Source: Janthinobacterium sp. GW458P | GTDB taxonomy: Bacteria > Pseudomonadota > Gammaproteobacteria > Burkholderiales > Burkholderiaceae_D | Assembly (NCBI RefSeq): GCF_002127585.1 | Contig: NZ_NEGZ01000013.1 | Span: 1-64,000, forward strand | Length of the DNA stretch: 64,000 nucleotides | Reading direction: 5' to 3' | In this document: positions 1 to 64,000 of the stretch, piece after piece | Layout: every line of letters starts with the position of its first letter | Numbering within the stretch: the stretch's first letter is position 1 | The notes under the pieces: model-generated | The model's database searches: none | What the model was told of the DNA's origin: nothing | What the model saw: the letters and a program-made list of their open reading frames with translations, nothing else | Translations under genes and position numbers: made by a program

Positions 1-272
1 GCGTGGGCTTTGCCCTGGCCAGCGGCTTGCCCGTGCTGCGCGCCGACAGCGACCTCGATCTCGTGCTGCGCCTGGCCGCGCCGCCGGACGCCGCCCAGGC
101 CGAGGCCCTGCGCGCCATCGCGGCGGCTGTCACCGCGTGCCGGCTGGATTTGCAGATCGACACGGGCCATGGCGGCTTTGCGTATGCCGAGTGGGCGGCG
201 GGGCGGGGGAGGGTCTTGCTGAAGACGGATCAGGGGCCCGTGCTGACGGCCACGCCGTGGGAGCCGGCATGA
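1..272 (+). CDS. mdcG: Malonate decarboxylase holo-[acyl-carrier protein] synthase, C-terminal part
   Basis: This is the last 90 or so residues of a protein cut by the left window edge. MdcG transfers the phosphoribosyl-dephospho-CoA prosthetic group onto the acyl carrier subunit of malonate decarboxylase in the cytoplasm. The remaining sequence shows the family's SDLDLVLR stretch, the AEWAAGRGR segment and a C-terminal VLLKTDQGP block. The next gene, mdcH, starts inside its stop codon (ATGA overlap at 269-272), as expected for the tail of an mdc operon. The rest of the operon lies to the left. The assignment rests on recalled family similarity plus the mdcH neighbour. Confidence 0.85.
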   Translation, partial: VGFALASGLPVLRADSDLDLVLRLAAPPDAAQAEALRAIAAAVTACRLDLQIDTGHGGFAYAEWAAGRGRVLLKTDQGPVLTATPWEPA

Positions 273-1204
273 GCGTGTTGTTTACCTTTCCGGGCCAGGG
301 CGCCCAATACCCGGGCATGCTGCATGCGCTGCCCGGCGATGCCGCGGTGGCCGAAACCCTGGCCGAGGCGGCGGCCGTGCTGGGCCACGATCCTTTGGCG
401 CTGGACACGGCTTGCGCGCTGGCCTCGACGCGGGCCGCGCAACTGTGTCTGCTGATCGCCGGCGTGGCCATGGCGCGCTCCCTGGCGGCGCGCGGCGCGC
501 GGCCCGACATGGTGGCCGGCTTTTCCATCGGCGAATATGCGGCCGCCGTCATCGCCGGCGCGCTCGATTATGCGGACGCCGTGCGCCTGGTGGCGCGGCG
601 CGGCGAGTTGATGGAGCAGGCGTATCCCGCCGGCTACGGCATGGCGGCCATCGTCGGCCTTGATCTGGCGCAACTCGAACCCTTGCTGGCCCGGGTGCAC
701 GGCGCCGCCACGCCCGTGTATGTCGCCAACCTGAATGCGCCGCGCCAGATCGCCATCGCCGGCAGCGAACCCGCCCTGCACGCCGTGATGGCGCTGGCCC
801 TGGCGCATGGCGCCGGCAAGGCCAGGCGCCTGGCCGTCAGCGTGCCGTCGCATAGTCCGCTGCTGGAAGGCGCCGCGCTGGACTTGCGCGCGGCTTTCGA
901 CGGTGTGGCCATGCGCCGGCCACAGCTTGTTTACCTGAGCAGCAGCGCGGCGCGCGCGCTGTTCGACCCGGCCCGCATCCGCGACAGCCTGGCCGCCAAC
1001 ATGGCACAGCGCGTGCAGTGGGCCGCTACCGCGCGCCTGGCGTGGGAGCGGGGCGCCCGGCTGGCGCTGGAAATGCCGCCGGGCAGCGTGCTGACGCGGC
1101 TGACGGCGCCCGATTTCACCGATGGCGTGGCCGTCTGCTGCGACGGCAGCCGGGGCGACAGCCTGCTGGCGCTGGTGGGACGGGAGCGCGATAGCGCCGC
1201 TTAA
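269..1204 (+). CDS. mdcH: Malonate decarboxylase subunit epsilon (malonyl transferase)
   Basis: A 311-residue acyltransferase of the FabD fold. MdcH loads malonyl from malonyl-CoA onto the acyl carrier subunit of malonate decarboxylase, priming the enzyme for growth on malonate. Visible marks are the N-terminal FPGQGAQYPGM motif and the GFSIGEYAAAV serine elbow near residue 91. A later histidine in SVPSHSPL fits the catalytic His. I chose the ATG at 269 because it overlaps the mdcG stop, although the frame stays open further upstream. Its TAA stop overlaps the stop of the convergent PepSY gene over four bases (TTAA, 1201-1204), so no separate terminator fits between them. Confidence 0.93.
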   Translation: MSVLFTFPGQGAQYPGMLHALPGDAAVAETLAEAAAVLGHDPLALDTACALASTRAAQLCLLIAGVAMARSLAARGARPDMVAGFSIGEYAAAVIAGALDYADAVRLVARRGELMEQAYPAGYGMAAIVGLDLAQLEPLLARVHGAATPVYVANLNAPRQIAIAGSEPALHAVMALALAHGAGKARRLAVSVPSHSPLLEGAALDLRAAFDGVAMRRPQLVYLSSSAARALFDPARIRDSLAANMAQRVQWAATARLAWERGARLALEMPPGSVLTRLTAPDFTDGVAVCCDGSRGDSLLALVGRERDSAA

Positions 1205-2463
1205 TCGGCGGCCACAGTCTTTTTATGCGCCTGCAGCCGGCGCGCCCGGCGTTTTCTTTCCCAGATAACAATCCCCGTCACCGACAGCATGGCCACCATG
1301 AGGCCCATGCAGGACATCAGTATGCGCCCTGGCAAGCCGAGGATGCGGCCCGAGTGGAGGGGGAATTGCAGTTGCACGAAGACGTCGGCGGCCGTGCCTT
1401 CCCATGGCTGGTGCTGGCCGATGATGCTGCCGTCCATGCCGTCGACGTACAGGTTCGACAGGCCCATGCCGGCCGCGCCGAATTCGTCGGCCGGGTCGAA
1501 GAACGAGACGTTGTAGAACGAATAATTGCCGCCATAATAAATACCGCCGATGGGCGCCGTGATGCCGCGCTGCGCAGCTTGCTTTTTCGCAATGCCCACC
1601 GCCTGTTCAAAACCGATCACGGGCGTGAGGTAGCTGCCGTACGGCGCCGGCGTCTGCGTTTCGTACGGGCCCGGCGTGGTGGTCGACACGAGCGACATGA
1701 GGGGATAGAAGACTTCGCGGTACAGGTTCAGCGAGAACGAGGTGAAGGCGATCACGATGATGAAAGCCCACGCCCATAGCCCGCCCGCGCGGTGCAGGTC
1801 GAAATTGAGCTTGTAGCCGCCGGCCGCCCAGCGCACCGCCCACGACGGTTTCCACCGTTGCCGCCAGCTGGCGGCGTCGCGGTGGCACGGCGCCGCGTCC
1901 GGGGCGCGCGGGCGCAAACGGCGCGGCGTGGTCAGGTAGAGGGCCACCATGCTGTCGAGCAGCCAGATCAGGGCAACCGTCCCCATCAGCCAGTAGCCCC
2001 AGCGGTCCGTGCCCCAGAACGCCGGCACGTGCAGGCTGTAGTGCAGGTGGCGCAAGAACGGCATCAGGCTGCGGCGCGACAGGGAAATGGCCGTCGAATC
2101 GCGCGTGCCCGTGATCTGCGCCGTGACGGGATCGATGTAGACGGTGTCGTAGCCAAGCACGAACGGCTTGTTCGTGGCGGGATCGGTTAGCGGGCGCACC
2201 ATGAAGGCGGCCGCATGGCCTGCTTCCAGGCCCAGTGTCATGTAATTGACTTGCGCGCGCGGGTCGGCGGCGGCCACCGTTTGCGCCAGCGCAAATGGTT
2301 GCTGCAGGGGGCCGCGGCCCGGCGTGTCCATGATGTCGGCGTTGAGCCATGCATCGAGCTCATGGTCCCACGAGGTGACGGCGCCCGTGAGGCCTGCGAC
2401 GATGAGGAAGAGGGCGATGGTGAGACCGGCCCAGCGGTGTATGACAGTCCAGAAAGCGCGCAT
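1201..2463 (-). CDS. PepSY-associated transmembrane protein (iron-regulated, PiuB-like)
   Basis: A 420-residue inner membrane protein of the PepSY-TM family, often linked to siderophore uptake and periplasmic ferric-siderophore reduction. It begins with the typical WTVIHRWAGL helix followed by a long hydrophobic segment with SWDHELDAWLN. It has further membrane spans in the middle (WGYWLMGTVALIWLL, FIIVIAFTSFSLNLY) and near the end (ILMSCMGLMVAML), and ends in a basic tail. The ATG at 2463 is preferred over an in-frame ATG at 2514, which has no plausible ribosome site; GAAGG lies upstream of 2463. A near-perfect Fur box lies about 90 bases upstream, so iron repression is likely. The substrate is unknown. 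Confidence 0.88.
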   Translation of the reverse strand: MRAFWTVIHRWAGLTIALFLIVAGLTGAVTSWDHELDAWLNADIMDTPGRGPLQQPFALAQTVAAADPRAQVNYMTLGLEAGHAAAFMVRPLTDPATNKPFVLGYDTVYIDPVTAQITGTRDSTAISLSRRSLMPFLRHLHYSLHVPAFWGTDRWGYWLMGTVALIWLLDSMVALYLTTPRRLRPRAPDAAPCHRDAASWRQRWKPSWAVRWAAGGYKLNFDLHRAGGLWAWAFIIVIAFTSFSLNLYREVFYPLMSLVSTTTPGPYETQTPAPYGSYLTPVIGFEQAVGIAKKQAAQRGITAPIGGIYYGGNYSFYNVSFFDPADEFGAAGMGLSNLYVDGMDGSIIGQHQPWEGTAADVFVQLQFPLHSGRILGLPGRILMSCMGLMVAMLSVTGIVIWERKRRARRLQAHKKTVAAD

Positions 2464-2554
2464 GCGGTACAAACCTTCAACAAAAACCGGCTTGCTGCCG
2501 CCAGCAGGCGCCATGGCGGCGCACAGGAAACGCCAGGCATAGGCCTGGTAGTTT

Positions 2555-2579
2555 GATAATGGGAATCGTTCTCATTATC
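2555..2579. promoter_or_regulatory. Fur box (ferric uptake regulator operator)
   Basis: A 25-base dyad with arms GATAATG and CATTATC separated by GGAATCGTTCT. The arms fit the 19-base Fur consensus closely and extend it. It sits upstream of the PepSY membrane gene on the minus strand and about 115 bases upstream of the RsbQ-like gene on the plus strand. It could control either, but the PepSY gene is the expected Fur target. Confidence 0.85.
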
Positions 2580-2694
2580 CGCCTGGGCGCGGCGTTTGTC
2601 CAGCGCCAATGGTGTTGCCCAAGGTCAAATCGCGCATGCTAAGATGCTAGCAAGATGCTAATTTGAGTTCCATGTGGCAATACTCAGGACGAAC

Positions 2695-3525
2695 ATGCGT
2701 ATAGAAGACCGTAATAATATCCGCGTGAGCGAACGCAGCGCCGCGCCGCAGGCGGGTGCGGCGACCACGATGGTATTCATGCACGGCTTTGGCTGCGACC
2801 AGACCATGTGGCGCTACCTGGAGCCGCTGTTCCGCCCCCGTTACCGCACGGTGCTGTTCGACCTGGTCGGCAGCGGCGCTTCCGACCTCGCGGCCTATGA
2901 TTTCGACCGCTATGCGCGCCTGGACGCCCATGGCGACGATTTGCGGCAAGTCATCCATGCCGTCGGCGGCGGGCCCGTCATCTGCGTCGGCCACTCCGTC
3001 AGCGCCATGAGCGCCTTGCTGGCCACGATCGCCGAACCGGAGCTGTTTGCCGCGCAAGTCATGCTGGCGCCGTCGCCATGCTATGTCGACGATGCGGCAG
3101 CCGGCTACCGGGGCGGCTTCAGCCGCGCCGATATCGACGACTTGCTCGATGCCATGGACAGCAATTACCTGGGCTGGTCCGCCGGCATGGCGCCGGCCAT
3201 CATGGGCGCGCCCGGCCAGCCGGCGCTTGGCGAGGATCTGGCCAGCAGCTTTTGCCGCACGGACCCCGCCATCGCCCGGCATTTCGCGCAAGCCACTTTT
3301 CTGTCCGACCACCGCGCCATCCTGCCGCACAACCGCACGCCGGCCCTGGTCGTGCAATGCAGCGACGACTTCATCGCGCCGCCGCCCGTGGGCCAGTATT
3401 TGCGCGAGATGCTGCCGCACAGCAGCCTGCACGTAGTCGAGAACGTGGGCCATTGCCCGCACATGAGCGCGCCTGACGCCAGTTACGGCGCCATCCGGGG
3501 CTTTCTCGACGGCCTGCAGCTGTAA
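2695..3525 (+). CDS. RsbQ-like alpha/beta hydrolase (signal-perceiving hydrolase)
   Basis: A 276-residue alpha/beta hydrolase of the RsbQ/KAI2/D14 group. In Bacillus, RsbQ acts with the PAS phosphatase RsbP in the energy-stress branch controlling sigma B, and the plant relatives are hormone receptors. The catalytic triad can be placed at Ser101 (GHSVSAM), Asp225 (QCSDDFIAP) and His253 (GHCPHMS). The oxyanion-type FMHGFGCDQTMW motif is near residue 30. The ATG at 2695 has AGGA six bases upstream, better than the earlier in-frame start at 2674. The last base of its stop is the first base of the ATG of a PAS hybrid histidine kinase, so the two are translationally coupled. Its ligand is unknown. 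Confidence 0.88.
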   Translation: MRIEDRNNIRVSERSAAPQAGAATTMVFMHGFGCDQTMWRYLEPLFRPRYRTVLFDLVGSGASDLAAYDFDRYARLDAHGDDLRQVIHAVGGGPVICVGHSVSAMSALLATIAEPELFAAQVMLAPSPCYVDDAAAGYRGGFSRADIDDLLDAMDSNYLGWSAGMAPAIMGAPGQPALGEDLASSFCRTDPAIARHFAQATFLSDHRAILPHNRTPALVVQCSDDFIAPPPVGQYLREMLPHSSLHVVENVGHCPHMSAPDASYGAIRGFLDGLQL

Positions 3526-5072
3526 TGCGGCACGCGATGCCTTCCCTGCCTGATACCCGTACCTTGTTCCAGCACGCGGCATGCGGCCTGCTGCTGTGCG
3601 CCAGCGACGGCACCATCGTGCAGGCGAACGCCACGTTTTGCGGCTGGCTCGGCTATGGCGCTGGCGAACTGATCGGGAAAAAGACCTTGCAGGACTTGCT
3701 GAGCATCGGCGGGCGCGTGTTCCACCAGACGCACTGGCTGCCGCTGATGCAGGTGCAGGGCAGCGTGTCGGAAGTGCTGCTCGACATGCGCCAGCGCCAG
3801 GGGCAGGCGCTGCCCATGCTGTTCAACGCCGTGCGCCGCGTGCACGACGGCGTGGCCTACGACGAAATCGCCGTCTTTGTCGCCAGCGACCGGCGTAAAT
3901 ACGAGCAGCAGCTGCAGCTGGCGCGCCGGGAGGCCGGCGTGCTCAACAGCCAGCTGGCGGCCGCCGACCGCCGCAAGGACGAGTTCCTGGCGACCCTGGC
4001 GCACGAGCTGCGCAACCCGCTGGCGCCGATCCGCAATGTGCTGGAAGTGCTGCGCCTGGCGCAGCTGGACGACCCGCAGCTGCGCTGGGCGCGCGACGTG
4101 CTGGGCCGGCAAGTGGGCCACATGACGCACCTGGTCGACGACTTGACGGAAGTGTCGCGCATCACGCGGGGCCGCCTGGAACTGCGCCGCGCCAGCGTGG
4201 AACTGGCGCCCGTGGTGGAAGCGGCGCTGCACTGCGTGGCCAGCCTGGCCGCGCAGTCGGGCCACGAGGTGCATGTGGCGCAATGGCCGCAGCCGGTCTG
4301 GCTCGACGCCGACGCCACGCGCCTGGCGCAAATGATCGCCAACCTGCTGACCAACGCCGTCAAGTACACGCCGGCCAACGGCGCCATCTGGCTGGCCGTC
4401 GCCTGCACGGATGACGAAGTGCGCATCAGCGTGCGCGATTCGGGCATCGGCATCGCGCCGGGCCACCTGGACACCGTCTTCGAGCTGTTTTCGCAGCTGG
4501 AACCGGCCCTGTCGCGGGCCCAGGGCGGGCTGGGCATCGGCCTGTCGCTCGTGCGCGGTCTGGCCGAACTGCATGGCGGCAGTATCAGCGCGCACAGCGA
4601 CGGCGTAGGGAAGGGCAGCACGTTCGAGCTGCGCCTGCCGCTGCCCGCCGTGCCCCTGCAGCCGGCCGCACCCCCGGACCGCCGCCTGCTGGCCGGCACG
4701 CGCGAGGGCAAGGTGCTGGTCATCGACGACAGCGCCGACGCGGCCGAAAGCCTGGCGCTGGCGCTCGACATCCTCGGCTACGAGGTGCGCACGGCCTACG
4801 ATGGCGCGGCCGGCATGGCGGCGGCGCAAACCTTCCTGCCGCAAGTGATCTTGCTCGACATCGGCCTGCCGCACATGAACGGCTACGACGTGGCGCGCCT
4901 GCTGCGCAGCGAACCCTGCGGCCGGCACGCCATCCTCGTGGCCGTGACGGGCTGGGGCCAGGACAAGGACCGCAAGATGGCGTCCGACGCGGGCTTTGAT
5001 TTACATCTCACCAAGCCCGTGGATTTTTATGAGCTCGATGCGGTGTTGCAAAAGATGCTGCAGGCGGGGTGA
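3525..5072 (+). CDS. PAS domain hybrid sensor histidine kinase/response regulator
   Basis: A 515-residue soluble signalling protein without membrane segments. It has a PAS domain at about residues 10-122, a short coiled linker, and a HisKA domain with the phospho-acceptor His160 in HELRNPLAP. The HATPase domain shows an N box (NLLTNAVKYTP, Asn273/277), G1 (DSGIGI) and G2 (GGLGIGLSLV). A C-terminal receiver runs from residue 395, with acidic pair Asp401/402, phospho-acceptor Asp445 (LLDIGLP) and Lys in LTKPVD. It overlaps the RsbQ-like gene by one base, which suggests that the hydrolase feeds the PAS domain as RsbQ feeds RsbP. No DNA-binding output domain is present, so the phosphate must pass to another protein. 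Confidence 0.92.
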   Translation: MRHAMPSLPDTRTLFQHAACGLLLCASDGTIVQANATFCGWLGYGAGELIGKKTLQDLLSIGGRVFHQTHWLPLMQVQGSVSEVLLDMRQRQGQALPMLFNAVRRVHDGVAYDEIAVFVASDRRKYEQQLQLARREAGVLNSQLAAADRRKDEFLATLAHELRNPLAPIRNVLEVLRLAQLDDPQLRWARDVLGRQVGHMTHLVDDLTEVSRITRGRLELRRASVELAPVVEAALHCVASLAAQSGHEVHVAQWPQPVWLDADATRLAQMIANLLTNAVKYTPANGAIWLAVACTDDEVRISVRDSGIGIAPGHLDTVFELFSQLEPALSRAQGGLGIGLSLVRGLAELHGGSISAHSDGVGKGSTFELRLPLPAVPLQPAAPPDRRLLAGTREGKVLVIDDSADAAESLALALDILGYEVRTAYDGAAGMAAAQTFLPQVILLDIGLPHMNGYDVARLLRSEPCGRHAILVAVTGWGQDKDRKMASDAGFDLHLTKPVDFYELDAVLQKMLQAG

Positions 5073-5079
5073 GCGAGAT

Positions 5080-6039
5080 ATGCATTGTCAACCGCCGCAG
5101 TGTCCGCGACAATCATCGCGCAGCGTGATCGAGGAAGAGTGGCATCTGCCTGACTTGCTCGATGGCGTACGCGCGCTGCACGATGCCTTGCTCAATTATG
5201 CTGGCGATGGCGTGTATGCCAGCCTGCTCCTTCCCTGGCTGCGCGATCATCCGCAGGTACTGGCCTGGCTGCGCTCATTTGCGCAAAGGCAAGGAAATCC
5301 CGTTCCGCCGGCGAGCAGGGAGGAGTTGTGGGTATTGCACGCGTTCAGCCGACTGTGCCAGCTGCTGCTCTTGCCCTTGCAGCAGGGGCGCTGCAATGGG
5401 GAAGGCTGGGCCGGGCCGCCGCTGTCGCTGGCCGGGTATGAGGCTTTCGTCGAGGCGCTGGGCATGACGGTGCTGCGGCCGGCGCAATTTTCGCCTTTTT
5501 ATCATGAGATAGTCGCACTGCAGCCCGCTGGGTCCGCGCATGCGCCCGCCGCGATCCTGGCGTGGCGATGGCCGTGCGTCATGCTCGGCAACATGCTGTT
5601 TTCGCGTGGCGGCGTCGATGTCTGCGCCGGCACGACTGTTTTCAAGCCCGGTATCGCCGACGCATCGACGCTGTACTGGGCTGACCGTCGCAAGGGACGC
5701 CCTGTCAATGACCTGTCGCATGGGTGGGGCAGTAATTCGCAATGGCGCACGTCTTTCCGCCGCGACTATGTCGTCGGCGATACGCGGCTTTACAATGTGG
5801 ATGGCAAGTGCGATCTGGCGGCTAAGGGGGCCGATGCGGCAGGTGCCGGCCGGTTTCCGGCGCTGACCCTGGCGGAAAGAATTGAGCTGCTGACGCAGCG
5901 ATGCCTGGTCAGTTGCACCGAGGCGCACGATGATCTGTGGCCCTATGACGACTGCTGGCGCGAATCGGCAGACAACGGCGGCGTGCCCGGGCGGTGGCGG
6001 CGCTGGCTGTCGGCCTTGCGCGGCAGCGGCAGGCGGTGA
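5080..6039 (+). CDS. Conserved hypothetical protein, 319 residues
   Basis: I do not recognise this family with certainty. The protein is soluble, has no signal peptide or obvious transmembrane segment, and is rich in Trp and Cys. The first part looks alpha-helical (LLDGVRALHDALLNYAGD, LQQGR). The second part holds conserved-looking motifs such as STLYWADRRKGRPVNDLSHG and WRTSFRRDYVVGDTRLYNVDG. The frame is open from 4996, but the ATG at 5080 follows the kinase stop by seven bases and gives a cleaner start. The base composition is slightly lower in GC than the kinase. Two more genes follow in the same direction, an unknown protein and a PP2C-like phosphatase, which suggests a small signalling unit. 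No function is assigned. Confidence 0.75.
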   Translation: MHCQPPQCPRQSSRSVIEEEWHLPDLLDGVRALHDALLNYAGDGVYASLLLPWLRDHPQVLAWLRSFAQRQGNPVPPASREELWVLHAFSRLCQLLLLPLQQGRCNGEGWAGPPLSLAGYEAFVEALGMTVLRPAQFSPFYHEIVALQPAGSAHAPAAILAWRWPCVMLGNMLFSRGGVDVCAGTTVFKPGIADASTLYWADRRKGRPVNDLSHGWGSNSQWRTSFRRDYVVGDTRLYNVDGKCDLAAKGADAAGAGRFPALTLAERIELLTQRCLVSCTEAHDDLWPYDDCWRESADNGGVPGRWRRWLSALRGSGRR

Positions 6040-6123
6040 ACAAATGCTTGCAACCGCGATACGGGATGCAAGCGAAGCGCACCCGGTGTCGGCATGGCCG
6101 TCACCGGTATTGAATGGAAAGAC

Positions 6124-6645
6124 ATGGAACAACTGACAGAATTGGAAATTGCCTTTTTCCAGCTGCGCATGGGTTTTGGCCCGGCGGACCGCTGCGTGGA
6201 CTGGGCCGTGGAGCGTTTGCGCCTGGATGAGGAAGGCGACGACCTGGAAGTCGTGCTGCTGGCCAGCGCCCGCGGCCGCGATGAGGTGCTGCCGCTGGCC
6301 GAGGCCATCATCGAGCGCTACCGGGGTGTGCAGCGGTTCAGTGAGCAGTTCCTGGCGGGAAAATACCTCGTCGAATTGCGCGCCGCCTATCTGACAGGCC
6401 GGGAAAGCGTGGCGTCGCTCGACGCCATCCTGACCCGCCTGTACCCGGCGCTCGATTATCCGGACTGGCTGGTCATGCTGAGCCGCAATTGCGAGTATGC
6501 GATGGACGTGCCCGAATTTGCGCAGCCGTTCGAGGATGAATTCCACTATATCGCCAGCCTGTGGGCGCAGGCGGAGAGCCTGGCTGCGTTCGGGGGCGAA
6601 TACAGCCGCGCGACGTCAGACCGGCATGATGTCGTGGGTGGCTGA
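6124..6645 (+). CDS. Hypothetical acidic protein, 173 residues
   Basis: A soluble, strongly acidic protein that I cannot place in a named family. The sequence appears all-helical, with segments such as TELEIAFFQLRMGFG, VDWAVERLRLDEEGDD and SVASLDAILTRLYPAL. The ATG at 6124 has GGAAAG six bases upstream and is preferred over 6094. It sits 84 bases after the 319-residue unknown gene and 42 bases before the PP2C-like gene, so the three probably share a transcript. Its size and composition would suit an adaptor or immunity-like protein, but that is only a guess. Confidence 0.65.
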   Translation: MEQLTELEIAFFQLRMGFGPADRCVDWAVERLRLDEEGDDLEVVLLASARGRDEVLPLAEAIIERYRGVQRFSEQFLAGKYLVELRAAYLTGRESVASLDAILTRLYPALDYPDWLVMLSRNCEYAMDVPEFAQPFEDEFHYIASLWAQAESLAAFGGEYSRATSDRHDVVGG

Positions 6646-6687
6646 TAGCCGCACCGGCCTTGCCAACAATCCTTAATAGAAGAATCC

Positions 6688-7590
6688 ATGCAACTGATGA
6701 AAATTGTCCACGTATCCGATGCCGCCGGCGCAAAGAATAATGAAGATCTGATAACAGTTTATGCGCACAATGCGGGAATCGTGGATATCCTGATTTTTGA
6801 TGGCGCCAGCTCGGTGTCCGAAAAGAATTATTTCGATACGGTAGCGGGGGATGCCGCCTGGTTCGTGTCGGCTTTTGCCGCCTTGTTGAGCGAGGTGGTC
6901 GCGCCCGGACTGAGCCAGGACGACAGCATCAAGCTGGCCTTGGCGGGTTTGCAGCGCCAGGTGCAGGCGCGTCTTGATCTGGCGCACATTCCTGCCTATG
7001 CCTATCCCATTGCCGCCGTGACGTGGGCGCGTATTGTCGAAGGTGACGCCGGCGCCGCTGTCCAGATATATGCCCTCGGCGATTGCAAGGTGTTTGTCTC
7101 GAACGCAGCCGGGGACGTGCGTGATATCGATCCCTATGAGAATGCGCAGGAGGACATACTGAAAGCGGCCATTGCGCAGCTAACAGCGCAGGGTATCGAG
7201 GACAAGGCGCAGGTATTCGCGGCCTTGCTGCCGATGCTGCGCGAGCGGCGCGCATTTCAGAACTTGCACGCGGCGCCGGGCATACTGTGCATGTATCCGC
7301 AAGGGGAATTCAAGGCCAGGCAGTATGCGTTTGAGATGGACAGGCAATCGCAACTGCTGGCAATGACGGATGGCTTTTACCGGCTGGTCGATACCTATGG
7401 CCTGTATTCCATGGAAGGGCTGGTGCGCCGCTGCCGTGAAACGGAGCTGGACGCACTGCTGCGGGAGTTGCGCCAGTTTGAACGGGATAATCTGGCGTCC
7501 GGTGCGCAGTCTGTCAAGAAGTCCGACGATGCCTCCGCCGTGCGCTATGGCCCGCGCGCGCTGCCGGGCGAGCGTTTTGATATCGCATAA
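6688..7590 (+). CDS. PP2C-like protein serine/threonine phosphatase
   Basis: A 300-residue protein with the metal-binding skeleton of PP2C phosphatases. It has Asp20 in NNEDL, Asp38-Gly39 in FDGASSV, Asp132 in LGDCKV, Asp228 in MTDGFYRL and Asp280/281 in SDDASAV. Such enzymes remove phosphate from Ser/Thr with two Mn or Mg ions. The sequence is diverged from the classical family, because the first motif lacks the usual RxxNED arginine pattern. It has no membrane segment. Neighbours upstream are two unknown soluble proteins, and no partner kinase is nearby. The gene has lower GC than most of the window. The catalytic fold is fairly sure, the substrate unknown. Confidence 0.75.
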   Translation: MQLMKIVHVSDAAGAKNNEDLITVYAHNAGIVDILIFDGASSVSEKNYFDTVAGDAAWFVSAFAALLSEVVAPGLSQDDSIKLALAGLQRQVQARLDLAHIPAYAYPIAAVTWARIVEGDAGAAVQIYALGDCKVFVSNAAGDVRDIDPYENAQEDILKAAIAQLTAQGIEDKAQVFAALLPMLRERRAFQNLHAAPGILCMYPQGEFKARQYAFEMDRQSQLLAMTDGFYRLVDTYGLYSMEGLVRRCRETELDALLRELRQFERDNLASGAQSVKKSDDASAVRYGPRALPGERFDIA

Positions 7591-7659
7591 GCCTGTCCCC
7601 GCGTCTGCTTGACTTGCCTCAACATATAATTTGCGCCATGCATTTTGATTGGAGTTGAC

Positions 7660-8358
7660 GTGCAACACAAAACGATAGGCTTGATCGGCGGCATCGGCTG
7701 GGCATCCACCCTGGAATATTACCGCTTGCTCAATGAAATGCTGGTGGCGCGCATCGGTCCCGCGCACAGCGCGCGCATCATGCTGGTCAGCATCGACCAG
7801 GCCGATTTCGTCGCGCACGCGGCGCAGCCCGATTCCCGCGCCATCGAGCAATTCCTCGTCACGCAAGGGCAGCGCCTGCAAGGCATGGGTGCGGACTTCT
7901 TTTTGCTGTGCGCGAATGGCGCGCACCGTTTCGCGCCGGCCGTCGTGCCACGCATCGGCTTGCCTTTTATCAGCATCGTCGAGGAAACGGCGAAAAGGGT
8001 GGGGGAGGCGGGCGTGCGCAAGGTCGGCCTGCTGGGCGTCAAGCAGACGATGGCGGGCCGCTTTTATCACGATGCGCTGGAGCAGCAGGGCATCGTGACG
8101 GTGACGCCCGATGCGGCCGACCAGGAAATCCTGCACGACATTATCTATACGGAACTGGTGCAGAATATTATTACCGACGCCAGCCGGAACATCTTCCTGG
8201 ACATCATCGGGAAACTGCGGCGGCAAGGCGTGCAGGGCGTGATACTGGGCTGCACGGAAATACCGCTGCTGATCGGGCAGGGCGATGTCGACTTGCCGCT
8301 ATTTAATACCACGGCGATTCACTGCGAGGCGGCGGTGGCGTTTGCCGCCGAAGGCTAA
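7660..8358 (+). CDS. Aspartate/glutamate racemase family protein
   Basis: A 232-residue member of the cofactor-independent Asp/Glu racemase family. It starts with the family signature KTIGLIGGIGW followed by STLEYYRLLNEM. The two catalytic cysteines fit LLCANGAH (first half) and LGCTEIPLLI (second half). In typical members the first motif reads CANTMH, and here Thr-Met is replaced by Gly-Ala, so substrate choice may differ. I chose the GTG at 7660 because GGAG lies five bases upstream and because the family motif follows directly; the frame also permits a TTG at 7645. Product likely D-amino acids, substrate uncertain. It converges on the MFS gene. Confidence 0.85.
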   Translation: MQHKTIGLIGGIGWASTLEYYRLLNEMLVARIGPAHSARIMLVSIDQADFVAHAAQPDSRAIEQFLVTQGQRLQGMGADFFLLCANGAHRFAPAVVPRIGLPFISIVEETAKRVGEAGVRKVGLLGVKQTMAGRFYHDALEQQGIVTVTPDAADQEILHDIIYTELVQNIITDASRNIFLDIIGKLRRQGVQGVILGCTEIPLLIGQGDVDLPLFNTTAIHCEAAVAFAAEG

Positions 8359-8367
8359 CGCTCGCGC

Positions 8368-8399
8368 ACGAGCGGCAGCCTGGACGGGCCGCCGCTCGT
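8368..8399. terminator. Hairpin between convergent genes
   Basis: A nine-base stem (ACGAGCGGC with GCCGCTCGT) around a 14-base loop lies between the racemase and MFS stop codons. It lacks a long T run, so it may be a weak bidirectional terminator or simply an RNA 3' end structure. Confidence 0.4.
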
Positions 8400-8407
8400 T
8401 GAATGCA

Positions 8408-9625
8408 TCAAGCCGGCTGCGCGCCGCCCAGATTCCGGCTGCGGTTTTCCACCAGCACGGAAATGCCGAGCACGACGATGCCGCCGCAGGCCAGCATGGC
8501 GCCCACCCAGCCCGTCGAGCGCAAGCCCATGCCCATGGCGATGGCGATGCCGCCGGCCCAGGCGCCCAGGGCGTTGGCGATGTTGAAGGCGGAATGGTTG
8601 AGGGCGGCGGCCACGGTTTGCGCGTCGCCGGCCACGTCCATCAGGCGCGTCTGCACGGCCGGGGCGACGGCGATGCCGGCGCCGATGGCGAACAGGTTGA
8701 TCGCCGTCAGCCAGACATTGCTGCTGGTATAGGTAAACGCGGCCAGGGCGGCCACGTTCCACAGCAGCACGCCGAAGATCGTCCACAGGCGCGAGCGGTC
8801 GGCCAGCCAGCCGCCGATCAAATTACCGACCGTCATGCCGATACCGATGATGGCCAGCAGGATCGAGATGACGAGGGGCGAGACTTTCGTGATTTCCAGC
8901 AAGGTGGGCGTAATAAATGTGTAGACGGCAAACATGCCGCCGAAGCCGATCGCCACCATCAGCAGGGTCAGCCACACTTGCAGGCGGCGGAACACGCCCA
9001 GTTCGCGGCGCGGGCTCGAATCGCCGGCGGCGACCATGGGCACGAAGATGCGCACCATCAGCATGGTCAATAAACCCAGGGCGGCGACCAGCAAAAAGGC
9101 CGAGCGCCAGCCCAGGGTCTGGCCGATGTAGGTGGCCAGCGGCACGCCGAAGATATTTGCGACGGTGAGGCCCATGAGGACGCGGGCGACGGCCTGGCCG
9201 CGCCGGTCCGGTTCGGCCAGGGCGGCCGCCACCAGGGCTGCCACGCCGAAATACGCGCCATGCGGGATGCCGGCCACGAAGCGGGCCACGACCAGCAAAC
9301 CGTAATTGGGGGCGATGGCGCTGAGCAAGTTGCCGCCAGCGAACATCAGCATCAGGCAGATCAGCATCAGCCGGCGCGGCATGCGCGCCAGGAAGATGGT
9401 GATTAATGGCGCGCCGATGACCACGCCCAGCGCATAGGCGCTGATCATGTGGCTCATCTGGGGCAAGGTCGTGCCCAGGTCGTCGGCCACGACGGGCAGG
9501 ATGCTCATGGAGGCGAATTCGCCCGTGCCGATGGCGAGGCCGCCGATGGCCAGGGCCAGGTCGGCGTATCCGGCGCCAAAAGGCGCGGTGACGCGCGGAA
9601 TCAATGGATCTACAGAGGCGTGCAT
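8408..9625 (-). CDS. MFS transporter (AraJ-like efflux permease)
   Basis: A 405-residue major facilitator protein of the inner membrane, with about twelve hydrophobic segments. The AraJ-type start GTGEFASMSILPVVADDLG follows the first helix. The cytoplasmic loop LARMPRRLMLIC, the RDxxxGR-like block near PDRRGQAVARVL, and the second-half repeat with GGWLADRSRLW are visible. The family exports sugars, arabinosides or drugs. The ATG at 9625 is chosen because the hydrophobic protein starts there; the longer frame to 9871 has a composition unlike a protein. No regulator lies next to it. A 12-of-14 palindrome at 9857-9870 upstream could be an operator. Confidence 0.88.
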   Translation of the reverse strand: MHASVDPLIPRVTAPFGAGYADLALAIGGLAIGTGEFASMSILPVVADDLGTTLPQMSHMISAYALGVVIGAPLITIFLARMPRRLMLICLMLMFAGGNLLSAIAPNYGLLVVARFVAGIPHGAYFGVAALVAAALAEPDRRGQAVARVLMGLTVANIFGVPLATYIGQTLGWRSAFLLVAALGLLTMLMVRIFVPMVAAGDSSPRRELGVFRRLQVWLTLLMVAIGFGGMFAVYTFITPTLLEITKVSPLVISILLAIIGIGMTVGNLIGGWLADRSRLWTIFGVLLWNVAALAAFTYTSSNVWLTAINLFAIGAGIAVAPAVQTRLMDVAGDAQTVAAALNHSAFNIANALGAWAGGIAIAMGMGLRSTGWVGAMLACGGIVVLGISVLVENRSRNLGGAQPA

Positions 9626-10201
9626 GTTCTTATTGGCAGGGTAAGGATAAAACTGGTGAAGTTGCGTGCTGTGGCTCAGCCGCAGGGGTGGCAATGCGCC
9701 ACCGGATGCGAAGTGAAGAAAGGCAAGGAGTAGGAAACCGCCCCGCTTTTCGGGCTGGAAAAGCTGCCCACAGACAATATTGTAAAAGATTCGGGCAAGT
9801 GCTGCCGGGCGGCGGCCAAAATATGCTGCACTGCACACGCCTGCGCTTGCTCTTGTTGTTAACGATAACACGGAATGTATGCGATTCCGCCACGGGGCCG
9901 GCGAAGAAAACCCGGCTGTGGCGGAAATGCTCTTAATTTGCCAGCGCGTGCCGCAGCGCTTTCAATCCCGTCACCCAGATGCCGTGGAGCCGCGCCGTGA
10001 CTTCCTGCTCGCGCACGCAAACCGGCGTGCAGCGGTCCGACCAGGTGACCCGTGCGCCAGCACGCGCCGGCCGGCGTCGTCGTGCGCGCGCTGCCGAGGT
10101 CCAGCTAACGCACGCCGCTGCGGCCGGCCTGGCGCAGGTGAATTTGCGTCCGCTGACGCGGATTTTTCCCTCTACCTTGCCGGAGCAGGGGGCGTGGCCG
10201 T
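9626..10201. other. Gap without a convincing gene
   Basis: This 576-base gap separates the MFS gene and the four-helix membrane gene, both on the minus strand. It holds the MFS promoter region and a 14-base imperfect palindrome at 9857-9870 (TGTTAACGATAACA). The minus-strand reading down to 9933 ends in a protein-like GIWVTGLKALRHALAN, but the rest is Arg-rich and looks frame-disturbed. It could be the remnant of a lost gene. I see no RNA gene or terminator. Confidence 0.4.
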
Positions 10202-10720
10202 CTAGATTTTTCGCGCGCGCTTCAGGCGCAGGGGCAGCCACCACCACAGGCCGATGGTCAGCGAGCCCATCAGCGTGCAGGCGACGATGCCGGCGATGTG
10301 GCCGAAAACCTCGGAAATCACCAGGTTGGTGCCGAGGATGAACGCCAGCGCCAGGCAAAAGGCGCCGCACATCATGATGCGGTCGGCCGTGCGCTTGAAG
10401 CGTTCGCGGTCTTGCAGGGGACGCATGACGCGGTGCTGGATGGCGGGCGCGCTGAGCAGCACCAGGCTGGCCATGGAAAAGAAGAAGGTGGCCAGGAAGA
10501 CGATCTTTTCCGCCTGCACGATCTTCGCGAAGCCGCCATTGAAGGGCAGCAGGAAGAGAAAGGCCGTCAGCGTCTGCGCGCCGGGCAAGAGGATGCGCAG
10601 TTCGCTGAGCAGGTCGGACAGGTCGCCTTCATCCTCGCGCCGCTGCGCGTCCGGTGCTTCGCCTTGTGGCTTGCATCGCGGCTCGTATCGTTGCTTGTGC
10701 TGTTGCGGCGCGTGCGGCAT
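10202..10720 (-). CDS. DUF6328-like small integral membrane protein
   Basis: A 172-residue membrane protein with a hydrophilic N-terminus of about 45 residues and four hydrophobic helices (LTAFLFLLPFN, IVFLATFFFSMASLVLL, GAFCLALAFILG, IAGIVACTLMGSLTIGLWWW) before a basic tail. The pattern, including LSELRILLPGAQTLTAFLF and QHRVMRPLQDRERFKR, matches what I recall for DUF6328, a family of unknown function. The ATG at 10720 is preceded by AGGA at seven bases. It stands alone between a gap and a small HhH gene. Confidence 0.72.
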   Translation of the reverse strand: MPHAPQQHKQRYEPRCKPQGEAPDAQRREDEGDLSDLLSELRILLPGAQTLTAFLFLLPFNGGFAKIVQAEKIVFLATFFFSMASLVLLSAPAIQHRVMRPLQDRERFKRTADRIMMCGAFCLALAFILGTNLVISEVFGHIAGIVACTLMGSLTIGLWWWLPLRLKRARKI

Positions 10721-10905
10721 GGCGTCATCCTGATGGTGGCAATGCGCCCAGTCTACGCGCGGGCGCCGGCGCCGACTGTGGGCGTGCGCACCTTCGCCGC
10801 CATTGCGCGATCCCTGGCTGGGCCTTGCCGCCCCAGCGGGCCGCGGCGGCGTCAGGCGGAGCGCGGCGTGGAGACGGGCTTGTCCGCCGTCGTGGCCGCC
10901 ACATG

Positions 10906-10931
10906 AAAAAGCCCGCCGGCAAGGGCGGGCT
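10906..10931 (-). terminator. Rho-independent terminator of the HhH gene
   Basis: An eight-base stem (AGCCCGCC with GGCGGGCT, six-base loop) is followed on the minus strand by a run of five T. It lies 34 bases after the stop of the 70-residue HhH protein. Confidence 0.85.
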
Positions 10932-10964
10932 GCGCTGGCGGGCCGGCCTGGGGCAAGGCCGCTC

Positions 10965-11177
10965 TTATTCTTCCGTATCGGCCAGGGTGACGATGGCGCG
11001 CGCCCACTTCGAGTATTTCAGGTTGGCCAGGTCGCGCACGGTCTTGATATTGAATGCCTGCTTGAGGAGCTCCGCATCCTTCTCGCTCACGCCTTGCAGC
11101 GCATCGACAGGCGCATCGGCGATTTCCTTGAACGTCTTTTTTTCGTAGGCCTTGTCTACCGCTTTATTGATGTTCAT
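10965..11177 (-). CDS. Small helix-hairpin-helix protein
   Basis: A 70-residue protein with one helix-hairpin-helix-like segment (VDALQGVSEKDAELLKQAF followed by IKTVRDLANL), the type of fold seen in DUF4332 and DNA-binding HhH units. It is basic at the N-terminus and acidic at the end. It starts at an ATG with GAGGAG about eight bases upstream and is followed by a good terminator, so it is a complete monocistronic gene. I know similar short proteins as conserved in Burkholderiales, but no function has been shown. The fold suggests non-specific DNA binding or protein contact. Confidence 0.78.
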   Translation of the reverse strand: MNINKAVDKAYEKKTFKEIADAPVDALQGVSEKDAELLKQAFNIKTVRDLANLKYSKWARAIVTLADTEE

Positions 11178-11437
11178 GTATTGATACTCCTCAGTAAGTA
11201 GGAAAATTTATTCTACACGGTTTTGCAAATCGTCAATTTCCGCTTGCATGTTGTATCGAACTAAATATGATGGAGGTGGGAGGCTGCTGCCGAGCCTGTT
11301 TTTGAGTCGCCCGTCAAATTGTAAATATGGCATTATAATTATTCATAGTATAATTATTGCCCGTGTCGGCGAATTGTCGCCGGCCAAACCGGACGCCGCT
11401 GCGCGCGGCACTAAATGACAGCGTTCAGGAGATTACG

Positions 11438-11857
11438 ATGAGTTTGCTAGACCAACTTGCAGGACAGGCAATGAGCGCTTTGGGCAACAAGGGCGCGGAG
11501 GGGGAAGCCCCGTCGGGACTGATGGCCAGCGTGATGGACCTGGTCAACCAGCATGGCGGCTTGCCCGGCCTGCTGCAGAAATTCCAGGAAAGCGGACTCG
11601 GCGACCAGGTGGCCAGCTGGATCGGCACCGGCGCGAACGCGCCCGTCTCCGGCGAGCAGATCAAGGATGCGCTGGGCGCCGACACGATCACCGAGATCGC
11701 CGCAAAAGCGGGCGTCGCCCCGGACGCGGCCTCGGGCGGCCTGGCGGCCCTGCTGCCGCAGCTGATCGACAAGCTGACGCCGAACGGTCAGGTACCGGAA
11801 GGCAATGACCTCGTCAGCCAGGGCTTGAATATGCTCAAGGGCAAGATCTTCGGTTGA
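11438..11857 (+). CDS. YidB family protein (DUF937)
   Basis: A 139-residue protein of the DUF937/YidB group. The family features are the start SLLDQLAGQAMSALG, the MDLVNQHGGLPGLLQKF repeat, DQVASWIGTGANAPVS and the LPQLIDKLTPNG C-terminal block. The cellular role is unknown. The ATG at 11438 has AGGAG seven bases upstream. Two TATAAT boxes at 11334-11339 and 11349-11354 lie upstream in an AT-rich patch and probably mark the promoter, although neither has a good -35 box. A strong terminator follows at 11878. Confidence 0.9.
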   Translation: MSLLDQLAGQAMSALGNKGAEGEAPSGLMASVMDLVNQHGGLPGLLQKFQESGLGDQVASWIGTGANAPVSGEQIKDALGADTITEIAAKAGVAPDAASGGLAALLPQLIDKLTPNGQVPEGNDLVSQGLNMLKGKIFG

Positions 11858-11877
11858 TACTCATTGCCGCAGAACTC

Positions 11878-11908
11878 AAAAAACCTCGCAGCGATGCGAG
11901 GTTTTTTT
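11878..11908 (+). terminator. Rho-independent terminator of the YidB gene
   Basis: The stem CCTCGCA/TGCGAGG with a four-base loop is flanked by six A and seven T, so it can work in both directions. It lies 20 bases after the yidB-like stop. Confidence 0.92.
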
Positions 11909-12048
11909 ATGCGGATTATGTTTTTTTGTATCTTGCATGCGAAGAAGGAACGTCTGCACAACGCCCGGGGCCAGGCGCCGCCCGGAAGACAGTCCGCGAG
12001 TACGGCGCAGGACAAGAGTAAGCCCGGCAACAACGCCACGGGCGTTTT

Positions 12049-13164
12049 TCAGGCGGCGGCCATCATGCCCAGGCGCTGCGCCATGTATGCTGGTTCGCAG
12101 GTCAGCCTTGCCGTGCTCCCCTCGACCAGATACGAGCAGTAGCGGCGCCGCTCGGCGCTGCCGCCGCGCCGTTCCATCAACTCTCCCAGCATGGCGACGG
12201 CGTCCGCGGCCATCTTCTGCACGGGCTGGCGCAGGGTGGTGATGTCGTAGCTGAGCCAGCCCGACGCTTCCAGCGCGTCGAAGCCGGCCACGGACATCTG
12301 CAGCGGCACCTGGATGCCCATCTGGTGGCGCGCCGTGTCCAGGCAGCCGATGGCCATGATGTCGTTGCCGCAGATGACGGCGTCCGGCACGCGGCCCAGG
12401 CGGTCGATGACCTTGCGCAAGCCGCGCCCGCCGCTGGCGTAATCATAATTGCCGCTGACGACGATGGGGGCGGGCAAGCCCAGCGTGAACAGCCGGTCCA
12501 GCACGCCCGCCTTGCGCTCCTGGGCAACGGCCGAGTCGCCGGGGCCGTCGATGACGGCGAACTGGCGGTGGCCGGCCTCGGCCAGGCGCGACACGAGCAG
12601 GCGCGCCGCTTCCGCCTGGTCGCACAGCACGGCGTGCACGGCGTGCTCGCGGGGACTGCGGTTGAACAGCACCAGCGGCACGTCGCGGCGGGCGAACTCG
12701 GCCATCTGCTCGTCGGACAGGCCGGCGGCCACGATGGCGCCGTCCACCTGGTATTGCCACACATCGCCGAGTATCCTGCCGACGTCCGCCTCGCGCTCCA
12801 GCGTAAACAGCAGCAAACGCTTGCCCTGGCGGGCGATCTGCTGGCTCAGGTCGGACAGCACTTGCGGATAATACAGATTGGCCAGGTTGGAAATGATGAC
12901 GGCTACCAGGTTCGAGCGCCGCGTGATCAGGCTGCGCGCGGCCGCGTTGGGGATGTAGTCGAGGCGGATGGCCGCCTGCATGACCTTGGCGTGGGTGGCC
13001 GGCGAAATGCTGGCGCCGGGCTTGAAGCAGCGCGACACGGCCGACTGCGACACGCCGGCCAGCAGGGCCACGTCATACGAGGTCACGCGCCTTCCGGCGC
13101 TGGGCGGGACGCGGGTGGCGGGGATGGTGCCGGGCGTCCGGGCTACAGTATTCTTTTTTCGCAT
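12049..13164 (-). CDS. LacI family transcriptional regulator
   Basis: A 371-residue repressor. The LacI helix-turn-helix lies at about residues 28-50 (VTSYDVALLAGVSQSAVSRC) and is followed by a hinge helix (PNAAARSLITRRSNLVAVII). The periplasmic-binding-protein-like effector domain contains VDGAIVAAGLSDEQ, CGNDIMAIGCLDTAR and SVAGFDALE. Ligand unknown, usually a sugar or sugar acid. I use the ATG at 13164; a TTG at 13191 has a better ribosome site (AGGA, five bases) and may be the true start. A perfect 14-base palindrome about 95 bases upstream fits a LacI operator and suggests autoregulation. No transporter or catabolic gene is adjacent. Confidence 0.88.
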   Translation of the reverse strand: MRKKNTVARTPGTIPATRVPPSAGRRVTSYDVALLAGVSQSAVSRCFKPGASISPATHAKVMQAAIRLDYIPNAAARSLITRRSNLVAVIISNLANLYYPQVLSDLSQQIARQGKRLLLFTLEREADVGRILGDVWQYQVDGAIVAAGLSDEQMAEFARRDVPLVLFNRSPREHAVHAVLCDQAEAARLLVSRLAEAGHRQFAVIDGPGDSAVAQERKAGVLDRLFTLGLPAPIVVSGNYDYASGGRGLRKVIDRLGRVPDAVICGNDIMAIGCLDTARHQMGIQVPLQMSVAGFDALEASGWLSYDITTLRQPVQKMAADAVAMLGELMERRGGSAERRRYCSYLVEGSTARLTCEPAYMAQRLGMMAAA

Positions 13165-13257
13165 ATTGGTCTGGCAAGCAACCTGTCTCAAAGTATTCCT
13201 GCAGGCCCGGCCGCTTGTGGCGGCCCGGGCGGGGAGAAATGAGCATAGCGTAAAAGA

Positions 13258-13271
13258 TTGCCATATGGCAA
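13258..13271. promoter_or_regulatory. Candidate LacI-family operator
   Basis: TTGCCATATGGCAA is a perfect 14-base palindrome in the upstream region of the LacI-type gene. A single ATGGCAA half site recurs downstream of it near 13310. LacI-family operators are usually palindromes of this size, so this is a plausible autoregulatory site. Confidence 0.55.
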
Positions 13272-13353
13272 GACTGTTTTCTTATCCATGTTGCAAAAAA
13301 TTTGATTTAATGGCAAGTGGTATGCATGCCGCGGCCCCAGCCCGATTCCCCGT

Positions 13354-14676
13354 TCAATCGGCGCTGTCGCAGGGGCCGCTGCCGTAGGGGCTGTCGCGCC
13401 CCGGCGGCGGCACGCGGCGTTCGCTGAAGTCCTTGGCCAGCGTGGCCAGCGGCAGGGCCGCCGTGGCGCTCGCTTCCGTGCCGCTCACCGTGGCCCGCAC
13501 GGTCAGTGCCACTTGCACCCAGGAACCATAGTTACGGGGATAGCTGACGGTGACGGTGGCCATGCCCAGGGCATCGCTTACGCCGCTGGCGCTGACGGTC
13601 AGTGGTATGCCCGGGTCCAGCACGCCGTTGCCATTGCTGTCGTAGGCGGCGTCGTAGATGCCGTTGCGCAGCACGTCTTCGTTGGCGCAGCTGTAGTGGG
13701 GCAGGGCCAGGCGCCACACGCCCGTGTCGGGGAATTCGGGCTTGTCCGGCTGCCACACATAATATCCCTTGGCATAGCGGCTGGGCCAGGCGGCGGCCGT
13801 GACGGCGACGCCGGGGACGGCGTTGCCGGCGCTGTCGGAGATGAACACGGAAAACTCCTGCTGCAGCACGCTGGCCGAGTATTCGCGCACCTGATTGCCA
13901 GTCCCCAGCCTGATCGACAGGGCCTGGCGCGCCACCGTCAGGCGCACGAGGGCCGTGGCCGCCGCCTGCGTGGCGCCCTCGATGCGCGCCTGGAGCAGTA
14001 CGCCGTCCCTGCCGCTGTCGGCCGGGCCCGCCACGTAGCTGGCGCGCGCCAGGCCGTCGCTGCCCGTCGGCACGGCCCCCGCCTGCCGCAGGTAGCTGCC
14101 GCTGGGGTCGCTCAAGATGCTAAATACGACGGGCGCATTCTTGACGAGGTTGTTTGCCGGGCCGTCGCGCACCACGGCGCCGATGGTGCTCATGCTGGTG
14201 CTGGCGTTGTCGGCGGTACCCGCGCCATTGGCGCGCAGCACGGCCGGTTCCGCCTGCACGGCCAGCTTGCTGGCGCCGCTCAGGGGCGCGACGAATTCCA
14301 GCCGCGTCTGCGCCGAGGGGCCGCCCGCCACGGCCGCCGTGACGGTGGCCACGCCCGTGTTGGCGGACTGGATATAGCTGCGCGGCAAATTGCCATTGTT
14401 AAAGATCAAGCTGGCGGGCAGGGCCTGGCTGCAGGCGCTGTCGCCGAACAGGCTGCCGCGCGTGGTGGACAGGCTGGCGCTGCCGGACTGCGCCACGCCC
14501 GCCTTGTCGTAGCGCGCGTCGATGGCCTGGCAGGCCAGCGTGGCGATCTCGGGCAGCACGTCCGCGCCGCCGGCGTCCTGGCCCACGGCCGGCGTCAGGT
14601 GCAGGTCAGGGAGCAGGCGGCGCAAGGGGGCGAGGGGCACGACGGATCTCCGGGAGTTTGCCGAGTTGCATGGCAT
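13354..14676 (-). CDS. Bacterial Ig-like domain protein, probably lacking its N-terminus
   Basis: A 440-residue protein made of bacterial Ig-like (invasin/intimin type) beta domains. Repeated features are the Thr/Val/Ala-rich strands with VATVTAAVAGG, SDGLARASYVAG and ALGMATVTVSY, which recur with the spacing of such modules. A cysteine pair and a Ca-binding-like DSNGNGVLDPG loop lie near the end. Ig-like proteins normally sit on the cell surface after export, yet this one has no signal peptide; its first 30 residues are Arg/Pro-rich and unlike a secretion signal. The 5' end of a longer gene may have been lost, or an upstream frameshift may hide it. Start choice is weak (ATG 14676, GTG 14679 or TTG 14685). 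Confidence 0.65.
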   Translation of the reverse strand: MPCNSANSRRSVVPLAPLRRLLPDLHLTPAVGQDAGGADVLPEIATLACQAIDARYDKAGVAQSGSASLSTTRGSLFGDSACSQALPASLIFNNGNLPRSYIQSANTGVATVTAAVAGGPSAQTRLEFVAPLSGASKLAVQAEPAVLRANGAGTADNASTSMSTIGAVVRDGPANNLVKNAPVVFSILSDPSGSYLRQAGAVPTGSDGLARASYVAGPADSGRDGVLLQARIEGATQAAATALVRLTVARQALSIRLGTGNQVREYSASVLQQEFSVFISDSAGNAVPGVAVTAAAWPSRYAKGYYVWQPDKPEFPDTGVWRLALPHYSCANEDVLRNGIYDAAYDSNGNGVLDPGIPLTVSASGVSDALGMATVTVSYPRNYGSWVQVALTVRATVSGTEASATAALPLATLAKDFSERRVPPPGRDSPYGSGPCDSAD

Positions 14677-14817
14677 CACTCCCAAGAGTAGCTTTTGCGC
14701 GCGGCGGGTACTTGATGCAGAGCAAGTTTGTTGTCTGGTTAGCGGCGCAAGTATTTTTCTGGTGCAATGGCGCCCATTCTGATAACATAACGCCCCTTTA
14801 TTCAGGGAAGGGTCGAC

Positions 14818-16068
14818 ATGGCCAATGCTTGCGGCGTCGATTTCGGCACGTCAAATTCCACGGTAGGCTGGGCGCGTCCCGGGCAGAGCACCATGCTTGG
14901 CCTGGAAGATGGCAAGACGACCTTACCGTCCGTCGTCTTCTTCAATGCGGAAGACGAGGAAGTCAGTTTTGGCCGCGCGGCGCTGGCCGGCTATCTGGCC
15001 GGCTACGAGGGGCGCTTGATGCGCTCGCTGAAAAGCTTGCTGGGCACCAGTCTCATCGATGGCCAGACGGAAGTGGGCGGCCGCGCGCTGCCGTTCCGCC
15101 TGCTGCTGTCGCAATTCATCGGCGAAGTCAAGCGCCGCGCCGAGCAGTCCGCCGGCCGCGAATTCACCTCGGCCGTGTTCGGCCGTCCCGTCTTCTTTAT
15201 CGACGACAATGCGCAGGCCGACCAGCTGGCGCAGGACACGCTGGCCGAAGTGGCCCGTTCCGTCGGCTTCAAGGACGTCGCTTTCCAGTTCGAGCCGATC
15301 GCCGCCGCCTTCGACTACGAGTCGCAAATCGACAGGGAAGAGCTGGTGCTGATCGCCGACATCGGCGGCGGCACGTCCGACTTTTCGCTCGTGCGCCTGT
15401 CGCCCGAGCGGGCGAAGAAGGCCGAGCGCCGCGACGACATCCTCGCCACGGGCGGCGTGCACATCGGCGGCACGGACTTCGATAAATACCTGAGCCTGTC
15501 TTCCGTCATGCCTTTGCTCGGCTATGGCAGCCGCCTGCACAACAATAGCGAAGTGCCGTCCAGCTATTATTTCAACCTGGCCACCTGGCATACGATCAAC
15601 CTGGCCTATACCAAGAAAATCTGGGTGCAGCTGGCCGACGTATGCCGCGATGCGCGCGAACAGGACAAAGTGAAGCGGCTGCAAACGCTGATCGACGAGC
15701 GGGCCGGCCACTGGCTGGCCATGAAGGTGGAAGAGGGCAAGATTGCCCTGTCCGACGCGGCCGAAGTGCAGCTGGAGCTGGACCGTTTGTCGCCCGCGCA
15801 AAGCCTGCTGCTCAAACGCGCGCAATTCGACGACGCCATCGGCCACCTGTGCGGTTCCGTGGAAGAAACCGTGCTGCGCCTGCTGCGCGACGCGGGCGTG
15901 GCGCCCGAAGCCGTCGACACCGTGTTCTTCACGGGCGGCTCTTCCGGCGTGCGCTTGCTGCGCGAAAAGATCGCCGCCCTGGTGCCGGCCGCGCGCAAGG
16001 TCGAAGGCGATTTGTTCGGCAGCATCGGCGCGGGCCTGGCGCTGGACGCCGTGCGCAAGTTCGGCTGA
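14818..16068 (+). CDS. yegD: Hsp70-family chaperone-like protein YegD
   Basis: A 416-residue actin-fold ATPase of the Hsp70 superfamily that lacks the substrate-binding half of DnaK. The phosphate 1 motif GVDFGTSNSTVGW opens the protein. Phosphate 2 appears as IADIGGGTSDFSLVRL, and the adenosine motif as FTGGSSGVRLLREKI near the end. The length fits YegD. Its client and partners are unknown. The ATG at 14818 follows a GGGAAGGG ribosome-binding stretch. The exonuclease gene follows after about 85 bases in the same direction, so they may be co-transcribed. An Ig-like gene lies divergently upstream. Confidence 0.9.
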   Translation: MANACGVDFGTSNSTVGWARPGQSTMLGLEDGKTTLPSVVFFNAEDEEVSFGRAALAGYLAGYEGRLMRSLKSLLGTSLIDGQTEVGGRALPFRLLLSQFIGEVKRRAEQSAGREFTSAVFGRPVFFIDDNAQADQLAQDTLAEVARSVGFKDVAFQFEPIAAAFDYESQIDREELVLIADIGGGTSDFSLVRLSPERAKKAERRDDILATGGVHIGGTDFDKYLSLSSVMPLLGYGSRLHNNSEVPSSYYFNLATWHTINLAYTKKIWVQLADVCRDAREQDKVKRLQTLIDERAGHWLAMKVEEGKIALSDAAEVQLELDRLSPAQSLLLKRAQFDDAIGHLCGSVEETVLRLLRDAGVAPEAVDTVFFTGGSSGVRLLREKIAALVPAARKVEGDLFGSIGAGLALDAVRKFG

Positions 16069-16152
16069 TAAAATGTGCATGGCGGCGTAGCCGCGCCTTG
16101 CCCTGCGCATGGTATCGATACCTCCACTGTTGCACCCATGAAAGAGCGCCCC

Positions 16153-16782
16153 ATGCATGTATTTGACAAACCGATCGTCATGATCGACTTCGAGACGACC
16201 GGCCTGTCTCCCGACATGGGCGACCGCATCACGGAAGTGGCGGCGCTGCGCATCGAGGGCGGGCAGATCACGGACCGCTATGTGACCCTGATCAACTGCA
16301 ATGCGCGTATTCCCTCGTTCATCACGGGCTTGACGGGCATCACCCAGGCCATGGTGGACCAGGCGCCGCCCGTGGCCGAAGTCGTGCCGCAGTTGCTCGA
16401 CTTTATAGGCAGCGACGCCTTGTCGGCGCACAATGCCAGCTTCGATGAAAAATTCCTGCGCGCGGAAAGCGCCAGGCTGAACCTGACGCCGGCGCACGCG
16501 TCGCTCGTGTGTTCCTTGAAACTGTCGCGCCGCGTGTTTCCCGGCCTGTCCAGCTACAAGCTGGGCTTGCTGTCTGGCCAGCTGGGCATCGCCTTCAGGA
16601 GCGCCGCCCACAGGGCCGAGTCCGATGCGGAAGTGGCGGCGCAAGTGCTGATTCATATCGGCCGCCACCTGCGCAGCAACTACGGCATCGCCGACCTCGA
16701 CGCCGACCTGCTCGTGTCGCTGAACAAGCTGGCGGCGGCGAAAGTGCCGCAATTCCTGCAAAAGCACCCGTCGCGCCGATAG
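16153..16782 (+). CDS. 3'-5' exonuclease, DEDDh family (DnaQ-like)
   Basis: A 209-residue exonuclease related to the DNA polymerase III epsilon subunit. Exo I is IDFETTG (Asp and Glu), Exo II is SAHNASFDEKFLR, and Exo III epsilon is HRAESDAEVAAQVL with the final His and Asp, so all catalytic residues are present. The ATG at 16153 is chosen because AAAGAG lies six bases upstream; a longer reading from 16075 or 16138 is possible. The protein is a stand-alone nuclease without a polymerase or GIY-YIG fusion. It may serve in repair or RNA/DNA end trimming. It lies downstream of yegD. Confidence 0.9.
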   Translation: MHVFDKPIVMIDFETTGLSPDMGDRITEVAALRIEGGQITDRYVTLINCNARIPSFITGLTGITQAMVDQAPPVAEVVPQLLDFIGSDALSAHNASFDEKFLRAESARLNLTPAHASLVCSLKLSRRVFPGLSSYKLGLLSGQLGIAFRSAAHRAESDAEVAAQVLIHIGRHLRSNYGIADLDADLLVSLNKLAAAKVPQFLQKHPSRR

Positions 16783-16987
16783 TGGCCGCCGCGCGCCGGT
16801 TCCGGCGTGCACTATCCCATGCCCCCCAAGCGGACTCATCAAATTGATATAATTTTGTTATTTCTTTTGAGTTCGCTCAAGTCCTTCGCGCCCATCGAAT
16901 TTACAATTTAAGCAACACACGATTTCGCCGCCCCGGGCCGCCGTTTTGCGCGTGCTGCCGGCAAGCGCAATGTGGATGGGGGCGCAC

Positions 16988-18364
16988 ATGGACAAGCACC
17001 ATACTGCCAGAGATAGCCATCAGGCATATATCTGGTTTCGCACGGCGGCCGAGCAGGGCAATCCCTATGCCCAGTTCAACCTGGGGCTGATGTACAAGAA
17101 GGGCGAGGGCGTGCCGCATGACGACGCGCGCGCCTTCGTCTGGCTGCGCCTGGCGGCGCTGCAGGGGCTGGCCTTCGCGCAGAATCACCTGGGCGCCCTG
17201 TATTACCACGGGCGCGGCGTGGCGCAGAGCGACGACGAGGCCGTGCTGTGGTTCCGCCGCGCGGCGGCCCAGGGTGATGCCTCGGCGCAGCAAAACCTGG
17301 GGCAGATGTACCGCAAGGGGCGCGGCGTGCTGCAAAGCGACGAGCTGGCCCTGGCGTGGTTTTACCGCGCTTCCGAACAGGGCGTGGCCAGCGCGCAGTC
17401 GCTGCTGGGCGAAGCCTATGCGCAGGGCCTGGGCGCGAAAAAAAACGATGCGCTGGCCCTGGCCTGGTTCCGCAAGGCGGCCCTGCAGGGCGACGCCCAG
17501 GCGCAGCTGAACCTGGGCCTCGTCTACAAGCGGGGCCAGGGCGTGGCGCAAAGCGATGCGCAGGCCGTCGCCTGGTTCCGCCAGGCGGCCGCGCAAGGCC
17601 TGGCGGTGGCGCAGCGGCAACTGGGCGTCGCGTATGCGGAAGGCCGGGGCGTGGCGCCCGACCAGCTGCGCGCCTTTGCCTGGCTGCAGCGCGCGGCCGA
17701 GCAGGACGATGCCGACGCCCAGTTCAACCTGGGCGTGATGCTGGCGCGGGGCCAGGGCGTGGACAAGGACGAGGCGCGCGCCGTCGCCTGGTACCGCCGC
17801 GCCGCCCTGCAGGGCCATTGCATGGCGCAATACAATCTGGGCGGCATGTACGCGGGCGGACGCGGCATCGCCCGCGACTTGCACCAGGCGCTCGAATGGT
17901 ACGCCCGGGCCGCCGCCCAGGGCGCGTCGAACGCCCAGTTCAACCTGGGCGTGATGTACGCCAACGGCCAGGGCGTGAGCCGCGACGAGGCCTGCGCCGT
18001 GCGCTGGTACCGCACGGCCGCCGAGCAAGGCGACGCCAGCGCGCAGAATAACCTGGGCGTGATGTACGCGAACGGCCATGGCGTGCCGCAGGACGACGGC
18101 CTGGCCGTGCACTGGTACGCGCGCGCGGCCGAGCAGGGCCATGCGCTGGCCCAGTACAACCTGGGCGGCATGTACAACGGCGGCCGTGGCGTGGACAAGG
18201 ATGCCGTGCGCGCCTACATGTGGCTGGCGCTGTCGGCCGACGGCGGCGACGGCACGGCGGGCGGCGCCAGGGACGCCACGGCCGGCAGGCTGGCGCCCGA
18301 TGCCCTGCACGAGGCGCAGGAACTGGCGCGGCAATGGCGCCAGGCGCACCCGCCGCGCGCCTGA
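16988..18364 (+). CDS. Sel1-like repeat protein (11 repeats)
   Basis: A 458-residue alpha-solenoid made almost wholly of eleven Sel1-like repeats of about 36 residues. Each has an AxxWxxxAAxQG helix and an NLGxMYxxGxGV turn. Such proteins act as scaffolds for protein complexes in signalling or host contact. No signal peptide or membrane segment is visible, so a cytoplasmic role is likely. The start ATG at 16988 has a G-rich stretch about six bases upstream. The DNA is repetitive, and the strong codon bias creates a long open frame on the other strand that is not a gene. A short C-terminal basic tail follows the last repeat. Confidence 0.9.
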   Translation: MDKHHTARDSHQAYIWFRTAAEQGNPYAQFNLGLMYKKGEGVPHDDARAFVWLRLAALQGLAFAQNHLGALYYHGRGVAQSDDEAVLWFRRAAAQGDASAQQNLGQMYRKGRGVLQSDELALAWFYRASEQGVASAQSLLGEAYAQGLGAKKNDALALAWFRKAALQGDAQAQLNLGLVYKRGQGVAQSDAQAVAWFRQAAAQGLAVAQRQLGVAYAEGRGVAPDQLRAFAWLQRAAEQDDADAQFNLGVMLARGQGVDKDEARAVAWYRRAALQGHCMAQYNLGGMYAGGRGIARDLHQALEWYARAAAQGASNAQFNLGVMYANGQGVSRDEACAVRWYRTAAEQGDASAQNNLGVMYANGHGVPQDDGLAVHWYARAAEQGHALAQYNLGGMYNGGRGVDKDAVRAYMWLALSADGGDGTAGGARDATAGRLAPDALHEAQELARQWRQAHPPRA

Positions 18365-18454
18365 TGCGGCGCTGCGGCACCCATGCGATAATTGCCGTTC
18401 AGAATGCCCATCGACGGGGCATGGAGCATGAGACGGCACAATGAAAGGTGGAGC

Positions 18455-18931
18455 ATGGTGAGGCAGGCAGGCGAAGATGCATCTGAACAAAAGGTCATCG
18501 ATGACATCGCTACATATGGCTGGCATTGCGTACATATCGGCGGCGACGAAGAAGGGCCCGGCTACACGTTCACGATAGGCGCTTGCCACAGCTTCGGCCT
18601 GCCCGAATTCCTCATCATGGGCTTGCCGCAGGCGACGGCCCAGCAGATCGTCGACGTGGCGCTCGACGCCGCGCGCAGCGGCGCCATCGCGGATTTTACG
18701 CAGACCACGGGCGCCCTGCTCGAGGGCCACCCATGCGCGTTCGTGCGCGTGCCCGAGGCGCGCTACCGCGACTGGGTCGGCTATGCGCGCTGGTATTACC
18801 AGGGCAATGATTTTACCTTGTACCAGATCGTCTGGCCGTCGCGCGACGGCCATTTTCCGTGGGATGCGGGAGCCAGCGCCGCGTACGTGGCCAGCCAGCC
18901 GCTGCTGGGGCCGGCGCCGCGGCAGGACTGA
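18455..18931 (+). CDS. DUF4262 domain protein
   Basis: A 158-residue soluble protein. The DUF4262 features are the opening IDDIATYGWHCVHIGGDEEGPGYTFT block, the SFGLPEFLIMGLP segment, and RYRDWVGYARWYYQG plus YQIVWPSRDGHFPW near the end. Function unknown; the domain is common in proteobacteria and actinobacteria. The ATG at 18455 follows AAAGGTGGAG and is better than the longer frame from 18392. Its stop overlaps the ATG of the next gene by one base, so the two are coupled. Confidence 0.85.
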   Translation: MVRQAGEDASEQKVIDDIATYGWHCVHIGGDEEGPGYTFTIGACHSFGLPEFLIMGLPQATAQQIVDVALDAARSGAIADFTQTTGALLEGHPCAFVRVPEARYRDWVGYARWYYQGNDFTLYQIVWPSRDGHFPWDAGASAAYVASQPLLGPAPRQD

Positions 18932-19380
18932 TGCCGGCCATGGCGCCTGTCGCCTTCACTTTCTTTACCGATACGGCCACCCTGTGCGTATTCGATCCTG
19001 CCGGCCTGCGCCACAAGCTCGACGATGACTGCGACTGGTGGAGCCTCCCCTGCGCGGAACTGGCGGCCGTCAACGCCGGCCAGGCGGCGTTTTTCAATCT
19101 GGGCGGCGACGGCGCGTATGCGCTGGAGGTGCTGGCCGGACTGGCCGATCCGCAGGCGAGCGTGCATCTCGCCGTCGTCTCGGGCCGCGTCTTCATCGGC
19201 GCCGGCGAGGACGTCACGGGCGGCGGCCTGGAGCCGGACGCGGCCTGTAGCGGCCTGTTCATGGACTTGCCCCCGGGCGGCTACCGGATACTGGCGCGGC
19301 GCGACGGCGCGCGCATCAGCCTGGCATTCCTGCCCGATGCGCGCAGCCGCAATGCATTTGCCGGCCTCGTGCGCATCTGA
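18931..19380 (+). CDS. Hypothetical protein, 149 residues, coupled to the DUF4262 gene
   Basis: A soluble beta-rich protein. It opens with FTFFTDTATLCVFDPAGLRHKL, then CDWWSLPCAELAAVNAG and a second half with SGRVFIGAGEDVTGGG, GLFMDLPPGGYRILARRDG and SLAFLPDAR. This could be a DUF6386-type protein, but I am not sure of that name. The start ATG overlaps the DUF4262 stop, which strongly supports a joint role for the two. Function unknown. Confidence 0.7.
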   Translation: MPAMAPVAFTFFTDTATLCVFDPAGLRHKLDDDCDWWSLPCAELAAVNAGQAAFFNLGGDGAYALEVLAGLADPQASVHLAVVSGRVFIGAGEDVTGGGLEPDAACSGLFMDLPPGGYRILARRDGARISLAFLPDARSRNAFAGLVRI

Positions 19381-19398
19381 TCCCCGTTCCGCCGCCGG

Positions 19399-21294
19399 CT
19401 ACCGGCCCTGGCGCCGGTCCAGGAACAGGCTGTTGCCGTGGATTTTCTTTGCCTGTTTCTTCGCTTCCGCCGCCTGCGTGGCGATCTGGTGGTGCGTGTA
19501 GTACTGGTGCGCCTCGACCTTGATCACGCCCAGCGACAGGCTGATCAGTGAATAAAACACTTTCTTGCCCTGCCGGTCTTCGCTGATGTAGCCGCCCCGT
19601 TCGCAGTCGCCCGTGCTGTAATAGGCGAGGATGGCGGCGGCAAAGCGCTCCAGCATGGCCTGGCAGCGCGCTTCCCAGTCCTCGCTCTGGAACAGGATCA
19701 TGAAATCGTCGCCGCCGATGTGGCCGATGAAGTCGCGGTTGGGGTCGCAATGGCCGCTGAGGATTTCTCCCGTCAGCTGGATCACGTCGTCGCCCTTGCG
19801 GTAGCCGTACACGTCGTTGAAGGGCTTGAAGTGGTCGAGGTCGCAATAGCAGACCCAGAAGCGGCTGCCGCTGTGCAATAAGCGGTCGATGTGCTCGTTG
19901 ATGGGCACGTTGCCGGGCAGCTGCGTCAGCGGGTTGGCGTAGCGGGCCGCGTTGATCTGCATCTGCGTGATTTCGCGCATCAGGTCGTGTCCCGTGCCCA
20001 TGCCCAGGTAGCGGCCATGTTCGGTGATGATGAAGCCGTTGAACAGGTGGTGGGCGTCGGACTGCACCATGGTGTAGCTGAGTTCCTGCAAGCTCGTCTC
20101 GTGGTCGGCGATCAGGGGATTGGCGTCCATGAACAGGCTGCACGATTTCCTGCCGTACAGTTCGCGCTGGTAGGGGCGGGCGAAGTGATCGATCATTTCG
20201 AAGCGGCTGATCAGACCCAGCGGCACGCCGTCGTCGACGACGGGAATGATCATCAGCTTCGGTTCCTTCAGGAAAATGTCGTACACCTCGTTATTGTTCC
20301 TGTCCGGCGAGACGGCCGCCACCTTGTTCAGCAGCTTGCGGATGGTGGCGCCGTTCTTTTCCAGGCTGCTGCGCTGCGGATACACGGCCACGCCGTTGCG
20401 CCCCAGCGCCTGCACCACTTCGGCCGGCAGCGCGCGCGCCGGCACCATGTTCGGCCGTCCCAGGTGATAGCCCTGGCCGAAGGCCACGCCCAGGTCGCGC
20501 AGCACCAGCAATTCCGTCTGCGCCTCGATGCCTTCGGCGATCACCAGCGTGCCCGATTTTTCCGCGATTTCCTGGATCGAGCGCACGAATTGCAGCTTCA
20601 CGGGGTCGTTGTTGATGCCCTGGATGAAATGCATGTCGATCTTGACGTACTCAGGCCGCAGTTCCGACCACAGGCGCAGGCTGGAAAAACCTTCGCCCAG
20701 GTCGTCGATGGCGATCTGGAAGCCCATGTTGCGGTAGTGCAGCACTGCTTCGCGCATCAGCTCGTAGTCATACGTGGGCTGGTTTTCCGTCAGTTCGATG
20801 ATGACGCGGTCCGGGTTGATGCCGATGTGCTCGATATATTCGAGGGTTTCGCCATGGCGCGCATTGCGCAGCAACAAACATTCCGGGCTGACGTTGAGGA
20901 ATAGTTTTCCTGGTAGTTGCAGTTCAGCAAAGCGCTCGAGCACCACCTGGCGGCACAGGTGTTCCACTTCCAGGGTCAGGTCGTGTGCGCGCGCCACCTT
21001 GAACAGATTCATCGGCGCATGCAGGGGACTGTCGGACGGCCCCCGTATCAAGCCTTCGTAACCGATGATTTCCCCGCTGTGCATGTGGATGATGGGCTGG
21101 AACAGGGCGCTCAGCTTGCGTTCGGCCAGGATCTCGTGCAGCGCGTCCGTTCCCTCGATGCCCGTGGCGGCGGGCGGTTTCAGGTAAGCCACATTCGATG
21201 GCGGCGCGGCGGCCGGCGCGGCGGGGGCGGTGGGGAGGGCGAGAGTGTGCATAGGAGGACGTGGGGGCATGGCCGCTGGACGGGCCATGAACAT
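19399..21294 (-). CDS. EAL-CBS-GGDEF protein (cyclic di-GMP signalling)
   Basis: A protein of about 631 residues with an EAL phosphodiesterase domain first, a CBS-pair region in the middle and a GGDEF domain last. EAL marks are YEGLIRGP in place of EALLR, NVSPECLL, IIELTENQ, IDDLGEGFSSLR, VKIDMHF, VIAEGIE and FGQGYHLGRP, so most metal ligands are kept. The CBS part has IIPVVDDGVPLGLIS and GFIITEHGRYLGMG. The GGDEF motif is HIGGDDF and the substrate motif CDLDHFKPFNDVYGY is intact, so it could make c-di-GMP. No membrane segment follows the chosen start. The start is unsure: ATG 21294, 21288 and 21252 are all possible, and none has a good ribosome site. Confidence 0.88.
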   Translation of the reverse strand: MFMARPAAMPPRPPMHTLALPTAPAAPAAAPPSNVAYLKPPAATGIEGTDALHEILAERKLSALFQPIIHMHSGEIIGYEGLIRGPSDSPLHAPMNLFKVARAHDLTLEVEHLCRQVVLERFAELQLPGKLFLNVSPECLLLRNARHGETLEYIEHIGINPDRVIIELTENQPTYDYELMREAVLHYRNMGFQIAIDDLGEGFSSLRLWSELRPEYVKIDMHFIQGINNDPVKLQFVRSIQEIAEKSGTLVIAEGIEAQTELLVLRDLGVAFGQGYHLGRPNMVPARALPAEVVQALGRNGVAVYPQRSSLEKNGATIRKLLNKVAAVSPDRNNNEVYDIFLKEPKLMIIPVVDDGVPLGLISRFEMIDHFARPYQRELYGRKSCSLFMDANPLIADHETSLQELSYTMVQSDAHHLFNGFIITEHGRYLGMGTGHDLMREITQMQINAARYANPLTQLPGNVPINEHIDRLLHSGSRFWVCYCDLDHFKPFNDVYGYRKGDDVIQLTGEILSGHCDPNRDFIGHIGGDDFMILFQSEDWEARCQAMLERFAAAILAYYSTGDCERGGYISEDRQGKKVFYSLISLSLGVIKVEAHQYYTHHQIATQAAEAKKQAKKIHGNSLFLDRRQGR

Positions 21295-21588
21295 GTTGCC
21301 GATAATAAAGATGAAATATGACAGCTTGATGAAATGTATTTGCTTTTGACAATGTTTCTTGCCTGTCCGCCAATCGTCCGCAGTTTGCCGATAGCGGCCA
21401 AAAACGCGATTTATCACGGTCTAGTCCGTGCATCACCCAAATAAAAGATGGCAATTGTGCCGGATAACTGTGTTTTAAAAGTGCCAATCCGCGCTATGAT
21501 TTCTCTTGGCGAAAGTCAACATGGGCAGCCGCGGCGTCTGGCAGAGCCGCCTGCTTTCCTCGACATCCAACAATGAGACAAACAACCC

Positions 21589-23772
21589 ATGCAATTACGT
21601 AGTGCAACCCTCATATTCAGCATGCTGGCCGCTTTCGGTGGCAATGCCATGGCGCAATCCTGCCCGGCCGGCGACGGCGCTCCCGTGACTTATCCTGTGA
21701 GCAAAAAAGTCGACCAGCAAGACAGCTACTTCGGCACCACCATCGCCGACCCTTACCGCTGGCTGGAAGACGCCAACAGCGCCGAGACGGGCGAGTGGGT
21801 GGCGGCGCAAAACAAGCTGACGCAATCGTACCTGGGCACCATCCCCGAGCGCGCGGCGATCAAGCAGCGCCTGACCCGGCTGTGGAACTATGAGCGTTTC
21901 TCTACGCCAACGAAGCAGGGCGGCCGCTATTTCTACAGCCGCAACGACGGCTTGCAGAACCAGGCCGTGCTGTACACGGTGAAAAAGCTGACGGACGAGC
22001 CCCGTTTGCTGCTGGACCCGAACACCCTGTCCACCGACGGCACGGTGGCGCTGGCCGGCACCTCGATCAGCCCGAACGGCAAATACCTGGCCTACGCCAC
22101 GTCCGCCTCCGGTTCCGACTGGAACGAGTGGAAAGTGCGCGACATCGAATCGGGCAAGGATTTGACGGACCACATCAAGTGGGCCAAGTTCTCGGGCGCC
22201 TCGTGGACCAAGGACAACACCGGTTTCTTCTACAGCCGCTATGACGCGCCGAACGAAGCCACCAAGCTGGCCGATATTAATTACTTCCAGAAATTGTATT
22301 TCCACAAGATCGGCACGCCGCAAAGCGATGACGTGCTCGTCTTCGACCGTCCCGACCAGAAGGAATGGGCGTTTGGCGGCAGCACCGTCAGCGATGACGG
22401 CAATTACCTGATCATCACGGCCACGCAGGGCACGGAACGCAAGAACCGCATCTTCTACAAGGACTTGCGCCAGAAGAACGCCAAGGTCGTCGGCTTGCTG
22501 GAAGCGTTCGACGCATCGTACTCGTTCATCGACAATGACGGCCCCGTGTTCTTCTTCAAGACGGACAACAAGGCGCCGAAATCGCGCGTGATCGCCATCG
22601 ATACGCGCAAACCTGCGCCCGCCGACTGGAAGGAAATCGTGCCGCAGGCGGCGGAAACCCTGGTTGCCGTCAACCTGATCAACAACCAGCTGGTGCTCGA
22701 TTACTTGAAGGATGCGCAAACGCAAATCAAGATCGTCGACCTGAATGGCAAGCTGGTGCGCGAAGTGGCCTTGCCGGGCATCGGTTCGGCCGGTGGTTTC
22801 GCGGGCAAGCGTGGCGACACGGAAACGTTTTACTCGTTCACCAGCTTCACGACGCCGGCGACCATCTACCGCTACGACATGAAATCGGGCAAGAGCAGCG
22901 TGTACCGCCAGCCGAAGGTCGATTTCGACCCGAACGCCTTTGAAACGCGCCAGCAATTCTTCACCAGCCGCGACGGTACCAAGGTGCCGATGTTCATCGT
23001 CTCGAAAAAAGGCATGAAGCTCGACGGCTCCAACCCGACCTATCTGTACGGCTATGGCGGCTTCAACGTGTCGCTGACGCCGAGCTTCTCCGTGGCAAAT
23101 CTTGCCTGGGTGGAAATGGGCGGCGTCTACGTGATGGCCAACCTGCGCGGCGGCGGAGAATACGGCGAAGCCTGGCATCAGGCTGGCACCAAGCTGAACA
23201 AGCAAAACGTCTTCGACGATTTCATCGGCGCGGCGCAATGGCTGGTAGACAACAAGGTCACCTCGCCATCGAAGCTGGCGATCGGCGGCGGCAGCAACGG
23301 CGGCCTGCTGGTCGGTGCGGCCATGACGCAGCGTCCGGACCTGTTCGCCGCGGCCATCCCGCAGGTGGGCGTGCTCGACATGTTGCGTTTCCACAAGTTC
23401 ACCGTGGGCTGGGGCTGGGTGCCTGACTATGGTTCGTCGGACGATGCCGAACAGTTCAAGGCGCTGGTGAAATACTCGCCGCTGCACAACCTGAAGGCGG
23501 GCGGCTGCTATCCGGCCACCATGATCACGACGGCCGACCATGACGACCGCGTCGTGCCTGCCCACAGCTTCAAGTTCGCCGCCGCCGCCCAGGCAGCGCA
23601 AGGCGGCGCGGCACCCGTGCTGATTCGCATCGACAGCAAAGCCGGCCACGGCGCCGGCAAGCCGACGACCAAGCAGATCGAAGAAGTGGCCGACCGCTGG
23701 GGCTTCCTCAGCCGTTCGCTGAAGATGGCGCCGGTGACGGCGGCTGAGCCGGCCAAGGTGGCGGCGCAGTAA
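21589..23772 (+). CDS. Prolyl oligopeptidase family protease (S9A), exported
   Basis: A 727-residue serine peptidase with an N-terminal signal peptide (ATLIFSMLAAFGGNAMA, cleavage before QSCPAG), so it acts in the periplasm or outside. The beta-propeller spans about residues 80-440. The catalytic alpha/beta hydrolase domain holds the serine in GGGSNGGLLVG, the aspartate in TADHDDRVVPAHS and the histidine in KAGHGAGKP. YLYGYGGF and LRGGGEYGEAWHQAG are further family motifs. It cleaves short peptides after proline. A terminator follows directly, so it is a single-gene unit. GC and codon use match the core genome. Confidence 0.95.
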   Translation: MQLRSATLIFSMLAAFGGNAMAQSCPAGDGAPVTYPVSKKVDQQDSYFGTTIADPYRWLEDANSAETGEWVAAQNKLTQSYLGTIPERAAIKQRLTRLWNYERFSTPTKQGGRYFYSRNDGLQNQAVLYTVKKLTDEPRLLLDPNTLSTDGTVALAGTSISPNGKYLAYATSASGSDWNEWKVRDIESGKDLTDHIKWAKFSGASWTKDNTGFFYSRYDAPNEATKLADINYFQKLYFHKIGTPQSDDVLVFDRPDQKEWAFGGSTVSDDGNYLIITATQGTERKNRIFYKDLRQKNAKVVGLLEAFDASYSFIDNDGPVFFFKTDNKAPKSRVIAIDTRKPAPADWKEIVPQAAETLVAVNLINNQLVLDYLKDAQTQIKIVDLNGKLVREVALPGIGSAGGFAGKRGDTETFYSFTSFTTPATIYRYDMKSGKSSVYRQPKVDFDPNAFETRQQFFTSRDGTKVPMFIVSKKGMKLDGSNPTYLYGYGGFNVSLTPSFSVANLAWVEMGGVYVMANLRGGGEYGEAWHQAGTKLNKQNVFDDFIGAAQWLVDNKVTSPSKLAIGGGSNGGLLVGAAMTQRPDLFAAAIPQVGVLDMLRFHKFTVGWGWVPDYGSSDDAEQFKALVKYSPLHNLKAGGCYPATMITTADHDDRVVPAHSFKFAAAAQAAQGGAAPVLIRIDSKAGHGAGKPTTKQIEEVADRWGFLSRSLKMAPVTAAEPAKVAAQ

Positions 23773-23811
23773 ATCGGTGCAGTAATGCTGTACTTGCTGT
23801 AAGGTAAAGAG

Positions 23812-23840
23812 CGCGGGCGCAGTTGGCCCGCGTTTTTTTT
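23812..23840 (+). terminator. Rho-independent terminator of the S9 peptidase gene
   Basis: The seven-base stem CGCGGGC/GCCCGCG with a seven-base loop is followed by eight T. It lies 40 bases after the stop. Confidence 0.92.
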
Positions 23841-23944
23841 ATTCTACTTTCAATAATTTCCTTGCTGAGATGATGTTTCTAAAATAAATAAAGTATGATT
23901 GAGTTAATTTATGAGTAATTTAAAATTAACGGGTGATTTTAATA

Positions 23945-24949
23945 ATGAAAAAAGTTTTGTGGGTGAAATTTGGTTGGTCCGACTATTATCGAGGCGAGCC
24001 AGTTGATGGAAATTTTAGTTGGCTAAAAGGCAAAAAAAATAGCAAGATAAGAGGGCCGGGACATGAAGCTTTTAATTTTAATCCTGGTCCCGACGGAAGA
24101 TTTTACTGCTATGTTCCGCCACAAAATAAGCTATATACCCCCTCAAATAATGATCCAGATGGTTGGACCGTTATTTGTCTGGCGAAAAATCCGAAACATA
24201 AGGGTATCCATATCGTCGGTTGGTATGAGAATGCTACATTACATGGGGAATGGCTGGCACCGCCTGCCGGTGTCATGAGCCAGCGCGGTGAATCCGGAAG
24301 CCCAGGCTACGATTGGTCATATTGCATAAGCAGTAAGAACGTGCATATTGTTCCGCCAGAATACCGAACTAGGCCATTCTCTGATCCTACCGTAAGGCAG
24401 GGGAAATATTCTTTTTTGGCGGGGCCAGACGTCGATACGAATGAAAGCAAGAAACGTGTTCTTCATCTCCTCGAAAGCAGAATAAAGGAGTTGGCTCCGT
24501 TTGCGGTCAAAAATCCTGACGATGAAAAGTTGCCCAATCCCGAGCTTGATGCTGCTGATCCCTTGAAAGGTTTTGGTACAGCTGAACATCGGAAAAAAGT
24601 TGAGATGGCGGCGGAGCGTGTCGTTATCGAATATTATGCGAAACGGGGATTTACATGCAAACGCGTCACGCACTTGCCTTGTGGTTACGATTTCGCTTTT
24701 ACAAAGGGGAAGTTGAATCTGCATGTGGAGGTCAAAGGGACAGCCGGTCCTTCGCCCCAGTTCTTTCTTACCAGAAATGAGCATAGAAAGGGGCTGCAGT
24801 CCAATTCATCTTGGCGTCTTGCGATGGTCACATCTGCATTGTCAGCTACACCGGGTATTAATGTATATGATGCAGCTGAACTGGCAAAGGTATTTGACTT
24901 GGCGCCCTATGTATACATAGGAACGTTTATTCCCGTTCCAAGCAATTGA
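23945..24949 (+). CDS. DUF3883 (NOV C-terminal-like) putative nuclease-fold protein, AT-rich
   Basis: A 334-residue protein with a DUF3883 domain at about residues 220-320. The core RVVIEYYAKRGF, GYDFAF and LHVEVKG reads as a PD-(D/E)xK-like site with Asp249, Glu262 and Lys264. The N-terminal 150 residues (KVLWVKFGWSDYYRG, WTVICLAKNPKHKGIHIVGWY) look like a separate recognition domain that I cannot name. DUF3883 domains often occur in restriction and other defence proteins. Base composition is far more AT-rich than any neighbour, and the gene lies alone between a terminator and a convergent operon, both of which suggest recent transfer. The ATG at 23945 has GGGTGA eight bases upstream. Confidence 0.82.
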   Translation: MKKVLWVKFGWSDYYRGEPVDGNFSWLKGKKNSKIRGPGHEAFNFNPGPDGRFYCYVPPQNKLYTPSNNDPDGWTVICLAKNPKHKGIHIVGWYENATLHGEWLAPPAGVMSQRGESGSPGYDWSYCISSKNVHIVPPEYRTRPFSDPTVRQGKYSFLAGPDVDTNESKKRVLHLLESRIKELAPFAVKNPDDEKLPNPELDAADPLKGFGTAEHRKKVEMAAERVVIEYYAKRGFTCKRVTHLPCGYDFAFTKGKLNLHVEVKGTAGPSPQFFLTRNEHRKGLQSNSSWRLAMVTSALSATPGINVYDAAELAKVFDLAPYVYIGTFIPVPSN

Positions 24950-25003
24950 GCGATATTTTAAAGTTTAAAGGTCGAGTTGATGGCCATTTTGGGGCGGGCC
25001 AGG

Positions 25004-25876
25004 TCACGGCAACGGCGCAATTCTCGCCAATACCCCCTCCCCAAACACCGTCTGGAACGGCAAATCTTTGCGCTGCGCATAGCCGATATAGCAGTCGCAC
25101 TTGAAGCGCGGGCAGGCGCGTTCCTGCAGCATGTCGGCCAGGTCATCCGCATATAAATTCCCCAGCCGCTCGGGCACGAAGTGGCAGCGCGCCAGTTCGC
25201 CATCGCCATCGACGGACAGCGACGCTTCGCCCGCCAGGCACGGTTTGTTGCGCGAGGGCGAAGGGCGGCGGTTTTGCGCGAACCACGGGTCGACGGCGTC
25301 GAGCCAGGCCAGATCTTCCCCACTGTAATAGCCGGGGCCGCGGCGGTCGTAGGCGTTCAGCCACAGGTAGACGTGGGCCGGCAAGGCCGCGCGCAGGGCG
25401 CCGATGGCGTCCAGGTGTTCGTTCATGGCCACCACGCCGACGGAATAGCGCACGCCCATGGCATCGAGCTTCGCGCAGCGGTCGAGAAAGCGGGCCAAGG
25501 TCGTCTGGTCCGGGTGGTAGGTGCACCACAGGCCGACCTTTTCCAGGCCGTCCATGCTCTCCAGCCAGTTCAATGGGCCGGACAGATTCGTTTGCAGCGC
25601 CACCTGGCGCACGTGGGGCAGCGCCGCCAGTGTCTGCATCGCGCTCCGGTAGTGGCGCCGCACCAGCGCCTCGCCCCAGGGCGTAAACAGCACGCCGATG
25701 GGGCGCGCTTGCGCCGCCACCCAGCCGGTAAAACGCGCCACCTCGCGCGCGTCGCGGGCCAGCGCGGCGCGGCTGTCGCGCTTCTTGGCGAACGGGCAGT
25801 AGCCGCAGGCGTAGTTGCAGCTCGAAAGCGTGCCCCGGTACAGCAGCGACAGCGTTGGCGCTTGCGCCGTCAGCAC
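25004..25876 (-). CDS. STM4011 family radical SAM protein
   Basis: A 290-residue radical SAM enzyme, last gene of the STM4015-4011 operon. The [4Fe-4S] cluster motif is CNYACGYC near residue 20, followed by PFAKKRD. Central TIM-barrel strands are IGVLFTPWGEALV, VALQTNLSG and VGLWCTYHPDQTTL. The C-terminal half has extra cysteines (NKPCLAGEASL, LARCHFVP, RACPRFKCDCYIGY), which may bind an auxiliary cluster in a SPASM-like manner. The GTG start at 25876 overlaps the STM4012 stop (GTGCTGA) and has GAAGGCGG upstream. Reaction unknown. The extra cysteines recall peptide-modifying radical SAM enzymes, which is an inference. Confidence 0.88.
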   Translation of the reverse strand: MLTAQAPTLSLLYRGTLSSCNYACGYCPFAKKRDSRAALARDAREVARFTGWVAAQARPIGVLFTPWGEALVRRHYRSAMQTLAALPHVRQVALQTNLSGPLNWLESMDGLEKVGLWCTYHPDQTTLARFLDRCAKLDAMGVRYSVGVVAMNEHLDAIGALRAALPAHVYLWLNAYDRRGPGYYSGEDLAWLDAVDPWFAQNRRPSPSRNKPCLAGEASLSVDGDGELARCHFVPERLGNLYADDLADMLQERACPRFKCDCYIGYAQRKDLPFQTVFGEGVLARIAPLP

Positions 25877-27249
25877 GCCTGGCCGCCTTCGGCCATCAGC
25901 GCGCGCACCGTCTCGGAGGCCAGCCACGGGCCGATGGTGTCGGCGTAGCTGTAGCCCCGGTCATTCAGGCGCAGCAGCGGGCCGTCTTCCTCCACCAGTT
26001 CCAGCGCGTGCAGCTCGGCCAGCTGGGGCAAGTCCGCTTCGCAGCGGCTGCCGAAGCGGGCCGCGTAGGCGTCGCGGTCCAGGCCTGGCTGCGTCAGCAG
26101 CGACTGGATCACGTAGCGACGGCGCTGTTCTCCGCCACCGAGCACGTAGCCGTGTTCGGCCTGGGCGAAGCGCGCCTCGTCGAGTGCCAGGTAGTTGTCG
26201 ATGATGTTGATGGTGTCAAGGCGCGCCACGGCGTACTCACTGGAGTAATGGAGGCTGGCCGTGTACGAGCGGGCGCCTGCGCCCAGGCCCACCATGCCGT
26301 CATTCTGGCAGCAGTACGACGGACCGTCCTGCTCCGGCGCATGGGGGGCGCGGAACATGCGCATCGACACCTGCTCGTAGCCCCGGGCGCGCAAATGGTC
26401 GCGCGCGGCCGCGTACAGGGCCAGGCGGCTGTCGCCGTCCTGCGCCAGCATGATGGGGGACAGCGACTGCGCGCCCTGGCGGCGCGCCACTTTTCCAAGA
26501 CCCGTCTGCTCGCGCACGTACAGCGGATACAGATAGATTTCCTCGGGCCGGAAGGCCAGCGCGCTGTCGATGGAGGCCAGCAGGCTGGCGACGGTTTGCC
26601 CCGCGATGCCGTAGATCAGGTCCAGGTTCAGGGTGGGAAAGCCGGCCGCGCGTATCAGGCCGATGGCGTGCTGGACGGTGGCGTTCTGCTGCGGACGGGC
26701 CAGCGCGCGCATCTCGCCGGCGGCAAAGCTCTGGATGCCCAGGCTGACGCGGTCGATGCCGTGCGCGCGGCATACGGCAAGGCGTTCCGCCGTGATGGTC
26801 TCGGGCGACGCCTCGATGCCGGCCGGCGTTTGTTGCAGGTCAATGCCGAGGATGTCGCGCGCGCCGCACAGCAAAGCATCGAGCTGCGCCGGCGACAGAT
26901 AGGTGGGCGTGCCGCCGCCCAGCGCGAAGCGGGCGAAGCGCCGCTCGCCCAGCGCGCCATCAAGGGCGCGCATCTGCACCAGCACTTGCCGCACGTAGCG
27001 CTCGACCATGTCGGCGCCGGGGCGTGCCATGGCGAACAGATTGCAAAAGCCGCAGCGCATCTCGCAGAACGGAATATGGATGTAGGCGAAGAGGGCGGAG
27101 CGGTCCTGCCGCGCCCACAGGGGCGCCAGCGGCGCCGCCTGCGGCAGGGCGCGGTAGGCCGCCTTGTGCGGATACGAATAGGAATACGCCTGGTAGGGCG
27201 TGTGGCGCATGCGCTGCGCCAGGGTGCCCGGTTGTTCGGATGGGTTCAC
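25870..27249 (-). CDS. STM4012 family radical SAM protein (HemW-like)
   Basis: A 459-residue radical SAM protein of the coproporphyrinogen oxidase-like (HemN/HemW) group. The cluster motif is CEMRCGFC in the sequence YIHIPFCEMRC, followed by FALGGGTPTYLS and RVSLGIQSF. The C-terminal HemN-like domain contains GVGLGAGARSYT in the form MVGLGAGARSY. HemW-type proteins bind haem and HemN-type oxidise a porphyrinogen, but the STM4012 group is distinct and unassigned. The GTG start at 27249 overlaps the STM4013 stop over four bases (GTGA). The tight overlaps show the five genes are made as one unit. Confidence 0.9.
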   Translation of the reverse strand: MNPSEQPGTLAQRMRHTPYQAYSYSYPHKAAYRALPQAAPLAPLWARQDRSALFAYIHIPFCEMRCGFCNLFAMARPGADMVERYVRQVLVQMRALDGALGERRFARFALGGGTPTYLSPAQLDALLCGARDILGIDLQQTPAGIEASPETITAERLAVCRAHGIDRVSLGIQSFAAGEMRALARPQQNATVQHAIGLIRAAGFPTLNLDLIYGIAGQTVASLLASIDSALAFRPEEIYLYPLYVREQTGLGKVARRQGAQSLSPIMLAQDGDSRLALYAAARDHLRARGYEQVSMRMFRAPHAPEQDGPSYCCQNDGMVGLGAGARSYTASLHYSSEYAVARLDTINIIDNYLALDEARFAQAEHGYVLGGGEQRRRYVIQSLLTQPGLDRDAYAARFGSRCEADLPQLAELHALELVEEDGPLLRLNDRGYSYADTIGPWLASETVRALMAEGGQAC

Positions 27250-28103
27250 GGTGGGGATTCCTGGGGTGGCTGTTTTGAGGCTGTCGAATCTGGTTGAATG
27301 AAAAAGTGCGCATACGGGATATTCCACACGCTGTCGTGGGCGACCCGGTGGCCCCGGTAGCCGTCTTCGCCGTAGGCGCTGCCGTGGTCCGAGCAGACGA
27401 TGGCAAACGTGGGCGCGCGCGCGGCGCAGGCGGCAAACAAGGGCGCCAGTGCGCCGTCCACATAGCGCAGGGCGGCCGCATGGCTATCCAGGTTGTCGGC
27501 ACGGCAGCCGGGCAGGTAGGCGCGGTTCGGCGTGTGCAGCGCGCTGACATTGATGAACAGGAAGGTGCGCTGCGCGCCGTCCGCCAGGCGGGCTATGGCC
27601 AGCGCTACCTGTTTTTGCGTCGAATGGCGGCCGGCCACGCCCATGCCGGCGCTCCAGTGGCTTTCCTGGAACAGCGACGGCAGCACGGAGCCTAGCGCCG
27701 TCTGTTTGTTAAAGAAGCCCACGCCGCCAATGCAGATGGTGCGGTAGCCGCGCGCGGCCAGCGCGGCAGGCAGGTCCGCCTGCTCGAAGGCGTAGGTGTG
27801 CGGCGACGTCGTCTCGCTGCCGGCGAAGGCTGAAGCGAACAGGCGCGGATGGCGGCCCGGCGCGGCCGGCGTGGGCAAGAAGCCCGCGAAGAAGGCCTGG
27901 TGCGCCGCATACGTGAACGTGGCGGGCGAGTGGCGGCGCTCCCAGCCGCCCGGTGCTAAAAAGCGCCCCAGCACGGGCAATTCGCCCGCCTCGTACAGCG
28001 CTTGCGCCACGTCATAGCGCAGGGTGTCGAGCGTGAGGAAGACGATGTCGTGGCTGCCGACGACGGCGTGCATGTCGGGGATGATCGGTGTTTCTTTAAG
28101 CAT
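27246..28103 (-). CDS. STM4013/SEN3800 family hydrolase (alkaline phosphatase/sulfatase fold)
   Basis: A 285-residue hydrolase. The sulfatase-like start IVFLTLDTLRYDVAQ places a metal-binding Asp and a nucleophile-position Thr. A second metal site appears in FAIVCSDHGSAYGEDGYRGH with Asp, His and His. Family members of this fold cut phosphate or sulfate esters or move phosphoethanolamine, but the substrate here is not known. No signal peptide is present, so it is cytoplasmic, unlike most sulfatases. The ATG at 28103 overlaps the STM4014 stop by eight bases. A conserved cysteine or serine nucleophile with formylglycine context is not seen. Confidence 0.88.
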   Translation of the reverse strand: MLKETPIIPDMHAVVGSHDIVFLTLDTLRYDVAQALYEAGELPVLGRFLAPGGWERRHSPATFTYAAHQAFFAGFLPTPAAPGRHPRLFASAFAGSETTSPHTYAFEQADLPAALAARGYRTICIGGVGFFNKQTALGSVLPSLFQESHWSAGMGVAGRHSTQKQVALAIARLADGAQRTFLFINVSALHTPNRAYLPGCRADNLDSHAAALRYVDGALAPLFAACAARAPTFAIVCSDHGSAYGEDGYRGHRVAHDSVWNIPYAHFFIQPDSTASKQPPQESPP

Positions 28104-29184
28104 GGGCCAGTTGCGCAGTGTAAGTATCGATGCCTTGCCAGAGCAGGCCGGGCAGCAGGTCGCCGAAGGCGTTCGCCTCCAGCACATGGGCCTGGCCGTG
28201 GCGCACGACGAGGTCGTAGCCCGTCACATGGCTGGCAGGGAAGGCGCGCGCGGCCTGGGCGGCGGTTTGTTCCAGCGCGGCCAGGTCGGCTGCGTTCAAG
28301 AGGCCGGACGCGTCGCCGCGCCGGTTGTCGAGGTGCAGATTCGTCATCATCTGCTGTCCGATGCGCGCCACGCGGTGCGCGGGCTGGCCCGCCACGGTCA
28401 CGACGCGCAGGTCGTAATGGCTGTCGCCGCAGCGGGGCTTGTTCAGCCACGCTTCCGCGTACAGCTCCTGCGCGGCCAGCGCGTCGACGAGGGCCGCGAT
28501 GTCGTGCCGCGCTTCGTAGCGCGCCATGCGCTTGACATTGAACAAGCGCGTCTGGCCGTCCCCATGCTGCAAGGCGGCCGAGGTGGTGGCTTGCTGGCGC
28601 CCGGCCCGGTTGCGCCGGTAGGCGACGACGCCGGACGCGGACGAGCCATAGCGCGGTTTCAAATAGACGCGGTCCAGGTCATGCTCGTGCAGCAGCGCCT
28701 GCAGATGCTCGTAGCCGTGCACGGGGCCGAGCAGGGTGGGAATGGCGATGCCGTGCGCAGTCAGGTGGCGCTGGCAGGCCAGCTTGTCCGTCATGCGGCT
28801 GATGTCGGCCGGCGCATTGAGCACGCGCGTGTGCGGCAGCTCAAGCAGTTGCGCCGCCAGGGCAGTCATGGCGGAAGTAAAGCCGGCAAACCACGCATCC
28901 ATGGCCAGCAGTTCGCCGTGTTCGGGCGCGCGCGCGGCCGGGCGGCCCAGCAGCCGGCAGCCCGCCTGCAGCAAGAGCAGGTGAGCGGCGGCATCGTCGC
29001 CGGGCGGCTCGATCTTAAGCAGGCCAGGCTGGCGCAAGGCTTCATGCAGCAGCGCCGGCTGCGCCAGCCAGTCGCGCCATTCGAGCACCTGCGCCGGCGG
29101 CAGGCGCAGTTGCGCGCGCGCCGCCTGCATCAGGCGCGCGCGCTTGCTGCCCTGTGTCGCCAGCAGGGTGAGATGCGTGTGCAA
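28096..29184 (-). CDS. STM4014 family protein (ATP-grasp-like)
   Basis: A 362-residue protein with ATP-grasp features. A basic start SKRARLMQAARAQ leads into a MTDKLACQRHLTAHGI segment. The nucleotide-binding loop is VYLKPRYGSSASGVVAYRR, and an acidic/metal part contains YDLRVVTVAG and VLEANAFGD. ATP-grasp enzymes join a carboxylate to an amine or thiol by way of an acyl phosphate. I place the start at the TTG at 29184, with GCGGA seven bases upstream and 13 bases after the STM4015 stop. No downstream ATG would keep the conserved N-terminus. It is cytoplasmic, and its partner substrate is probably made or held by the other operon products. Confidence 0.85.
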   Translation of the reverse strand: MHTHLTLLATQGSKRARLMQAARAQLRLPPAQVLEWRDWLAQPALLHEALRQPGLLKIEPPGDDAAAHLLLLQAGCRLLGRPAARAPEHGELLAMDAWFAGFTSAMTALAAQLLELPHTRVLNAPADISRMTDKLACQRHLTAHGIAIPTLLGPVHGYEHLQALLHEHDLDRVYLKPRYGSSASGVVAYRRNRAGRQQATTSAALQHGDGQTRLFNVKRMARYEARHDIAALVDALAAQELYAEAWLNKPRCGDSHYDLRVVTVAGQPAHRVARIGQQMMTNLHLDNRRGDASGLLNAADLAALEQTAAQAARAFPASHVTGYDLVVRHGQAHVLEANAFGDLLPGLLWQGIDTYTAQLAHA

Positions 29185-29197
29185 AGGGTGAATCCGC

Positions 29198-30124
29198 TTA
29201 TTCTCCGACGGCCACGTAGCGGTAGCTTTCGCCGTCGTCTTCATCGGCTTCCTGCGGGTCGTCCAGCACCACTTCGAAGGGCAGCGCCTTCAGTTTCGCC
29301 TGGTTTTCCTCGGAAATGTAGTGGTGCGACAGGTCCAGGCGCTGCAATTTGCCCAGCTGCGTGTGATTGAGCACGGCCACGGCGCCCAGGTCGCCAATGG
29401 TGCCCAGCGACAGGTCCAGCGTGTCGAGCTGCGCCACCAGCGGTTCCTCGGCCAGCCAGACGGCCAGGTCGTCGGCGATTTCCGCGTCGCGCAAGCCCAG
29501 ATATTTCAAGGTCGGCACGGTCAGCTGCGCCAGCACCTTGCGGTACAGGTCCACATCGCCCGAGAAGCCATAGTCGTCCGTGCCCAGCCACAGTTCCAGG
29601 TGTTCCAGCTGCGGCATGCTCGATTGCGCCAGCGCTTCGGCGATCTTTTGATCGAGGCCGCCCGCTTCGATGGTAAAGCGGCGCAGGTGCTGGTGCGCGA
29701 ACGGTTCGATGACGAGTTCATTGCCGCCGCGGATGCGCAATTCCTCCAGCAGCGGGAAGGCGTCCAGCAGGGGCTTGTAGCTGCCTTGCACGATCCACGA
29801 GATTTCGCATTCCTCGTACGTCATGTCGCCGATGAACAGGGCGCGCAGCTTCGGCAGTTCGGCGGCATGGGCGATCAGCGCGGCCATCACCTCGTCGGCG
29901 CCCGATTCGTACGGGTCGCCCCACATGCCGATGATCAGCGCTTCGAGCGCGCCCTTGTCGGCCTTGGCGAGGAAGCCGGCGATCAGTTCATCCATCTTGC
30001 GCTCGTCGTCGTATTCGAGCGACAGGCGGTAGACGATGCCGGGCGAGGCGTCGAAGGGCAGGTCCGGGTCGTACTGGACGACTGTCTTGTTGTGGAAGGT
30101 GGTGGTGCTGTCGGAAATGGTCAT
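29198..30124 (-). CDS. STM4015 family leucine-rich-repeat protein
   Basis: A 308-residue acidic protein, first gene of the operon. It carries irregular leucine-rich repeats (LPKLRALFIGDM, FPLLEELRIRGG, MPQLEHLELWLG, VPTLKYLGLRDA, LVAQLDTLDLSLG, LGKLQRLDLSHH), giving a curved binding surface. The last 20 residues are rich in Asp/Glu and end in Tyr-Arg-Tyr. LRR proteins bind other proteins, so it may be a scaffold or the target of the modifying enzymes in the operon. The start ATG at 30124 follows GGAG at eight bases. The promoter must lie in the 169 bases up to the XRE gene's stop. Confidence 0.88.
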   Translation of the reverse strand: MTISDSTTTFHNKTVVQYDPDLPFDASPGIVYRLSLEYDDERKMDELIAGFLAKADKGALEALIIGMWGDPYESGADEVMAALIAHAAELPKLRALFIGDMTYEECEISWIVQGSYKPLLDAFPLLEELRIRGGNELVIEPFAHQHLRRFTIEAGGLDQKIAEALAQSSMPQLEHLELWLGTDDYGFSGDVDLYRKVLAQLTVPTLKYLGLRDAEIADDLAVWLAEEPLVAQLDTLDLSLGTIGDLGAVAVLNHTQLGKLQRLDLSHHYISEENQAKLKALPFEVVLDDPQEADEDDGESYRYVAVGE

Positions 30125-30293
30125 CGCGTGGGCTCCATAAAAACAGTGGAAGCCTGGATGCCGCGCGCAGTGCGGCGCAGGGACGAGCCGGGATGTGCCG
30201 CGACGCTCTGCGAAGACATCCAGGCCTGGAAATCTTGTCTATACTAAAATCTTAGCATAGCCATATGGACATATTGCGCACTGCTGGCGTGCC

Positions 30294-30869
30294 TTAGCGA
30301 TGGATCACCACCAGCAGGGCCTTGCCCTCGGTTTTTCCAAGATTGCGGATGATATGCGGCAAATCGGCCGGATAGCGCGCCGTGCCGCCATTCTTGACCT
30401 TTTTCTTCGCCGTGCCCACTTCCAGTTCCAGGTTGCCATGGATGACCGTCAAATGCTCGGTGGTGCCCGGATCGTGCGGCTGCGACGCCAGTTCGCCACC
30501 GGGCGCCAGGGTCACTTCATACCATTCGTATTTGCCGGCCAGCTCCATCGGTCCCAGGATGCGCAGCACGTAGCCCGCGTGGTCGCCGGGCAGCGTGGGG
30601 GTTTCGTGGGCATCCGTGATGCGGATGGTTTCCACGGCTTTTTCGGCGCTCGACAGCAATTCGCCGATCTGCACGCCCAGGGCGTTGGCCAGGCGCCAGG
30701 TGATGGCGATGGTGGGATTGGCTTTTTCGCGCTCGATCTGCGACAGCATGGACTTCGACACGCCCGCGATGCGCGACAAATCCTCGAGTGTCAGGCCGCG
30801 CGCCAGGCGCAGCCGTTGCAGTGTGGCACCCACTTCAGGGGGAGAATTGGTCGAAACGCTGGTTTTCAT
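30294..30869 (-). CDS. XRE family regulator with cupin domain
   Basis: A 191-residue regulator with an N-terminal XRE helix-turn-helix (LQRLRLARGLTLEDLSRIAGVSKSMLSQIEREKANPT, about residues 15-50) and a C-terminal cupin (YEVTLAPGGELASQPHDPGTTEHLTVI, then ARYPADLPHIIRNLG). The cupin probably senses an amino acid or metal. Divergent to kbl-tdh, with a nine-base inverted repeat (30908-30943) between the two, so it most likely controls threonine breakdown and itself. The ATG at 30869 is chosen because the domain begins just after it; a frame open to 31010 has a composition unlike this protein. Ribosome site weak. Confidence 0.88.
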   Translation of the reverse strand: MKTSVSTNSPPEVGATLQRLRLARGLTLEDLSRIAGVSKSMLSQIEREKANPTIAITWRLANALGVQIGELLSSAEKAVETIRITDAHETPTLPGDHAGYVLRILGPMELAGKYEWYEVTLAPGGELASQPHDPGTTEHLTVIHGNLELEVGTAKKKVKNGGTARYPADLPHIIRNLGKTEGKALLVVIHR

Positions 30870-30907
30870 CGGCAGGTAGCTTGCAAAGTTCAAAAGGCTT
30901 GGGTAAT

Positions 30908-30943
30908 ATCCACTATATTGAATTTCAGTTCGAAATAGTGGAT
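30908..30943. promoter_or_regulatory. Inverted-repeat operator between XRE-cupin gene and kbl
   Basis: ATCCACTAT at 30908-30916 and ATAGTGGAT at 30935-30943 form a perfect nine-base inverted repeat with 18 bases between. The spacer itself holds TTGAA and TTCGAA, which may be a second dyad. The position, 38 bases ahead of the XRE-cupin start and about 150 bases ahead of kbl, fits a shared control site. Confidence 0.65.
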
Positions 30944-31091
30944 TTTGAGGAAAAACACGGAAACGTGTAGACTTCAAACAGCGCTTCACGGTACAGCATT
31001 GTGCGCGCACCGGTCAAGCGGCGGCTTTTTCCCTATGGCGGCTGAAACCACACGCACACCACATGCCTACATCAGGGACACAAGGAATATC

Positions 31092-32318
31092 ATGAGCGAG
31101 CAAGCGAAGAACACCTTTTTCAGCGGTCTGCAACAGAATCTCGATCAACTGCGCCAGCAGGGCTTGTACAAGCCCGAGCGCGTGATCGCCTCGCGCCAAG
31201 GCGCTGAAGTGGTGTGCGACGATGGCCGTACCCTGATCAATATGTGTGCGAATAACTACCTGGGCCTGTCCGGCGACCTGCAGACGCAGGAAGCATCTAT
31301 TGCCGCCACGCAAAAATACGGCTACGGCCTGTCGTCCGTGCGCTTTATCTGCGGCACGCAAACCGTGCATAAAGAACTGGAACAGGCGATTTCCGCCTTC
31401 CTGGGCACCGAAGACACGATTTTGTACGCGGCCGCCTTCGACGCCAACGGCGGCGTGTTCGAACCGCTGTTCGATGAAAACGACGCCATCATCTCCGACG
31501 CGCTGAACCACGCTTCCATCATCGACGGCATCCGCCTGTGCAAGGCCGGCCGCTACCGCTATGCCCACAACGACATGGCCGACCTGGAAGTGCAGCTGCA
31601 GGCGGCCATTGCCGCCGGCAAGCGCCATAAAGTCATCGTCACGGACGGCGTGTTCTCGATGGACGGCACGATTGCGCAACTCGACAAGATCTGCGACCTG
31701 GCCGACAAGTACGGCGCGCTGGTGATGATCGACGAATGCCACGCTTCCGGCTTCATGGGCGCGACGGGCCGCGGCACGCACGAGCACCACAATGTGATGG
31801 GCCGCATCGACATCATCACGGGCACCCTGGGCAAGGCCCTGGGCGGCGCCATGGGCGGCTTTACCTCGGCGCGCAAGGAAGTCATCGACACCCTGCGCCA
31901 GAAATCGCGTCCTTACCTGTTCTCCAACACGCTGGCGCCATCGATCGCCGGCGCTTCGCTGTCGGTGCTGGAGCGCCTGGCCAGGTCGACGGAACTGCGC
32001 GACCGCCTGCATGACAACACGGCCTTCTTCCGCAGCGAGATCGAGCGCATCGGCTTTACCATCAAGCCGGGCACCCATCCTGTCGTTCCCGTGATGCTGT
32101 TCGACGCCCCCGTGGCGCAGAAATTCGCCGCCCGCCTGTATGAACTGGGCGTGCTGGTGACGGGTTTCTTCTACCCGGTCGTGCCGATGGGCCAGGCCAG
32201 GGTCCGCGTGCAGCTGTCGGCCGCGCACACCCGCGCACAGCTGGTGCAGGTGCTGGCCGCCTTCGAGCAGGCGGGCAAGGAACTGGGCCTGCTGCCGACG
32301 ACCACTGCCAGTAATTAG
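31092..32318 (+). CDS. kbl: Glycine C-acetyltransferase (2-amino-3-ketobutyrate CoA ligase)
   Basis: A 408-residue PLP enzyme that splits 2-amino-3-ketobutyrate with CoA into glycine and acetyl-CoA, second step of threonine breakdown. Family marks are CANNYLGLSG, SVRFICGTQTVHKELE, DALNHASIIDGIRLCKA and the PLP lysine in TLGKALGGAMGG. The ATG at 31092 has AAGGA five bases upstream. The tdh gene follows after 40 bases in an operon. The divergent XRE-cupin regulator and its inverted-repeat site lie upstream. Confidence 0.96.
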   Translation: MSEQAKNTFFSGLQQNLDQLRQQGLYKPERVIASRQGAEVVCDDGRTLINMCANNYLGLSGDLQTQEASIAATQKYGYGLSSVRFICGTQTVHKELEQAISAFLGTEDTILYAAAFDANGGVFEPLFDENDAIISDALNHASIIDGIRLCKAGRYRYAHNDMADLEVQLQAAIAAGKRHKVIVTDGVFSMDGTIAQLDKICDLADKYGALVMIDECHASGFMGATGRGTHEHHNVMGRIDIITGTLGKALGGAMGGFTSARKEVIDTLRQKSRPYLFSNTLAPSIAGASLSVLERLARSTELRDRLHDNTAFFRSEIERIGFTIKPGTHPVVPVMLFDAPVAQKFAARLYELGVLVTGFFYPVVPMGQARVRVQLSAAHTRAQLVQVLAAFEQAGKELGLLPTTTASN

Positions 32319-32358
32319 TAATAAATAACAATAACTTACAAGATATCAGGACAAGACT

Positions 32359-33324
32359 ATGGAACGCATTTTAGTTATCGGCGCAAACGGCCAAATCGGC
32401 AGTGAACTGGTGGGCGCGCTGGCGCTGCAGCACGGCGCGGACAACGTCATCGCCAGCGACATCGGCACGAACAATTTGTACCAGGCCAAGCGCTACGCGC
32501 AGCTGAACGTGCTGGACAAGGACGGCCTGGCGCGGATCATCGCCGACGAGAACATCACCCAGGTGTACCAGCTGGCGGCCATGCTGTCGGCCACGGGCGA
32601 GGCGGCCCCGCTGAAGGCGTGGAGCCTGAACATGGACGGCTTGCTCAATATCCTGGAACTGGCGCGCGAGCGGGGCGAAGCGGGCAAGCCGCTGCGCATC
32701 TTCTGGCCATCGTCGATCGCCGCCTTCGGCCCGAATACGCCGCAAGTGAACACCCCGCAAATGACGGTGATGGACCCGACCTCGATGTACGGCATCAGCA
32801 AGCTGGCCGGCGAGCGCCTGTGCGAGTACTACTTCAACAAGTATGGCGTGGACGTGCGCAGCATCCGCTACCCGGGCATCATCAGCTACAAATCGCCTCC
32901 GGGCGGCGGCACCACCGATTACGCCATCGCCATCTTCCATGCAGCCTTGCGCGGCGAGCGCTATGACTGCTTCCTCGATGCGAACACCACGTTGCCGATG
33001 ATCTACATGCCCGACGCCATCCGCGCCACCATCGAACTGATGGACGCGCCAGCGGCATCGATCAAGATCCGTTCGTCCTACAATGTGGCCGGCGTGTCGT
33101 TCAACCCCGAGCAGCTGGCGAAAGCCATCGTGCGCATGGTGCCGGACTTCAAGATCAGCTACAAGCCGGACAGCCGCCAGGCCATCGCCGACAGCTGGCC
33201 GCAAAGCCTGGACGACAGCAAGGCCAGCGCGGACTGGGGCTGGAAGGCGCAGATCGGCGTCGAGCAGATGGTCACCGACATGCTGGCCCATGTCGATGCG
33301 GGGCAGGCGGCCAAGGCGGCCTGA
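32359..33324 (+). CDS. L-threonine 3-dehydrogenase, SDR/epimerase type
   Basis: A 321-residue extended short-chain dehydrogenase. It begins with the NAD-binding motif VIGANGQIGSELV and has the catalytic pair in PTSMYGISKLAGE (Tyr and Lys) and a Ser in WPSSIAAFGP. The segment RYPGIISYKSPPGGGTTDYA is typical of the SDR-type threonine dehydrogenase and sets it apart from zinc-type Tdh. It oxidises threonine to 2-amino-3-ketobutyrate, which Kbl then cleaves. The gene is 40 bases downstream of kbl, so both are made together. A short gap leads to sdaA. Confidence 0.93.
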   Translation: MERILVIGANGQIGSELVGALALQHGADNVIASDIGTNNLYQAKRYAQLNVLDKDGLARIIADENITQVYQLAAMLSATGEAAPLKAWSLNMDGLLNILELARERGEAGKPLRIFWPSSIAAFGPNTPQVNTPQMTVMDPTSMYGISKLAGERLCEYYFNKYGVDVRSIRYPGIISYKSPPGGGTTDYAIAIFHAALRGERYDCFLDANTTLPMIYMPDAIRATIELMDAPAASIKIRSSYNVAGVSFNPEQLAKAIVRMVPDFKISYKPDSRQAIADSWPQSLDDSKASADWGWKAQIGVEQMVTDMLAHVDAGQAAKAA

Positions 33325-33371
33325 AGTCCGCAGGACATTGATAAAAACATACTAATATAAAGAGACACCAT

Positions 33372-34784
33372 ATGGACATGAGCGTATTCGACCTGTTTAA
33401 AATCGGCATCGGGCCGTCGAGTTCCCACACCGTGGGGCCGATGGTGGCGGCGCGGCGTTTTCTGGTCGAATACGGTCCGCTGGACCAGGTGGTGGGCGTC
33501 GAGGCGGCCCTGTATGGCTCGCTGGCGCTGACGGGCGTGGGCCATGCCACGGACAAGGCCGTCATTCTGGGCCTGATGGGCGAAACGCCGCAGGACGTGG
33601 CGCCCGACGAAGTCGACAGCAAGCTGGCCGCCATCGAGGCGGCCGGCGAGATCGCGCTGCTGGGCACGCGCGTGGTGCCGTTTACGGCCGCCACGGGCTT
33701 GATCTGGCATAAAAGCGCATCCTTGCCCGAGCACCCGAACGGCATGCGCTTTACGCTGAAACTGCTTGATGGCAGCCGCGTCGACAAGGTGTATTACTCG
33801 ATCGGCGGCGGTTTTATCCGCGAAGCGGAAGAAGTTCAAACTGCGGCGCAGGCGGGCGCGGACGTGGAACCGGCGGCCAGCGCGCGGGTCGTCTTCCCCT
33901 TCGACACCATGGAGCAGTTGCTGGCGCATGGCGTGGAAAGCGGTCTGTCGATCCCTGAAATGCTGCGCGCCAACGAGTGCGTCAAGCGCAGCGAGGCGGA
34001 ACTCGATGAAGGCCTGGACCGCATCTGGCACGTCATGCGCGACTGCATCGCGCACGGCCTGGAAACGACGGGCAACCTGCCGGGCGGCCTGAACGTCAAG
34101 CGCCGCGCCGCCAAGCTGTGGCGATTGGCGCAGGAAGCGAAGGCGTCGGACAACCGCGCCAACGACTTGCCGCACGACGCCGTGCACCTGGTCAGCCTGT
34201 ACGCGATGGCCGTCAACGAGGAAAACGCGGCCGGCGGGCGCGTGGTCACTGCCCCGACGAATGGCGCCGCCGGCATCATCCCGGCCGTGCTGCGCTACTA
34301 CGCGCAGGATTGCCGCCCCAGCGACCCGGTCGGCGGCGTGCGCCGCTTCATGCTGACGGCGGCCGCCATCGGCATGTTGTGCAAACGCAATGCCTCGATC
34401 TCGGGCGCCGAAGTGGGTTGCCAGGGCGAAGTGGGCGTGGCCTGCGCCATGGCGGCGGCCGGCCTGGTGGCGGCCCTGGGCGGCACGAACGAGCAGATCG
34501 AAAACGCGGCCGAAATCGGCATCGAGCACCACCTGGGCATGACCTGCGACCCCATCGGCGGCCTGGTGCAAATCCCCTGTATCGAGCGCAACGGCATGGG
34601 CGCAGTGAAAGCGATTACGGCCGCCTCGCTGGCGTTGAAGGGCGACGGCACGCACTTCGTCAGCCTCGACGAAGTCATCGAAACCATGCGCCAGACGGGC
34701 GCGGACATGCAGGACAAGTACAAGGAAACGTCCTTGGGCGGGCTCGCCGTGCACGTGATTACCGTCAACCACGCCGCTTGTTGA
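33372..34784 (+). CDS. sdaA: L-serine ammonia-lyase (iron-sulfur type)
   Basis: A 470-residue single-chain L-serine dehydratase that converts serine to pyruvate and ammonia with a [4Fe-4S] cluster. The beta domain starts with [21 protein letters not shown]. The alpha domain contains [14 protein letters not shown], the cysteine-bearing [21 protein letters not shown] and [19 protein letters not shown], which supply the cluster ligands. It lies 47 bases after tdh. Glycine formed by Kbl can become serine and then pyruvate, so the three genes make a coherent threonine-glycine-serine degradation set. Confidence 0.95.
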
Positions 34785-34835
34785 GGGCGACGCGATAAAC
34801 CTGCTGCGCAGCCCACTCTCGCGTTGGCGTTGCTC

Positions 34836-34853
34836 GCTGTACCCTGGTACAGC
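34836..34853. repeat. Perfect hairpin GCTGTACC/GGTACAGC downstream of sdaA
   Basis: An eight-base perfect stem with a two-base loop lies in the gap between sdaA and the convergent ATPase gene. GCGTTG and CAACGC flank it and can extend the dyad. It has no T run. It looks like a small intergenic repeat or RNA 3' end structure. Confidence 0.45.
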
Positions 34854-35010
34854 TGCGCTACTCAACGCGACATTGGGCTTGCTCGCTACGGTTTCTCGCA
34901 CCGCCGCGACGTCCCGTGCGACTCATTAAAATCGTGTCGTCGGCGTAGATCGGCTTAGCCCGCATGGCGTAAGCCGACATAAGCAAAGCAGTAAACCGAC
35001 AGCCACCACC

Positions 35011-35751
35011 TCACTCCTCCTCGAACAACTGCTCCAGCCTGCGCGGGTAGTTATTCAAAAAATCGCGCGTCACGGCGTAGTGTTCCGTGTCTTCATAGGC
35101 CACCTCGTGGATGCCGCCGCCCGTAAACATGAGGATTTTCGCGTTCGGGTAGGCGAGTAAGATCGGCGAATGGGTGGCGATGATCAGCTGCGAGTCGTCC
35201 TGCACCAGCTGGTGGATCACGGACAATGCCGCCAGCTGGCGGCTGGGCGACAGGGCCGCCTCGGGTTCGTCCAGCAGATACAAGCCCTTGCCCCGCAGCT
35301 TGTTGATCAGGGTCGCCATGAACGCTTCGCCGTGCGACTGCGCGTGCAGCGACTTGCCGCCATAGCTTTCCAGGTATTCGGGCATGTCGTCCATATAGGT
35401 GGCGACATTGAAAAAGCTCTCGGCGCGCAGGAAATAGCTGTCGTCGGGCTTCTTGTAGCTCTTGCTCAGGCGCAAGTGCGCGTGCAGGCCCGATTCCTCG
35501 TCCGACGGCAGGGCGATGCGCACGTTGCGCGTGCCGCCATCCTTGCCGAAGCCCAGCCCCACGGCCAGCGCTTCGAGCATGGTCGACTTGCCGCTGCCGT
35601 TTTCGCCCACGAAAAACGTCACGTCGCGGTGGAAATCCATGTGCACGAAGTCGCGGATAGCGGGAATGGTGAACGGATAGTGATCCAGATCAACGACAGC
35701 ATCGGGGCGCAGCGTGGCGCTTTGCAGATACGGTTTTTTACTCAGCGACAT
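35011..35751 (-). CDS. AAA family ATPase (ABC/SMC-like, stand-alone)
   Basis: A 246-residue ATPase of the ABC/SMC type. Walker A is FFVGENGSGKSTML (about residue 47), the signature-like region is SHGEAFMATLI, Walker B is GLYLLDEPEAALS, and the switch histidine is in LIIATHSPILL. Members of this group (DUF2813/AAA_21-like) are cytoplasmic, and some are parts of defence or repair systems, while others are housekeeping. Here the gene stands alone, with no nuclease partner. The ATG at 35751 has GGAAG six bases upstream, favoured over 35763. Function unknown beyond ATP binding and hydrolysis. Confidence 0.9.
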   Translation of the reverse strand: MSLSKKPYLQSATLRPDAVVDLDHYPFTIPAIRDFVHMDFHRDVTFFVGENGSGKSTMLEALAVGLGFGKDGGTRNVRIALPSDEESGLHAHLRLSKSYKKPDDSYFLRAESFFNVATYMDDMPEYLESYGGKSLHAQSHGEAFMATLINKLRGKGLYLLDEPEAALSPSRQLAALSVIHQLVQDDSQLIIATHSPILLAYPNAKILMFTGGGIHEVAYEDTEHYAVTRDFLNNYPRRLEQLFEEE

Positions 35752-36049
35752 GAGCGCTTCCATGAATGACCCGCAGGCGGGCCGACAAGCACCAGTGTGG
35801 CGCAAATCGGGCAGGGGCGCCAGTAGGCGCGCCTGTCTTTGCCGCCGGGCTTGATTTCGGTGCCGGTTATTTCCATTTGGAAATGGTTTCCCCTTGACAG
35901 GCTGTGCCATTTGACAACAGCCGCACATCCCGCCGCTCGCGCAGCCGCGCGGCAGACGCGACGGATTCGCCTTGGGCGCCGCCTCGCACTATAATATCCG
36001 CTGCCATTCATGATCAACCGCACTCAGCTCAACTGGACTCTTCAAATTT

Positions 36050-37531
36050 ATGCATTACGTGTCTACCCGCGCTGACAAAGCGCCATCGAATCCGCAGCAA
36101 TTCTCCGACATCCTCCTGGGCGGCCTGGCCCCCGATGGCGGACTGTATCTCCCTGAACACTACCCGCAAGTCAGCGGTGCCGAGCTCAACGCCTGGCGCA
36201 CATTGTCGTATGCCGACCTGGCCTACGAAATCCTGAAGAAGTTCGCCACCGATATCCCGGCCGCGGACCTGAAGGCGCTGACGGCGAAAACCTATACCAA
36301 GGCAGTCTACAAGAACGCCCGCGCCGGCGAAAACGCGGCCGACATCACGCCGCTGCGCGTGCTCGAAGAAAGCCTCGTCAAGGGCGGATCGACCACTTTG
36401 ATGCTGCAGGCGCTGTCGAACGGCCCGACGCTGGCCTTCAAGGACATGGCCATGCAGCTGCTGGGCAACCTGTTCGAATACACGCTGGCCAAGACGGGCG
36501 CCGAACTCAATATCTTCGGCGCCACCTCGGGCGACACGGGCAGCGCGGCCGAATACGCGATGCGCGGCAAGCAGGGCATCCGCGTCTTCATGTTGTCGCC
36601 GCACAAGAAAATGAGCGCCTTCCAGACGGCGCAGATGTTCAGCCTGCAAGACCCGAACATCTACAACATCGCCGTCGAAGGCGTGTTCGACGACTGCCAG
36701 GACATGGTCAAGGCTGTGTCGAACGACCTGCCGTTCAAGGCGCAGCAGAAGATCGGCACCGTCAATTCCATCAACTGGGCGCGCGTCGTGGCGCAGGTCG
36801 TGTACTACTTCCGCGGCTACCTGGCGGCCACCACCAGCAATGAGCAGAAAGTGTCGTTTACGGTGCCGTCTGGCAACTTCGGCAATATCTGCGCCGGCCA
36901 TATCGCCCGCATGATGGGCTTGCCCATCTCGAAACTGGTGGCGGCGACGAATGAAAACGACGTGCTCGACGAATTCTTCCGCACGGGCGTCTACCGCGTG
37001 CGCAAGTCGGCCGAGACCTACCATACGAGCAGCCCGTCGATGGATATCTCGAAGGCGTCGAACTTCGAGCGCTTCGTCTACGACCTGGTGGGCCGCGACA
37101 GCGAGCGCGTGCGCGCCCTGTTCACGAAAGTGGAAACGCACGGCGGCTTCGACTTGTCCGGCAAGCCGGGCAGCGACGGCGACGAGTTCAAGCTGGTGGC
37201 CAGATATGGCTTCAAGTCGGGCAAGTCCACGCACCAGGACCGCCTCGACACCATCCGCGACGTGGCCGACGACTACGGCATCACCATCGACACGCACACG
37301 GCCGACGGCATCAAGGTGGCGCGCGAGCACCTGGAGCCGAACGTGCCGATGATCGTGCTGGAAACGGCGCTGGCGGCCAAGTTCAACGAAACCATCCTCG
37401 AAGCGCTGGGCGTGGACGCGGAACGGCCAAACGGCTTCGAAAACATCGAGGACTTGCCGCAGAAGTTTGTTGTGATGGGCACGGACGTGGAAAAAATGAA
37501 GGCGTACATCGCCGCCAATACGGGGCTGTGA
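36050..37531 (+). CDS. thrC: Threonine synthase
   Basis: A 493-residue PLP enzyme that converts O-phosphohomoserine to threonine. It starts with HYVSTRADKAPSNPQQFSDILLGGLAPDGGLY. The PLP lysine is in PTLAFKDMAMQLLG, and the phosphate-binding loop in ATSGDTGSAAEYAMRG. The sequence is the long (yeast-like) class. Its stop codon overlaps the first base of the moeA ATG (TGATG). The hom gene that often sits upstream is absent; an unrelated ATPase gene lies there on the other strand. Confidence 0.96.
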   Translation: MHYVSTRADKAPSNPQQFSDILLGGLAPDGGLYLPEHYPQVSGAELNAWRTLSYADLAYEILKKFATDIPAADLKALTAKTYTKAVYKNARAGENAADITPLRVLEESLVKGGSTTLMLQALSNGPTLAFKDMAMQLLGNLFEYTLAKTGAELNIFGATSGDTGSAAEYAMRGKQGIRVFMLSPHKKMSAFQTAQMFSLQDPNIYNIAVEGVFDDCQDMVKAVSNDLPFKAQQKIGTVNSINWARVVAQVVYYFRGYLAATTSNEQKVSFTVPSGNFGNICAGHIARMMGLPISKLVAATNENDVLDEFFRTGVYRVRKSAETYHTSSPSMDISKASNFERFVYDLVGRDSERVRALFTKVETHGGFDLSGKPGSDGDEFKLVARYGFKSGKSTHQDRLDTIRDVADDYGITIDTHTADGIKVAREHLEPNVPMIVLETALAAKFNETILEALGVDAERPNGFENIEDLPQKFVVMGTDVEKMKAYIAANTGL

Positions 37532-38757
37532 TGGGCGCGCCTATCGCAGAACGCAAGCCCATGCTGTCGGTGGCCGAGGCGCAAGCCTTCATGCTGGGCG
37601 CGGCGCGCCCCGTGACCGAGGTGGAGCTGGTCGACACCATGCGCGCCAACGGCCGCGTGCTGGCGGCCGCGCAGACGTCGACCCTGAACGTGCCCGAGCG
37701 CGACAACACGCAGATGGATGGCTATGCCGTGCGCGCGCAGGATTGCGCCAGCGGCGCGGCCAGCCTGCCCGTGTCGCAGCGCATCGCGGCCGGCCACGTG
37801 GGCCAGCCCCTGCAGCCGGGGACGGCGGCGCGCATCTTCACGGGCGCGCTGATCCCCGAAGGCGCCGATTGCGTCGTGATGCAGGAGCAGTGCAGCGTGC
37901 TTGACGGCGTGGTGACGGTCAACCACGTGCCGCAGGCGGGCGAATGGGTGCGCCGCCAGGGCGAGGATATCCGCGCCGGCGGCGTCATCCTCGGCGCGGG
38001 CCGGCGCCTGCGCAGCCAGGAAATGGGCCTGGCCGCATCCGTGGGCCTGGCGCAAGTGCCCGTGCTGCGCAAGCTGCGCGTGGCCGTGTTTTTCACGGGC
38101 GACGAGCTGGCCATGCCGGGTGAGCCTTTGGCGCCGGGCGCCGTCTACAACTCGAACCGCTTTACCTTGCGGGGACTGCTGGAAAACCTCGGCTGCGAGA
38201 TCACGGATCTGGGCATCGTGCCCGACAGCCTGGAAGCGACGCGCGCCGTGCTGCGCCAGGCGGCGCAGGGCAATGATCTGATCATCACCTCGGGCGGCGT
38301 GTCCGTGGGCGAGGAAGACCATATCAAGCCGGCCGTGGAAGCGGAAGGGCGGCTGAACATGTGGCAGATCGCCGTCAAGCCGGGCAAACCCCTGGCCTTC
38401 GGCGAAGTACGGGACGCCTTCTTTGTCGGCTTGCCCGGCAATCCTGTCTCCAGCTTTGTCACCTTTTTACTGTTCGTGCGCCCGTTCATTCTGCGCCTGC
38501 AGGGCGTGGCGGGCAATCTGGCGCCGCGCAGCTACCAGCTGCCGGCCGCGTTCGAGCGCCTGAAGGCGGACAAGCGCAACGAGTTTTTGCGCGCCAAGGT
38601 CAATGAGGACGGCGCGCTGGAACTGTTCGCCAACCAGAGTTCGGGCGTGCTGACGTCCACCGTGTGGGGCGACGGCTTGATCGACTGCCCGCCGGGACTG
38701 TCGATTGCGCGCGGCGACATGCTGCGCTTTATCCCGTTTAACGAATTGCTGTACTAA
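37531..38757 (+). CDS. moeA: Molybdopterin molybdenumtransferase
   Basis: A 408-residue protein that inserts molybdate into adenylylated molybdopterin, last step of the basic molybdenum cofactor. It shows the MoeA motifs NVPERDNTQMDGYAVRA, ARIFTGALIPEGADCVVMQE, VFFTGDELAMPGE and YNSNRFTLRGLL, and the MPT-binding TSGGVSVGEEDHIKP, then KPGKPLAFG and GLPGNPVSSFVTF. The ATG overlaps the thrC stop by one base. The next gene, moaD, follows after 10 bases. The pairing with thrC is a common beta-proteobacterial arrangement. Confidence 0.96.
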   Translation: MGAPIAERKPMLSVAEAQAFMLGAARPVTEVELVDTMRANGRVLAAAQTSTLNVPERDNTQMDGYAVRAQDCASGAASLPVSQRIAAGHVGQPLQPGTAARIFTGALIPEGADCVVMQEQCSVLDGVVTVNHVPQAGEWVRRQGEDIRAGGVILGAGRRLRSQEMGLAASVGLAQVPVLRKLRVAVFFTGDELAMPGEPLAPGAVYNSNRFTLRGLLENLGCEITDLGIVPDSLEATRAVLRQAAQGNDLIITSGGVSVGEEDHIKPAVEAEGRLNMWQIAVKPGKPLAFGEVRDAFFVGLPGNPVSSFVTFLLFVRPFILRLQGVAGNLAPRSYQLPAAFERLKADKRNEFLRAKVNEDGALELFANQSSGVLTSTVWGDGLIDCPPGLSIARGDMLRFIPFNELLY

Positions 38758-38767
38758 GGAAGTCTTG

Positions 38768-39022
38768 ATGAAGATCAATCTGCGTTTTTTTGCCAGCGTG
38801 CGCGAGCTGGTGGGCACGGCCCAGGAAGTGCTGGAAGTGGCCGGGCCGCTGACGGTGGGCGAGGTGCGAACCCTGCTGATCGCCCGCGGCGGCAACTGGG
38901 AACATGCGCTGGCGCAGGGCCGCGCGCTGCGCATGGCGCATAACCAGGTGATGTGCGATGCCGATGCCGTGATCGCTGAAGGCGACGAGGTGGCGTTCTT
39001 CCCGCCCGTGACGGGCGGCTGA
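38768..39022 (+). CDS. moaD: Molybdopterin synthase sulfur carrier subunit
   Basis: An 84-residue ubiquitin-fold protein ending in the required Gly-Gly (PPVTGG). The C-terminus is adenylated and thiolated, and delivers sulfur to precursor Z within molybdopterin synthase. Typical segments are INLRFFASVRELVG and EGDEVAFFPPVTGG. The ATG at 38768 lies 10 bases after the moeA stop and has AAGG/AGG ahead. MoaE, its partner, is not in the window. A strong terminator follows at 39041. Confidence 0.94.
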   Translation: MKINLRFFASVRELVGTAQEVLEVAGPLTVGEVRTLLIARGGNWEHALAQGRALRMAHNQVMCDADAVIAEGDEVAFFPPVTGG

Positions 39023-39040
39023 TCCCGCTTTTCAAACAAG

Positions 39041-39070
39041 ACGGCCACTTCATCGAAGTGGCCGTTTTTT
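39041..39070. terminator. Bidirectional terminator between moaD and the small membrane gene
   Basis: An eleven-base stem ACGGCCACTTC/GAAGTGGCCGT with a three-base loop and six T at the right side. It ends the moaD transcript and overlaps the stop of the convergent 77-residue gene. Confidence 0.9.
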
Positions 39071-39303
39071 CATGGCGACCTGGTTTTCGGCTTGTTCCCG
39101 TCGCAGGCGGCGCAGGCGACAGCCTTGCGGTAGCGCCAGTATTTCGAACCGATGAAGATGGCCGACGCCACCAGCGACCAGGCCAGAGCGCTGAGGATGT
39201 CGGCCTGGCTGGTCGTGCCCTTGCTGTATTCGACCACCGTCAGGATGATGAATAAGATCGAACTGGCCAGCAAATAGCGGGAAATCCAGAATCCTGCGCC
39301 CAT
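39070..39303 (-). CDS. Small membrane protein, 77 residues
   Basis: A short protein with two hydrophobic helices (ISRYLLASSILFIILTVVEY and ILSALAWSLVASAIFIGSKYW) and a basic tail with a cysteine pair (ACAACDGNKPKTRSP). The ATG at 39303 has a good AAGGAG seven bases upstream, and the gene is therefore likely real. The C-terminal CxxC may bind a metal, but this is an inference. I do not recognise a family. Confidence 0.7.
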   Translation of the reverse strand: MGAGFWISRYLLASSILFIILTVVEYSKGTTSQADILSALAWSLVASAIFIGSKYWRYRKAVACAACDGNKPKTRSP

Positions 39304-39468
39304 GTGTTTCTCCTTTTGTCGTCGCGTTGTCGCGTGAAGTTGCAGCGCTGATCGCTGCGGCACGTCCGCGCAGTATGCCTCATTTTTGGGCGAGATCGCC
39401 ATCGGCGGGCCATGTCCGGCCCAATCTCGACTAAAATGCCGGGGTTTTCACCGTCTTCCCAGCCTGCC

Positions 39469-40710
39469 ATGACCAACTCCAGTTCCCCTCCGTTTCACAT
39501 CGCCGTCATCGGCGGCGGCCCCGCCGGCCTGATGGCCGCCCAGGCGGCCAGCGAGCAGGGGGCGAGGGTGGAGCTGTTCGACGCCATGCCGTCCGTCGGC
39601 CGCAAATTCCTGCTGGCGGGGCGCGGCGGCATGAACATCACGCACGCGGAAGGCTACCAGGCCTTCGTCTCGCGTTATGGCCGGCAGGCGCAGCGCGTGA
39701 AGCCGGCGCTGGACCAGTTCGGCCCGCAAAAGGTGCGCGACTGGGTGCACGGCCTGGGCGTCGATACCTTCGTCGGCTCGTCGAACCGCGTCTTCCCGAC
39801 CGACATGAAGGCGGCGCCCCTGCTGCGGGCCTGGCTGCACCGTTTGCGCGAAGCGGGCGTGCAATTTCACATGCGCCACCGCTGGACGGGCTGGCAGGAC
39901 GGCCTGCTGGCCTTCGCCACGCCGGACGGCGAGCGTCTGTGCCGTTTTGACGCCGTGATCCTGGCGCTGGGCGGGGGCAGCTGGGCGCGCCTCGGTTCCG
40001 ACGGCGCCTGGGTGCCGCTGCTGCGAGGGCAGGGCGTGGCCGTGCAGGCGCTGGCGCCGGCCAATTGCGGCTTCGACGTGGACTGGAGCGCGCATTTCAG
40101 CAGCCGCCATGCGGGCGAGCCGCTGGCGACGGTGGCCATTTCGGCGCGCGACATCGATGGCTGCATGATCAAGCGCCAGGGCCAGTTCGTCATCACGGCG
40201 GGCGGCGTCGAGGGCAGCCTGATTTATGCCTTGTCGGCCGCCCTGCGCGAGCAGATTGCGCGCGACGGCCACGCCACCATCTGGCTCGACCTGGCGCCAG
40301 ACCACAGCCATGAGCGCGTATTCGAGGAAGTGACGCGCCCGCGCGGCGCCCGCTCCATGTCCAGCCATTTGCAAAGCCGGCTGGGCATCAAAGGGGTGAA
40401 ATCGGGCCTGCTGCGCGAATGCCTGAGCGCGGCCGACTTCGCCGACGAGGCCAGGCTGGCGGCCGCCATCAAGCTGCTGCCCGTCACGCTCAAGCGCCCG
40501 CGCCCCATCGATGAAGCCATCAGCAGCGCCGGCGGCGTGGATTTCGACGGCGTCAAAGGCAGCATGCTGCGCGCCATGCCGGGCGTGTTCGTGGCCGGGG
40601 AAATGCTGGACTGGGAAGCGCCCACGGGCGGCTACCTGCTGACGGCCTGCCTGGCGCAAGGCAAGGCGGCCGGCGAGCAGGCGGTCAGTTGGCTGGACGG
40701 GAATTTTTGA
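39469..40710 (+). CDS. HI0933/YhiN-like NAD(P)/FAD-dependent flavoprotein
   Basis: A 413-residue FAD-binding oxidoreductase of the BaiN/HI0933 group (TIGR03862-like). The FAD Rossmann motif is HIAVIGGGPAGLMAAQAA, followed by SVGRKFLLAGRGGMNITHAE, which is diagnostic for the family. Further motifs are GSSNRVFPTDMKAAPLLRAW, ALGGGSWARLGSDG and the C-terminal GVDFDGVKGSMLRAMPGVFVAGEMLDWEAPTGGY (given here as landmarks). BaiN relatives act on bile acids, but the role of most members is unknown. It starts at ATG 39469 and reads toward an intergenic dyad element. Confidence 0.9.
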   Translation: MTNSSSPPFHIAVIGGGPAGLMAAQAASEQGARVELFDAMPSVGRKFLLAGRGGMNITHAEGYQAFVSRYGRQAQRVKPALDQFGPQKVRDWVHGLGVDTFVGSSNRVFPTDMKAAPLLRAWLHRLREAGVQFHMRHRWTGWQDGLLAFATPDGERLCRFDAVILALGGGSWARLGSDGAWVPLLRGQGVAVQALAPANCGFDVDWSAHFSSRHAGEPLATVAISARDIDGCMIKRQGQFVITAGGVEGSLIYALSAALREQIARDGHATIWLDLAPDHSHERVFEEVTRPRGARSMSSHLQSRLGIKGVKSGLLRECLSAADFADEARLAAAIKLLPVTLKRPRPIDEAISSAGGVDFDGVKGSMLRAMPGVFVAGEMLDWEAPTGGYLLTACLAQGKAAGEQAVSWLDGNF

Positions 40711-40741
40711 AATTACAACAGCATTTGATCGTTAGCGCCAC

Positions 40742-40874
40742 GACGCTGTTCACAATCGTAGCGAGCGGCCCCGAGTTGTGGCTGAGAAGCGCAGCTGTAC
40801 TGAATACGGGGCCGCCGAGGCAGCGAGCATCGCCAGCCGCACGTCACGCCGCGCAGTAGATTGTGAGCTGCGTC
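40742..40874. repeat. Nested inverted-repeat element between convergent genes
   Basis: An outer dyad pairs GACGCTGTTCACAATC (40742-40757) with GATTGTGAGCTGCGTC (40859-40874), 14 of 16 positions complementary. An inner perfect eight-base stem pairs CGGCCCCG (40766-40773) with CGGGGCCG (40807-40814). The element fills the gap between the flavoprotein stop and the GIN-domain gene stop. It resembles a BIME-type or MITE-derived repeat and could fold in the mRNA 3' ends. Confidence 0.6.
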
Positions 40875-40878
40875 ATCA

Positions 40879-41685
40879 TCAATGCCAGATGATGTCGCCT
40901 GAACCGCTCTTTTGCGCATCGCGCTGGCGCGGGTTGCCGTGGACGTGGATGTCGCCGCTGCCGCGCAGGGTCAGGTTGGCGGCGTCGCGCACGAAGACGG
41001 TGCTCTGGCCCGAGCCTTGCAGGCTGACGCTGGCCTTGTCGGCCGCCAGATGCTCGGCGTCGATATCGCCCGAACCGCTCAGGTCGGCGCGCAGGAATTT
41101 CGTGTTGCCGCTGGCGGCCAGGCGGCCGGAACCCACCATTTCCAGCACCACGCTGTCGCTGTTGCCGGCATTGATGTCGAGGTCGCCACTGCCGTTGACG
41201 GTGGCGGCAACCTGCTTGTAGCGTCCGGTGAAGCTGACGTTGCCTGAACCCATTAATTCCAAAATAAAACTATCGCCGGAAAAACCCGTGATCTTGCTGT
41301 CGCCATTGCCGTGTACGTCCACGCGGACGAGGGCCGGCAGCACCAGTTCCACCTGCAGCGGCTGGCGGTGGTGGAACAGCATGCCTTTCGGGCCGATATG
41401 CAGGGTCGTGCCGTCCTGCGTCGTATCGACGTTCGACAGCAGGCGTTGCTCGCCGCTCACTTTCAGCGACGGCGTGGCGCCGCGCCGCAGCACCAGGTCG
41501 ATGGGGCCGGCCAGGTCGATGCTGGTGATGCTGGCGGAAACGGGCCGGGTATCGCTGCGCACGGCGCGCCCCGCCGCGCTGCTGGGGCTGCTGATGCCCT
41601 TGGCGCGCAGCGCCGCATATGACATGGCGATCAGCACCAGGGCCAGCAGGAACATGGACAAGCCTACTTTGAATAAGCGTTTCAT
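40879..41685 (-). CDS. GIN domain protein (DUF2807), membrane anchored
   Basis: A 268-residue protein with an N-terminal hydrophobic anchor (LFKVGLSMFLLALVLIAMSYAAL). A right-handed beta-helix-type GIN domain is made of repeating Gly-Ser-Gly-Asp turns (HGNGDSKITG, MGSGNVSF, NGSGDLDI, VGSGRLAAS, SGSGDIDAE, QGSGQSTV, RGSGDIHV, SGSGDIIW). The domain faces the periplasm, and the family name comes from an adhesin-head-like fold. The HAAS-domain gene upstream (10 bases before its ATG) and a 51-residue peptide are cotranscribed. Role unknown, though GIN/HAAS clusters are common. Confidence 0.88.
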   Translation of the reverse strand: MKRLFKVGLSMFLLALVLIAMSYAALRAKGISSPSSAAGRAVRSDTRPVSASITSIDLAGPIDLVLRRGATPSLKVSGEQRLLSNVDTTQDGTTLHIGPKGMLFHHRQPLQVELVLPALVRVDVHGNGDSKITGFSGDSFILELMGSGNVSFTGRYKQVAATVNGSGDLDINAGNSDSVVLEMVGSGRLAASGNTKFLRADLSGSGDIDAEHLAADKASVSLQGSGQSTVFVRDAANLTLRGSGDIHVHGNPRQRDAQKSGSGDIIWH

Positions 41686-41695
41686 GGCAGCCTTT

Positions 41696-42472
41696 CTAGT
41701 GACCCTTGAGCAGGGAGATATTCATGGCGATGTAGCGCTTGATGCCGATCAAGGTGTATCGCGTGACCACCAGGCTGAGCAGGAAGATGGCGATGCCGCC
41801 CAGCAGCATGCCCATGCCGAACACGGTTTGCGTCGTGCGCGCATCGCGGTCCATGTCCGTCGAGATGCGGATGCCGCCGCCGGCCAGCGCTTCGGCCCGC
41901 TCCATCACGCGCGATGAGGCGCCCGGCGCGTCGGCGTCGCCCCTGGTGGGCAGGGGCACATGATTCACTTCGATGCCCGCGTCGCCGATGGTGATGCGCG
42001 TTTCGCGCCGCTCGCCCCCCTCGTCGTCGTGGACCAGCATATGGCGCAGGGGGCCGTCGAGCACCAGTTCGTTGGCGCCGGACAGGCCGCTGGCCGTGAT
42101 GGCGATGCCGGCCAGGTAAAAGCTCAGGCCGACGGCGTACAGGGTGGCCAGCAGGGCCGCGTAGACGGCGGCCGGCACCACCATGAAGAGGTTGAAGATG
42201 GCCAGGCCCACCAGCGAGACGAGCAGGCGCAGCAGGTTGACGGGGGTTTTCTTCTGCTCGAAGGCCTGGCGGTGGGTGTTGCTGCGCAAGGTCAGGGCGA
42301 TCTTTTTCGGGTCGCCCAGCTCCTGGGCAATCTCCTGCTCGCTGCGGCCCGCCGCCGCGCCTTCGATGAAGGTCTGTTCGTAGTAATCGAGCGTCTTGGC
42401 CACCAGGTCCGGTGGCAAGCCCGCCAGCGCGCGCCGCAGCGCGTCGAGATAGTCTTGTTTATGCATGGTCAT
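41696..42472 (-). CDS. HAAS domain membrane protein (DUF1700-like)
   Basis: A 258-residue membrane protein that starts with a HAAS (helical and membrane-spanning signalling) domain, YLDALRRALAGLPPD followed by IAQELGDPKKIA. Hydrophobic segments follow at VNLLRLLVSLVGLAIFNLFMV, PAAVYAALLATLYAVGLSFYLAG and MGMLLGGIAIFLLSLVV. A soluble loop with EINHVPLPTRGDADAPG-like sequence lies between them. In other bacteria these proteins are controlled by PadR regulators and pair with GIN proteins, as here, but no PadR gene is visible. ATG 42472 is chosen; 42466 is also possible. Confidence 0.85.
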   Translation of the reverse strand: MTMHKQDYLDALRRALAGLPPDLVAKTLDYYEQTFIEGAAAGRSEQEIAQELGDPKKIALTLRSNTHRQAFEQKKTPVNLLRLLVSLVGLAIFNLFMVVPAAVYAALLATLYAVGLSFYLAGIAITASGLSGANELVLDGPLRHMLVHDDEGGERRETRITIGDAGIEVNHVPLPTRGDADAPGASSRVMERAEALAGGGIRISTDMDRDARTTQTVFGMGMLLGGIAIFLLSLVVTRYTLIGIKRYIAMNISLLKGH

Positions 42473-42495
42473 GGTATCCGGTCGCTGGCGCCGCG

Positions 42496-42651
42496 TCAGC
42501 CGACTGCCGGCAGCAGCATGCCCGCCTGGCTCAGCAGCATCGGCGCCTGCCGCCCTTGCTGGCCATCGGCCACGATGAACACGGCCAGCGCCACGCCGGC
42601 CAGCAGCGCAACGGTGATCAAGCCGGTTTTCAGGTGGGGGATGGTGTGCAT
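42496..42651 (-). CDS. 51-residue membrane peptide in the HAAS/GIN operon
   Basis: A small protein with one hydrophobic helix (LITVALLAGVALAVFIV) behind a short N-terminus, followed by a polar segment with DGQQGRQAPML. AGGAA lies five bases ahead of the ATG at 42651, and the stop is 24 bases upstream of the HAAS gene, so it heads the operon. Such short single-helix proteins can regulate or assemble with larger membrane partners, but here the role is unknown. Not recognised as a known family. Confidence 0.65.
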   Translation of the reverse strand: MHTIPHLKTGLITVALLAGVALAVFIVADGQQGRQAPMLLSQAGMLLPAVG

Positions 42652-42775
42652 GGCGTTCCTCGTGGCAATTGGTTTGTCGATGATCAAACTGTACCCAGGT
42701 GGCGGCCGCCGCACCAGCACGGTGCGACAGAATGCACTTTGCTGGGGCCCAGCGGCAACCGGGCACGATGCACCG

Positions 42776-44149
42776 TCAAGTCTGTTTGGCCGCCTTGCCC
42801 TTGGTGACGGCCCTGGCCGCGGCCACGCCGCTGCGCACGGCCGCCTCGATGGTGGCAGGGTAATCTTGCGTGCGGTCGTCATTGGCCGTGTAGTCGCCGG
42901 CCAGCAGCAGGCCCGGCATGCCGCTGGCATTGCCGGGACGCAGCAGATCGGGCGTGCAGGCAAAGGTGGCGCGCTTTTCCGTGATCAGCTGGGTCCAGGC
43001 GGGCCGCGCCAGCTTCGGGCGCCGCAAGACCTGCGCCAGCTGGGCCGCGATCGCCTGCGCCAGCGGCCCGTGGCCTTGCTCGGCGGCGGGGCCGGATGCG
43101 CTGATGACGACGGCCAGCAAGCCCGCCTGGTGCGCGTCGAGCTGGCCCCGGTCGAAGACGAACTGGCCCCAGTGCTGGTGCTGCGGCGCATCGACGAGCG
43201 CGTAAAACGGCAAGTCCAGGCGCACGCTGGCGTCGTACTGCAGGTAGCAGGTGCTGATGGCTTCCGGCGTGAACGCTTGCATGCGGGTAATGGCGTCGTC
43301 GAGGCGGGAGTCGCGCACGCCTTGCAGCAGCGCGGCCGCCTGCACGGACGAGGTGGCGACGATGACGGCGTCAAAGCCGTCCCCGTCATCGAGCCGCCAG
43401 CGGCCATCGGGCAATGCGTGCACGGCGCCGATCTTGGCGCCCGTGCGCACTGCGCCGCCATGCTGTTCCACGTAGCGGGCGGCCGCCTCGGGCAGCAGGG
43501 CGGACAGGTCCGTTTTCGGGATCAGCATGTCGGACGCGCGGCGGCGGCTCGCGCCCAGGCTGTCGCGCAGCACGTTGATGAAGACGCGGGCCGAGGCCCG
43601 TGCGGGCGGCGTGTTGAGCGCGGCCAGGCACAGCGGGTGCCACATCAGGCGGTTCAAGGTCTCCGTCTGGTCGAAGCGCTGCAGCAGTTCGCTGACCGTG
43701 CAATCGTGGTACAACTGCCAGCCCATCCATCGCATGGCCGTGGAAAAGCGCATCAGCGACAGCTTGTCGGCGCCTTGCAAGCCCTGGGCGCGCAGCAGGG
43801 CCCAGGCCAGGTGCAGCGGCGCGGGCAGGCGCGGCGCGATGAAATCCATGCCGTTGGAACCGGCCGGATAGCGCATCTGCAGGGGCAGCGACAGGATCAG
43901 TTCGGCCGGGTCTTGCCCTGCGAGCTTGATCAGGCGCAAGGTTTCCGTGTAGGCGCCCAGCAGGATGTGCTGGCCGTTGTCGAGTACGCTGCCTTCGCGG
44001 TCGACCCGGCGCGCCCGTCCGCCCAGGGTGCGCGCCGCCTCGTAGACGGTGACGGCATGGCCGGCGCGCGCCAGTTCCATGGCCGCCGCGCAGCCGGCCC
44101 AGCCGGCGCCGATGACGGCGCAGCGCTGCTTCACGCTACGCTCAGCCAC
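42776..44149 (-). CDS. hpnE: Hydroxysqualene dehydroxylase
   Basis: A 457-residue FAD enzyme that reduces hydroxysqualene to squalene in hopanoid synthesis. It opens with a Rossmann motif (CAVIGAGWAGCAAAMELA) and GRARRVDREG, and contains DNGQHILLGAYTETL and the C-terminal LLLAGDYTANDDRTQDYPATIEAAVRSG-type FAD motif (landmark only). The GTG start overlaps the hpnD stop over eight bases. With hpnC and hpnD it makes squalene from farnesyl diphosphate; squalene-hopene cyclase is not in the window. Confidence 0.94.
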   Translation of the reverse strand: MAERSVKQRCAVIGAGWAGCAAAMELARAGHAVTVYEAARTLGGRARRVDREGSVLDNGQHILLGAYTETLRLIKLAGQDPAELILSLPLQMRYPAGSNGMDFIAPRLPAPLHLAWALLRAQGLQGADKLSLMRFSTAMRWMGWQLYHDCTVSELLQRFDQTETLNRLMWHPLCLAALNTPPARASARVFINVLRDSLGASRRRASDMLIPKTDLSALLPEAAARYVEQHGGAVRTGAKIGAVHALPDGRWRLDDGDGFDAVIVATSSVQAAALLQGVRDSRLDDAITRMQAFTPEAISTCYLQYDASVRLDLPFYALVDAPQHQHWGQFVFDRGQLDAHQAGLLAVVISASGPAAEQGHGPLAQAIAAQLAQVLRRPKLARPAWTQLITEKRATFACTPDLLRPGNASGMPGLLLAGDYTANDDRTQDYPATIEAAVRSGVAAARAVTKGKAAKQT

Positions 44150-44975
44150 GAACCCAGGTCTTCCACGCCAGCCACAGTTTGCGGATCGGCGTGAGCGAGA
44201 TGCGCTGTTTCAGCACGTGGTAGCCGTCGCGCTCGACTTCATTGAGCAAGGTGCGGTAGATGGCGGCCATGATCAGGCCAGGGCGCTGGGCGCGGCGGTC
44301 TTCCGCCGGCAGCAGGGCGAACGCCTCGTCATAGGCTGTCTGCGCGCGCGCCACCTGGAAGCGCATGAGGTTTTCAAAGTTCTCGCTGTGGCGCGCATTG
44401 AGCAGGTCGGCCGCCGTCACATTGAACTGTTGCAATTCGCTGATCGGCAGATAGATGCGCCCCTTGCGCGCATCCTCGCCGACGTCGCGGATGATGTTGG
44501 TCAGCTGGAAGGCGTGGCCCAGCTTTTCCGCGTACAGCAGGGTTTCCGGGCGGGTCGCGCCGAAGATGCTGGCCGACAAGATACCGACCACGCTGGCCAC
44601 GTGCCAGCAATAGCGGCTCATGGCCTGGTAATCGAGGTAGCGGGTCTGGTTCAAGTCCATTTCCATGCCGTCGATGATGGCCTGCATATGCTTTTCTTCC
44701 AGTTGATACACGGCCAGGTGCGGCTCCAGTGCGCGCATCACGGGATGCGTGGGGATGCCCTCGTACATGGCCTTGACTTCCTTGCGCCACCAGACCAGCT
44801 TGGTGCGTGCCACGGCTTCGTCCGTGCATTCGTCGACCGTGTCATCGACTTCGCGGCAGAAGGCGTACAGGGCCGTGATGGCCTTGCGGCGCTCGGCCGG
44901 CAGGAACAGGAAGCTGTAGTAGAAGCTGGAGCCGCTCTGGGCGGCCTTTTGTTGGCAGTATTCGTCGGGAGACAT
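44142..44975 (-). CDS. hpnD: Presqualene diphosphate synthase
   Basis: A 277-residue trans-isoprenyl diphosphate synthase that joins two farnesyl diphosphate molecules into presqualene diphosphate. First Asp-rich motif REVDDTVDE is near residue 45, second IIRDVGEDARKG near residue 160. Further marks are SFYYSFLFLPAERRKAI and RIYLPISEL. The ATG at 44975 is used; a TTG two codons earlier is also in frame. The hpnC gene lies 46 bases upstream and hpnE overlaps the end, forming the hpnC-D-E operon. Confidence 0.95.
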   Translation of the reverse strand: MSPDEYCQQKAAQSGSSFYYSFLFLPAERRKAITALYAFCREVDDTVDECTDEAVARTKLVWWRKEVKAMYEGIPTHPVMRALEPHLAVYQLEEKHMQAIIDGMEMDLNQTRYLDYQAMSRYCWHVASVVGILSASIFGATRPETLLYAEKLGHAFQLTNIIRDVGEDARKGRIYLPISELQQFNVTAADLLNARHSENFENLMRFQVARAQTAYDEAFALLPAEDRRAQRPGLIMAAIYRTLLNEVERDGYHVLKQRISLTPIRKLWLAWKTWVRG

Positions 44976-45021
44976 AGTCAAAAGAGCAAGGGTTGCAGAT
45001 CGAAGCCGCTATTCTATCGTC

Positions 45022-45903
45022 TTACAGAGTGGCCGACGGGGGAAAAGCCGTTTTTACTTGCGTCTCTTGACGCAGGCTTTTGCGCGACATGCGCAGGGCG
45101 CGCCAGAATATGATCAGCCAGTCGCGCTTTTCCAGCTTCGGGCGGCGGCGGAACACGTCGTAATTGACGGCCTCGATGCATTCGAGGATGCGCAAGCCCC
45201 CTTGCACCACCAGGCGCAGCTCCCAGCCGATGCGCCCGCGCAAGCGCAGGGCCAGCGGCGCGCCGGACAGCATCAGGGCCCGCGTGCGCGCCACCTCGAA
45301 GCGCATCAGCGCGCTCCACTTGCCATGCGCCTCGGGCCGCTCGAAGGCGGCGGGCGAGACGGCGAAGCGGCTCAGGTCCTCCATCGGCAGGTAGATGCGT
45401 TCCTTTTGCTGGTCGATGGCAACGTCTTGCAAGAAATTAATTAATTGCAAAGCTGAACATATCGCATCGGAATCGCGTACATTCTCTTCATCGGCCGCGC
45501 CGTACAGGTGCAGCATCAGCAGCCCCACGGGGTTGGCGGAGCGGGCGCAGTAGTCGAGCAGCTCCTCGAAGCTGGCGTAGCGCGTCGTCTGCACATCCTG
45601 CTTGAAAGCGGACAACAGATCGTGGAAGGGCTTGAGCGGCAGCTGGAATCTGGCGATGACGCCCGCCAGGCGCTCGAACATGGCGGCGTTCTCTCCCGCA
45701 TGGCCTTCGCCACGGGCGATGCGTGCCAGGGCCGCCTCGTAGGCGTGCAGGGCGGCCAGGCGTTCGGCCGGCGCGGCGTCGCCTTCATCGGCCAGGTCGT
45801 CGGCGCTGCGGGCGAAGGCATAGATGGCTTCGACGGCGGGCACCAGGCGGCGCGGCAGTAAAAATGATGCTACAGGAAAATTTTCGTAATGATCTACAGG
45901 CAT
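45022..45903 (-). CDS. hpnC: Hydroxysqualene synthase
   Basis: A 293-residue squalene-synthase-fold enzyme that turns presqualene diphosphate into hydroxysqualene. Asp-rich motifs are RSADDLADEGD (about residue 35) and LQDVAIDQQKERIYLP. It begins HYENFPVASFLLPRRL, which marks the HpnC group. The ATG at 45903 has AAGAAG eleven bases upstream. A 16-base perfect palindrome lies 30 bases ahead of the start and may be its operator. First gene of the hpnC-D-E squalene operon. Confidence 0.94.
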   Translation of the reverse strand: MPVDHYENFPVASFLLPRRLVPAVEAIYAFARSADDLADEGDAAPAERLAALHAYEAALARIARGEGHAGENAAMFERLAGVIARFQLPLKPFHDLLSAFKQDVQTTRYASFEELLDYCARSANPVGLLMLHLYGAADEENVRDSDAICSALQLINFLQDVAIDQQKERIYLPMEDLSRFAVSPAAFERPEAHGKWSALMRFEVARTRALMLSGAPLALRLRGRIGWELRLVVQGGLRILECIEAVNYDVFRRRPKLEKRDWLIIFWRALRMSRKSLRQETQVKTAFPPSATL

Positions 45904-45932
45904 TGAACACGCTTCTTTAGTGTTGCAGTTTT

Positions 45933-45948
45933 TTAATCTCGAGATTAA
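45933..45948. promoter_or_regulatory. Perfect 16-base palindrome between hpnC and the RND pump genes
   Basis: TTAATCTCGAGATTAA is a perfect palindrome 30 bases ahead of hpnC and about 210 bases ahead of the divergent efflux genes. A second short dyad TGAC-N6-GTCA follows at 45948-45961. The location between divergent operons fits a repressor site. Confidence 0.5.
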
Positions 45949-46156
45949 TGACGCAAAAGTCACTAAAAACTTTTACTCGCGATTATAATTAATAACCAGA
46001 AAGTCAGTAAGGGGCCGGGAGTGCCTCCGATGACGCCACTGATATTGTCACAAATTTAAGGATATCGCGTGTAAAAAAGTTGGGCCAGCAGCATTTGGCA
46101 GGCAAAAAGTTTCTTCACGCAAAAATCCAACAGCCCGCATAGTAAAGGAAAATACC

Positions 46157-47320
46157 TTGTTTGCCCTGAAAACCCTGCGCCGCGAGACCGGCGCGCCCAC
46201 GCTTCCCGCCCTGCGCCTGATGGCTGCCGCCGCCCTTGCCATGACCCTGGCGGCCTGTTCCAAGCCGGCCGTCAAAGTCGAGGACGTGCGCCCCGTGCGC
46301 GCGATTGTGTTGTCTAGTAGTAATGTCGATGTGAATGCGGAACTGGCGGGCGAGGTCGTGCCCCGCGTGGCGTCGCAACTGGGTTTCCGCGTGGGCGGCA
46401 AGATCGTCGCGCGCAAGGTGGACGTGGGCGCCGTCGTGACCAAGGGGCAGGTGCTGATGCAGCTTGACCCCGTCGACTTGCAGCTGTCGCAGGCCCAGGC
46501 CAGGGCGTCGCTGGTCAGCGCGGAAACGAGCCGCGACCTGGCGCGCGCGGAATTGAAGCGCTACCAGGACTTGCGCGAGAAAAATTTCGTCAGCCAGGCC
46601 GTGCTTGACGGCAAGGACGCCACCTACAAGGCGGCGCAGGCGAACGTGGAAGCGGCGCAGGCCCTGTACCGGGGCCAGGCCAACCAGTCCGGCTACGCCA
46701 GCCTGCTGGCCGATGCGGACGGCGTCGTCACGCGCATCGAGGCCGAAGTGGGGCAGGTGGTGGCGCCCGGCACGCCCGTTGTCGTGGTGGCCAGGAGCGG
46801 CGAGAAGGAAGTCGTGATCGGCATTCCGGAAGACAAGGTCGAGACCTTGCGCAAGGTCAAGGACGTCACCGTGCGCCTGTGGGCCGACCCGCAGCAGGGC
46901 TTGCCGGGCAAGATACGCGAAGTGTCGCCCGTGGCCGACCCCGCCACGCGCACCTATGTGGCCAAGGTCAGCATCCCCGATGCGCCGCAGGCGCGCCTGG
47001 GCATGACGGCCGTGGTGCAGTTCGCCTCGCAATCGGCCACGCCGCAGATCAAGGTGCCCTTGACGGCCCTGTTCAATGAGAAATCGCAAAGTTCCGTGTG
47101 GGTGGTGGAAAACGGCGCCGTGAAACTGGTGCCGGTGATGGTGGGCGGCGTGGCCGGCAATGAATTGCTGCTGACCTCGGGCGTGAAACCCGGCCAGACC
47201 GTGGTCACGGCCGGCGTCAATCTGCTCAAGCCTGGCCAGAAAGTGACCATCCTCGGCGCCGAACTGGCCGCCAAGCCCGCTGTCGCCGCTGCCGCCGTCA
47301 GCGTGGGTGCCGCCAAATGA
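46157..47320 (+). CDS. RND efflux periplasmic adaptor lipoprotein
   Basis: A 387-residue membrane fusion protein. It has a lipoprotein signal with lipobox LAAC near residue 36, so the protein is anchored in the inner membrane facing the periplasm. The lipoyl/biotinyl halves appear as GFRVGGKIVARKVDVGAVVTKGQ and ADGVVTRIEAEVGQVV, with a coiled hairpin (QARASLVSAETSRDLARAELKRYQDL) between them. It links the RND pump to an outer membrane channel. I use the TTG at 46157, which has AAGGA seven bases upstream; no ATG serves. The pump gene overlaps the stop (ATGA). No outer membrane gene or TetR gene is adjacent. Confidence 0.92.
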   Translation: MFALKTLRRETGAPTLPALRLMAAAALAMTLAACSKPAVKVEDVRPVRAIVLSSSNVDVNAELAGEVVPRVASQLGFRVGGKIVARKVDVGAVVTKGQVLMQLDPVDLQLSQAQARASLVSAETSRDLARAELKRYQDLREKNFVSQAVLDGKDATYKAAQANVEAAQALYRGQANQSGYASLLADADGVVTRIEAEVGQVVAPGTPVVVVARSGEKEVVIGIPEDKVETLRKVKDVTVRLWADPQQGLPGKIREVSPVADPATRTYVAKVSIPDAPQARLGMTAVVQFASQSATPQIKVPLTALFNEKSQSSVWVVENGAVKLVPVMVGGVAGNELLLTSGVKPGQTVVTAGVNLLKPGQKVTILGAELAAKPAVAAAAVSVGAAK

Positions 47321-50300
47321 AGGGCGGTTTCAATCTGTCGCGCTGGGCGCTCGAACACATTCCGCTGACGCGCTACCTGATGGCCGTGCTGCTGATCGGC
47401 GGCATGCTCAGCTACGCCAGCCTGGGCCAGGACGAAGATCCGCCGTTTACTTTCCGCGCCATGGTGCTGCAAGCCTACTGGCCCGGCGCCACGGCCCTGC
47501 AGATGGCCGAGCAGGTGACGGACAAGCTGGAAAAGAAGCTGCAGGAAACGCCGTACATCAATGAAATCACCAGCTATTCGAAGCCGGGCGAAACCCTGAT
47601 CCTGCTGGAGCTGCGCGAATCGGCGCCGCCCAAGGAAACGGCTGCCGCCTGGTACCAGGTGCGCAAGAAGATCGGCGACATCAAGGGCACCTTGCCGGCC
47701 GGCGTCGTGGGCCCGTTCTTCAATGACGAGTTCGGCGACACCTACGGTTCCATCTTCGCCCTGTCCGGCGACGGTTTCACGTATGCGGAAATGAAGGATT
47801 ACGCGGACAAGGTGCGCCAGGAGCTGCTGGCCGTGGGCCAGGTGTCGAAAGTGGAACTGTTCGGCGTGCAGGATGAAAAGATCAATGTTATCTTTTCGCA
47901 CAAGAAGTTTGCCCAGCTGGGCATTCCTTTTGACGCCATCGTGCAGCAACTGTCCGAGCAAAACAGCATCAACGCCACGGGCGTGCTGGTGACGCCGACG
48001 GACAATCTGCAAGTGCGCGTGACGGGCGCCATGGTCACCGTCAAGGACCTGGAAAACCTGGAACTGCGCGCCAACGGCACCACTTTCCGCCTCGGCGACT
48101 TTGCCACCGTGAAACGTGAATTCGTCGATCCGCCCAAGGACAAGATGCGCTTCAACGGCAAGGAAGTGATCGGCCTGGGCGTGTCGATGGAAAAGGGCGG
48201 CAATATCATCGACATGGGCAAGGCCTTGCAGGCGACGGTGACGCGCATGAAGGGCGAATTGCCGGTCGGCATAGAATTGCAGCGCGTGTCGAACCAGCCG
48301 GAAGCCGTGTCCGCGTCCGTGGGCGAGTTCGTGCATACCCTGATCGAAGCCATCCTGATCGTGCTGGCCGTCAGCTTTGTCGCGCTGGGCTTGCACACGA
48401 AACCGTTGCGCATCGACGTGCGGCCCGGCCTGGTGGTGGCGCTGACCATCCCGCTGGTGCTGGCCGTCACCTTCCTGTGCATGCGCCTGCTCGACATCGA
48501 CTTGCACAAGATCTCGCTGGGCGCCCTGATCATCGCGCTGGGCTTGCTGGTCGATGACGCCATCATTGCCGTCGAAATGATGGTGCGCAAGATGGAAGAA
48601 GGCTACTCGCGCTTCGACGCGGCCACCTTCGCCTACACGTCGACGGCCATGCCCATGCTGACGGGCACCCTGATCACGGTGGCGGGCTTCCTGCCTATCG
48701 GCCTGGCCAAGTCGGCTGCCGGCGAATATACGTTCTCCTTGTTCTCCGTCAATGCGCTGGCCCTGATCATCTCGTGGGTGGTGGCCGTCGTCTTCACTCC
48801 TTACATCGGCTACGTCTTGCTGAAAGTCAAGCCGCACGCGCATAACGACCATGAATTGTTCGATACCCCCAACTTCCGCCGCTTCCGCCGCACCGTGGCC
48901 TGGTGCGTGGAATGGCGCAAGACGACGATCGCCGCCACCCTGGCCATCTTCGCGCTCGGTATCTATGGCTTTAACTTTATTGAAAAGCAATTCTTCCCCG
49001 ATTCCAGCCGTCCGGAACTGATGGTGGAACTGTGGTCGCCCGAAGGCACGACGTTTGCCGCGAATGAAAAGCAGGTGAAGAAATTCGAAGCTTTTGTGGG
49101 CAAGCTCGACGGCGTGGAAAGCGTCACCAGCTACGTGGGCACGGGCAGTCCCCGTTTCTACCTGCCGCTGGACCAGATCTTCCCGCAGACCAACGTGTCG
49201 CAAGTGGTGATCCTGCCGAAGAGCCTGGCGGACCGCGAACAGCTGCGCCAGAAGATCATCGACGTCTTCAAGAAGGATTTTCCGGAAGTGCGGGGCAGGG
49301 TAAAACTGTTGCCGAACGGACCGCCGGTGCCGTATCCCGTGCAATTTCGCGTCACGGGCCCGGAAGTGGCCGGCGTGCGCGCCATTGCCGACCAGGTCAA
49401 GGACCTCATGCGCGCCAATCCGAACACCCTGGGCGTCAATGATAACTGGAATGAATCGGTGAAGGTGCTGCGCCTGGACCTGGACCAGGACAAGATGCGC
49501 GCGCTGGGCGTCACCTCGAAAACCGTGATGCAGGCGGCCAATACGATACTGTCGGGCACCGTCATCGGCCAGTTCCGCGAAGACAACAAGCTGATCGATA
49601 TCCAGGTGCGCCAGCCGCTGGAGGAGCGGGCGACGATTTCCGTGCTGAACGACACGAATATCCCGACGGCAAAGGGCAAGTCCGTGCCCATCTCGCAGCT
49701 GGCCCGCGTGCATTTCGTGTGGGAGCCGGGTGTCGTCTGGCGCGACAAGCGCGAATGGGCCATTACCGTGCAGTCGGACGTGGTCGACGGCATCCAGGGC
49801 GCGACCGTGTCGACGCAGCTGGCGCCGCAGCTCGACGCCTTGCGCGCCACCATGCCGGACGGCTACCGCATCACGGTGAAAGGCGTGGCGGCCGACAGCG
49901 GCGAGGCGGAAGCGTCGATCGCGGCGAATCTGCCGCTGGCCATCTTCATTATCTTTACCTTGCTGATGCTGCAGCTGCACAGTTTCTCGCGTTCGCTGCT
50001 GGTGTTCCTTACGGGGCCGCTGGGCGTGGCGGGGGCCGCGTTTGCCTTGCTGCTGCTGCACCGTCCGCTGGGCTTCGTGGCCAATCTGGGCGTCATCGCG
50101 CTGTTCGGCATGATCATCCGCAATTCCGTGATCCTCGTCGACCAGATCGAGCAAGACATCAAGGACGGCTCCACGCCGTGGGACGCCATCATTGACTCGG
50201 CCGTGCGCCGCTGCCGTCCCATCGTGCTGACGGCCGCCGCCGCCGCGCTGGCCATGATCCCGCTGTCGCGTTCGGTCTTCTGGGGGCCGATGGCCGTCGC

Positions 50301-50427
50301 CATCATGGGCGGCCTGATCCTGGCGACGGCATTGACGTTGCTGTTCCTGCCGGCCCTGTATGCGGCCTGGTTCCGGGTCAGGAAGCCGGAGGCGGCGGCA
50401 AGGGAAGTGAGTACGCCAGCTGTGTAG
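47317..50427 (+). CDS. RND efflux transporter permease
   Basis: A 1036-residue resistance-nodulation-division pump. It has the expected twelve membrane helices, two large periplasmic loops and the RND motifs in helix 4 (GLLVDDAIIAVEMMVRKMEEG), which carries the proton-relay Asp pair. Later helices include GVIALFGMIIRNSVILVDQIEQ, whose Asn-Ser-Val and Asp-Gln pattern marks the second half. It resembles the AcrB/MexF-like family broadly, but the exact subfamily is uncertain. It overlaps the adaptor gene by four bases. Substrates unknown. Confidence 0.94.
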   Translation: MKGGFNLSRWALEHIPLTRYLMAVLLIGGMLSYASLGQDEDPPFTFRAMVLQAYWPGATALQMAEQVTDKLEKKLQETPYINEITSYSKPGETLILLELRESAPPKETAAAWYQVRKKIGDIKGTLPAGVVGPFFNDEFGDTYGSIFALSGDGFTYAEMKDYADKVRQELLAVGQVSKVELFGVQDEKINVIFSHKKFAQLGIPFDAIVQQLSEQNSINATGVLVTPTDNLQVRVTGAMVTVKDLENLELRANGTTFRLGDFATVKREFVDPPKDKMRFNGKEVIGLGVSMEKGGNIIDMGKALQATVTRMKGELPVGIELQRVSNQPEAVSASVGEFVHTLIEAILIVLAVSFVALGLHTKPLRIDVRPGLVVALTIPLVLAVTFLCMRLLDIDLHKISLGALIIALGLLVDDAIIAVEMMVRKMEEGYSRFDAATFAYTSTAMPMLTGTLITVAGFLPIGLAKSAAGEYTFSLFSVNALALIISWVVAVVFTPYIGYVLLKVKPHAHNDHELFDTPNFRRFRRTVAWCVEWRKTTIAATLAIFALGIYGFNFIEKQFFPDSSRPELMVELWSPEGTTFAANEKQVKKFEAFVGKLDGVESVTSYVGTGSPRFYLPLDQIFPQTNVSQVVILPKSLADREQLRQKIIDVFKKDFPEVRGRVKLLPNGPPVPYPVQFRVTGPEVAGVRAIADQVKDLMRANPNTLGVNDNWNESVKVLRLDLDQDKMRALGVTSKTVMQAANTILSGTVIGQFREDNKLIDIQVRQPLEERATISVLNDTNIPTAKGKSVPISQLARVHFVWEPGVVWRDKREWAITVQSDVVDGIQGATVSTQLAPQLDALRATMPDGYRITVKGVAADSGEAEASIAANLPLAIFIIFTLLMLQLHSFSRSLLVFLTGPLGVAGAAFALLLLHRPLGFVANLGVIALFGMIIRNSVILVDQIEQDIKDGSTPWDAIIDSAVRRCRPIVLTAAAAALAMIPLSRSVFWGPMAVAIMGGLILATALTLLFLPALYAAWFRVRKPEAAAREVSTPAV

Positions 50428-50483
50428 TGCCCTGGCGGGTGGCCGCATGGCGCATGCGCCGGTTCCCCCGGCCGGCGAAAATG

Positions 50484-50537
50484 CCGGGGTCGTACCCTGA
50501 GGGTGCGACCCCGGTGCTTGCTTTTGGGGTGAAAATG
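50484..50537. repeat. GGGGTCG/CGACCCC palindromic intergenic element, copy 1
   Basis: A dyad with arms CCGGGGTCG and CGACCCCGG around TACCCTGAGGGTG (50484-50514) is followed by a conserved tail ending in TTTGGGGTGAAAAT. The same arms and tail recur at 62664-62754 with an extra hairpin inside. It sits just after the RND pump gene. Confidence 0.65.
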
Positions 50538-50579
50538 CCGCCGACTGGCCGGTGGCGCTGCTCCCAGGCGCAGCAAAAA

Positions 50580-50622
50580 AAAGGCGGCATTCCTCTGGGA
50601 AATCCAGTAGAATGCCGCCTTT
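50580..50622. terminator. Long-stem bidirectional terminator
   Basis: A perfect 13-base stem (AAAGGCGGCATTC with GAATGCCGCCTTT) with a 17-base loop, flanked on the left by an A run of nine and on the right by TTTGCTTT. It can end the RND transcript and, on the minus strand, transcripts from the HExxH unit direction. Confidence 0.8.
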
Positions 50623-50740
50623 GCTTTACCGAGCGCTTGCTCCGGGCTTGCTCAATGAGTCCGCGGTAGCCAGATCGCTCCCGAGTTGTTAAAATCAGGG
50701 GTGGCAGCAAAGTGGTATGTACAAGCTGCATACAAAAGAT

Positions 50741-50823
50741 GCGGATGTGGTGGAATTGGTAGACACGCTGGTCTTAGAAGCCAGTGCTTCGGCTTGGGAG
50801 TTCGAGTCTCCCCATCCGCACCA
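50741..50823 (+). tRNA. tRNA-Leu (anticodon UAG)
   Basis: An 83-base tRNA with acceptor stem GCGGATG pairing CATCCGC, a long variable arm and an encoded 3' CCA. The anticodon loop CTTAGAA carries TAG at 50775-50777, which reads CUA (and wobble CUN) codons. The T arm GGGAG-TTCGAGT-CTCCC is normal. Confidence 0.97.
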
Positions 50824-50891
50824 ATCCGGGTTGTTCCAGCCCGGACGTGCAGCGCCATCAAGTTTTTCCTTAGTGTTCCTCAGCCCATTCC

Positions 50892-52433
50892 TCAGCCCAG
50901 CGCGCCCAGTGCGGCCAGTTGTCGGCTCGACTGTTGCACCATCTGCATGATCAGCGCCTGCGCCTGCGGGTAGCCGGCTCTTTCCATCATCGTGACATCG
51001 TATGCCAGCGGCATGAGCGCCTGCAGCACCTGTTGCCGCGCCCGCGGCCAGCCTTGCGCCGCGTCAAGGGTGCAGGGCGGCATGTCCCTGTCCAGCAGGT
51101 GCAGGGCCGCCCGCGCCTGCGCCAGTTCCTGTTGCGCCGGCAATACGGGCAGGTCGCCGCGCGGCGGCGGCTGGCGCGCCAGATAGGTGTCGAGCTTGCG
51201 GCTTTGCCGCTCATACAGGTCGAGCAGCAAATGCACGGTGGCGCCGGCGGGCCGCGGTTGCGTGTCGAGTGCGTCGAGCACGGCCAGCAGCCAGTCCGTC
51301 ATGTGCCGCCCGGCCAGCCCCAGTTCCGGCCTGCTAGTGCTGTGCAATTGCTCGCCCAGGTAGCGGGCGCGGTCGATGGCGCGCCGGCTGCCGCTCATGT
51401 GCTGGCCGATGGGGCCGTACAGGGGCGCCAGCGCCGTTTCATGCCGTTCTGCAAGCAAACACAGCAGCGCTAAATGGACGTAGACGTGAAAGGCGGCCAG
51501 TGTGCGGTGTGCATCCCAGTATTGATTGCCGTCATCATCGGGCGCATTCCACAGCGAGCAGACCCTGGCGCCGTCCGCGCGCGCGTAGCCGGGCGCCAGC
51601 AGGCTGTGGCCGTGGCGGAAGTCGTACAGTTTCTGGTGCAGCGCTTCGTGCAGCAAGTGCTCGGCCAGCCACCAGGGATTGCCGATCAGTTCCTGGTTCA
51701 GGAAGAGGCTGCCATTGACGCGAAATTGCGAACTGGACGCCTTGCCGCGCCAGACGCCCAGCTTGGGAAACAGGGCGATCAGTTGAACGTGAGAAAGTGC
51801 GCTGGCCGTCAGCCGGGGCAGCAGGGTTTCCAGCAGGCACAAGCCGCGGCGCAGCAGCGCCCGTTCATGCGGCGTGGGCGTGGCCAGCGGCGCGCCGTAA
51901 TTGACTTCCATCACAGCAAGGAAAGCGGAAGCATAAGGCGTGCCATCCTGCCAGGCATGCCATATGTACGTGTCTGCTTCGCTGCCCGCGTCGGCGTCTT
52001 TGTCGCCCATGGCGCGCCGCTTCCGCTCTTGGTGCAGGCGCGCCATGGGCGGCAGATGGGCCGTCAGCGGGCCGCCGGGCAGGCCCGCGTCCAGGTGCGC
52101 GCTGGCCGCCTGGAACAGGGCCGCGCATTGCGGCAGCGGCAAGCCGTAGTCGTCGCCCAGGTGCAGCTGGCGCATGGCGTGCTGCACGGCGCAGCGCAGC
52201 ACGGTGTCGCCGGTCAGCTGGCGTTGGCGCGCGGGCGTCGCCCCGTCGAGCCGCCGCGCCAGCTGCCGCGCCGCGGGCATGCTGGCACCCACCTTGTGCA
52301 GCCGTCGCCGGTAGGCCACGGCCAGCTGGTCGCGGATATAGACGCTGTCGCCGAAGGCGCGGTGCCGCACCAGCGCCGTTTCGACGGCGTCGAGCACGTC
52401 GGGGCCGGGCAGGGCGGCGCGCAGCGAGTGCAC
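50892..52433 (-). CDS. HExxH-type putative peptide beta-hydroxylase (RiPP-like modification enzyme)
   Basis: A 513-residue soluble protein. Its centre holds a HExxH motif (HLLHEALHQKLYDF, His262-Glu263-His266). About 50 residues later comes a third likely ligand region, NQYWDAHRTLAAFHVYVH. This arrangement, with the Arg/His that could bind a co-substrate, matches what I recall of the aKG-HExxH-type peptide beta-hydroxylases, iron/2-oxoglutarate enzymes that look like metallopeptidases. Flanking regions are helical and His-rich. Upstream, 14 bases away, is a 60-residue peptide gene that may encode the substrate. The GTG at 52433 is the first codon after that gap and lacks a strong ribosome site, so translation probably depends on coupling. 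Confidence 0.72.
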   Translation of the reverse strand: MHSLRAALPGPDVLDAVETALVRHRAFGDSVYIRDQLAVAYRRRLHKVGASMPAARQLARRLDGATPARQRQLTGDTVLRCAVQHAMRQLHLGDDYGLPLPQCAALFQAASAHLDAGLPGGPLTAHLPPMARLHQERKRRAMGDKDADAGSEADTYIWHAWQDGTPYASAFLAVMEVNYGAPLATPTPHERALLRRGLCLLETLLPRLTASALSHVQLIALFPKLGVWRGKASSSQFRVNGSLFLNQELIGNPWWLAEHLLHEALHQKLYDFRHGHSLLAPGYARADGARVCSLWNAPDDDGNQYWDAHRTLAAFHVYVHLALLCLLAERHETALAPLYGPIGQHMSGSRRAIDRARYLGEQLHSTSRPELGLAGRHMTDWLLAVLDALDTQPRPAGATVHLLLDLYERQSRKLDTYLARQPPPRGDLPVLPAQQELAQARAALHLLDRDMPPCTLDAAQGWPRARQQVLQALMPLAYDVTMMERAGYPQAQALIMQMVQQSSRQLAALGALG

Positions 52434-52447
52434 GGGCGGGCGCCGCG

Positions 52448-52630
52448 TCAGGCGGCCGTCGGGTGGTCGTGGTCGTGGTGGCCGTCGCCCTTCATGCGCA
52501 ACTCCATTTCATCGACTTCCGTCTGGATTTTTTGCAGATCGTCGTCCGTTACGCCGTCGAGCAGGCGGCCGAGGACCATGTGCAGTTTGGCTTTGGCGTT
52601 GCTGGCGCTGCCGGGTGTGCTGTCGCTCAT
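52448..52630 (-). CDS. 60-residue candidate precursor peptide with His/Asp-rich C-terminus
   Basis: A small acidic peptide. The first 45 residues look like a helical leader (AKLHMVLGRLLDGVTDDDLQKIQTEVDEMELRMKG). The tail after residue 47 is Gly-Asp-Gly followed by HHDHDHPTAA, a cluster of four His and two Asp. The ATG at 52630 has a very good AAAGGAG eight bases upstream, and the stop is 14 bases before the HExxH gene. The layout of leader plus His/Asp core beside a probable peptide hydroxylase suggests a RiPP-type precursor. It could instead be a metal-binding helper of the enzyme. No cysteine, no signal peptide, no exporter nearby. Confidence 0.72.
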   Translation of the reverse strand: MSDSTPGSASNAKAKLHMVLGRLLDGVTDDDLQKIQTEVDEMELRMKGDGHHDHDHPTAA

Positions 52631-52941
52631 GATGTTTTCTCCTTTAAATTCACTTGGAGGGGAGGGCCGGGACTTAGGTTTGCCTGAAAAATGGCCAAAT
52701 TGAGGCAAATCAAAGGTTTTTTGCCCGAAATCTTCGCCGTGAGCGCATTTCTTTGTTTCGGACGGAGCGCCAGTTCGCATATACTAATGAACGAAGCAGG
52801 CTGGAAAGCCTGTCTCTGGCGAAATAATGAATGCCGGGGCAAGAGTAAAGACAGGGCAGACCCAGGCTGTGGCGATTCGTTCGTCACCGCTGGCATCCTC
52901 TGTGGCCGGGCCGCAAAGCCAGCCACTTCTCCGAAGTCCTT

Positions 52942-52950
52942 TGTTATAAT
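52942..52950 (+). promoter_or_regulatory. Extended -10 promoter candidate for tig
   Basis: TGTTATAAT is a perfect TATAAT with the TGn extension. It predicts transcription from about 52957, giving tig a 5' leader of about 275 bases that contains the structured element at 53025. No good -35 box is seen, as allowed for extended -10 promoters. Confidence 0.55.
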
Positions 52951-53024
52951 GCCACGCTTTACCGAATGATGGCCGGCCCTGCGATTTAATGAGAAGCATG
53001 GCTGGACGCTCGGAGCCCTGTCGC

Positions 53025-53111
53025 AGCATTGCAAGCGGCGGATTGTTTGGTGCCTGGTGCGGGTTTTCCCTCAGCCGGGTAGACCAGGTCCATCGTCCTG
53101 CTTGCAATGCT
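53025..53111 (+). ncRNA. Structured element in the tig leader (candidate)
   Basis: A perfect 12-base stem pairs AGCATTGCAAGC (53025-53036) with GCTTGCAATGCT (53100-53111) and encloses 63 bases. An inner helix CCTGGT/ACCAGG is possible inside, near 53052 and 53083. TTTT follows the closing stem at 53111-53114. It may be an attenuator, regulatory leader or short RNA ahead of trigger factor. No known riboswitch is recognised. The remaining bases of the 52631-53231 gap hold shadow frames only. Confidence 0.45.
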
Positions 53112-53231
53112 TTTACAGATGAATATGCGAGCGAGTGAAGCTGGACCCAGGTCTTGCCGCCAGTGATGGCGCAAGGGGTCGGGTCTTCTTCTCTCGTACC
53201 AACAGTGTTTATTTTTTGGACGATTTTTTAC

Positions 53232-54572
53232 ATGGCAACTGCAGTCGAAACCTTGGGCAAACTCGAACGTCGTATCACGATCTCCTTCCCGCTGACGGAC
53301 GTCCGCACGGAAGTTGAGAAGCGCCTGAAAGTGCAAGCCCGTACGGCTAAGGCACCGGGCTTCCGTCCGGGCAAAGTGCCGTTGAAAATGGTCGCAGCAC
53401 AATACGGCTACCAGATCGAATCCGAAGTGCTGAACGACAAAGTCGGCCGCGCTTTCAACGACGCCGCCAACGAAAACAACCTGCGCGTGGCCGGTTTCCC
53501 GAACATCGTGCCGAAAGAAGAAGCGGCCGAAGGCCAGCTGGCTTTTGACGCCACGTTTGAAGTGTATCCGGAAGTCGCCATCGGCGACCTGACGGCCGTT
53601 GAAATCGAAACCGTGCAAGCCGATGTGTCGGAAGCCGAAATCGACAAGACCATCGACATCCTGCGCAAGCAGCGCGTGCACTTCCACACCAAGGGCGAAG
53701 CTGGCGAACACGGCGACGGCGGCGAGGCTATCGCTGCCAACGGCGACCGCGTGACCGTCGACTTCGTCGGCTCGATCGACGGCGTTGAATTCCCAGGCGG
53801 CAAAGCTGAAGGCTACGCTTTCGTGCTGGGCGAAGGCCGCATGCTGCCGGAATTCGAAGCAGCGACCCTGGGCCTGAAAGTAGGCGAGTCGAAGACTTTC
53901 CCGTTGTCGTTCCCAGAGGACTACCACGGTAAAGACGTGGCCGGCAAAACCGCCTCGTTCACCATCACGCTGCAAAAGCTGGAATGGGCGCACCTGCCGG
54001 AAGTTGACGCCGAATTCGCCAAGTCCCTGGGCGTTGCCGATGGCGACCTGGCCAAAATGCGCGAAGACATCAAAGTCAACCTGCAGCGCGAAGTCGCTGG
54101 CCGCGTGAAAGCACGCAACAAGGAAGCCGTCATGGACGCGCTGATCAAAGTTGCTGAGCTGGAAGTGCCAAAAACGCTGATCGCCCAGGATTCCGAGCGC
54201 CTGGCCGAAATGACCCGCCAGGACATGGCGCAGCGCGGCATGAACGTCAAGGACGTGCCTTTCCCGGCAGAACTGTTCGCGGAAAAAGCCGAGCGTCGCG
54301 TACGCCTGGGCCTGATCCTGTCGCAGCTGGTCGGCGACAACAAGCTGCAGGCTACGCCTGAGCAAGTCAAGGCGCAGATCGAAGATTTCGCCCAAAGCTA
54401 CGAAGATCCGCGCGAAGTGCTGAAGTACTACTACAGCGACCGTCGCCGCCTGGGTGAGATCGAAGCCCTTGTTTTGGAAGAAAACGTCGTCACTTACGTG
54501 TTGGGCCTGTCGAAAGTCACGACGAAAGCAGTTGCTTTCGACGAACTGATGGGAAGCAACGCACAAGCGTAA
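53232..54572 (+). CDS. tig: Trigger factor
   Basis: A 446-residue ribosome-bound chaperone with peptidyl-prolyl isomerase activity. The ribosome-binding N domain has GFRPGKVP (the FRKGKVP-type loop), and the FKBP domain spans about residues 160-240 ([23 protein letters not shown]). The C-terminal domain is helical. The ATG at 53232 starts MATAVETLG, the normal TF start; a GGAC lies some 13 bases upstream, so translation initiation may depend on the leader. It begins the tig-clpP-clpX-lon-hupB series, all plus strand, as in most proteobacteria. Confidence 0.97.
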
Positions 54573-54648
54573 ACCAGTTGGTATCCGGATGCCGCTCCCG
54601 GCCGTAGGGCCGGGGCGGCGCCCTCTAACTGCTTCACAAGGAAATGAA

Positions 54649-55275
54649 ATGACAGGTATGAACCGTAATCCGGCGCTGGACACAGAGATGCTCGGCCTGG
54701 TGCCGATGGTGGTGGAACAAAGCGGCCGCGGCGAGCGCTCGTATGATATTTACTCGCGCCTGCTGAAGGAACGCTTGATTTTCATGGTCGGCCCGGTCAA
54801 TGACCAGATGGCCAACCTGGTTGTCGCCCAGCTGCTGTTCCTGGAAAGCGAAAATCCGGAAAAGGAAATCTCGCTCTACATCAACTCGCCAGGTGGCTCG
54901 GTTTCGGCCGGCATGGCCATCTACGACACCATGCAGTTCATCAAGCCGGACGTCTCGACCCTGTGTACCGGGATGGCCGCCTCGATGGGCGCCTTCCTGC
55001 TGGCCGCCGGCGCCAAGGGCAAGCGTTTCTCGCTGCCGAACTCGCGCATCATGATTCACCAGCCGTCCGGTGGTTCGCAAGGCATGGCGTCGGACATCGA
55101 GATCCAGGCAAAGGAAATCCTTTACCTGCGTACGCGCTTGAACGGCATCATGGCCGAGCGCACGGGCCAGTCGATCGAACAGATCGCCAAGGACACCGAC
55201 CGCGACCGTTTCATGTCCGCCGACGAGGCCGTTGAGTATGGTTTGATCGACAAAGTGTTGACCAGCCGCGCTTGA
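54649..55275 (+). CDS. clpP: ATP-dependent Clp protease proteolytic subunit
   Basis: A 208-residue serine peptidase that forms the two-ring ClpP barrel. The catalytic serine is in [11 protein letters not shown], the histidine in MIHQPSGG, and the aspartate in [13 protein letters not shown]. The gly-rich [11 protein letters not shown] helps shape the active site. The ATG at 54649 has AAGGA six bases upstream. It lies 76 bases after tig and 199 bases before clpX, with a terminator-like hairpin in between. Pairs with ClpX for regulated proteolysis. Confidence 0.98.
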
Positions 55276-55311
55276 TGAGCCCCTACCGATATTGCTAGAT
55301 AAGTAATTAAG

Positions 55312-55343
55312 CGCCCGGGCGATCAAACGTTCGGGCGTTTCGC
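55312..55343 (+). terminator. Terminator-like hairpin after clpP
   Basis: CGCCCG and CGGGCG form a six-base stem around a 14-base loop, extended by flanking AA/TT pairs and followed by TTTCGCTTTT. It probably gives partial termination between clpP and clpX. Confidence 0.6.
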
Positions 55344-55474
55344 TTTTATTTCGGGTAGCATGGAGCTTGTGCACGTTGTTGACTTGCGCCATGGGTAGCG
55401 GCCTTTTGGGCAACTACCGCCATCCGGCTTGCGATTTTGCAATATTGTTAATGCAGTTCCAACCAAAATGCCTT

Positions 55475-56743
55475 ATGTCAGACAAAAAATCCTCTAGCGG
55501 CGAAAAATTACTGTATTGCTCGTTCTGCGGCAAAAGCCAGCACGAGGTGAAGAAACTCATCGCCGGGCCGTCCGTGTTCATTTGCGACGAGTGCATCGAC
55601 CTGTGCAACGACATCATCCGTGATGAAACGTCGAGCATCGAGACGGTGACCGGTACCAAATCCGACCTGCCGACGCCGCAAGAAATCGCCGCCTTGCTCG
55701 ATCAGTACGTGATCGGCCAGCAGACTGCCAAGCGCATCCTGTCGGTGGCGGTGTACAACCATTACAAGCGCCTCAAGCACCTGGGCAAGAAAGACGACAT
55801 CGAACTGGCCAAGAGCAACATCCTGCTGGTCGGTCCTACCGGTTCGGGCAAGACCCTGCTGGCGCAGACCCTGGCGCGCATGCTCAACGTGCCGTTCGTG
55901 ATCGCCGACGCCACCACCCTGACCGAAGCCGGTTACGTGGGCGAGGACGTGGAAAACATCATCCAGAAGCTGCTGCAAAGCTGCAACTACGATGTCGAGA
56001 AAGCCCAGCGCGGCATCGTCTACATCGATGAAATCGACAAGATTTCGCGCAAGTCCGACAATCCGTCCATCACGCGCGACGTGTCGGGCGAGGGCGTGCA
56101 GCAAGCCTTGTTGAAACTCATCGAAGGCACGATGGCTTCCGTGCCGCCACAAGGCGGGCGCAAGCATCCGAACCAGGATTTCGTGCAGATCGACACGACC
56201 AACATCATGTTCATCTGCGGCGGCGCCTTCGACGGCCTGTCGAAAGTGATCGCCAACCGCTCCGAGAAGAGCGGCATCGGCTTCTCGGCCACCGTGCGCA
56301 GCAAGTCGCAAAGCTCGGCCAGCGAACTGATGTTGCAGGCGGAGCCGGAAGACCTGGTCAAGTTCGGCCTGATCCCGGAACTGGTCGGTCGTCTGCCCGT
56401 CATCGCCACCCTGGCGGAATTGACGGAAGAGGCGCTGATCCAGATCCTCGTCGAGCCGAAGAATGCGCTGATCAAGCAGTATTCGAAGCTGCTCGAGATG
56501 GAAGGCGCGGAACTGGAGATTCGTCCGGCCGCCCTGCACGCGATCGCCAAGAAGGCGCTGGCGCGCAAGACCGGCGCCCGTGGCCTGCGTTCCATCCTGG
56601 AACATGCTTTGCTGGACGTCATGTACGAACTGCCGAGCGAACAAAATGTGGTGAAGGTCGTCATCGACGAAAATACCATTACCAGCGGCGCCAAACCTTT
56701 GTTGATTTATCAAGAGACTGCCAAAGCCTCCGGAGAAAATTGA
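55475..56743 (+). CDS. clpX: ATP-dependent Clp protease ATP-binding subunit
   Basis: A 422-residue AAA+ unfoldase. The zinc-binding domain has CSFCGK (Cys15, Cys18) and CDECIDLC. Walker A is [10 protein letters not shown], Walker B VYIDEID, and the pore loop YVGEDVEN lies in the same domain. IGF loop binding to ClpP fits SGIGFSA. The ATG at 55475 is the normal start (SDKKSS) despite no clear Shine-Dalgarno. It recognises tags and feeds substrates to ClpP. Confidence 0.98.
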
Positions 56744-56831
56744 TTACTGCTGAGACAAATGCTTAAAAAGGGTTTTGATTCCTTAAGGCATGGCAGTACA
56801 ATTTAAATCAATGAGTGCAGGCTTCAATCGG

Positions 56832-56869
56832 AAAGCCACTCGCGGCGCTTAGCTGCGCGTGGCTTTTTT
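56832..56869 (+). terminator. Rho-independent terminator after clpX
   Basis: AAAGCCAC (56832-56839) pairs with GTGGCTTT (56859-56866) with a GC-rich inner loop and six T. It lies about 90 bases after the clpX stop, ahead of the lon promoter region. Confidence 0.85.
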
Positions 56870-57016
56870 ACTGTGATAACTGCATTTGTTACCGTCATGC
56901 GGGTGTGTTTTGCGAAATAGACTTTATGTTTGTTTCACAGAATTATTTATTCTCGCCGGTCTTGTGTTTTGGCAGCGAGCGCCAACATCGTAAACACGCT
57001 TTCTATAAGGTACGCC

Positions 57017-59428
<2,412 letters not shown>

Positions 59429-59450
59429 CGTTTTACCCCTGTTTTCCCCA

Positions 59451-59478
59451 AACAAGCGCTTTTAGAGCGCTTGTTTTA
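59451..59478 (+). terminator. Rho-independent terminator after lon
   Basis: AACAAGCGCT pairs with AGCGCTTGTT across a five-base loop, followed by a short T-rich tail. It lies 22 bases after lon. Confidence 0.85.
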
Positions 59479-59509
59479 TATTGAAACGTGAATTGCGCCC
59501 CCAAAGCGC

Positions 59510-59539
59510 TTGACACATATACAGTGTGGCTTGTTTAAT
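59510..59539 (+). promoter_or_regulatory. Sigma-70 promoter of hupB
   Basis: TTGACA (59510-59515) is a perfect -35 box. TTTAAT (59534-59539) is a -10 box matching five of six positions, and the spacer is 18 bases. Transcription should start near 59546, about 87 bases ahead of hupB. Confidence 0.75.
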
Positions 59540-59632
59540 ACGCCTGCACATTTTTTTCGCCGGACAGCTGTGGTGCCAAAAGTGCCGCAACGATACGGTA
59601 AACGTTTTATACCTTTGTAATTGGGGATGCTA

Positions 59633-59905
59633 GTGAACAAGACTGAATTGATCGACCACATTGCTGAAAAAGCTGACATTTCCAAAGCCGCCGCTGCGCG
59701 CGCACTCGACGCTGTTATCGGCGGCGTGACGGAAACTTTGAAAAACAACGACAGCGTGACCCTGGTTGGTTTTGGTACCTTCTCGGTGAGCGAACGTGCT
59801 GAGCGTACCGGCCGCAATCCGCGTACCAAAGAAGCGATCACGATCGAAGCTGCAAAAGTCCCGAAATTTAAAGCTGGTAAAGCTTTGAAGGATGCTGTAA
59901 ACTAA
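59633..59905 (+). CDS. hupB: DNA-binding protein HU-beta
   Basis: A 90-residue histone-like protein. It has the canonical [27 protein letters not shown] start, the [18 protein letters not shown] beta-arm and the [18 protein letters not shown] end. HU bends and compacts DNA without strong sequence choice. I choose the GTG at 59633 because HU proteins start MNKTELI and a GGGGA lies just upstream; an ATG at 59627 is also in frame. It has its own promoter at 59510 and follows lon, as in the E. coli clpX-lon-hupB order. Confidence 0.97.
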
Positions 59906-60030
59906 CGGACTTCGGTGAGGTGACAATCACCGGAAACATTTGGCGGCGCCTCCGGGTGCCGCGATTTCAGGATCGGAGTTCCTTGAATGACGATCCTGGA
60001 TGCAAATGCAAGTAGTACTGTGTATTTTTC

Positions 60031-60107
<77 letters not shown>

Positions 60108-60125
60108 AAAAAAATACGCTCTCAA

Positions 60126-60202
60126 GGAGTGGTAGTTCAGTTGGTTAGAATACCGGCCTGTCACGTCGGGGGTCGCGGGTTCGAGTCCCGTCCGCTCCGC
60201 CA
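60126..60202 (+). tRNA. tRNA-Asp (anticodon GUC), copy 2
   Basis: A second 77-base tRNA-Asp 18 bases after the first. It differs by an A for G change near the anticodon stem and a GGGGGTC for GGAGGTC change in the variable arm region. Encoded CCA present. The two are cotranscribed and end at the 60211 terminator. Confidence 0.98.
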
Positions 60203-60210
60203 GAATATAG

Positions 60211-60250
60211 AAACCCGCGCTGCCGAATAAGCAGCGCGGGTTTTTCTTTT
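60211..60250 (+). terminator. Terminator of the tRNA-Asp pair
   Basis: A 13-base stem AAACCCGCGCTGC/GCAGCGCGGGTTT with a seven-base loop and a following T-rich tail TTTTTCTTTT. It lies eight bases after the second tRNA. Confidence 0.95.
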
Positions 60251-60449
60251 ATGCGCCCGATTATCTTTGCGCTTTCCCTTTTTAATTCCGCCGCCGCGCT
60301 TTTTTCGAATCGGGGGCGCGCGCATTTAAATCCGCTTTAAGCTTTGCCGTGTTTAATGTCCAGGCTGCCGTCTTGCCGGCCATGCGCGCGTGCGCTGATT
60401 TGCGGCGCGGCACGCGGCGCCGGGGCAGGGCGCGCGCCCTGATTTACTC

Positions 60450-60478
60450 TTGCTATAGCGCTATGGGCATTGTAGAAT
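60450..60478 (+). promoter_or_regulatory. Sigma-70 promoter upstream of the ppiD gap
   Basis: TTGCTA (60450-60455) and TAGAAT (60473-60478) are separated by exactly 17 bases. Transcription should start near 60485. This gives either a leader for ppiD or a separate short RNA ending at 60612. The stretch 60251-60449 upstream shows only GC-rich simple sequence and no gene. Confidence 0.7.
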
Positions 60479-60484
60479 CAGGAG

Positions 60485-60612
60485 ATAATGGCTTGGGCGT
60501 CAGAATCCTGCTTTAGTTCCAGCGCCAAGTTGTTGAATCTAAAGGGGAAGTGGACATCTGTCCCGTCCATTCCGCCGAAGAAATCAAGGCGAACGCATGT
60601 TCGCCTTTTTTT
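60485..60612 (+). ncRNA. Candidate small RNA or attenuated leader ahead of ppiD
   Basis: About 128 bases between a good promoter (60450) and a good terminator (60586-60612). Internal pairings include CTTGGGCG/CGCCAAG, CTTTAG/CTAAAG and a near-perfect helix GGAAGTGGAC/GTCCATTCC. No open frame with a ribosome site fits inside. ppiD starts 33 bases after the terminator. I do not recognise it as 6S, tmRNA or any known riboswitch. Confidence 0.5.
60586..60612 (+). terminator. Strong terminator 33 bases ahead of ppiD
   Basis: AAGGCGAAC/GTTCGCCTT with a four-base loop GCAT and seven T. It lies inside the ppiD leader, so it either ends a separate small RNA or attenuates ppiD. Confidence 0.9.
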
Positions 60613-60644
60613 ATAGTGATCCACTCATCCCGAATTGGCTGACC

Positions 60645-62570
60645 ATGTTTGAATTTATTCGTACCCATCGACGCTTGATGCAGTTTCTTTTGATGCTGGT
60701 CATCGTCCCGTCTTTTGCACTGGTCGGTATCAGCGGCTACCAAAGCTTCGGCGACGGCGCGAACACCATCGCCAAGGTCGGCGACCAGGTCGTTACGCAG
60801 CAGCAATATGAAGAAGCGCAACGCCAGCAGATCGACCGCTACCGCCAGATGATGGGCGAGCAGTTCGACCAGAAAATGTTTGACACGCCGGAAGCCCGCA
60901 AGAGCATCCTCGACAACCTGATCGCCGAGCGCGCCGTGGCTGCCGAAGTGGGCCGCAGCCGCCTCGTCATCAGCGATGCCGTGCTGCAGAAGGAAGTGCT
61001 GGAAATCCCCGGCTTGACCTTGCCGGACGGTAAATTCGACCTGGAACGCTACAAGGCCATGCTGGCCGCCCAGGGCATGACGCCGCAGATGTACGATGCG
61101 CGCCGCCGCAGCGACCTGGCCCTGCAGCAGCTGGCCGGCGCCGTGCAAGGCACGGCCTTCGCGCCGGCCACCGTTGCCAAGCGCCTGTCGGACATCACCT
61201 CGGAAGAGCGTGAAGTGCAGGAACTGCTGTTGCCGCTCGCCCAGTACGTGCCGCAAGTCAAGGTCACGGACGCCATGGTCAAGGATTTCTATGAAAAGAA
61301 CGGCAAGTTCTTCGCCATCCCGGAACAGGCAAAGATCGAATACGTGGTGCTCGATGACAGTGCCGCCGGCGAGCAGGTCGACGTCACCGACGCCGATGTG
61401 ACCGGCTACTACACGAAGAACCAGAAAGCTTATACGACGCCGGAAGCGCGCCAGGCCAGCCATATCCTGGTTGCAGTCAAGAAAGACGCATCGGCCGCCG
61501 ACAAGGCCGCCGCCAAGGCCAAGGCCGAAGCCATCCTCGCGGACGTGCGCAAGACGCCTGCCAGCTTTGCCGCCGTGGCCAGGGCCAAGTCCGAAGACCC
61601 GGCGTCCGCCGAGCAGGGCGGCGACCTGGGCGTGATCGGCAAGGATGGCCTGCCGGCGCCGCTGCTGAGCGCTGTCAACCAGCTCAAGCAAGGTGAGATC
61701 AGCGACGTCGTCGCTTCCGATTTCGGCTACCACATCCTGACCGTCACCTCGCTCAAGCCGCAGCACGTCAAGGCGCTGGACGAAGTACGGGGCGAAATCA
61801 CGGCTGACCTGCGCAAGCAATTTGCAGCCAAGAAATATTCGGAAATGGCGGAAACCTTTACCAATACCGTGTACGAGCAATCGGACAGCCTCAAGCCGGT
61901 GGCCGACAAGCTGAAACTGAAAGTGGAAAGCGTCGCCAACCTGTCGCGCACGCCGTCGCCGGCACTGGGCAAGGCGCCGTTCAACAACGCCAAGTTCCTC
62001 GCCGCCATCTTCTCGAATGATTCGCTGAAGGACAAGCGCAACACGGAAGCCGTCACCGTGGCGCCGAACGTGCTCATTTCCGGCCGCGTGGTGGAGTTCA
62101 AGCCGGCAACGAAGCGTCCGCTGGCCGAAGTCGAAGCGATGATCCGTCAGCGCGTGACCATGGAAGAAGCGGAAAAGCTGGCGAAGAAGGCCGGCGAAAC
62201 CAAACTGGCGGCCCTGAAGGCGTCGGGCGACGCCACCGGTTTCGGTGCGGCGCAATGGGTGTCGCGCAGCAAGCTTGACGGCATCAACCGCGCCGCCATC
62301 GCGCAAGTAATGAAGGCCGACACGAGCAAGCTGCCAGCCTACGTGGGCGTGGACTTGCCAGCCCTGGGCTACGGCATCTACCGCATCGGCAAGGTGCAGC
62401 AGCCGGCGCAAGTCGATGCGGCGCGCCGCCAGCAAGAGAAAGACCAGATCAGCGGCATCCTGGCGCAACAGGAAATGTTCGATTACGTTGAGTACCTGAA
62501 AGCCAAGGCCAAGGTGAAGATCGTCAAGCCGGTCACCGCACCAGCCGCCCCAGCGTCGGAAGCGCCGTAA
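60645..62570 (+). CDS. ppiD: Periplasmic chaperone / peptidyl-prolyl isomerase PpiD (SurA-N/PPIC)
   Basis: A 641-residue membrane-anchored folding factor. An N-terminal helix (MQFLLMLVIVPSFALVGISGY) anchors it in the inner membrane. A SurA-like N domain follows (KVGDQVVTQQQYEEAQRQQ), then a parvulin PPIase domain at about residues 265-365 (ARQASHILVAVKKDASAAD, FGYHILTVTSLKP). The long C-terminal domain is chaperone-like, ending in a Pro/Ala-rich tail. The ATG at 60645 has no strong ribosome site and follows a terminator hairpin, so expression may be limited by the leader. In E. coli ppiD also lies downstream of lon and hupB, matching the order here. Confidence 0.95.
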   Translation: MFEFIRTHRRLMQFLLMLVIVPSFALVGISGYQSFGDGANTIAKVGDQVVTQQQYEEAQRQQIDRYRQMMGEQFDQKMFDTPEARKSILDNLIAERAVAAEVGRSRLVISDAVLQKEVLEIPGLTLPDGKFDLERYKAMLAAQGMTPQMYDARRRSDLALQQLAGAVQGTAFAPATVAKRLSDITSEEREVQELLLPLAQYVPQVKVTDAMVKDFYEKNGKFFAIPEQAKIEYVVLDDSAAGEQVDVTDADVTGYYTKNQKAYTTPEARQASHILVAVKKDASAADKAAAKAKAEAILADVRKTPASFAAVARAKSEDPASAEQGGDLGVIGKDGLPAPLLSAVNQLKQGEISDVVASDFGYHILTVTSLKPQHVKALDEVRGEITADLRKQFAAKKYSEMAETFTNTVYEQSDSLKPVADKLKLKVESVANLSRTPSPALGKAPFNNAKFLAAIFSNDSLKDKRNTEAVTVAPNVLISGRVVEFKPATKRPLAEVEAMIRQRVTMEEAEKLAKKAGETKLAALKASGDATGFGAAQWVSRSKLDGINRAAIAQVMKADTSKLPAYVGVDLPALGYGIYRIGKVQQPAQVDAARRQQEKDQISGILAQQEMFDYVEYLKAKAKVKIVKPVTAPAAPASEAP

Positions 62571-62588
62571 GATTTAGTTTCCACGCAT

Positions 62589-62620
62589 AAAAATAGCCGC
62601 TCTTGAGCGGCTATTTTTTT
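62589..62620 (+). terminator. Rho-independent terminator after ppiD
   Basis: AAATAGCCGCTC pairs with GAGCGGCTATTT across a two-base loop, preceded by A-rich sequence and followed by T. It can act in both directions. Confidence 0.93.
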
Positions 62621-62663
62621 GTCTGCGAGTCGGGAACTTTATATAAGCCACCGGCGTAAGACT

Positions 62664-62754
62664 GGGGTCGGCCGCTTCGCGGTGGCAAGACGCTCCATTG
62701 GAGCGTCTTGCCACTCAGGGTCCGACCCCGGCAGTTCGGTCTTCGGGGTGAAAA
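62664..62754. repeat. GGGGTCG/CGACCCC intergenic element, copy 2, with an inserted hairpin
   Basis: The outer arms GGGGTCG (62664-62670) and CGACCCC (62723-62729) and the tail TTCGGGGTGAAAAT match copy 1 at 50484. Between the arms lies a perfect 15-base hairpin, GTGGCAAGACGCTCC (62682-62696) with GGAGCGTCTTGCCAC (62700-62714) and loop ATT. The element sits between ppiD and the convergent tesA gene. Confidence 0.65.
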
Positions 62755-62776
62755 TTGAGTGAACTTATGAACCGGC

Positions 62777-63466
62777 TTACTTCGCCCCCAGCAACGGCGC
62801 CAGTTGTGGCCAGATATTTTTCAGGATCGCCGGATGCGCCTTGGCATTCGGGTGCATGCGGTCGGCCTGGAACAGCTGCGGCTGGTCGGCGATGCCTTCG
62901 AACATGAAGGGTACGAGCGGCGCCTTCCATTCCTTTGCCAGCTTGCCGTACACGCCATAAAATTGCTCGCCATAGGCGCGGCCGTAGTTGGGCGGCATGC
63001 GCATGCCCACCAGCACCACCTGCGCGCCTGTTTTCCTGGCCGCGTCGCCCATGGCGCGCAGGTTCGCTTCGGCGGCCGCCACGGGCAAGCCGCGCAAGCC
63101 GTCGTTGGCGCCCAGCTCGATCAGCACCACGTCCGGCCGGTGCCTGGCCAGCAGGGCGGGCAGGCGCGCGCGGCCGCCGCTGGTGGTCTCGCCGCTGATG
63201 CTGGCGTTGACGATGCGCGTGTCGTTCTTTTGCGCTTGCAGCCGCTGTTCCAGCAGCGCCACCCAGCCCGTGCCCCGCGCCAGCCCGTACTCGGCCGAGA
63301 GACTATCGCCGAGCACCAGCAGCGTTTTTGGTGCAGAATAGGCGTTCGTCATGCCTGACGCCAGGAGCAGGGCTGCCGCAGGAAGCAAGGACAGGGTGCG
63401 CCGCCGCAGGCGGTTGCCGCCCTTGACACTTATTTGTTCACGAAATTTCTTAAGATAGATCAGCAT
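62777..63466 (-). CDS. tesA: Arylesterase/lysophospholipase, TesA-like (GDSL/SGNH)
   Basis: A 229-residue SGNH hydrolase. It has a signal peptide-like hydrophobic segment behind a basic N-terminus (RRRTLSLLPAAALLLASGMTNAYSA), so export to the periplasm is likely. Block I is LLVLGDSLSAEYG (Ser), block III is ELGANDGLRGLP, and block V is DRMHPNAKAHP (Asp and His). TesA relatives hydrolyse acyl-CoA thioesters, lysophospholipids and aryl esters. The ATG at 63466 overlaps on the opposite strand with the ATG of the ABC gene. GGGAA lies nine bases ahead, inside the ABC coding region. Confidence 0.92.
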   Translation of the reverse strand: MLIYLKKFREQISVKGGNRLRRRTLSLLPAAALLLASGMTNAYSAPKTLLVLGDSLSAEYGLARGTGWVALLEQRLQAQKNDTRIVNASISGETTSGGRARLPALLARHRPDVVLIELGANDGLRGLPVAAAEANLRAMGDAARKTGAQVVLVGMRMPPNYGRAYGEQFYGVYGKLAKEWKAPLVPFMFEGIADQPQLFQADRMHPNAKAHPAILKNIWPQLAPLLGAK

Positions 63467-64000
63467 GCCCGAATTCCCTAAAGCGACTTCCACCAGTTTT
63501 CTCCCGTCCGAGACAGCAGCACGGCGGGCCGCCCAGCAGCCCGCCGCAAGCAACAGCCAAAACGGCCAAAATGCCCGGCCGGCCATCGAAGTGGTCCAGC
63601 TGGCCAAGCGCGTACCCGATGCCGATGGCGAGCTGACCATCCTGCATCAAGTCGATTTTACCGTGCAAACGGCCGAGACGCTGGCCATCGTCGGCGCCTC
63701 CGGTTCCGGCAAGTCGACCTTGCTCGGCCTGCTGGCGGGGCTGGACACGCCCAGCGCAGGCAAGGTGGTGCTCGACGGCACCGATATCTTCGCCCTCGAT
63801 GAAGACGGCCGCGCCGGTTTCCGCAAGGACAAGCTCGGTTTCGTGTTCCAGTCCTTCCAGCTGCTGGCCCACCTGACGGCGCTGGAAAACGTCATGCTGC
63901 CGCTGGAATTGCGCGGCGACCCCGATGCGAAGGAAAAGGCGCAAGCCATGCTGGGCAGAGTGCACCTGGGCAGCCGCCTGAAGCATTATCCGAAATACCT
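63465..64000 (+). CDS. ABC transporter ATP-binding protein, YbbA-like (partial)
   Basis: The first 178 codons of an ABC ATPase that runs past the right edge; no stop is present in the window. Walker A is IVGASGSGKSTLLGLLAGLD and the Q loop GFVFQSFQLLAHLTALENV; the signature and Walker B lie beyond the edge. An N-terminal extension of about 40 residues is Ala/Gln-rich. In E. coli ybbA is next to tesA in the divergent orientation, as here, with the ybbP permease downstream. The start ATG at 63465 shares bases with the opposite-strand tesA start, and no strong ribosome site is seen. Confidence 0.9.
   Translation, partial: MPEFPKATSTSFLPSETAARRAAQQPAASNSQNGQNARPAIEVVQLAKRVPDADGELTILHQVDFTVQTAETLAIVGASGSGKSTLLGLLAGLDTPSAGKVVLDGTDIFALDEDGRAGFRKDKLGFVFQSFQLLAHLTALENVMLPLELRGDPDAKEKAQAMLGRVHLGSRLKHYPKY

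Follow-up and report, generated by a model that had tools for sequence, protein, structure and literature searches.

Two adjoining genes in the window, by which we mean the whole analysed stretch of 64,000 nucleotides from Janthinobacterium sp. GW458P (contig NZ_NEGZ01000013.1), probably make a modified, perhaps metal-binding, peptide. Judging from the two sequences and by analogy with the superfamily of the enzyme, we hold with moderate confidence that they form a minimal two-gene RiPP-type cassette, in which a divergent Fe(II)/2-oxoglutarate oxygenase would hydroxylate His and/or Asp of the peptide tail. The peptide gene precedes the enzyme gene, and 14 bases separate the stop codon of the former from the GTG start codon of the latter. 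The features of the locus are as follows.

50892-52433, minus strand: enzyme gene, 513 aa, predicted divergent aKG-HExxH-type peptide oxygenase (TIGR04267 at E 2.4e-7 and 30.9 bits, and subfamily profile)
51636-51650, minus strand: HEALH, predicted metal-binding motif at enzyme residues 262-266, carried by 10 of 10 relatives aligned over their full length
52448-52630, minus strand: precursor-like peptide gene, 60 aa, with variable N-terminus, conserved leader-like stretch, variable linker and C-terminal GHHDHDHPT
52457-52483, minus strand: GHHDHDHPT tail, peptide residues 50-58, proposed core and modification target, identical in 15 of 17 genomes
52639-52645, minus strand: AAAGGAG ribosome-binding site of the peptide gene, eight bases before its ATG

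Gene pair and layout of the peptide

A frame check bore out what the preliminary description had read from the letters, namely a 513-residue protein with HExxH at residues 262-266 and further His residues behind it, preceded by a 60-residue His/Asp-tailed peptide with an AAAGGAG site and a 14-base gap. The weakest detail is the GTG start of the enzyme: the open frame runs on upstream (538 aa), and the start differs among relatives. The window peptide ends in GDGHHDHDHPTAA, that is, in GHHDHDHPTAA. In an alignment of 11 intact peptide rows (A4), from which the decayed rows of genomes G136 and G589 were excluded, a variable start is followed by a conserved part reading KAKLxMVLxxLLDxVxDDDLxxIQTxVDExE, then by a variable linker, GHHDHDHPT and two variable residues (AA, VA, RA, LE or VE). 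A conserved leader and a conserved core are thus joined by a variable linker, as in a RiPP cassette. The GGAG of the ribosome-binding site is kept in 13 of 15 aligned rows, which come from 11 genomes; it is replaced by GGAA in L007 and L016, both one contig of genome G136.

The pair is flanked by tig, clpP, clpX and lon on one side and by tRNA-Leu and an RND efflux pair on the other, all on the plus strand. The earlier statement that no exporter or protease lies nearby needs qualifying, as these housekeeping genes and the RND pair adjoin the locus; what holds is that no gene dedicated to leader removal or export of the peptide was recognised among the neighbours, in a search that covered part of the open reading frames of the window. 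Nor did the neighbours include a recognisable second tailoring enzyme. The Rfam search of 50400-53300 gave no element over threshold except the tRNA, and promoter and terminator scans yielded nothing informative. One copy each of peptide and enzyme was found in the genome at E 0.001.

Linkage and selection in Janthinobacterium

As proposed in the preliminary description, we checked whether the peptide gene is conserved beside the enzyme gene in related genomes. Both genes were found adjoining in 17 of 40 Janthinobacterium genomes and neither in 22, and one genome held a contig-end enzyme fragment alone; the peptide profile matched 17 and the enzyme profile 18 of the 40. Among the 37 most complete genomes, peptide and enzyme counts were equal, at 17 each. 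The peptide gene stands next to the enzyme gene in all 17 peptide-bearing genomes and in 17 of the 18 enzyme-bearing ones, the eighteenth being that with the fragment. This genome, G594 (83% complete), retains 177 C-terminal residues of a distant enzyme relative (L062:1495-2028, 32% by tblastn) at the end of a contig other than that of tig; the upstream side of the fragment is missing, and it is therefore uninformative about a peptide there.

The pair occupies one site, in the order tig, peptide, enzyme, tRNA-Leu, RND, in all 17 genomes that bear it, and these are the same genomes for both genes. Where the empty site was read (14 of the 22 lacking genomes), it was clean in every case: with the tRNA-Leu seed 709-829 bases ahead of tig, no room is left for the operon. 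On this clean absence in the 14 genomes read, a mobile element was set aside as the source of the pair. On a tree of 31 genomes, the presence of the pair required 9 changes, 3 of which were forced by well-supported branches; the tree derives from the tig region by a quick method, has many open forks and includes G190 with one third of the columns, and such change counts do not separate gain from loss. Peptide and enzyme genes are inherited as a unit and come and go together in Janthinobacterium.

Both genes are under purifying selection. In the 36 pairs among nine close genomes, the peptide showed a dN/dS of about 0.14, an estimate that rests on few sites, and the enzyme one of about 0.24. In nine pairs with G190, which is more distant, the values were 0.22-0.43 for the peptide and 0.34-0.44 for the enzyme, a small gap which counts against the proposal. 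The two genomes with an altered GHHDHDHPT, G136 and G589, hold pairs that look like decaying copies. In G136, where the GGAG is also altered, the tail reads SHPAPA and the peptide dN/dS against ten others is 0.51-1.69; the enzyme frame is open despite the lost tail, with a dN/dS of 0.30-0.43 over 11 pairs. Unless the G136 enzyme has already fallen idle, this genome argues that the tail is not strictly required. G589 has a shortened tail, HHDHPT, and a truncated enzyme whose match to the profile begins at position 169 and whose motif reads HESPH.

Kinship of the enzyme and relatives outside the genus

A scan of the window enzyme against NCBIfam returned one family, TIGR04267 (aKG-HExxH-type peptide beta-hydroxylase), and a Pfam scan returned none up to E 1. 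The 30.9 bits of the TIGR04267 match lie below the curated cut-off of 40, as do the scores of three other Janthinobacterium enzymes (30.7, 35.3 and 37.4 bits) and of a relative from Streptomyces xanthophaeus (32.8 bits); the cut-off is passed by relatives from Nonomuraea gerenzanensis (41.8 bits, alignable over the full length at 32% identity), S. goshikiensis (65.6 bits) and S. globosus (54.8 bits). Profile-profile comparison with seven canonical TIGR04267 members gave E 4.3e-7 and 2.5e-8. A wider subfamily profile, built from the Janthinobacterium enzymes and the relatives from Streptomyces, Nonomuraea and the lanthipeptide clusters, found a single chain up to E 10 among solved structures, namely ChlH (8s5f; E 0.0029, domain 0.028), which the S. 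goshikiensis relative as lone query also found (E 0.0039). A genus-only profile of 11 Janthinobacterium enzymes found nothing credible among solved structures, ChlH included, which counts against the proposal. All 11 Janthinobacterium rows and all 8 rows of the wider subfamily keep H262, E263 and H266; the same motif in a 16-row alignment trimmed around HExxH agrees by choice and adds no support. With regard to the third metal ligand and 2-oxoglutarate binding, the 8 subfamily rows also share R310 and H316 without exception, but these do not align with conserved residues of canonical members. The AlphaFold2 model of the enzyme has a mean pLDDT of 50, too low to be of use. Of the earlier assignment to the aKG-HExxH family, the kinship stands, by the TIGR04267 match, the profile-profile comparisons and ChlH, and full membership does not, given the score below the curated cut-off. 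On these sequence comparisons, we treat the window enzyme as a putative divergent subfamily of the aKG-HExxH superfamily, not as a curated TIGR04267 member.

Searches with the enzyme scored at most three candidates per genome, so that misses are possible. They matched the window alone among 398 phylum genomes, nothing outside the genus among 392 family genomes, and one other, weak match among 399 order genomes, the canonical TIGR04267 protein of G214. A weak family match in G026 (E 7.9e-4, residues 91-174) was dropped, as later profiles did not recover it. No credible relative of the peptide was found on plasmids (best E 4), and P0003 as query matched itself alone. The enzyme matched two plasmid records, from S. 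xanthophaeus and N. gerenzanensis (31% identity).

The S. xanthophaeus plasmid enzyme shares 46.7% identity with the window enzyme over residues 14-414 (78% of the query). Directly upstream of its gene (L105; WP_262002766.1, WP_272264026.1) lies that of a 67-residue peptide which carries GGHHHHHDDDEPD and ends in EAGGHHHHHDDDEPDVVDMGEVDQ; both proteins are annotated as hypothetical. The His/Asp tail thus recurs beside a related enzyme. The leaders of the Janthinobacterium and Streptomyces peptides are hardly alike, as 52 and 513 of 2000 shuffles reach the observed scores, which counts against a shared leader; together with Nonomuraea, the five comparisons gave 52, 513, 27, 34 and 203 of 2000 shuffles, and a shared leader is not claimed. 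Between the Streptomyces genes lies a very stable hairpin (L105:8872-8930; -36.8 kcal/mol, z -5.5), which is perhaps a partial terminator, and no strong hairpin was found at the corresponding junction in the window. Such a hairpin between precursor and enzyme genes is an established means of producing the precursor in excess over the enzyme. A methyltransferase gene adjoins the Streptomyces pair on the other strand, and the gene table there, which is incomplete, shows no RiPP annotation.

The S. goshikiensis and S. globosus relatives lie inside annotated class I lanthipeptide clusters. None of these two or the Nonomuraea HExxH gene is preceded by a His-tailed small open reading frame, which counts against the proposed link. 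In the two Streptomyces clusters, a 45-residue open reading frame precedes the HExxH gene (L107:6655-6792, L108:5359-5496); it is annotated as hypothetical and is alike between the species. The Nonomuraea locus (L106:8753-15466) holds, unannotated, a small open reading frame, the HExxH gene, a gene for a 193-residue protein that is rich in Cys at its end, and genes for a lanthionine cyclase-like protein and a lantibiotic dehydratase. Two Rhizobium plasmids (L112:3295-5597, L113:3379-5714) carry a radical SAM gene that overlaps an HExxH gene by a few bases, with hypothetical proteins nearby.

In a survey at class level, 10 of 369 genomes matched TIGR04267, that of the window included. One locus with flanks of 1.5 kb was inspected in each of the nine others, and a His-rich upstream peptide was found in one, G879, where a 102-residue peptide with GHHHSDSIGSHHHHD precedes the HExxH gene. 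The enzyme of G879 scored 40.7 and 37.7 bits against TIGR04267 in two scans (cut-off 40) and was found in no other of 60 family genomes, which weakens the case from this pair. The locus (L110:1957-7850, minus strand) comprises in one run the His-rich peptide, the HExxH protein, a 284-aa protein matched in neither Pfam nor NCBIfam, a methyltransferase and two MacB-type permeases, and is a candidate RiPP cluster of its own.

As a control for the rarity of such tails, we counted them among mechanically listed open reading frames. A His/Asp/Glu-rich tail was present in 3 of 1257 frames of 35-150 aa from 15 HExxH-bearing loci, and all three belong to the 23 frames directly upstream of an HExxH gene. 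An earlier set of 15 loci, with frames of up to 150 aa, gave 3 of 1014. In the second set, L110 replaces L042, L112 and L113 were added, and L044 and L045 were left out, two weak TIGR04267 loci in whose listed frames HExxH is missing; L046 is in neither set. A narrow run with frames of 35-90 aa from seven loci gave 0 of 715, because frames were measured from the first possible start, which excluded even the window peptide. The tail criterion was written after the window and Streptomyces peptides were known, and therefore only the G879 peptide came from the scan itself; the Streptomyces peptide had come from enzyme homology. The hypergeometric value computed for the second set takes no account of this and is given no weight.

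The preliminary description had held that HExxH homologues elsewhere with no peptide beside them would speak against the proposal. Inside the genus such genes are absent, apart from the contig-end fragment of G594; outside it they do occur among more distant relatives. The link between enzyme and peptide is therefore a property of the subfamily, not of the whole family.

Proposed reaction, alternatives and known systems

The pairing of the genes, their linkage, the selection on both, the kinship of the enzyme and the recurring tail are direct findings; by analogy with the superfamily, we infer the use of iron and 2-oxoglutarate, the hydroxylation, the target residues and the function of the leader. 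The peptide would be a precursor with a leader that binds the enzyme, formed by residues from about 13 to 44, and with the C-terminal GHHDHDHPT as core. The two His of HExxH would hold the iron, and the enzyme, using Fe(II) and 2-oxoglutarate, would place a hydroxyl group on the beta-carbon of at least one His and/or Asp in the tail. The hydroxylated His/Asp peptide may stay inside the cell, or general proteases or exporters may release it. Metal binding as the purpose of the product is a conjecture from the composition of the tail. More tentatively still, Janthinobacterium and the Streptomyces plasmid could carry a self-sufficient two-gene system that turns the tail into a run of beta-hydroxy-His and/or beta-hydroxy-Asp residues and so makes an intracellular metal-binding RiPP without an exporter or protease of its own, with the oxidised histidine cluster as the functional unit; we regard this extended reading as possible, though doubtful.

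The enzyme might instead cleave the peptide backbone, oxidatively or hydrolytically, and so trim or amidate the C-terminus in the manner of PflC. PflC and PosC, which belong to the same superfamily, are reported to hydroxylate Gln and to cut the backbone at a C-terminal motif; without its leader, PflC acts as a protease (PMC12636437). The small residues that end the tail after HHDHDHPT, invariant in most rows, would suit such a reaction, but the last two residues of the peptide vary, unlike the conserved ARMD motif described there (PMC12636437), and we consider cleavage in place of simple hydroxylation unlikely.

A further reading takes the peptide as an unmodified His-rich protein for metal binding or delivery, and the HExxH protein as the enzyme that receives the metal or as a zinc peptidase by which the peptide is broken down. 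The composition of HHDHDH would allow metal binding, HExxH is also the zincin motif, and no second tailoring enzyme accompanies the pair. Against this, the kinship of the enzyme is to aKG-HExxH oxygenases and ChlH, and its relatives are located in RiPP clusters; a metallopeptidase was rejected, as neither a Pfam family up to E 1 nor a peptidase among the solved structures matched by the subfamily profile was found. This reading, too, appears improbable. Finally, the peptide might have an accessory or regulatory role, with the true substrate encoded elsewhere. In favour of this, the small open reading frames upstream of the HExxH genes in the lanthipeptide-linked relatives are not the annotated lanthipeptide precursors. 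We consider it still less likely in view of the single copies of peptide and enzyme in the genome, the invariance of precisely the leader-like stretch and the tail, and the recurrence of the tail beside the Streptomyces enzyme.

Two further readings were rejected: anti-phage defence, as PADLOC matches neither protein, and an origin from a phage or virus, as the Streptomyces relative (P0004) used as query had no phage match and 25 pattern matches in viral contigs included no relative. In a literature search that covered mostly non-subscription papers, judged by title and the start of the abstract, nothing was found describing this pair, nor joining Janthinobacterium, RiPP and HExxH, nor joining beta-hydroxyhistidine, precursor peptide and metal. 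If tail hydroxylation is correct, the pair would be a very small setting for aKG-HExxH chemistry, with one enzyme, a short peptide and a conserved target of nine residues. It would bear on whether the His/Asp preference reported for ChlH exists without a preformed cyclophane and on whether bacteria make hydroxylated His/Asp peptides for metal handling. A His/Asp tail beside a related enzyme, as in Streptomyces, also provides a search rule for more such systems.

Among solved structures, the closest known system is ChlH from Chlorogloeopsis (PDB 8s5f), the sole chain found by the subfamily profile, which shares HExxH with the window enzyme. ChlH is reported to act on a precursor peptide, in which it hydroxylates His and Asp (PMC12636437), in agreement with the earlier proposal of these residues as plausible targets. 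Its substrate already holds a cyclophane made by a radical SAM enzyme (PMC12636437), whereas the surroundings of the window pair showed no recognisable radical SAM gene. The similarity of the two enzymes is weak, and 22nu/22ob, matched as well by canonical members, are missed by the subfamily profile.

PflC/PosC, PesO and the predicted aKG-HExxH enzyme BpmH, all from MNIO-type RiPP clusters, belong to the same superfamily by their authors' naming (PMC12636437, PMC13060819, PMC12257519). The pfl and pos precursors are reported to have an N-terminal leader and a C-terminal target, as proposed for the window peptide (PMC12636437), and PesO is reported to target Pro, earlier members of the superfamily having been found to act on His, Asp, Phe and Gln (PMC13060819). 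For the enzymes of MNIO-type clusters, the targets reported there are Gln and Pro, in contrast to the His and/or Asp proposed here. Their settings are also larger in these accounts: pfl has an MNIO-nitroreductase, a GNAT protein and two transporters, with no protease described nearby, pes has an MNIO, a nitrile synthetase, two peptidases and a transporter, and bpm has an MNIO and a TldD-type peptidase, whereas the window holds two genes only.

The HEXXH proteins of S. goshikiensis and S. globosus (FDLD-type class I lanthipeptide clusters) and of Nonomuraea share 25-32% identity with the Janthinobacterium enzymes. They stand beside LanB and LanC, and in two of the three cases beside a sulfotransferase, which sets them apart from the window pair. 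The S. xanthophaeus pair differs from that of the window in its hardly similar leader, its intergenic hairpin and its methyltransferase neighbour, but shares with it a related enzyme and a His/Asp-tailed peptide directly upstream.
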